The notes beneath the pieces were generated by a model. It had not been told where the DNA came from and ran no database searches. It was given only the letters and a program-made list of their open reading frames with translations. The position numbers were made by a program, and so were the translations under genes. Shown here in pieces: positions 1 to 33,085 of a stretch of DNA of 33,085 nt (position 1 is the first letter of the stretch; each line of letters starts with the position of its first letter). Source of the DNA: Pirellula sp. (GTDB lineage: Bacteria > Planctomycetota > Planctomycetia > Pirellulales > Pirellulaceae); contig JALOQW010000002.1 of the NCBI GenBank assembly GCA_025459275.1, forward strand, positions 1-33,085, read 5' to 3'.

Positions 1-362
1 ATGGCCAGACCTTTGTTGCCCAGCCGATGATGGCCCCGGCTCCGGCTGCTCCTTCACCGGCACCAGCATCCTCGTCTGCCGCTGCACCCGCAGCCGCCGA
101 CCCACTCGACGGACCTCATATCACCATCATCAATTCTCCGATGGTCGGTACTTTCTACTCGAAACCAAATCCCAACGCCAAGGATTTCGTTGAAGTGGGT
201 TCCGCCGTGCAGAACGATTCCGTCGTTTGCATTATCGAAGCCATGAAAGTCTTCAATGAAATCACCGCTGAAGTTCGAGGCAAGATCGTACAGGTCTTGG
301 TGCGCAACGAGGAAGCCGTCGATTTCGGAAAACCTCTCTTCAAAGTCGATACTCGAGGCTAG
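1..362 (+). CDS. accB: Biotin carboxyl carrier protein of acetyl-CoA carboxylase (5' truncated by window edge)
   Basis: Frame is open upstream of the listed ATG at 27 (reads ..GQTFVAQPMMAPAPAAP..). Pro/Ala linker, then biotinyl domain with the EAMKVFNEI biotinylation motif. Immediately upstream of accC. Confidence 0.95.
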   Translation, partial: GQTFVAQPMMAPAPAAPSPAPASSSAAAPAAADPLDGPHITIINSPMVGTFYSKPNPNAKDFVEVGSAVQNDSVVCIIEAMKVFNEITAEVRGKIVQVLVRNEEAVDFGKPLFKVDTRG

Positions 363-371
363 GACCGCACG

Positions 372-1727
372 ATGTTCAGTCGCGTCTTGATCGCCAATCG
401 AGGTGAGATTGCACTGCGCGTGATTCGCGCATGCAAGGAGCTCGGTATCGAAACCGTCGCCATATTCTCCGAGGCAGATCGGGGTGCGCAGTATTTGGAG
501 CTTGCCGACCAAGCCATCTGCGTCGGTACAGCTAAATCGATGGACAGCTATCTGCGTATCGATCGAGTGATCGCTGCAGCTGAACTTGGCAAAGCCGATG
601 CCATCCATCCTGGATACGGCTTCCTCGCAGAGAATGCTCACTTCAACGAAGTCTGCCGAAGTTGCAACTTTGAATTCATCGGCCCCTCCCCCGAAGCTAT
701 GGAGAAACTGGGGGACAAAAACACTGCCCGCGAGATGGCGATCGCTGCAGGTGTCCCAGTGGTCCCTGGCAGCGACGGCCTCATCGAAAGTGGAACCGAT
801 GCCATCGAAGCCGCGCGAAAAATCGGATTCCCAGTCCTCATCAAAGCCACAGCCGGCGGTGGTGGCAAAGGGATGCGTGTCGCTGCGGATGAAGCCGCAT
901 TACAGACTGCCGTCGCCCAAGCTCAAACCGAAGCCAAAGCTGCCTTCGGAAACCCTGGTGTGTATCTGGAACGTTACATCGATCGACCACGTCACGTCGA
1001 AGTGCAGGTCATCGCGGATCAACATGGCCATGTCGTTCATCTACACGAACGGGACTGCTCCGTCCAGCGCCGACACCAAAAACTGATCGAAGAGAGCCCA
1101 TCTCCTCGATTGCCAGAATCGACTCGTAAAGCCATGTGCGATGCGGCAGTCCGAATGGTCAAACAAGCCAACTACTACAATGCCGCTACGGTGGAGTTTA
1201 TCGTTGACCAAAGTGATGAGTTCTACTTCATCGAAGTCAACGCTCGTATTCAAGTCGAACACCCCGTGAGCGAAATGATCTCGGGTGTCGACCTGATCAA
1301 GACCCAGATCCTCGTGGCGGCCAACCAAAAACTTCCCTTTACTCAGAAAGACATCAAGCCTCGCGGTGCTGCGATCGAATGCCGGATCAATGCCGAGGAT
1401 CCGGATCGCAACTTCCAGCCATGCCCGGGCCGCATCGAAAAGATGTACATCCCAGGTGGCTTGGGAGTGCGTGTCGATTCGCATGCTCATCCCGGTTATG
1501 TGGTGCCACCCCATTACGATTCGATGATCGCCAAGTTGATTGTGCACCAGCCGACCCGCGAACAAGCGATCGAAACCATGATCCGCGCCTTGAGCGAACT
1601 GAGAATATCCGGCATCAAAACGACGGCTTCGTTCCACAAGACGGTCCTGAAGCAACCGGAATTTGTCGAGGGGACCGTCGATACCAAATGGGTCGAACGA
1701 GTGCTCCTCCCAAGACTCAAGCCTTAA
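372..1727 (+). CDS. accC: Acetyl-CoA carboxylase, biotin carboxylase subunit
   Basis: [37 protein letters not shown]-grasp loop, [14 protein letters not shown] motif, full length 451 aa. Confidence 0.98.
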
Positions 1728-1741
1728 CCATCGCTCGACCC

Positions 1742-2275
1742 ATGAAGCTCGAAGCTGTTTATCGGTACTGCCCTGTTTGCGGTACCCAGCGTGCGAGTTT
1801 CGAACCCGCTCGACCCTTTCGATGTCACGTTTGCGGTCACACATCCTTCTTTGGTCCCGTCGCGGCGGTTGGTGCCATTGTCACGGATTCTGACGGGAAA
1901 GTTCTCTTGGTCCGACGAGCCAACGATCCGGCCAAAGGCAAACTCGGAATGCCCGGTGGCTTTATCGACCCGGATGAATCCTCCGAAGAAGCACTGAAGC
2001 GGGAAGTCCTCGAGGAAGTCGGATTACCCATCCTGTCGATGACTTATTTGACTTCAGCACCGAATCAGTATGTGTATCGAGGTGTAGAGTTGCCTGTTCT
2101 CGACATGTTCTATGTCGTCGAAGTCGAACATCACGAGATTCAAACGCTGGACGGCGAAATCGCCGATTGGATCTGGACCGACCTCACCGATGAGGTCCTC
2201 AACCAGCTAGCCTTCCCATCCAATCGAAGAGCATTGGAACTTTATCGTGGTCGATTGGGCAGCGATGCATGTTGA
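1742..2275 (+). CDS. NUDIX hydrolase with N-terminal zinc ribbon
   Basis: Start MKLEAVYRYCPVCGTQ...CHVCG (two CxxC knuckles). Nudix box GGFIDPDESSEEALKREVLEEVG. The listed ORF from 1379 is an upstream extension overlapping accC. Confidence 0.92.
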   Translation: MKLEAVYRYCPVCGTQRASFEPARPFRCHVCGHTSFFGPVAAVGAIVTDSDGKVLLVRRANDPAKGKLGMPGGFIDPDESSEEALKREVLEEVGLPILSMTYLTSAPNQYVYRGVELPVLDMFYVVEVEHHEIQTLDGEIADWIWTDLTDEVLNQLAFPSNRRALELYRGRLGSDAC

Positions 2276-3096
2276 GCGGATCGTCTGGCAGCGGCCTTAG
2301 GACGAATCGCGATGAAACTGACATCGTCCGGTTTGCATGGCGCTCCCGCGACTCCCATCATTCGTTCGCAGGACATTCGGGATAACTGATGAACCGACTC
2401 CGCCAAGGATCCCTTGCGCAGCCATTCCACCCCTTCGGCAATGGATACGTTATCGAACAGACCGTCGCTCGCCAGAACCACCGTGTCACGAGGCCCCAAC
2501 CGTATCGTCGGCCCAATCTCGATTCGCATACGCTCGCACCCAACGACGTTGGAAACCAGATGCCGGTCTTCATGATGCATCGCATCGTCCGCGTGCAGCC
2601 ATCCCGATTCGACGGCGAAGCCCACAGGAGAATGGCAGATCGACTGGTACCGAATCCGCCCCATTCCACCCGTGATCACAATCTTGGCATCCCCAACGTG
2701 GTAGGGCCGAATAACCCCATCCTGCCACTCGACCACCGCTAGCGTGCAGGCCGCTCCGAGTTTCAAACCTCGAATCGCTTCGTTGGCATGCTCAATCCCA
2801 TCCAGGATTGCAGCTCGCAGCCGAGACGTGTCGTTGTTGGCAAGCGATTCTTCCAGCGATTGCAATGCTAATTTGGCCGCGAGCTCGCCACCGCGCATCC
2901 CACCGCATCCATCGGCCACGGCGAAGACACCAGATGACTCATCGACTTGGAACAGACCCAACGCATCTTCGTTTGGCCCTGTCTTGAAGGGATTACGACG
3001 TGACGTAAAAGCAGCCAGCCAAGCTGGGCTCTCCCACAGCTCGACTTGGCCGTCGACCTGTTCTGTCACAATTTGCGATCGAATGTCCGTAATCAT
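2242..3096 (-). CDS. PP2C-family serine/threonine protein phosphatase
   Basis: NEDALGLFQ...VFAVADGCGGMRGGELAA, VVLASDGLFDNVS and PDDVSFIAIR motifs. Convergent overlap of 34 bp with the NUDIX gene. Confidence 0.9.
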   Translation of the reverse strand: MITDIRSQIVTEQVDGQVELWESPAWLAAFTSRRNPFKTGPNEDALGLFQVDESSGVFAVADGCGGMRGGELAAKLALQSLEESLANNDTSRLRAAILDGIEHANEAIRGLKLGAACTLAVVEWQDGVIRPYHVGDAKIVITGGMGRIRYQSICHSPVGFAVESGWLHADDAMHHEDRHLVSNVVGCERMRIEIGPTIRLGPRDTVVLASDGLFDNVSIAEGVEWLRKGSLAESVHQLSRMSCERMMGVAGAPCKPDDVSFIAIRPKAAARRSAQHASLPNRPR

Positions 3097-3290
3097 GGTT
3101 CCACCGAATATGGGATACTCTCGCCGGACCTCCTAGCCACGTTCGAACTTCAGACCGTGAATGCCCTCACATGACGGTGAATTGTAGCGAATTTGTCGAT
3201 TGTCGCGATTCTGTTCACTTGCCACCTCCCGGTTGCCGATTCTTGCTTGGCAGTCACCATCATGTCCGTACGTTCCCGGGGAATGCTAGC

Positions 3291-4793
3291 ATGAAACGTA
3301 AACAAAGGGTTGCGCCAATTGACAGGGTTGCATCCGAAGGTCGTGCCACACGTCGTTCGTGGTTTGCAAAGGTGGTGGGTGCGGTGGCCTTGGGGGGGCT
3401 TGGTTCCAACGTTTGGATGGCCCATGCCGCAGGGACCAAGCCGAAGAAGAGTGTCGGCAAACTCCCGTCGTTCCGCGTTCGAAGCGTTCTTGAGTTGCAA
3501 GGGGAAGTACGACTGAAGAACCAAGGCGTAGCCCTTGAACGAAAGAATGGCAAGCAACTTGTAGCGAGAACGGCCCCCGTTCAGTCGACCGCCACGCTGG
3601 ATTACGACGAACAATATCAGCTCGAGAGCGATCGCAACGACACATGCGTCCAGTACTTTCATGAAGCGAAATCCGAGATTCGTGTCGACAGCCATATCAC
3701 CAAGACCGAGTTGCGCGAGACGTGCCGCGAGATTGTCAAGCACTCGGCTCCGGCCGGTATGGTGTCGGCAGCTCCATCCCATCCCCTTTTCGCTGCAGAA
3801 CGCGATCTGGTCGATGGATCGATTACGACGATGTATTTGGATGCTTTGCTGACCGAGGAAGAGGTGTCGATCGGAGACAAGTGGAATGTGGATGCGGTTC
3901 AAGCCGCTCGATTACTGAATCTCGACGCGATTCATGATGGCAAGTTGACGGTCTGTTTAGTGGATGTGGATCAAGAGAAAGCCCAGCTCGCAATCGAAGG
4001 AAAACTGACTGGATCGATCCGCAATGTTTCCACGGAAATGGTGATCGATGGGAAAGGAGTCTTGGATCGCAAAGGGGGTTATATCTCCTGGCTAGCGATG
4101 CAAACCGAAGAGACTCGAGAGATTGGTGAAGCCGAGCCCGGATTCAAGATTACGGCCACGTTGCGGGTTTTGCGAGCCCCTATTGAAGAGATGAGCCACG
4201 GTCGGACGTTAAGCGATGCAGTGCGCGATGTCCCCAGCTGGGAGGCAGCCAGTATTCTTCAATTCCAATCCGATCATGGTTACTATCGCTTCCTTGCAGA
4301 TCGCCGCTGGACAACGTATCGAGACAATGGCGAGGAAGCGACCTTGCGATTCATCGTTGGCAATCGCCGTGTCGCGCAGTGCAACATCGCGAACCTGATC
4401 GACTTCGAACCCGGACGACAACTGAGCATGGCGGGCTTCGAGTCCGATGTGCGAAGACTCATCAGCAAGGGTGGTCACGAGATACTGGAAACATCGGAAC
4501 GGCTCTCGGGAACCGACCATCGATTGCTGCGCATCAGCGTAGGTGGAAGCGTTGAGGGAGTTCCTATCCGATGGATCTACTATCACATCTCGAACGATAC
4601 CGGTCGTCGATTGACCATGACCTTCACATTGGATGAATCGTCGCTCGAAACATTTGCCGAACAGGACCAGCAACTGGCAGGGACACTCGAGTTGCTCGCG
4701 TGGCCAAGCAAGCTCGACCCAAAAACACTCGAGCAAGAAGCTGCATCTGCAACAGAATCGGCAACCAAACCGAGTCCAACGACCAATCGTTAA
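3291..4793 (+). CDS. Secreted protein of unknown function with Tat-like signal peptide
   Basis: MKRKQRVAPIDRVASEGRATRRSWFAKVVGAVALGGLGSNVWMAHAAG has a twin-Arg RRSWF followed by a hydrophobic stretch and AHA-A. The ORF from 3171 is an N-terminal over-extension. Confidence 0.75.
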   Translation: MKRKQRVAPIDRVASEGRATRRSWFAKVVGAVALGGLGSNVWMAHAAGTKPKKSVGKLPSFRVRSVLELQGEVRLKNQGVALERKNGKQLVARTAPVQSTATLDYDEQYQLESDRNDTCVQYFHEAKSEIRVDSHITKTELRETCREIVKHSAPAGMVSAAPSHPLFAAERDLVDGSITTMYLDALLTEEEVSIGDKWNVDAVQAARLLNLDAIHDGKLTVCLVDVDQEKAQLAIEGKLTGSIRNVSTEMVIDGKGVLDRKGGYISWLAMQTEETREIGEAEPGFKITATLRVLRAPIEEMSHGRTLSDAVRDVPSWEAASILQFQSDHGYYRFLADRRWTTYRDNGEEATLRFIVGNRRVAQCNIANLIDFEPGRQLSMAGFESDVRRLISKGGHEILETSERLSGTDHRLLRISVGGSVEGVPIRWIYYHISNDTGRRLTMTFTLDESSLETFAEQDQQLAGTLELLAWPSKLDPKTLEQEAASATESATKPSPTTNR

Positions 4794-4807
4794 TTGCCAA
4801 CCCAGCG

Positions 4808-4845
4808 GCACCGGTTAGTAGCGGTGCAGCGCGAGCTGCCCGGTG
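4808..4845 (+). terminator. Tandem hairpins downstream of 3291-4793 CDS (possible terminator/3' processing structure, no T-tract)
   Basis: GCACCG-GTTAGTAG-CGGTGC (4808-4827), then GCAGC-GCGA-GCTGC with a GNRA-type tetraloop (4826-4839). CACCGG 4809-4814 can alternatively pair with CCGGTG 4840-4845. Confidence 0.35.
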
Positions 4846-4957
4846 ACACGTACTTACTCACAACACGCGGTCATTCTCAGGACTCACCGTACGGCTTGGG
4901 CCGTTACGCTTTCAAAGCAAGCCCCGTCGAACGTCAAGCCCCTCTAGATCCGATTGT

Positions 4958-5107
4958 TTAGATCCGATTGTTGGTGCTGCGCAGAAACAGGAATCCGAGG
5001 ATCACCGACATCGATCCGAGGATGCACCAGTGGGTGACCGACATGTGTTCGACGCTGTACTGAACACCGCTCAGGAATTTCCCAATGTAGTAGTCGACTT
5101 TGGACAT
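4958..5107 (-). CDS. Small membrane protein, 49 aa, unknown function (not in supplied ORF track)
   Basis: Minus-strand translation MSKVDYYIGKFLSGVQYSVEHMSVTHWCILGSMSVILGFLFLRSTNNRI*. One hydrophobic helix (WCILGSMSVILGFLFL), ATG start, purine-rich GAGGGG upstream on the minus strand. Confidence 0.55.
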   Translation of the reverse strand: MSKVDYYIGKFLSGVQYSVEHMSVTHWCILGSMSVILGFLFLRSTNNRI

Positions 5108-5300
5108 GAGACCCCTCGTTTTTCGACCTTACCAGAACGGACGATCGGGAAACCGTAAGTCGAGAATGGACGTGGGGCCGGAACTCGCCAACAGGTTTTC
5201 CAGAATCCGTTCGCATCGTCGACCTTGTTGCCGTTTCATCCCGCATAACTGGTACTGCCGTATCCAGAAACCGGCCGGAAAAAACGGGGCTTGGAAGACC

Positions 5301-5328
5301 TTGCAGGCCTGCATCCGGCAGTTATACT
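5301..5328 (+). promoter_or_regulatory. Sigma70-like promoter for tRNA-Asp
   Basis: TTGCAG (5301-5306), 16-nt spacer, TATACT (5323-5328), about 19 nt before the mature tRNA 5' end. The -35 overlaps the 12-bp palindrome TGCAGGCCTGCA (5302-5313). Confidence 0.5.
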
Positions 5329-5346
5329 TCTGAGTCCCATAAGCGA

Positions 5347-5420
5347 GGGGTCGTAGCTCAATTGGTTAGAGCACCGGACTGTCGATCCGGAGGTTGCGGG
5401 TTCGAGACCCGTCGACCTCG
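5347..5420 (+). tRNA. tRNA-Asp (anticodon GTC)
   Basis: Cloverleaf: GGGGTCG/CGACCTC acceptor, GCTC/GAGC D stem, CCGGA-CTGTCGA-TCCGG anticodon arm, GCGGG-TTCGAGA-CCCGT T arm, discriminator G. CCA not encoded. Confidence 0.96.
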
Positions 5421-5430
5421 CTGAAGAATT

Positions 5431-5478
5431 ACCCCTGGTCACCCTGGTGAAGTCACCCGGTGAGTCCAGGGGTTTTTT
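5431..5478 (+). terminator. Rho-independent terminator after tRNA-Asp
   Basis: ACCCCTGG TCACC [CT] GGTG AAGT CACC [C] GGTGA [GT] CCAGGGGT followed by TTTTTG: 17 paired bases in a nearly continuous stem, then a T-run. Confidence 0.85.
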
Positions 5479-5513
5479 GTTTTCATAATCACTGCGCCCG
5501 TCAGGACAGTACG

Positions 5514-7118
<1,605 letters not shown>

Positions 7119-7137
7119 GTCGACCAGGAAGGATCGG

Positions 7138-8379
7138 TTACCTTAGCAGCGAACCGATAAATCGGACGAATTCTTTGTCGAGACTCACCAGATCCTCTCC
7201 GAAGCATTTCTTGAAATCATCCAGCCGTTGTTTGGAATCGGCCTTTTCGCCTGGAGACCTGGATTCAAGAAGCGAAAGATACTCGACGTACTGTTTGCTT
7301 CGACGTTTGATCAGAAAGAAAGTGAGCCCCCAACTCTCAGCGTAAGCCGCGGTAGCCGTGTTAGAATTGCGCAAAAGATCATCGTTGCTGAGCAACTTAA
7401 GAAGTGAATCTGCAGGGCGGTTGAGACCGTACGCTCGAAGATTTGCCAGATTGTATCGATTGACTTTTCCCGTTCCGCCCCATCCTGTAGAGCTCTTGAA
7501 ATCGGGAGACTCAAAGAAGGTCGCAATTCCTTCGCTGACCCATAGTGGGTTATCCCCCAAGCGTTTTTGAAGACCTGTATTGAATGCGATTTGGTGACAA
7601 GCTTCGTGCAAGATGGTTGCCACTTGCCGCTCCGCTTCGGGGCGAGAAAAAATCTCGGTGATCAATTCCTCTCGCTGGATCTTCATTCCGGGGGGAATCA
7701 TTCCTTCGACCCCGGTCAGGTCGAAAGTTGCCAAGCGATTGGTGGTTTGGATGTAATAGCCAAACGTGTTTTCGGCTCCGTTGAAATCTCGCTTCGCGTA
7801 ATCCAAATACTCTTGTTGGGTGCGAAAGATCAAGGCGACCATTGGGAATCGAGCATCGCAAACATCGACCCCTTGCTCTTTCCAGAATCGACGCATGCCT
7901 TTGTACATCCGCTCGTACAGATTAGCGTTCCATCGAGCGTAGACGTCGCTGGTGTTATAGCAAACAACGAAATGGTCGGTCTCGATGATCTTGGATCCCG
8001 GCGGCATGTCCTTGGAGACTTTCGCAGCCAACTCCTTGGCCGGCGTGGGAACCAGGGCACCTTCGATTTCCCGGAGGCTGGAGATGGCCAACTCGGGATC
8101 CCCCGATTCGGTTGCGGAAGGTGGAATGGCGGTCAATTGGCCATCCGCATCGAGGATCAGCAAACCATACTGGGGACTCTCGGCGACCAGTTCCCCAACC
8201 AAGGGAGGACGGTCGGACTTGAAGCGGATCTCAACCAACCGAATCCCGGACGACGAAACTCCACTTAAGGAAGACTGACCCAAGCAGGGAAGCGAAAGAG
8301 AAACGACGAGGCAAAGTTCGACGAGGACCAGTCCTGTAAACCAGATCCATCGCCCGCCTGGTGGTGGGCCGCCGATCAT
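7138..8379 (-). CDS. DUF1570-type putative zinc metallopeptidase, secreted
   Basis: N-terminal hydrophobic signal; ILHEACHQIAFNTGLQ (HExxH-like HEACH) and PLWVSEGIATFFESPD typical of DUF1570/gluzincin-like proteins. Confidence 0.75.
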   Translation of the reverse strand: MIGGPPPGGRWIWFTGLVLVELCLVVSLSLPCLGQSSLSGVSSSGIRLVEIRFKSDRPPLVGELVAESPQYGLLILDADGQLTAIPPSATESGDPELAISSLREIEGALVPTPAKELAAKVSKDMPPGSKIIETDHFVVCYNTSDVYARWNANLYERMYKGMRRFWKEQGVDVCDARFPMVALIFRTQQEYLDYAKRDFNGAENTFGYYIQTTNRLATFDLTGVEGMIPPGMKIQREELITEIFSRPEAERQVATILHEACHQIAFNTGLQKRLGDNPLWVSEGIATFFESPDFKSSTGWGGTGKVNRYNLANLRAYGLNRPADSLLKLLSNDDLLRNSNTATAAYAESWGLTFFLIKRRSKQYVEYLSLLESRSPGEKADSKQRLDDFKKCFGEDLVSLDKEFVRFIGSLLR

Positions 8380-8699
8380 GGTTCGTCACCCACAGGCTTG
8401 GTTCGAAAGACGGCGACAACGTCCTCGACAGGGACGACGTACAGCTGGTTATCCGGCTCAAAATCGACCGGAATGGCATTCTTGGGATGGAAGATAATCT
8501 TGTCGTATTGACGCAGAGGCATGTCTTCGTCGTGCTCGACTTGGCGACTGATGGTGACGATTCTGCCGGTGATGGTGGGGATTTCGGCTACGTCAGGGAG
8601 TGCGATCCCTCCTTTGGTTTGCCGTTTGGGCTCATCCTTTAGGACCAAGACCCTGGCCCCAACAGGCTCGATGGTTTCAAACTGGGATTTCTTCGCCAT
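8376..8699 (-). CDS. GroES-family (Cpn10-like) co-chaperonin
   Basis: MAKKSQFETIEPVGARVLVLKDEPKRQTKGGIALPDVA...GRIVTI...YDKIIFHPKNAIPVDF...YVVPVEDVVAV. Overlaps the downstream DUF1570 start by 4 bp (ATGA). Confidence 0.85.
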   Translation of the reverse strand: MAKKSQFETIEPVGARVLVLKDEPKRQTKGGIALPDVAEIPTITGRIVTISRQVEHDEDMPLRQYDKIIFHPKNAIPVDFEPDNQLYVVPVEDVVAVFRTKPVGDEP

Positions 8700-8860
8700 A
8701 ACCGCGTGTGCCGAGCCTTCCTCGTACTGCCTTGGGGAACCGGGCTCCCGATGCTGCAACTCAAGATAGGCCCGAGCAGCAAAACGGCAAGTACATTTGC
8801 CCTTGCATCGACAAACAAAATCGTCATACTCTTTGGCCCGCGCAAGTCGAGGTGGGGCGT

Positions 8861-8888
8861 TTTTTCAAGAATTTTCAAGATTTTCAAG
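8861..8888 (+). repeat. Three tandem TTTTCAAG(A) units just upstream of the L25 gene
   Basis: TTTTTCAAGA/ATTTTCAAGA/TTTTCAAGCG with 9-10 nt period, 17-44 bp before the ATG at 8905. Confidence 0.8.
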
Positions 8889-8904
8889 CGGGTCGCAGCA
8901 GGCA

Positions 8905-9528
8905 ATGATTGAGACGATTGAGGTCAAGAAGCGCGAGGTCAAGGGATCGCGGGCCATGATCAAGATTCGCGAAAGCGGACAAATCCCGGCTATCCTCTAC
9001 GGACACGGCGAAGAAAACGAGTGCTTGACGGTTGCCTTGGCCACCATCAACAGTTTGATCAAGCACGGGACCAAGCTGGTTAACTTGACCGGGGACGTCA
9101 ACGATACCGCCCTCCTGCGAGCGGTCCAGTGGAGCAGCATGGGTGACTACATCATCCATGTCGATTTTGCCCGGGTTTCGCAGTCGGAAACGGTGGATGT
9201 CACCGTCCCCATTCACTTGCATGGCGAAGCACCAGGGGCGCTGACATCGGCAGGTCAATTGCGATTTGTCACGCACGAACTACATATTCGCTGCCCTGCA
9301 GCTAGCATTCCCGAGTTCTTGACCTGCGAAATTGGTTCACTTCAATTGGGTCAGTCCATTCACGTAAGTGAACTGAAATTGCCAGAGGGTGCGACGGCTC
9401 TTACGCCTGCGGGTGTGGTCATTGTCCAAGTCGCGTCGCAAACGTCGGGTTCGGACGAGGCTGCCGTCGCAACTGGCTCAGAACCTGAACTGATTCGCAA
9501 AGAGAAGCCTGCGGAAGCGGGTGCATAA
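8905..9528 (+). CDS. rplY: 50S ribosomal protein L25 (CTC/general stress type)
   Basis: MIETIEVKKREVKGSRAMIKIRESGQIPAILYGHGEENECL...VHVDFARVSQSETVDVTVPIHLHGEAPG; C-terminal TL5-like domain. Confidence 0.92.
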   Translation: MIETIEVKKREVKGSRAMIKIRESGQIPAILYGHGEENECLTVALATINSLIKHGTKLVNLTGDVNDTALLRAVQWSSMGDYIIHVDFARVSQSETVDVTVPIHLHGEAPGALTSAGQLRFVTHELHIRCPAASIPEFLTCEIGSLQLGQSIHVSELKLPEGATALTPAGVVIVQVASQTSGSDEAAVATGSEPELIRKEKPAEAGA

Positions 9529-10166
9529 TGATGGACTCCCCCACCGGTGGGCCACTCAATACGGGTGGAGCCAAGGCTGGTGGTGTGGGTCTGGATGGCA
9601 TGGCGATGATTGTCGGCCTAGGAAATCCCGGCGACAAGTATCGAAATACAAGACACAACATCGGCTTTGACTGCTTGAGCTTGCTTCATGAACAGATGGG
9701 GCGCCCCGCGGTGCAAGCCAAATTTGAGTCCCAATTGGTTCGAGGTGCTCTCGCAGGTCGGGAGACTTGCCTGGTTTGGCCTCAGACCTTTATGAATTGC
9801 AGCGGCAGGGCCGTGGCCCAAGTCGCAAGATTCTACAAGGTACCGATCGAGAATATCCTGGTGGTTTGCGATGATTTGAGCCTACCACTGGGGAAGTTAA
9901 GGTTGCGGCGGAGCGGATCTAGCGGAGGCCAAAAAGGTCTCGGCGACATCCTCAAGTCGCTGGGGTCGCAAGATGTACCCCGACTAAGGATTGGAATCGA
10001 TCCGACACCACCCGAGTGGGACACCGCAGACTACGTGCTCAGTCGCTTTTCCGCGGAAGATCGCCCGTTGGTTGTGGGAGCCCTGACGAAAGCCAAGGAA
10101 GCCATCGAATGCTGGCTCACCCAAGGGCTGGAAGCAGCAATGAACCGCTTCAACGCGGGTCGCTAG
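9528..10166 (+). CDS. pth: Peptidyl-tRNA hydrolase (start may be 9600)
   Basis: MAMIVGLGNPGDKYRNTRHNIGFDCL...PQTFMNCSGRAV...VVCDDLSLPLGKLRLRRSGSSGGQKGLGDI. ATG at 9528 overlaps the L25 stop; internal ATG at 9600 matches the usual N-terminus. Confidence 0.96.
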   Translation: MMDSPTGGPLNTGGAKAGGVGLDGMAMIVGLGNPGDKYRNTRHNIGFDCLSLLHEQMGRPAVQAKFESQLVRGALAGRETCLVWPQTFMNCSGRAVAQVARFYKVPIENILVVCDDLSLPLGKLRLRRSGSSGGQKGLGDILKSLGSQDVPRLRIGIDPTPPEWDTADYVLSRFSAEDRPLVVGALTKAKEAIECWLTQGLEAAMNRFNAGR

Positions 10167-10327
10167 CTCCCAGTACGGATCGACAACCACACGATTCCAG
10201 GTAGACGATTCCTACCAGAAACTGAGCTTTTGTCCCTTGCGAACCTGGGGGCGGCTCGAAACAATCATACGATTCCCCAAAAGACCAAAGATACGTTTCG
10301 AAAGATAGTTGTTCGAGGAGTTGGACG

Positions 10328-10750
10328 TTGGCTAACGCATATTACGAGTGTCTGTTCCTGTTCGATAGCAACCATTATGCCCGTGACCCAGGAGGCATCG
10401 CTGGGAGTGTTCAGTCACTGATCACCGACTTGGGCGGAGAGATCTTGGTTAGCCGCTTGTGGGCTGAGCAACGATTGGCGTACCCCATCAAGGGACACCA
10501 AAAGGGAACCTATTGGCTGGCCTACTTCCAGCTGGACACCCAAAAACTCAAAGAACTTAATCGCGCATGCCAGCTCAACGAAAGCTTGTTGCGATTCCTG
10601 GTCACACGCGTTGATCCGCGCTTGGTCAATGCCTTGGTCGCTCACGCTCAGGAAAAGGTCGTCGTGCCGATCGATCAATTGGAACGACAACCGGTTGCAG
10701 CTGCCGTTGGCGTGGATGACGAAGAAGAGGTAGAAGCCGAAGAGGAATAG
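10328..10750 (+). CDS. rpsF: 30S ribosomal protein S6 (TTG start)
   Basis: MANAYYECLFLFDSNHYARDPGG...GGEILVSRLWAEQRLAYPIKGHQKGTYWLAYF...LLRFLVTRVD. Confidence 0.96.
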   Translation: MANAYYECLFLFDSNHYARDPGGIAGSVQSLITDLGGEILVSRLWAEQRLAYPIKGHQKGTYWLAYFQLDTQKLKELNRACQLNESLLRFLVTRVDPRLVNALVAHAQEKVVVPIDQLERQPVAAAVGVDDEEEVEAEEE

Positions 10751-10795
10751 ACCGACGCGAAATCGTCGGCAACGTATTGATTCGGGAGGAGTATC

Positions 10796-11284
10796 GTGGC
10801 CAGCTACAATCGAGTTGTGTTGATCGGAAACCTGACGCGTGACGTGGAATTGCGTTACACGCCAAGCACAAAGATGGCTATTTGCCAGAATGCGATCGCT
10901 GTCAACGATCGACGGAAGAACGCAGCTGGTGAGTGGGTCGACGATACGACGTTTGTCGACGTCACCTTCTTCGGACGGTTGGCTGAAGTCGTCGGCCAAT
11001 ACCTTGGTAAGGGCTCTCCGATCTTCGTCGAAGGTCGACTCAAGCTCGACACCTGGGAAAAAGACGGGCAAAAGCGATCCAAGCTTTATGTCATCGTCGA
11101 GCGGATGCAACTGCTCGGCCGAAATGAGCCAAGCGACGGAAGCCGCCCCCGTCCCGCTGCCACGACCCCAAGCTCCAATCGCGTCGCAGAAGCCCCCCAC
11201 TACCCGATCATGCACGATGAGATGCATGCTCCGGAAATGCATTCAGAAGAGCCGTTGTACGACAAGGAAGAATTGCCCTTCTAG
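10796..11284 (+). CDS. ssb: Single-stranded DNA-binding protein (GTG start)
   Basis: MASYNRVVLIGNLTRDVELRYTPSTKMAICQNAIAVNDR...FVEGRLKLDTWEKDGQKRSKLYVIVERMQLLG; acidic DKEELPF tail. RBS-like GGGAGGAG upstream. Confidence 0.97.
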   Translation: MASYNRVVLIGNLTRDVELRYTPSTKMAICQNAIAVNDRRKNAAGEWVDDTTFVDVTFFGRLAEVVGQYLGKGSPIFVEGRLKLDTWEKDGQKRSKLYVIVERMQLLGRNEPSDGSRPRPAATTPSSNRVAEAPHYPIMHDEMHAPEMHSEEPLYDKEELPF

Positions 11285-11347
11285 ACGTCCAACGCGAACG
11301 CTATAACCCCTCCGATCCACTGAACCGATATCGCAAGAACACGAACC

Positions 11348-11863
11348 ATGACTACGACCAAGAAACGCGTCCCCCAATTCCCACGTCTTCCCAAAGGCCC
11401 CAACGGCGGCATCCAATTGATGCTGATCCAAAATGTGGAGCACCTTGGCAAGGCGGGTGATATCGTCGAAGTCAAGGCCGGCCACGCCAACAACTACCTC
11501 CTCCCCGAAGGACTCGCGATCATCGCCAACGATCACCACAAGCGGATGATCGAGAAGCATCGCGCCAAACTTCAGGAAGTCGAAAAGCAACGCATTCAAT
11601 CGTTGCGATCGCTGGCCGACCAAATCGGCAAACAGTCGATCAATGTCGAAGCCAACGCCAACGACGAAGGACATCTGTACGGCAGCGTTGGAGCCAACGA
11701 GATCGTCAACGCTCTAAAAGCCAACGGCTTTACCCTCTCGAGCGAACAGATCAAACTCGATGGCGTTCTCAAGGAACTCGGTTTGTATACCGTTAAGGTG
11801 CAATTGCATTCCGACGTTACGACCGAACTGAAAGTATGGGTCGTGCCAGCCGCCGGAAACTGA
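11348..11863 (+). CDS. rplI: 50S ribosomal protein L9 with N-terminal extension
   Basis: MLIQNVEHLGKAGDIVEVKAGHANNYLLPEGLAI...GHLYGSVGANEIVNAL. Confidence 0.96.
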   Translation: MTTTKKRVPQFPRLPKGPNGGIQLMLIQNVEHLGKAGDIVEVKAGHANNYLLPEGLAIIANDHHKRMIEKHRAKLQEVEKQRIQSLRSLADQIGKQSINVEANANDEGHLYGSVGANEIVNALKANGFTLSSEQIKLDGVLKELGLYTVKVQLHSDVTTELKVWVVPAAGN

Positions 11864-11867
11864 TCGC

Positions 11868-12740
11868 GTGTCTGACCTCCTGCCGCGCGAAGAGTATGTC
11901 GAACAAGCCTACTTGTTCGAAATCCTTTGGGAGCGGTTAGGACACGATATCACTCTCCAAGACTTGATGCATCATTGCCGCTTCGAAGTCCTGGCGACGA
12001 CCAAATTACCCATTGCTCTCGAGTTCCTCTCCAATGAACTCAAGCATTCCGGTCTTCTTGGTCCTGGCATGCGCCGCTTGCTCCACTACTTCACCCCTTT
12101 CCAGGCTTTCTTGGTCGATCAAGCCGAGAAGGACACTGGACGCTTCGATTTCCGAACTGCCGTACGGATTCTGCAGTACGAGGCACAATACAAAGCAAGC
12201 GACCGACTGGATCCACAGGGGCTTTTTTTCTACCAGTTCGAAACCCTGTGCCGCAATCGCTTGTCGTACGATGCCGGCCTGACCGCCATGGCCAAGGATC
12301 CGGTGTACAGCCCGGAATGGAGAGAGTGGCTCATCGTGGTGCGCGCGCAAATCGGACTGGTCGATCTCGCCGATCTCATCTACGGACGCAGCCAAGACTT
12401 CGTGGCTTATCGGAAACGCCATCTGGGAGAGGACGCTCAAGCCGAATATCCGATTCTGTTCGGCGTCCGCGAAGGCAAGATTGCCCTGGCCAACCGACGC
12501 AAAGAACTGCTGTTTCTGTTTTCTGCCATGCAACGGCACCTTGGATATCCCACGGTTCCCAAGCGAGAATTGTTCGACAATACCCTGGAGTTGATTCCTC
12601 AGATGCAGCGCCGTATCGAACGCTTGGAAGCTCGAATCAAGTTCCTGGAAGAAGAGCAGCGCCAAGGGATCGATATCACCAAGTTCTACGGCAAGAACAT
12701 GCCGCCTGTCGTCAATTTGGATGATGATCAATTTGGATGA
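11868..12740 (+). CDS. Conserved-looking hypothetical protein with C-terminal coiled coil (GTG start)
   Basis: 290 aa starting 4 nt after the rplI stop; ends LIPQMQRRIERLEARIKFLEEEQRQGIDITKFYGKNMPPVVNLDDDQFG. No family recognised. Confidence 0.8.
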   Translation: MSDLLPREEYVEQAYLFEILWERLGHDITLQDLMHHCRFEVLATTKLPIALEFLSNELKHSGLLGPGMRRLLHYFTPFQAFLVDQAEKDTGRFDFRTAVRILQYEAQYKASDRLDPQGLFFYQFETLCRNRLSYDAGLTAMAKDPVYSPEWREWLIVVRAQIGLVDLADLIYGRSQDFVAYRKRHLGEDAQAEYPILFGVREGKIALANRRKELLFLFSAMQRHLGYPTVPKRELFDNTLELIPQMQRRIERLEARIKFLEEEQRQGIDITKFYGKNMPPVVNLDDDQFG

Positions 12741-12791
12741 GTTGGAACCCTGAGCGTGATGCCCAGGCTGATCAAGCATGATACAATGATC

Positions 12792-12858
12792 CGGCTGCGC
12801 AAGATGGGCAGCCGCATACCGTCCACCACATTCATTACCGTCGCATTCATTACCGCCG
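12792..12858 (+). promoter_or_regulatory. MoxR leader: hairpin plus 15-bp tandem repeat
   Basis: CGGCTGC (12792-12798)/GCAGCCG (12808-12814) stem; then CATTCATTACCGTCG (12829-12843) and CATTCATTACCGCCG (12844-12858). Confidence 0.5.
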
Positions 12859-12871
12859 AGCGATAGCACAC

Positions 12872-13918
12872 ATGAGCATTGCCGAACAAGCCCACGCCGA
12901 TCTCGAAAGACTCCAGCGGGCTCGCTCGCAGATTCAAACTCAGTTGTCGAAGATCATCGTCGGCCAGCAAGAGGTCATCGAGCAACTGCTGATCAGTATC
13001 TTCGCCCGAGGACACTGCCTGCTCGAAGGAGTGCCGGGCCTTGCCAAGACATTGATGATCAGCTCGCTGGCCAGAACCATGAATCTGTCCTTCAGCCGGA
13101 TCCAATTCACGCCGGACCTGATGCCTGCGGACATTACCGGGACGGAAATCATTGAAGAGAATCGATCGACGGGGGCTCGCGAACGGCGATTCATGGAAGG
13201 ACCTCTGTTTGCCAATGTAATCTTGGCAGACGAAATCAACCGCACTCCTCCCAAGACCCAAGCGGCATTGCTTGAGGCGATGCAAGAACGGCAAATCACG
13301 GTCGGTCGTGTCCGTCATACCTTGCAAGACCCATTCTTCGTGCTGGCTACACAAAACCCGATCGAACAGGAAGGAACGTATCCCCTTCCTGAAGCCCAAC
13401 AGGATCGATTCATGTTCAAAGTGTGGGTCTCTTACCCCACCTTCGACGATGAGTTCGAAGTCGCCCGCAGAACGACGGGCCGAGGGGGAGGTGACATTGA
13501 GCCAGTCTTGAGCGGTCCAGAGATTCTGTCGCTTCAAGACTTCATTCGCGGCGTCGAAGTCTCAGAGAATGTGATTCGGTATGCGTTAGCCATCGTCCGC
13601 CAAACACGAGTGGGCCAGGAAGGGATCCCCGAGTTTGCCCAAGAGCAACTGGCATGGGGGGCTGGTCCTCGTGCAGTCCAGTTCTTGATTCTCGGAGCCA
13701 AAGCCAAAGCCGCTCTATCCGGCCGCGCCCAAGTGGATACCAGCGATATTCAGTTCTGCGCCAAACCGGTCCTTCGACACCGGATCGTGGTCAACTTCGC
13801 TGCCGAAAGCGATGGGATCACGAGCGACCACGTCATCGATGAACTTATCAAGCAAACGCCAACGGCCCAGGATGAACTGCTGAGCGATGCCCGATTCAAA
13901 AAACTATTTGCATCCTGA
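12872..13918 (+). CDS. MoxR-family AAA+ ATPase
   Basis: [26 protein letters not shown] (Walker A), [29 protein letters not shown] (Walker B), [24 protein letters not shown]. Confidence 0.96.
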
Positions 13919-14789
13919 AGCCATTCGGCGCATCGCGTCGATGGAACTCCGAGCCCGAAACATTGTCGAGGGCTTCTTATCGGGCATGCACCGCAGTCCC
14001 TACTTCGGTCAATCGGTAGAGTTCGTCCAACACCGACAATACGTTCCTGGTGATGATCTTCGGCATATCGACTGGAAAGTCTGGGGACGGCAAGATCGCC
14101 TCTACATCAAGCAGTACGAAGAAGACACGAATCTTCGTTGCACTCTTCTGGTCGATGGCTCTGCCAGTATGAGTTACGGCCGTGGGCCACTGACCAAGTT
14201 TGATTATGCAGCCACCATCGCAGCTTGCATCGCTTACCTTTCGTTGCGACAACAAGACTCGGTCGGGCTCACCGTTTTCGATCAGCAAGTGCGGACCAAA
14301 TTGCCATGGCGATCGAGCCGAAATCATTTACAAGCCATCTTCAAGGCCCTCCAGCAAGCAACACCGGCCGATAAAACCGATCTGACCAAAGTCTTTCGAG
14401 AAATCAATGATACGTATCCCAAGCGGAGCCTCATGGTCATCGCTTCCGATTTTCTTGGAAGCGAAAAGGAATCGTTGCGCGGATTAGCTTCGCTCCGCAA
14501 AGCCGGCCATGACATTCTGGTTTTTCATATCCTGGATGACGATGAGCTCGATTTTCCGTTCAATGACCCGACCCGTTTCGAAGGGGTGGAAACGATCGAT
14601 CACTTAACATGCAATCCTCGCGCGCTCCGTGAAGGGTACCTGGAATCGTTGCAACGGTTTCTCGACCGTGTTCGACATGCCTGCGCAAGCTCCAAGATTG
14701 ATTACCAGTTGATTCGAACGAGCAAGCATGTGGACGCAGCATTAACCGCGTACTTGAGTGCTCGCATGGCTCACATGAGGAAACGATAG
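13887..14789 (+). CDS. DUF58 (VWA-like) protein
   Basis: [73 protein letters not shown]. Overlaps the moxR end by 32 bp. Confidence 0.95.
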
Positions 14790-14791
14790 CC

Positions 14792-17176
14792 ATGCAATTC
14801 GTATTCCAACCGTTGGCCTGGGGTTTCTTGCTGGTTCTCGTACCACTGCTGATCCATTTGATCAATTTGGTGCGGCACCGACGCACACCTTGGGCTGCGA
14901 TGGAATTCCTGCTCGAAAGCTATCGCAAGAATCGACGCTGGGTATGGCTCAAGCAAGCTCTCTTGATCGCTTCGCGTATGCTGGCGATGGCCTTGCTTGT
15001 CGCGATGCTCGCGCAATGGATCACCGGTTCTAAATGGCTGTCTGGTTTCGGGCGCACGACAACGCATCACTATGTCATTCTCGACGATTCAGCATCGATG
15101 GGAGACACGGCCAACGGCAAGTCGGCTTATCAAACCGCCCTCGGTTCCATCGCCGCGATTGCCAACGCAGCCAACCAAGGCTCGCAACAACATCTGCTGT
15201 CCATCTTTCGCGCGTCCCGTGGTGCGCTAGCAGCCAACCGTGTCGTCGAGTCCGCAGACGCTCCGACCGCTACTGAAGCCAACAGCACCAACGAAGTCCG
15301 CGCTGACGCCATTGCCGACCTGTTGGCAAGAACCATCCCGGCCGATGCGACTGGTCTCCTTTCAAAAATCAACAGTACGACTCCAACCCAGTTGGAATGC
15401 TCCTTCGATGAAACGTTGGCAGCCGTCGCCCCGCTCTTGCAGTCGGACCAGAGCGACCGCGCCATCGTTTACCTCATGAGCGATTTCCGAACTAAGGATT
15501 GGAACAACGCCACGATTCTCAAGCAGCGCTTGCAATCCCTTCGCCGCGATCCCGTCGAAATCCAATTGGTGGATTGCGTGGAAAACCGCCACGAGAATCT
15601 TACCCTGGCCGCCATCGAACCTCGTCAAGAAGTTTTGGCTGCAGGGGTACCTACCATGATCAACGTGACAGTCGTGAACCATGGTGCAGCTCCGGTTCGC
15701 AACGTCGCCGTCCGCGTGCAAGCCATCGACTACAGCCGGAAAGATGGCGAACCCAAACCTGCGGAATCTTACTCGGGAGTAGTGACCGAACTTCCACCAC
15801 TCCTACTGGATCGCATTGAGCCCGGGGAATCCGTCACACGCAACGTTCAAGTGGTCTTTCCCAAGAGCGGTTCGCACGTGATCACGGCCGAACTCCCTCC
15901 CGACGCGATATCCGCCGACAACACGGGCCGTTGCGTTCTGGATCTCGTGGACGGTGTCCGAGTATTGCTTGTCGACGGCGATCCTGGTGGCAAGCATTCC
16001 TTCTTTTTTGAATCCGCGCTCAACCCAGGTGGCAATGCGCGCACCGGACTCCTCATCGCTCGAGAAGGGCCTGAGTACTTGAGGGACACCGACGCGGAGG
16101 GCTTGGATCCCTACGCATGCATCGTCCTTCAATCGGTACCCAGTCTCGACCCTCGTGCCCTAGCAAATCTCCACCGATACGTTTCACGCGGCGGCGGTCT
16201 CGCAATCTGGTTCGGGGACAACTTGACTGCCAATGACTATTTGCGGAATTACGCAGCCTTGGCGAAACCGATATCAGGACTCGCGGATACCAGTCCGCTG
16301 ATACCGTTCGGGCTCATGGGGCCCGTGGACTTGCCGAAAGACCCGACGGACGGGACACCCGACATCATTGCAGACAATCATCCCATCTTTGCTCCGCTGC
16401 TCGGTCTGAGTTCATCACCGTTCCAATTCGTTCGTATCCAACGCTACGTCGAAATCGAACCCCGAGATACCAATGACAAACGATGGAAACCAGTGGCGAC
16501 ACTGCGAAACAAGAAACCGTTGATGGTCGATTACTCCTTGGGTGACGGACGTGTCTTGATTGCACTGACATCTCTGGACCGTCGATGGAGTAACTGGCCT
16601 CAGGATCCAACCTTCGTGGTAGCGGCGCTAAAGATGGTGGGCTACCTTTCTTCGTTCCGCACTACGGAGACGTCCAAGCTAGTCGGTAGTGGTTTGCGTT
16701 GGGATTTCTCGGCGCAAGAGATGTTGCCGGAAACGCAGCTGATCTGCCCAGCACCGACCGGTCGCAATATTCGACCAGCCCTTCAGATCAACGGCGAAAC
16801 CATCGGAGAGAACGGGTTGCGAGCCAACTTGGAGATTCGACCCGACAGTGACAGCGAAGACATCGTCCGTGCTCTGACGACCGCTGGTCTGTTTGAATGG
16901 TGGGGAACAGCCGTTCAAGGGGACTCCATTGTCAAGAACCTGGCTCGCAACACACCACCCGCCGAAGGAAATACCGAACGCATCACTGCGACGGATCTGA
17001 GCAACGCATTGAATGGAGTCAAGTACACGTATCGACCGGCGGGTTCCGTCGGCTCCAATCTCGCCTTGTCCGGTATGAGCAATCGGAATCTGATGCTGAT
17101 GGCCATACTGTTGTTGCTCCTCGTTGCCGAACAGTGGTTGGCATGGAGCGCTTCCTATCACTTGCCCAAACGATGA
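14792..17176 (+). CDS. BatA N-terminal domain / VWA / glutamine-amidotransferase-like membrane protein
   Basis: MQFVFQPLAWGFLLVLVPLLIHLINLVRHRRTPWAAMEFL (BatA N-term type), MIDAS LDDSASMGD, VRVLLVDGDPGGKHSFFFESAL (class-I GAT-like), C-terminal TM. Confidence 0.85.
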   Translation: MQFVFQPLAWGFLLVLVPLLIHLINLVRHRRTPWAAMEFLLESYRKNRRWVWLKQALLIASRMLAMALLVAMLAQWITGSKWLSGFGRTTTHHYVILDDSASMGDTANGKSAYQTALGSIAAIANAANQGSQQHLLSIFRASRGALAANRVVESADAPTATEANSTNEVRADAIADLLARTIPADATGLLSKINSTTPTQLECSFDETLAAVAPLLQSDQSDRAIVYLMSDFRTKDWNNATILKQRLQSLRRDPVEIQLVDCVENRHENLTLAAIEPRQEVLAAGVPTMINVTVVNHGAAPVRNVAVRVQAIDYSRKDGEPKPAESYSGVVTELPPLLLDRIEPGESVTRNVQVVFPKSGSHVITAELPPDAISADNTGRCVLDLVDGVRVLLVDGDPGGKHSFFFESALNPGGNARTGLLIAREGPEYLRDTDAEGLDPYACIVLQSVPSLDPRALANLHRYVSRGGGLAIWFGDNLTANDYLRNYAALAKPISGLADTSPLIPFGLMGPVDLPKDPTDGTPDIIADNHPIFAPLLGLSSSPFQFVRIQRYVEIEPRDTNDKRWKPVATLRNKKPLMVDYSLGDGRVLIALTSLDRRWSNWPQDPTFVVAALKMVGYLSSFRTTETSKLVGSGLRWDFSAQEMLPETQLICPAPTGRNIRPALQINGETIGENGLRANLEIRPDSDSEDIVRALTTAGLFEWWGTAVQGDSIVKNLARNTPPAEGNTERITATDLSNALNGVKYTYRPAGSVGSNLALSGMSNRNLMLMAILLLLLVAEQWLAWSASYHLPKR

Positions 17177-19995
17177 CGACCATGCAGGACACACGTGTCT
17201 TCTACCAGTTCATGCGTTTGGAGCAATTGGATCAATGGCATCATTGGTTCTTGCTCGCCTGCGTGATTCTGGCCATAGCCAGCTGGGTCGTCTACTGGTA
17301 TCGCAAGGACTGGCAAGAGTTGCCGCGAGTGATCGGCTATGCCTTGCTGATCCTACGGTTGACCGCGTTGATTGGCATCCTGATATTCTTTCTCGATCTG
17401 CAAAAACGGAGCGAACGACGCGATACGAGAGCCTCCAAGGTGGCTGTGTTGGTCGATACGTCACTGAGCATGACCATGCCCGTCGATGATGCGTCCTCTT
17501 CGTCCACGATCGGTACTTCAACCAGTCGCATCGCAGCGGTCCAAAGCGCATTGGGACAAACGAATCTCTTGTCGGAACTGCAGAATCGACACGATACGAC
17601 CATCTATCGCTTTGACCAGAGCTCCCGACCGAGCGCTGTTGCTACCTTCCTTAAGCCGATATCTCAGGGAAACGACACGGATCCAGAACGAGGAGTTAAT
17701 CAACTCTTGCAAATGTTGCGATGGACCGTTTGGATCGGCACCGGAATCTTGGCAACATCGCTCGTGCTACTTGTCGCCGCACTCTTGTTTCGCGCCTTGA
17801 GCCGAGCCGGCACAAATCAGCTAACCACTAGTCAACTGGCTTCGAATCCAACTGCCTGGGGTTACGTAGTTCTGTTTTCGGTCGTCGGTTCCCTGATTGG
17901 ATTTGTAGCCATCGCTACATCCGTCCTGCGAGCGGACAATATCCCGCTGAGCGCTCTGTGGTCAACGGATGATGTGATGCCGACTAAGCCAACCACGAAT
18001 TCCGAGGAAGGACCTTCTGCTCCCGTTCAAACGCCTGCAGAAGTCCCATGGGAAAATCTGCTCGCAGCCACAGGTACAGAATCACGAGTTGGCGATGCGA
18101 TCAATTCAATTTTGGATCAGGAACGAGGATCCCCCCTCGCCGGTATCGTCGTCTTTACCGACGGTCGCAACAACGCAGGTGTTGACCCGGTCAACAGTAT
18201 CGCAGAAGCGTCGATCCAAGGCATTCCCATCCATCCTGTCGGCCTAGGCACCGACAAGAATCCGATCAACGTGCGTTTGCTGGATGTGGAAGCCCCGAAA
18301 CGTGTCTTCCCTGGCGATCGCTTCCGTTTGACCGCACTCCTTCAAGCCTCGGGGATGCAAGGCACCCAAGTCCCCGTTCAGCTCCGGCGACGACCGGGGG
18401 GGCAGTCCAACGTCGGTCCGACGATCGAAGAGGAGCGGACCATTCATCTCGAAGGGGATGACGATATCACGAGTTTGGCATTCGAAGTGGAACCGCGCGA
18501 AATAGGTCCTTGGATCTATGAAGTCAAAGTGCTCGCCCCCACTCAAGACACCAATGCCGCTGACAATGCACTCGAGAGGGAAGTCCGCGTCGTTGAACCG
18601 AACGCAACGGTCCTCATCCTGGCGGGTGGTCCAACGCGCGAGTACCAGTTTGTTCGCAATCTGCTTTACCGAGACCCGACGGTTCAGTCCCACGTGTTTC
18701 TTCAATCCGGTGGTCCCGGAGTCTCCCAGGAAGCGAAAGAATTACTTACGGAGTTTCCGAAGACACGGGAGCAGATGGCTCAGTACGACGCCATCATCGC
18801 CTTTGATGCGGATTGGTTATCGCTGACCGATGAACAAATGGATGTACTGGAGCGATGGATCTCTGAGCAATCGGGCGGACTCGTCTTGATTGCAGGACCA
18901 GTCGCGACTCCAAAATGGGCAGGCGGTACCGGAAACGGCAATCGAAAGGCAGAGATACTTCGCGGTCTATCACCTGTGGTTATGAACAGCCGTGGTGCCA
19001 GGCTCGTATCGATTGGCCGATTCGAGTCAGAAACAGCCTGGCCACTCACCTTTGCCCCGGACGCATGGTCGAGTGAATTCATCCAAGTCGGAAAGGATCT
19101 CGAAGAGAGCCAACGGGCCTGGCAACAGTTCCGCGGAGTCTACAGCTTCTTTGCATGTTACGAACCCAAGCCTGCTGCTACCGTCATCGCCAGCTTTTCT
19201 GATCCCACTACCATCGTGAACGGGACCGCACCGATCTATTTGGCGACCCAATTCTATGGTTCAGGTCGAGTGGCTTTCCAAGGAGGAGGCGAATTCTGGC
19301 GCCTGCGAGAAGTTGGCGAAGGTTACTTCGATACCTATTACACCAAACTCATTCGCTGGGCCGGTCAAGGAAGACTGTTGCGAGACTCCGATCGCGGCAT
19401 GTTGCTCGTCGACAAGGAGCAAGCAGTTGTCGGAGATACCGTGGTGGTGCGTGCCGTCCTTCGCGATGCGCAGTTTCAGCCGATGGTTCAACCCGAAGCT
19501 GTCGCCAAATTGGTCGAACCGGGTGGCCGATCCAGCCAGTTACGACTGCGCCCCATTCCCGACCCAAGCCAAGCCGGAGTCTATGTCGGTCAATACATCA
19601 CCAAGAAAACAGGCACGTACGAAGTGCAATTAGCCATCGGTACGCTCGCAGACCAAACCATTTTGTCGGAGCAAACCATCGTGCGCGTGCCAGCCTTGGA
19701 GATCCAAAGACCTCAGCGCAACGATGTCCTCCTCAATGAACTCGCCCTTCGAACCGGAGGGCGATACTGGATTGGACTCGATTCTCTTCATGGAGGCAGC
19801 CCATCCGAATCCGCGACGGGCACGCCCGCTGCATCGGGACTATCTGCCGCAATCGAACCGCGAGATCAAACCAATTACGTTCCCGGCGCGCTGGACATCG
19901 AATTCCAGCAGCGACTCATGACCTTGTTAATGGCCTTGATCGCGGGTGCATTGAGCCTGGAATGGCTCGCGCGACGTCTGAGCCGTCTCGCATAG
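17173..19995 (+). CDS. VWA / glutamine-amidotransferase-like membrane protein with internal TM insertion
   Basis: ATGA overlap with the previous gene. N-terminal TMs; VLVDTSLSM MIDAS; two further TMs; VVFTDGRNNAG; VLILAGGPTREYQFVRNLL (GAT-like); C-terminal TM. Listed start at 16897 is an over-extension. Confidence 0.85.
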   Translation: MTTMQDTRVFYQFMRLEQLDQWHHWFLLACVILAIASWVVYWYRKDWQELPRVIGYALLILRLTALIGILIFFLDLQKRSERRDTRASKVAVLVDTSLSMTMPVDDASSSSTIGTSTSRIAAVQSALGQTNLLSELQNRHDTTIYRFDQSSRPSAVATFLKPISQGNDTDPERGVNQLLQMLRWTVWIGTGILATSLVLLVAALLFRALSRAGTNQLTTSQLASNPTAWGYVVLFSVVGSLIGFVAIATSVLRADNIPLSALWSTDDVMPTKPTTNSEEGPSAPVQTPAEVPWENLLAATGTESRVGDAINSILDQERGSPLAGIVVFTDGRNNAGVDPVNSIAEASIQGIPIHPVGLGTDKNPINVRLLDVEAPKRVFPGDRFRLTALLQASGMQGTQVPVQLRRRPGGQSNVGPTIEEERTIHLEGDDDITSLAFEVEPREIGPWIYEVKVLAPTQDTNAADNALEREVRVVEPNATVLILAGGPTREYQFVRNLLYRDPTVQSHVFLQSGGPGVSQEAKELLTEFPKTREQMAQYDAIIAFDADWLSLTDEQMDVLERWISEQSGGLVLIAGPVATPKWAGGTGNGNRKAEILRGLSPVVMNSRGARLVSIGRFESETAWPLTFAPDAWSSEFIQVGKDLEESQRAWQQFRGVYSFFACYEPKPAATVIASFSDPTTIVNGTAPIYLATQFYGSGRVAFQGGGEFWRLREVGEGYFDTYYTKLIRWAGQGRLLRDSDRGMLLVDKEQAVVGDTVVVRAVLRDAQFQPMVQPEAVAKLVEPGGRSSQLRLRPIPDPSQAGVYVGQYITKKTGTYEVQLAIGTLADQTILSEQTIVRVPALEIQRPQRNDVLLNELALRTGGRYWIGLDSLHGGSPSESATGTPAASGLSAAIEPRDQTNYVPGALDIEFQQRLMTLLMALIAGALSLEWLARRLSRLA

Positions 19996-20005
19996 GGGCA
20001 ACACC

Positions 20006-20095
20006 GTTCAACGAACCAACGTCATGCAGTGGATCTTGTTAAAGATCCTGGATCACGGGGAAGTTTAACAACTTCCACTACCTTCGTTGAAGGTA
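20006..20095 (+). promoter_or_regulatory. Multi-hairpin intergenic element
   Basis: GGATCTT-GTTA-AAGATCC (20031-20048), GGAAGTT-TAAC-AACTTCC (20059-20076), TACCTTC-GTT-GAAGGTA (20079-20095), preceded by GTTC-AAC-GAAC (20006-20016). Confidence 0.7.
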
Positions 20096-20143
20096 TCGCG
20101 ATCAAGAGATACTCGTGGACAGTAACTGCCAACGGAACGCATT

Positions 20144-20449
20144 ATGAAACGCTACGCTGTCATCGACCACTCGATCGGTTTGACGCAAGGACTGTACGAC
20201 GAACTGAGTGAAGCGATCGCTTGCGCAGTACGATTGCAGGATGCAGGTAAACAAGTTGGGGTCCACGACACGCAGGGATCCGCAGCTCTTGCTGCAGGCG
20301 TTTTCGACGTCAAGGATGCGGAATACTTCCTTGGACGGCCGATCTGTAGTGCGACCATGAATCATCCCATGCTGATCGCAGATATCCTTGCCAAGGCCGA
20401 GGAAACCAAACCGGAAAAAACGAAGTATCATTGGGACATTGATTCTTGA
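20144..20449 (+). CDS. Small hypothetical protein, 101 aa
   Basis: MKRYAVIDHSIGLTQGLYDELSEAIACAVRLQDAGKQVGVHDTQ...YHWDIDS; alpha/beta-like composition, no family recognised. Confidence 0.7.
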   Translation: MKRYAVIDHSIGLTQGLYDELSEAIACAVRLQDAGKQVGVHDTQGSAALAAGVFDVKDAEYFLGRPICSATMNHPMLIADILAKAEETKPEKTKYHWDIDS

Positions 20450-20465
20450 GCCATCGTTGACCGAA

Positions 20466-22595
20466 TCACTTGGCGGGGTACTGCCATTGTTTCGTCGATT
20501 CGATGTTGGGCCGCAGATCGTCCATCGTCCACCAGGCCGATTTCATTCGACGTTGTGAATAGAGCGCTGCAGCCTGATCGATGTAATGGGGCGATTCCGG
20601 ATGAGCCGACTGTCCCCACGGTGTGCAGGTATACGAGCGAACTCCATCTTTATCGAAGAACATCAAGATCATGGCCATCGATCCGCTGTTGGCGACTTGA
20701 ATGCCTGGCCGGTCTTTTAGTTCAGTGCAACGGACGTCAATCAACGTCTCAGAAAAATTCCCTTCCTTATCACCAGAGCTATAGTCCGCTCCATCGACGG
20801 GAAAGTAGATTCCCCCTCGTCCCACGACGTGGACTTGCCCCCAAGGAACGTCCCATTTGCCATATCGTGTTGTGAGTTCACGAATCATCTGATCGAGCAA
20901 CTCAAGCATCTTTGTGCGAGATTCCTCGGACAAGGGTTCCTCGCGGCCGATGGGGGAGAGATCGATTTGTTCACCACAGCGAAGGCGCCAGAACTTGAAC
21001 AGCACCGTCGCGGTCGATTCTTTAGTGTAATGTCCATCCCATGCCAGGATGGCTTGCACGGCTCGCTGGAGTTCTTGATTGTCTCGATATGTGTCCGCTG
21101 CGGCTTCGTAGGCTGATTGCAACTCTTTCTGCCAGCGGGGAGCCAGTCGATCGTAGACATCAAAGACGATGGACAATGCATCTTCGGCGGTGACGGATGG
21201 ATCCGCCTCAAGTAACTCCACGGTGCGACGACCGCGCGGGTTGTTCTTGTCCCAGCTCACGTTGTAGATGTACGTGGGATATTTGTCGGGGGTCAAAGTG
21301 GAATCGATCATCATGTTGGCAGGACTGATATTGCAGTTCTGCATGTAGCCTTGGGGCGGATTCATGATTCCCACCAGGTCGGATTGGGGATGAATCCCTT
21401 TCCAGGCCGTGGCACTGGTCGTTCCATCGACGGGGCGACTCCAATCGTAACCATCAGGGCGTATCGGAGTCGCGCCGTTACGGACATAAGAAATATTGCC
21501 ATTCACATCTGCCGACATGACGTTTTGTTCGTTGTACTGATGTTCGCCGAGGATGCGGTTAAACTCCGTCACATCGCGCGATTTGGCCATGCGATAGAAC
21601 TGCGAGTAGAGACCCGTTTGTTCGAGATAAGGTGATGCGCCGACATAGGCGACGCCTGACTTGAGATCGGGTTCGCTGATCACTGGTCCCAAATGTGTAA
21701 AGAACGCTTGCTTGGTGATGGGTTCTCCATTGGTGACAGGAATCGTGTAGGACTCGATCGTGATCGGCTTCCACTCGCCGTCATACTCGTACTCAGGTCG
21801 CGGTGCTAGTCGGAATTTGATGCGATAAACGTCGGAGGTGTCCGGTCCTCCCGTGGTCAATGCCCAACCCACTCGCTGGTTGTGTCCGATGGCCAGCATG
21901 GGCGAACCGATGAGATAGAATCCGTTCATGTGCAGTTCACCTGCATGAAATCGGGCTTCATACAGGACGGCGAGCCCTTCCCAGGTCAGGTGAGGATCGG
22001 ACAGCAAAATCGCTGATCCGTCAGCAGATCGTTTTGGAGAAACAGCCCATTGGTTTGAACCCATGGCTGGCTGCTTGCGATCGCCGCCGTTCTTCAAATC
22101 GTCCATCATGGTACCGATGGGCCAACGAAGAATCATCGCTCGACCGACGGCGAGAGGATGCCAGGGCTCGATCGGAATCGCAACCTCGGCCGCTTCATCG
22201 GGATGTTCATCGATGTAAGCCTGAATGCCAGCCGTGAATGCGGTCAGGTTCTTTCGCAAGGTCTCAGGCGCCGATTCGAGATACGGAGCATGAAGCGTAT
22301 CGTTATGTGTCAAGCGCATCATGTAGTCTTGCTGAATGAAGTCTTTGCCTTTGACTTCCGCCAGTCGCCCAATGCCGGTACGGATCGCGAGGTAGATATC
22401 CTCGAGTCGATCTTCCGCTTGCGCGTATCCCAAGGCAAACATGCCCGCCGCCTCGTCGTCGGCATAGATGTGCGGCACCCCCCACGTGTCGCGATACAGC
22501 GTTGTATCTGCAGCGTGAGTGGTTGCGCCCTCCAACCACCAACCTACAAAGCACGCCAGGGAGCATGAAAAGAGGAATCTCGCGATCATCGTCAT
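20466..22595 (-). CDS. Penicillin acylase (S45, Ntn-hydrolase) family protein, secreted
   Basis: MTMIARFLFSCSLACFVGWWLEGATTHAADTTLYRDTWGVPHIYADDEAAGMFALGYAQAEDRL; GSNQWAVSPKRSADGSAILLSDPHL (predicted autocatalytic G-S). The listed 929-aa ORF extends upstream over panD and is trimmed here. Confidence 0.88.
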   Translation of the reverse strand: MTMIARFLFSCSLACFVGWWLEGATTHAADTTLYRDTWGVPHIYADDEAAGMFALGYAQAEDRLEDIYLAIRTGIGRLAEVKGKDFIQQDYMMRLTHNDTLHAPYLESAPETLRKNLTAFTAGIQAYIDEHPDEAAEVAIPIEPWHPLAVGRAMILRWPIGTMMDDLKNGGDRKQPAMGSNQWAVSPKRSADGSAILLSDPHLTWEGLAVLYEARFHAGELHMNGFYLIGSPMLAIGHNQRVGWALTTGGPDTSDVYRIKFRLAPRPEYEYDGEWKPITIESYTIPVTNGEPITKQAFFTHLGPVISEPDLKSGVAYVGASPYLEQTGLYSQFYRMAKSRDVTEFNRILGEHQYNEQNVMSADVNGNISYVRNGATPIRPDGYDWSRPVDGTTSATAWKGIHPQSDLVGIMNPPQGYMQNCNISPANMMIDSTLTPDKYPTYIYNVSWDKNNPRGRRTVELLEADPSVTAEDALSIVFDVYDRLAPRWQKELQSAYEAAADTYRDNQELQRAVQAILAWDGHYTKESTATVLFKFWRLRCGEQIDLSPIGREEPLSEESRTKMLELLDQMIRELTTRYGKWDVPWGQVHVVGRGGIYFPVDGADYSSGDKEGNFSETLIDVRCTELKDRPGIQVANSGSMAMILMFFDKDGVRSYTCTPWGQSAHPESPHYIDQAAALYSQRRMKSAWWTMDDLRPNIESTKQWQYPAK

Positions 22596-22802
22596 GGATC
22601 CGCCTATGGGAGGAAGAGAGGAAACAGGGATTTGTATGCGAATTCGTGGTTCTAATATGGGCCTGGTTCGCTCGGTTGGGAATAGCTCACTCGGAAATCC
22701 TCCAGACAGAGTTTTTCCGCAGCGGATTCTTGCCCAGTGGAGTTTTTTTTCGTCTTCAGAAGAGGCGTAGCAAAACCGAGCCCTCCGTATCACAATAATC
22801 CG

Positions 22803-23225
22803 ATGCTTAGAAAATTTCTTCGATCCAAGATCCACCGCGCCACCGTCACCCAGGCCGATCTCCACTACGAGGGTTCCTTGACCCTGCCGCCGGATTTGAT
22901 GCTGGCTGCGGGGATTGCTCCTTTTGAATCGGTGCATGTATGGAACGTCACCCGTGGGACTCGTCTGGAAACCTATGCCATTTTGGGCGAAGAGGGATCG
23001 AGTGACGTCTGCATCAACGGCGCTGCCGCTCACCTGGTACGGCCAGGGGATGTGATTATTGTCGCCACGTTTGGCTTCCTGACCGAGACAGGTAATGATT
23101 TGCGCGTCCCTGAACCCAAAGTGGTCTTCGTCGACGACAAGAATCGCATTACCTATACGGGCCGCGAGGTTCCCGGCCCTCGGCGACGGAATGTTGGTGA
23201 ACCACCTGCCGATTCTTGCTGCTAA
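22803..23225 (+). CDS. panD: Aspartate 1-decarboxylase
   Basis: [38 protein letters not shown]...[21 protein letters not shown]; pyruvoyl-forming YEGS motif. Confidence 0.96.
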
Positions 23226-23908
23226 TGGTCCTTCAACCGATGCTGCCACGAACACTTGAGCCCGAGGTCATGGACGATCGCCAAGAGGCGGTCGAGTACA
23301 ACGAGATGGATCACCGCGCGGTGAACGACCTCTTCGTCCAAGATCTCATGATGGCCGGCCCTCTGGGTCGCGATGTGCTCGACCTAGGTACGGGAACCGC
23401 CCTCATTCCGGTAGCCTTGTGTCTCAAGGAGCCTGGCGTCCGAGTCATGGCCTCCGATGCCTCGGTCGAAATGCTCGAACTGGCTCGCTACAACATCGAA
23501 ATTCATCGTTTGCTCGATCGAGTGCAATTGCACCGAGGCGATGCCAAGAAGTTGGTGTTCGGGAAAGAGTACTTTGATACGGTCATGAGCAATTCTCTCG
23601 TTCATCACTTGCCTACGTGCGATACCCTTTTCGAGGAGTCGCTGCGGGTCCTTCGACCAGGAGGCCTGTTATTCGTTCGCGATTTGACTCGACCCGAAAC
23701 CGAGGAAGAGGTCGAACGGTTGGTCGATCTGTACACCCAAGGTGAGACCGAATACTCCAAGCAGCTGTTCCGCCAGAGCTTACACGCCAGTCTAACCGTT
23801 CCGGAGTTGCAACAGATCGTTGCACCCTTCGGAATCCCGGCAACAGCCGTCCAGATGACAAGCGATCGTCATTGGACGCTGGTTTATCGCAAAGCCAACG
23901 CGGCTTGA
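23225..23908 (+). CDS. Class I SAM-dependent methyltransferase
   Basis: VLDLGTGTALIPVALCLKEPGVRVMASDASVEMLELARYNI...FDTVMSNSLVHHLP. ATG at 23225 overlaps the panD stop (TAATG). Confidence 0.93.
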   Translation: MVLQPMLPRTLEPEVMDDRQEAVEYNEMDHRAVNDLFVQDLMMAGPLGRDVLDLGTGTALIPVALCLKEPGVRVMASDASVEMLELARYNIEIHRLLDRVQLHRGDAKKLVFGKEYFDTVMSNSLVHHLPTCDTLFEESLRVLRPGGLLFVRDLTRPETEEEVERLVDLYTQGETEYSKQLFRQSLHASLTVPELQQIVAPFGIPATAVQMTSDRHWTLVYRKANAA

Positions 23909-23910
23909 AA

Positions 23911-25854
23911 TCAAGGCATCTCAAACTTGTAGATCATCTGACTCCGGTTGGTATCGATCATGAAGTAGACTTCGCCATCGGCGTCTTCACCGAAAGCCAT
24001 GACCGGCATGCCACCGGCGATCAGCTCTTCATTGCGCACAGCTTCTTGGACACCCTCTTCGTGCGTCAAAGCCCAGATGCGACCTGAAACATAGTCGGCG
24101 TAGAGGTACTTGCCTTGAAGCTTGGGTAATCGACTCGATCGGTAGACACGTCCGCCGGTAATCGACTTTCCGGCTAAGTGATCGTAGGCCCACACGGGGT
24201 CGATGGCCTTAGCAGCATCCGGGCCCGGTTTTCGGTTCCCAAACGAATAGCTCCCTTCCCGAACAGACCAGCCATAGTTGCCTCCCGCTTGGACGATGTT
24301 GACCTCTTCCCACAGATCCTGGCCCACATCACCGCACCACAACAATCCCGTCTTCTTATCAAAGGCAATACGCCATGGATTCCGGAACCCATACGCAAAG
24401 ATTTCCGGGCGGATCCCTTCGGCATGAGCGAATGGATTATCAGATGGAATCCCGTAAGGGAGCGATCCGGTCTTTTGATCGACATCGATACGCAGGATGG
24501 TTCCAAGCAACTGCGACCGGTTCTGACCATTGGCGCGTGGGTCGTTCCGAGCCCCACCATCTCCCATAGCAATGTAGAGCTTGCCATCGGGACCAAACTC
24601 GATCGCGCCCCCGTTGTGATTTTGGAACGGCTGAGGCATCACAATCAGGATCTCTTCGCTGCTCGGGTCCGCAACTTTGGGGTTCTTGCTATCGACTTTC
24701 ATGCGTGACACGACCGACTCGTGCGTCTTGGGTCGCGTGTAGTTGATAAAGAAGTAACCGTTCTTGTGGAACTCTGGGTGCATGGCGAGGCCGAGAAGCC
24801 CTTGCTCGTTGGCTGCTGGCCCGTCACTCCAGATACTGACGCGATCTCGGAAATCGAGAAACTGCGTCGCTTGCTCGACGTTAGGATCGTTTTTAAAGGT
24901 GAAGATCCGGCCACCTTGATCCAACGCATAGAGTCGCGACGGTTCCCCTTTCGCGTAGGTCAATTCCAGAATGCGCAATGGGCGATTGATGGTCCCGTCG
25001 TCGTCCATCGGTTTCCATCCCTCCCATTGCAGATTTGGAAACGCAGGGACGGCGCGAACTGCGAGCTTTCCATCGATTGGGGGAGGGGCCGTACCATCCT
25101 CCCCTAACTCACGAATCTTGATGTTGCGAAATGCGATCCAGTCGCCATGGTCTTGAAGGCACAAGTGACCTTCGCCTGCTTTGCCAAAGTTCGGGTACTG
25201 GGCGAACTTGCTCTTGGCAACCAGGTTATTCCAAAAGCCGTCCCCCATTCGGAACTGGTAATAGACGACCCCGTTCATGGAGACTTCGCATCCCTGCGGT
25301 GAAATTCGCAGATAGAGCTGGTTCCACTCTCCGGGTGGTCGCGTTGCGTCCGGGGTTTCGGTTTCACCAGCCCAAGATTGGGGATAGGGGCGAAACATCT
25401 GATAGAGCCAACCTGATTTTTGGGGATCGCGACCATCGATGTTGTCCTGAATCTGAACTTCGGGACCACTTTGCCATGGAGCCGGTTGATCCTCGGTCAC
25501 ATGAAACATCAGGCCGCTATTTCCGCCTTTGGAAATGTTGTATTCCAACGAGAGCTCAAAATACTTGTACTTGCGGTCGGTGATGATATCCCCGGCGCCG
25601 TTGCCCGACCTCACCAACGTTCCATCTACAATCTTCCAGCCATCGGAGAGCCCTTCCTTTTGGTAGGACCGCCATCCGTCGGTGGACGTACCATCGAACA
25701 GCAGCTTCCACCCACTCAGCGCCTCCGATCGGGTAAGCTGGTTCGGAGGATTCTCGGCATAGACCGATACGGAAGAGAAAAGACCGACAAGACAGAGCAA
25801 GGCGAAAGAGCCTTGCATGACCAAGCGAAGCTTCATCAGTGCACCAGCCGACAT
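23911..25854 (-). CDS. DUF1080 domain fused to PQQ-dependent sugar dehydrogenase (sGDH-like), secreted
   Basis: Signal MKLRLVMQGSFALLCLVGLFSSVSVYA; GWKLLFDGTSTDGWRSYQKEG (DUF1080), then ELTYAKGEPSRLYALDQGGRIFTF...NHNGGAIEFGPDGKLYIAMGDGGA...NYGWSVREG. Start 25854 or 25836. Confidence 0.88.
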   Translation of the reverse strand: MSAGALMKLRLVMQGSFALLCLVGLFSSVSVYAENPPNQLTRSEALSGWKLLFDGTSTDGWRSYQKEGLSDGWKIVDGTLVRSGNGAGDIITDRKYKYFELSLEYNISKGGNSGLMFHVTEDQPAPWQSGPEVQIQDNIDGRDPQKSGWLYQMFRPYPQSWAGETETPDATRPPGEWNQLYLRISPQGCEVSMNGVVYYQFRMGDGFWNNLVAKSKFAQYPNFGKAGEGHLCLQDHGDWIAFRNIKIRELGEDGTAPPPIDGKLAVRAVPAFPNLQWEGWKPMDDDGTINRPLRILELTYAKGEPSRLYALDQGGRIFTFKNDPNVEQATQFLDFRDRVSIWSDGPAANEQGLLGLAMHPEFHKNGYFFINYTRPKTHESVVSRMKVDSKNPKVADPSSEEILIVMPQPFQNHNGGAIEFGPDGKLYIAMGDGGARNDPRANGQNRSQLLGTILRIDVDQKTGSLPYGIPSDNPFAHAEGIRPEIFAYGFRNPWRIAFDKKTGLLWCGDVGQDLWEEVNIVQAGGNYGWSVREGSYSFGNRKPGPDAAKAIDPVWAYDHLAGKSITGGRVYRSSRLPKLQGKYLYADYVSGRIWALTHEEGVQEAVRNEELIAGGMPVMAFGEDADGEVYFMIDTNRSQMIYKFEMP

Positions 25855-26006
25855 TGAAAAAGGAAAGGAAACGGTGAAGACTCGGTTCGAGGCCGCCGGA
25901 TTCGGTATTTTAGCCAGAAACGGCTCCTCAGGGTGGAGCCTGCCTTCCGAGATTTCGGATTCTTTTTGCGATCGATCCTTTGGCCCCCGCGGATCCCATC
26001 CGCGCG

Positions 26007-26125
26007 TGAGCCGCACGCGCTAGCGGCGCTTCGGGGAACCGCCATGTTCAGAACGACTGCCGCTCACTGTAATTCAACCATTGCGGCAGCTGCATTGCTG
26101 TTGGGCAGCCCAATAACGCGGCTAG
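26007..26125. repeat. 119-bp intergenic repeat, copy 1
   Basis: Matches 26144-26262 with a single mismatch (C26106 vs A26243), direct orientation, 137-bp offset. Confidence 0.97.
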
Positions 26126-26143
26126 CGCCCGCGGCTCAGGGCT

Positions 26144-26262
26144 TGAGCCGCACGCGCTAGCGGCGCTTCGGGGAACCGCCATGTTCAGAACGACTGCCGC
26201 TCACTGTAATTCAACCATTGCGGCAGCTGCATTGCTGTTGGGAAGCCCAATAACGCGGCTAG
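26144..26262. repeat. 119-bp intergenic repeat, copy 2
   Basis: See copy 1. Confidence 0.97.
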
Positions 26263-26299
26263 TCCGCCTCGGCGGATCTGCGACGGCCCGCGGCTTACG

Positions 26300-26347
26300 T
26301 CAACCATTTCGGCAGCTGCATTGGGTTGGGCGATTCCAAATAACGCG
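26300..26347. repeat. Degenerate partial third copy of the same repeat
   Basis: TCAACCATTTCGGCAGCTGCATTGGGTTGGGCGATTCCAAATAACGCG aligns with TCAACCATTGCGGCAGCTGCATTGCTGTTGGGCAGCCCAATAACGCG of copies 1 and 2. Confidence 0.8.
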
Positions 26348-26453
26348 TCTCATCTGCAGCAGGCGGCCGTATAGATGGAACGCTGGATCTAGCCGCCACG
26401 AAACAGGGGACTAACGTCCCCCGCTCGCCAATCGCAAACATCCCCAACAACAA

Positions 26454-27317
26454 CTACAAAGGTCGCGTCTTCCATTCCGCGATTTTGGATTCCCATTCCG
26501 GCCGATGCTTGGCGTCGACCACCGACAGCAGTTGCTCCGCATAGTAAATGGCCGAATCGATCAATAGGCTCTCTTCGGCGATCGCAGCAGCCAATTCCAG
26601 AGCTCGAATACGGATCGCAGGATCCGGGGGAGGGGAACGAAACAACGCCGCCTTGCGCAGTGCAGCCAGTGCTTCCAACGGACGATGCAAGTGTTGTAAA
26701 CACATGCCAAGCTGAAGACTCGCACGAGCTCTCAGCGCGGGATCTTCGGCAGCTTGAGCCAGCAATCCGACCGCTTCGTCATGCCTCCCCAATTGCCTCA
26801 AAGCGATGGCCCAAGGGATCAGAATCTCTTTCTCTTGAGGCCGACGGGTGAATCGATGATTGCAGATGCGAATCCGCTCATTGGCCATATTGATTTCGGC
26901 TTGTTCGAGCTCGTATCGATGCTCGGCCGTCGGCTGTTGAGCGCACTTCAGCTTGGCATCATCGAGCATTTGACTTGCCAGCAGCAAGGTCAAATCCTCG
27001 CGCATCAGCAAGATCGGTTCGCATTCCGAACAGTATTGAACACCTGCGTCCAAGACCCGTTTCGCATCTCCCCATCGCTTCTGCTCAAGGTAGATCCGAC
27101 CGAGTTCGATATAGGGTCCTTCATTGGCCGGCGCGTGCTTGATCGCCTGTTCCAATTCTTGAAATCGCTGCAGCGGGATCGCTTGCGGCTTGGATTCCGC
27201 CAACGGCGCAGCGGGCGATTTCAATAACAACCCGTCTGCATCTGAATACTTGGCGAGCAGTTTATTGCCGATCTGAGACGGCGAAGCAGTCGTGGTCTTC
27301 GGTGTGTCGTTTTCCAT
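26454..27317 (-). CDS. Tetratricopeptide-repeat-like protein, unknown function
   Basis: MENDTPKTTTASPSQIGNKLL...NEGPYIELGRIYLEQKRWGDAKRVLDAG...ASLQLGMCLQHLHRPLEALAALRKA. Confidence 0.75.
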   Translation of the reverse strand: MENDTPKTTTASPSQIGNKLLAKYSDADGLLLKSPAAPLAESKPQAIPLQRFQELEQAIKHAPANEGPYIELGRIYLEQKRWGDAKRVLDAGVQYCSECEPILLMREDLTLLLASQMLDDAKLKCAQQPTAEHRYELEQAEINMANERIRICNHRFTRRPQEKEILIPWAIALRQLGRHDEAVGLLAQAAEDPALRARASLQLGMCLQHLHRPLEALAALRKAALFRSPPPDPAIRIRALELAAAIAEESLLIDSAIYYAEQLLSVVDAKHRPEWESKIAEWKTRPL

Positions 27318-27452
27318 ACCTTCATTGTACACCTTCCACGCCGCCAAGACGAAAACCGTCCGAAATGAAATGCGTCGCAACCATTCCCGCCATCCTCATT
27401 CGCCTTTACGAACCAGCCATGGCTGTCCGGAAGCGTTCGAATGAAAATTAGG

Positions 27453-29432
27453 TCATTTGCTAGGAGAAGGATAGGCATCGATCCGCCCATCCGGATAAGC
27501 GGTTATATCGAGGACTTCGTTTCCGATATGAATGTTGGTAACCGTCAAAGAAGGCCACGAAGAAGGCAATCGAGGCGAGACGCGATATCCATCGACGGTG
27601 GGCTCGAAGCCAAGAAAACCGTACAACATCACTTGAGGGACCAATACGCTTTCTAGAAACTCTTGATCGAGACCCAAACCACCCGGCGGTCCTCCGCCTT
27701 GCAGGATCCCTCTTCCTGGCTTTGCGTAGTACGCGCGGTATCCTCCTTCCGATTGGACTTCGCGAAACCATGCCAGGATTTCTTGGAGCCTCGACCATGC
27801 ATTGTCGGGTCCATGAACCTGCAAACGCGCCATCAGATCAAAATAGCTGAAACCCAGTACCGCACCGCCATCTTGCACTTGATCTCCCCATGGAATGGAC
27901 TCAGGACCCGACCAGACCCAGACATACGTTTCGACGTTGCGCTTGGTGGTCGCGCGAGGTGCGAACCGCCATCGATAGATGTCCGTCCCCTGCGAGGTAT
28001 CCCCAGCAATGATTCGCTTGCCTGCTACCCAGTCCATGATCTGGCTAGCTTGCGATTCCGAAGCCAACCCGTAGTGAATCGCTTCCAGATTCACAAAGGT
28101 AAATCCGTAGTCTACAGGACGGCCGTCGCGATCGATCCAACCAACAAACCGACCCGTCTCTGGATTCCAAAATCGTTCCTGGAAATCGCTGCGAATCGAT
28201 CGGGCCAATCGGGTCGCCTCGGCTACAGCCACGTCGTTCGCAGCGGCGGATTCCAGTTGGATGTACGCAAGGAGGGCGTCGTACAGATACATCGTTGCTA
28301 TAGCATCATGGGCACCGAAGGGGAGCAAATCCCAATAGTTATTCCCCGCTCCAATGCCGGGTCGAAGCGTTTTTTTCCCGGACTCGTCCAACACCAATCC
28401 ACTTCGACCGTCATGACCGACCCACGGGACCACGACATGGTGTTGGGAAGTCACGTCGAACTCGCGAATGGCAAATTGCATAGCTAGACGAATTCGAGGC
28501 AGATTTTGCTTAAGGAAATCAGCATCCTTGGTCCAAAGATACGTATCCGCACAGGCCCTCACAAACAAGGGATTGGTGATTGGATGCCGCGTATCGATGG
28601 CAGTGATGAGAGACTTGAGCTTGAGCGTTGCCCCCTTCGCACCACGAATCGTGATGCGGATTCGCTGGAGCAAACCCTGATACTCGGGTTGAAGATACAC
28701 CGGAACATTCTCAAACGCGAAGGAACCTGCCTTAGGAACCGAAATAGAAACGGAATGAGAGTCTTTCCAGGCTGCCTCTCCTTCGAATTGCCATTGCAGT
28801 GAACTTGAAGCAAGCGGTGGCATGGAATCGGAACACCATTCCAATCGGATGAACGGTGCTATGATCGTGCCACATCGGAACGCGGGGGTGGTCAGCGTGC
28901 ACTCATCCGCATGAACCTGAAGCTTGAGCCCCTCGGCTGGAGTGATTCCCGACACATCTGCCCCTTGGATGTCCCAGTCATCCGCGTTCGTGGCCGCTTG
29001 AAGGGCGAAGTTTTGGACCGCCCATCCTTCACGTTCCGTCGAAAAATGAAAACCAATTCCGGTGCTCTGCTGCCATGCAGGAAAGGGCCAGCCCTCACTA
29101 TGCGCCATTCCTCGATGCTGCTGCATGGAGACATAGCCGTTCGAATCGATACGACGCTTGGAAAGCGCATCACGGTATTGCCGGCGCTTGGTCTCGGAAA
29201 CCCAAAGCGTCGACTGCGGAAGCCAACCATCCCAAAGGGTGCATTCTGTAAACGCCCGTTCATGGTGCAGAGCATGCAACGCCTCCATCGTTCGCATCTC
29301 TTCATCCATCCCAGGAACCACGAATCGCGGAAGGGTTTGGCCCTGAGCACACTGCAACAAAAAGACCGGCCACGAGAAAAGCAACAACAAAAGATTCCGT
29401 GCCTGCAACAGCCCCATCCAGCAACGCCACAT
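27453..29432 (-). CDS. Secreted (alpha/alpha)6 six-hairpin glycosidase-like protein
   Basis: MWRCWMGLLQARNLLLLLFSWPVFLLQCAQGQ signal; CADTYLWTKDADFLKQNLPRIRLAMQF, GIGAGNNYWDLLPFGAHDAIATMYLYDALLAYIQL, C-terminal beta-sandwich-like tail. Exact GH family not assigned. Confidence 0.75.
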   Translation of the reverse strand: MWRCWMGLLQARNLLLLLFSWPVFLLQCAQGQTLPRFVVPGMDEEMRTMEALHALHHERAFTECTLWDGWLPQSTLWVSETKRRQYRDALSKRRIDSNGYVSMQQHRGMAHSEGWPFPAWQQSTGIGFHFSTEREGWAVQNFALQAATNADDWDIQGADVSGITPAEGLKLQVHADECTLTTPAFRCGTIIAPFIRLEWCSDSMPPLASSSLQWQFEGEAAWKDSHSVSISVPKAGSFAFENVPVYLQPEYQGLLQRIRITIRGAKGATLKLKSLITAIDTRHPITNPLFVRACADTYLWTKDADFLKQNLPRIRLAMQFAIREFDVTSQHHVVVPWVGHDGRSGLVLDESGKKTLRPGIGAGNNYWDLLPFGAHDAIATMYLYDALLAYIQLESAAANDVAVAEATRLARSIRSDFQERFWNPETGRFVGWIDRDGRPVDYGFTFVNLEAIHYGLASESQASQIMDWVAGKRIIAGDTSQGTDIYRWRFAPRATTKRNVETYVWVWSGPESIPWGDQVQDGGAVLGFSYFDLMARLQVHGPDNAWSRLQEILAWFREVQSEGGYRAYYAKPGRGILQGGGPPGGLGLDQEFLESVLVPQVMLYGFLGFEPTVDGYRVSPRLPSSWPSLTVTNIHIGNEVLDITAYPDGRIDAYPSPSK

Positions 29433-29434
29433 AG

Positions 29435-30349
29435 CTATTCCTCCGTGGGCAAAAGGACCGGCGTGGCTGACCACGTCACGCACACAAGGCCGCTCAGGAT
29501 CAAACTGCCGCCGGCAAGAATCGATGCAGAAATCGACTCCTTGAGAAACCAAGCTCCCCACATGACTCCGAACATTGGGATCAAGTACGCAATCGTCATG
29601 GTGCGAGTCGGTCCGATCGAATGCAACAGAGGAAAATAGATCGCAAGAGCAATACCGGTACAGAGTCCACCCAACATGAGTGCGGCCAACCAGCTAGTCG
29701 TGCTCGGAACTTGCGACGGCCATGTCATCCAAGCGATCGGAATCATCGCAAGACTTGCAGCGATCTGGCTGCTCGTTGCCACAACGACCGGATGCACATG
29801 CGATAACTTGCGCTTGCTGAAGTGGGCTGAGAAACCGTAAAGGAACGCCGCGACAAGACATGCTGCAACACTGACCGCACTCCCTCGCCAATCCAGTTTA
29901 TCCCAGACCAAAATGCACACTCCGACAAATCCAATCAGCAGCCCAATCCACTGTTGACGTGTCAACGAATCTCGCAAAACGAGTACGCCAATCAAAGCAC
30001 CAAAGAACGGCGCCGTTGCATTCAGCACCGAAGCGAATCCTGCCGACAACGACAAGGTTGCGTACGCGAACAACGAGAACGGAATGGCCGAACTGGTGAG
30101 ACCCAAAATGATCATCTGCACCGGATTCTGAAACAACTCTTTCGTTCGTCCTTGAATAGCCACGATGCTGCCAAGCAACAGACTGGCGATCACCAAGCGG
30201 ACGAAGATCAAGCCCGTAGGGCCGAACTCCGGTGAAGCTACCCGCATGAACAAAAAGGATGCTCCCCAGATAGCGCCGAGCAGCAACATGAGACCCGCAT
30301 GATCCACTCGCATCGATACTCCAGCGCCGTTCGTTACTGAAGTGCTCAT
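29435..30349 (-). CDS. EamA/DMT-family transporter
   Basis: LLLGAIWGASFLFMRVASPEFGP...FFGALIGVLVLRDSLTRQQWIGLLIGFVGVCIL; duplicated 5-TM pattern. Confidence 0.92.
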   Translation of the reverse strand: MSTSVTNGAGVSMRVDHAGLMLLLGAIWGASFLFMRVASPEFGPTGLIFVRLVIASLLLGSIVAIQGRTKELFQNPVQMIILGLTSSAIPFSLFAYATLSLSAGFASVLNATAPFFGALIGVLVLRDSLTRQQWIGLLIGFVGVCILVWDKLDWRGSAVSVAACLVAAFLYGFSAHFSKRKLSHVHPVVVATSSQIAASLAMIPIAWMTWPSQVPSTTSWLAALMLGGLCTGIALAIYFPLLHSIGPTRTMTIAYLIPMFGVMWGAWFLKESISASILAGGSLILSGLVCVTWSATPVLLPTEE

Positions 30350-30822
30350 GTTGCGACCTCCTGTGTTTCAACGTCCAATTTTAACTGGGACGTTTCTTTG
30401 ACCGTTTCCAATACGATCGTCGTCCTCGTACTTCGAATGTGAGGAATCACGCGGAGTTTGTCCCTCAGCACCGATGCCAAATGATCTGTGTCTCGAAGAC
30501 GAACTTTCACCAAAAAACAATCCTCTCCCGCGATGTTGTGGACCTCTTGCACCTCGGAAATCGAAGCCAGCGCATCGGATGTTGCTTCCCATCCCGATGT
30601 CTCGTCGCTCTTGACAAAGATGAACGCGGTTAGGCCAAGCCCTACCAGCTTCGGAGCAAGTCTCGTTTCGTAGGAAGTAATGTAGCCCCGCGATTCCAGT
30701 TTCCGAATCCGCTCCAATACTGCCGATGGGGCCATTTCCAAGTCCCGAGCGACCTCCGCATTCGCGATCCGCGCATTGCGTTGCAATAAGGATAAAATAC
30801 GAACATCGATCGCATCCAACAT
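30346..30822 (-). CDS. Lrp/AsnC-family transcriptional regulator
   Basis: MLDAIDVRILSLLQRNARIANAEVARDLEMAPSAVLERIRKLESRGYI HTH, then a RAM-like domain. 4-bp overlap with the downstream EamA gene. Confidence 0.95.
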   Translation of the reverse strand: MLDAIDVRILSLLQRNARIANAEVARDLEMAPSAVLERIRKLESRGYITSYETRLAPKLVGLGLTAFIFVKSDETSGWEATSDALASISEVQEVHNIAGEDCFLVKVRLRDTDHLASVLRDKLRVIPHIRSTRTTIVLETVKETSQLKLDVETQEVAT

Positions 30823-31118
30823 AAAAAACCACCCATTCGTTCGGTGAAAACGCAGAATCGGAGAATATTATTCGGAAGCAGCTCGTTTGCAAGATGCGGC
30901 CGCCAAAATCGGTGCTCAGGGGGGGATGCCGCTCCGGGGTGAGGTCATCGCCCCAATAGTTGACTTCGCCAGTGGTGGAGAGGATAACCAATAGAGGTTG
31001 TTTGCCTGTACAAGGTCGTACGGGGAGTTCAACCTCCCTCCCAGTTCGGCTCGCCATTGGGTGAGCTCCCACCTCCTGCCTTCTTCCTCGTCCTTATAGG
31101 GAAGTTGGTTCCTTCCAC

Positions 31119-33085
31119 ATGGCGGTTACAAGAATGACTCTTCGTGCCCGGCAGCGAATTCCCTCGTCTGGGCTCATGCTCTTGGCGATCTGCTTCGTTG
31201 TGTTTGCGTTTAGGGCTACTGCACTTTCGCAGACAAACCCAGAGCCGGCGACCCATACGCCGATCGCTGGATTGGCACAACGCATTGATGCCATCTTGGC
31301 CAACGATCCCGAATGGTTGCTGGGGGACCGACTTCCAGACGGATTGTTACTGCGTCGATTGTCGTTGGATTTACGGAACGTCGTTCCCACTTCGGAGGAG
31401 CTGGAGGCCTTTTATGCCGATTCCGCCGAAGGTCGCTGGGCGCGTTGGATCGAGCGTTTCCAGCGAGACCCATTGGCCGCAGAGCGTTTGGTGGATTGGT
31501 ATGACAAGACCTTGATGCAGCGACGCCCCTTCCAACATGTCGATCGCGCAAGTTGGTTACGGTTATTGAGGACAGTCGTGGATCAGCGGAAGCCGCTGGA
31601 TGAGCTTATTCGTTATCTTGTAACAAGCGTCTGGTGGAATCCATCGCAACGAGCGGAGCAACGATTCTTTCTGGATCGAGGAGGAGATCCGCACGCGATC
31701 GCTCGCGATTTAGGGCGAGTCCTATTCGGTCGCGATATGCAATGTGCCCAGTGCCATGATCATCCCCAAATCGATGATTACCTCCAGATCGATTACCACG
31801 GACTGTTCGCATTCGTCTCAGCAAGTTCCATTGCAGAAGGGACCACCAAAGACGAACAAGGGGCGGAGAAGAAAGTTCCTCTCTATATCGAGCGAGCCGC
31901 AGGAGATGCGCCATTCGAATCGGTGTTCGACAAAGGGGTCAAGTTCCGATCCGCAACACGCGTGCCTGGGCAACCGGAACAGTTTGAGCCTTACCTTGCT
32001 CCCGATCTGCGTTACCAAGATCCCCCGAAAGCGGATGCGCTCGCAGGTATCGCCCCCCCTCCTAAAGCGAGTCGCCGTGAAGCGTTGGCCTCTCAACTCG
32101 TCAGTACCAATCGCGCTTTTGCAGAGAACTGGGCCAACCGTCTTTGGGCCTTGATGTTTGGACGAGGCATCGTGCACCCCCTGGACATGCATCACAGCGA
32201 CAACCCACCCTCCAACCCCGAACTTCTCAGCGCAATTACGGATGCATTGATCGCCTCGCAGTGGGATGTTCCAGCGGTGTTAGCGGAGTTGGCTAAGAGC
32301 CAGGCTTATCAACGCGGCCATCGACTTCCGATGGATTCGTATGTGAATGAACAAGGTGTTTTGCAGGCGCCATCGGAAGTCCTGACCTCGTGGACAGACA
32401 TGCTCCAAAATCGAACCACGGCCGCCAAGGCGGAGCACGCACGCCTGATCGAGGTACAAGATGCAAAAAAAATGGTGATGGATGACGCCCGAACCCAATG
32501 GCGAGCCATTCAATCCGAACGAACCGCTCTGCGAGCCGAACTGGATGCTGCGGAAGCAAGCTTTCAGGAATCGCACAAGAAGTTCACCGAAGCCCAAAAC
32601 GCTCTGAACCAGGCCTCGGCAGCCGAACAGGCTACCGTCAGCAAGATCGGATTGCTTGGCGAGGCTGCCCAGAAACTTGAGCAGGCGAAGTCTAGCCCCG
32701 ATGATCCCGAGCTCTCGGCTGCTGTCGCTGCGGCCAAGGCGCGATCGGAACAATTGAAGGCCGCTCTCCCTGCCCAGCAACAAGCCACCGTTGCCGCCAC
32801 GACGACACGCGATGCTGCGAATGCGACCCGAGAAGGAGAACGAACCAAATGGCAATCGGTCGTTGATAAACTAACCCCGGTCGAGCAACGATTATTGGAC
32901 GCAGACCGAAGGTTTGCACAAGCGAGAAAAGAGCATGATACCTCCCGAACCGAAGCCAATCTTCAGCTTCGACTCATCGCACAAACCGAACGAATCCAAC
33001 GATGGATCCAGTTATCTACGGACGTGATCAACAAACGCCTTCAAGTCCAGCAAATCGAACAGGAGCAGGCCGACATCGCCGTCCA
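31119..33085 (+). CDS. DUF1549/DUF1553 protein with C-terminal coiled coil (truncated at window edge; absent from ORF track)
   Basis: Manual translation: MAVTRMTLRARQRIPSSGLMLLAICFVVFAFRATALSQ...RLSLDLRNVVPTSEEL...GRDMQCAQCHDHPQIDDYLQIDYHGLFAF...RLWALMFGRGIVHPLDMHHSDNPPSNPELL..., then a long Ala/Glu/Gln-rich coiled coil, open to 33085. Confidence 0.9.
   Translation, partial: MAVTRMTLRARQRIPSSGLMLLAICFVVFAFRATALSQTNPEPATHTPIAGLAQRIDAILANDPEWLLGDRLPDGLLLRRLSLDLRNVVPTSEELEAFYADSAEGRWARWIERFQRDPLAAERLVDWYDKTLMQRRPFQHVDRASWLRLLRTVVDQRKPLDELIRYLVTSVWWNPSQRAEQRFFLDRGGDPHAIARDLGRVLFGRDMQCAQCHDHPQIDDYLQIDYHGLFAFVSASSIAEGTTKDEQGAEKKVPLYIERAAGDAPFESVFDKGVKFRSATRVPGQPEQFEPYLAPDLRYQDPPKADALAGIAPPPKASRREALASQLVSTNRAFAENWANRLWALMFGRGIVHPLDMHHSDNPPSNPELLSAITDALIASQWDVPAVLAELAKSQAYQRGHRLPMDSYVNEQGVLQAPSEVLTSWTDMLQNRTTAAKAEHARLIEVQDAKKMVMDDARTQWRAIQSERTALRAELDAAEASFQESHKKFTEAQNALNQASAAEQATVSKIGLLGEAAQKLEQAKSSPDDPELSAAVAAAKARSEQLKAALPAQQQATVAATTTRDAANATREGERTKWQSVVDKLTPVEQRLLDADRRFAQARKEHDTSRTEANLQLRLIAQTERIQRWIQLSTDVINKRLQVQQIEQEQADIAV

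Follow-up and report, generated by a model that had tools for sequence, protein, structure and literature searches.

REPs stabilize mRNA in E. coli and are usually explained either as sequences moved by RAYTs or as structures kept by the host. The BOX elements of Streptococcus pneumoniae are modular, boxA-boxB(n)-boxC, and their middle unit varies in number. REPINs are REP doublets mobilized by RAYTs (Bertels and Rainey 2011, PMC3116915). The GTAG-15 REP dimers of Anabaena variabilis are, according to the excerpts of the report used here, regularly embedded in a long palindrome that is conserved and lies outside the REP, and the same excerpts report REPs in downstream position (Di Nocera et al. 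2013, PMC3733652).

Here, we describe an intergenic locus of a Pirellula species. Within the window, the whole stretch of 33,085 nucleotides that was analysed, positions 19999-20098 are identified by sequence comparison as a decayed copy of a dispersed mobile element of ~101 bp. As far as the excerpts of PMC3733652 show, its nearest published precedent is the GTAG-15 dimer of A. variabilis, which likewise lies inside a long palindrome, conserved and distinct from the REP itself. Those excerpts mention no target duplications for GTAG-15, whereas the shell of the Pirellula element is flanked by 10-bp duplications at TTAA-type sites; and whereas palindromes without REPs were, by the same excerpts, not found, the planctomycete shell contains different REP pairs in different genomes. 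Relative to GTAG-15 as described there, the element thus adds a target duplication, a cargo exchangeable across genera and, in its own genome, a near-exclusive association of REP and shell. Like REPINs (PMC3116915), it comprises two inverted GTAG/GTGG-tagged REPs with a short spacer, occurs mostly as doublets and can form one long hairpin. It differs from REPINs in possessing an outer terminal inverted repeat (TIR) and a target duplication, in that no cognate RAYT was found, and in that the mobile unit extends outward beyond the 5' tag. With MITEAba12 (PMC6382973), NEMIS, RUP and ERIC it shares a length of ~100 bp, the lack of coding sequence, TIRs, a fixed-length target duplication and an intergenic location. 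It is set apart from these bacterial MITEs by a 10-bp duplication at a palindromic, TTAA-centred target and by an interior that consists of an exchangeable REP pair with tandem expansions. The modularity and the variable number of a middle unit recall BOX, to which the sequence is unrelated; the ends of the Pirellula element are true TIRs and its repeated unit is a GTAG-tagged REP.

Anatomy and folding of the window copy

The features of the locus are as follows.

16897-19995, + strand: VWA-domain gene, an open frame of 1032 aa when counted from the earliest possible start, with its stop in the target duplication
19989-19998, + strand: left target copy CGCATAGGGG, a degenerate CGnTTAAnCG target, assigned from the sequence and from the duplication and target consensus of the family
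19993-19995, + strand: VWA stop codon TAG, inside the left target copy and exactly 3 bp before the TIR
19999-20015, + strand: left TIR CAACACCGTTCAACGAA, one mismatch to CAATACCGTTCAACGAA; holds the weak fourth hairpin
20026-20048, + strand: REP-like unit 1 GCAGTGGATCTTGTTAAAGATCC, GTAG tag mutated to GCAG; contains hairpin 1 (20031-20048)
20059-20081, - strand: REP-like unit 2, inverted, reverse complement GTAGTGGAAGTTGTTAAACTTCC, GTAG tag intact; contains hairpin 2 (20059-20076)
20079-20095, + strand: hairpin 3, the junction of REP unit 2 and the right TIR, as judged by comparison with family members
20083-20098, - strand: right TIR TTCGTTGAAGGTATCG (consensus TTCGTTGAACGGTATTG), with a 1-bp deletion
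20099-20108, + strand: right target copy CGATCAAGAG, decayed, 5/10 identical to the left copy
20144-20449, + strand: downstream 101-aa ORF, no Pfam match

The VWA gene ends an ordered series of ORFs (12872-19995), which we take to resemble a MoxR AAA ATPase - DUF58 - VWA membrane protein cluster. An earlier, sequence-only reading had noted a hairpin cluster at 20006-20095 in the 148-bp gap between the VWA gene and the 101-aa ORF (19996-20143), and its description is accurate in most respects. The hairpins GGATCTT(GTTA)AAGATCC (20031-20048), GGAAGTT(TAAC)AACTTCC (20059-20076) and TACCTTC(GTT)GAAGGTA (20079-20095) are present, as is the weaker GTTC(AAC)GAAC (20006-20016); TTGTTAAA (20036-20043) and TTTAACAA (20064-20071) are reverse complements of each other, and TTCAACGAA and TTCGTTGAA are complementary as it had claimed. 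A search for terminator-like sites with a T tract gave none, in agreement with its view that the cluster is not a simple terminator. The extent of the structure has to be redrawn, its boundaries lying at 19999-20098 plus the flanking duplications, and hairpin 3, described as perfect, is so only in the window copy because a C has been deleted from the right TIR. The kissing-loop design suggested by the loops dissolves into a by-product of the whole-element palindrome: the loops GTTA/TAAC in the window and GCCA/TGGC in the consensus are complementary because the two REP units are inverted copies. Its suggestion of a protein-binding array finds no support, the element being a dispersed repeat.

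Both of the alternative structures that had been proposed, local hairpins and one long stem, were computed. Folded as RNA, the 100-nt window element reaches -34.5 kcal/mol (z = -4.1; 0 of 200 dinucleotide shuffles were as stable). The long stem is favored in the consensus (-52.5 kcal/mol versus -21.2 for local hairpins) and, by a smaller preference, in the window copy (-34.5 versus -28.7), which is among the more diverged members of the family. An Rfam search of the element returned no match.

The dispersed family and its target sites

The Pirellula assembly comprises 4.6 Mb in 544 contigs and is fragmented and ~80% complete. The earlier reading had proposed a blastn check for dispersal, and a search of this type with a 141-bp query was positive, yielding at least 45 matches in the genome. 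The 17-bp terminal repeat CAATACCGTTCAACGAA has 129 matches with up to two mismatches, compared to 1 for a reversed-pattern control, and the inner 23-bp unit GTAGTGGAnnTTGCCAAAnnTCC has 201, compared to 0. Among the matches listed for each pattern there are at least 97 clusters, and the genome probably holds about a hundred copies. The TIRs are paired at fixed spacing, and the standard form of 101 bp consists of a TIR, 10 bp, a REP unit R(TC), 10 bp, an inverted R(AG) and a second TIR. In general, a 10-bp target duplication is followed by a TIR, one to five tandem REP-like units, an inverted REP unit, the other TIR and the second duplication; the R-type unit has the pattern GTAGTGGAnnTT...AAnnTCC. 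Elements are small, numerous and devoid of coding capacity, extending from the 101-bp core up to 235 bp in tandem variants with 2-5 R(TC) units at 30-40-bp steps (L031, L045, L058, L075). In these and similar loci amplification is confined to R(TC), and the R(AG) beside the right TIR stays single. A sister family of 133 bp (L051, L053, L057, L059, L061-L063, L070, L074, L080) has the same TIR and another interior, a GTGG-tagged REP pair, GTGGCGTAGGCATCCTGCCTGC / GTGGGATAGGCTTCTAGCCTGTC.

Among the matches listed, 71 of 80 clusters hold a head-to-head REP pair, and of the 69 clusters in which a REP unit is perfect, 67 carry the TIR as well, by a loose criterion of up to four mismatches. REPs in this genome therefore seem to have spread almost only inside the shell. 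In a loosely matched set of 228 REP units, the GTAG tag is present in 155, with the hairpin following, and both free stem pairs are complementary in 174 (shuffled mean 80, maximum 98). Relatives show the same co-variation: 55 of 72 units pair at both positions (shuffled mean 36, maximum 44), with the stem versions TC/GA, AG/CT, CC/GG and GG/CC. This co-variation characterizes the dispersed family and not the VWA locus.

Direct duplication of the target is evident from the sequences of three genomes. For the 52 Pirellula elements with both ends among the matches listed, the left and right flanking 10-mers have a mean identity of 0.71, compared to 0.20-0.37 at offsets that leave them out of register, and in several copies they are identical at 10/10 positions. 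In SYJV01, a related metagenome-assembled genome, flanks match at 8.75/10 on average, compared to 5.2 when the pairs are shuffled, and the consensus of the targets is palindromic, CG-TTTAAA-CG; in G032, a complete genome, the flanks of most copies match at 9-10/10. The duplication of the window copy itself has decayed to 5/10. Fixed-length target duplications indicate a DDE-type transposase. To our knowledge, Y1 (RAYT; IS200/IS605 mechanism) transposition makes no such 10-bp duplication, and a fixed 10-bp duplication therefore excludes Y1 transposition of the whole unit.

Copies are found beside unrelated genes and preferentially at gene 3' ends; among the matches listed, 31 lie between convergent, 31 between co-directional and 9 between divergent genes. 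In this same set, 20 element ends follow the stop codon of an ORF (100 aa or longer) at a distance of exactly 3 bp, compared to 0-4 ends at each other offset, and 19 of 82 insertions occupy such sites compared to 27 of 424 intergenic TYAR sites (p = 1.6e-5). The insertion at the VWA stop codon, read directly from the window, is of this kind. No enrichment was detected in SYJV01 (6 of ~75 elements versus 61 of 929 sites). We therefore rejected a stop-codon preference, strong as it is in the Pirellula genome, as a general property of the element.

Shell, cargo and the search for a transposase

Shell and REP cargo are separable across genomes. REP units without this TIR are present in congeners and in other genera, often as tandem arrays or head-to-head pairs. 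Conversely, at least four other genomes of the Planctomycetota, and the 133-bp sister family, have different REP pairs within this shell, the same TIR and TTAA target enclosing GTAGTGGACGAGGTTACGAGTCC in G032, GTGGGATAAGCTTCCAGCTTGTC in SYJV01, GTAGCCGCGTCTCTCCGAGACGCG in SJ293 and GTGGCATGAGCCTCTGGC in an uncultured Pirellulaceae metagenome-assembled genome (L270). The cargo of these other shells consists of GTAG- or GTGG-tagged pairs; a 285-bp version in Aquisphaera insulae differs in its interior, which shows no clear tagged pair. The shell is rare, and among 346 sampled genomes of the phylum many copies were found only in the Pirellula genome. REP pairs of the GTAGTGGA type also lie within a different shell (G035, L105 and L118; G002, L104), whose ends in G035 resemble CTAGTGCTTTGTCA...TGACAAAGCACTAG; REP pairs in inverted-repeat shells therefore recur with another TIR.

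An autonomous element with these TIRs was found neither in the fragmented, ~80% complete Pirellula genome (G000) nor in the complete genome G032, although a parent need not co-reside with every MITE, nor, at up to one mismatch, among the 346 genomes of the phylum. No autonomous partner emerged from shorter TIR patterns in G032 or from TIR pairs at a spacing of 0.5-4.5 kb with a long ORF, and no link to these TIRs was found for the two DDE_Tnp_1 genes of the Pirellula genome. TIR-bracketed units of ~1.7 kb in G032, considered as candidates, proved to be shells interrupted by a Tn5/IS50-like insertion sequence. This insertion sequence is 1543 bp long, encodes a 474-aa transposase (PF14706 + PF02281), has the ends CTGyTGATTACCCACAAGT and is present, by protein match, in 17 near-identical copies (L181-L186, L201-L230). 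Every copy examined sits in a REP hairpin, inside or outside the MITE shell, with an 11-bp duplication that reads GAGGTyACGAG or differs slightly from it. Targeting of REPs has precedent in the IS4 family, as in ISRm22 (PMC1525189), and the G032 element is a planctomycete case.

The Pirellula genome contains four Y1 genes. No convincing R-type REP unit was present in the flanks read at these 4 loci or at ~48 Y1 loci of relatives, and a RAYT association of the R-type REP thus finds no support at these flanks. Because no Y1 gene was found beside an R-type REP, we use the term REP-like and do not file the element as a REPIN. In the congener G009, a region with a Y1 (RAYT-like) gene (L173; G009:C86:5500-10000) contains 15 copies of another REP type, GTACGACGGACTTCTAGTCCGTC, many in head-to-head pairs, and is likely a RAYT-REP unit with a GTAC tag.

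Competing explanations and implications

We regard the window element, with a probability of roughly 0.87, as a non-autonomous, TIR-bounded MITE that carries a head-to-head, REPIN-like REP pair as cargo and would depend on a transposase supplied in trans. That it is instead an ordinary REPIN, a REP pair moved by a RAYT (Y1) transposase with the outer repeat merely a conserved flank, is improbable. The GTAG tag, the covarying hairpin, the head-to-head pairing, the TIR-less REP units of congeners, the Y1 gene among REPs of another type in G009 and the four Y1 genes of the Pirellula genome speak for it. It is contradicted by the confinement of nearly all perfect REP units to the TIR shell, by 10-bp duplications that differ from the generally known outcome of Y1 transposition, by the lack of a convincing R-type unit in the Y1 flanks read and by the unrelated REP types that the same shell carries in other genomes. 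More improbable still is a regulatory RNA specific to this locus, a leader or attenuator for the 101-aa ORF, to which the stable fold and the position between two co-directional genes would be suited; a regulatory RNA leader had been considered in the sequence-only reading. The element is dispersed beside unrelated genes and matches no Rfam family. VWA orthologues were present in all 45 genomes searched, and comparison of the orthologous sites shows neither the element nor the 101-aa neighbor at any of the 22 orthologue ends examined in congeners; a conserved leader is therefore rejected. Chance palindromes, the null case of that reading, are negligible as an explanation, given the inner-unit and TIR matches against their controls.

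A further possibility, unlikely but compatible with a MITE origin, is exaptation as a 3' structure, the palindrome now protecting or trimming the VWA transcript or blocking read-through. The insertion at the VWA stop codon and the bias of copies toward gene 3' ends fit this proposal, as do the mRNA-stabilizing function and downstream position of REPs. There is, however, no T tract, the window copy is among the more diverged, and the 3' preference would also arise from purifying selection alone. A role of the window element in mRNA stability or processing, acquired later, is possible.

Returning to the MITE interpretation, a DDE transposase with matching ends would act in trans, inserting the shell by cut-and-paste or copy-and-paste at sites centred on TTAA. 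At the window locus, the element has landed in the VWA stop codon and has decayed. REP hairpins would then sit just 3' of genes and may act as mRNA 3' structures, and their dispersal would be independent of any such role. A broader proposal, which we advance tentatively and at somewhat less than even odds, is that in the Planctomycetota REP pairs of the host are captured repeatedly by one conserved TIR shell (CAATACCGTTCAACGAA, with its 10-bp duplication centred on TTAA) and spread with it by a DDE transposase. If this is true, REP families would be dispersed by cut-and-paste machinery instead of RAYTs, and cargo would be exchanged between shells.

These observations resolve a puzzling cluster of hairpins into a repeat family that can be annotated and numbers about a hundred copies in the genome, where the same REP units appear to travel almost exclusively in a target-duplicating transposon shell. 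If the transposase of the shell were found, it would become testable whether DDE transposition spreads REP families, and why GTAG/GTGG hairpin pairs recurrently end up in such shells.
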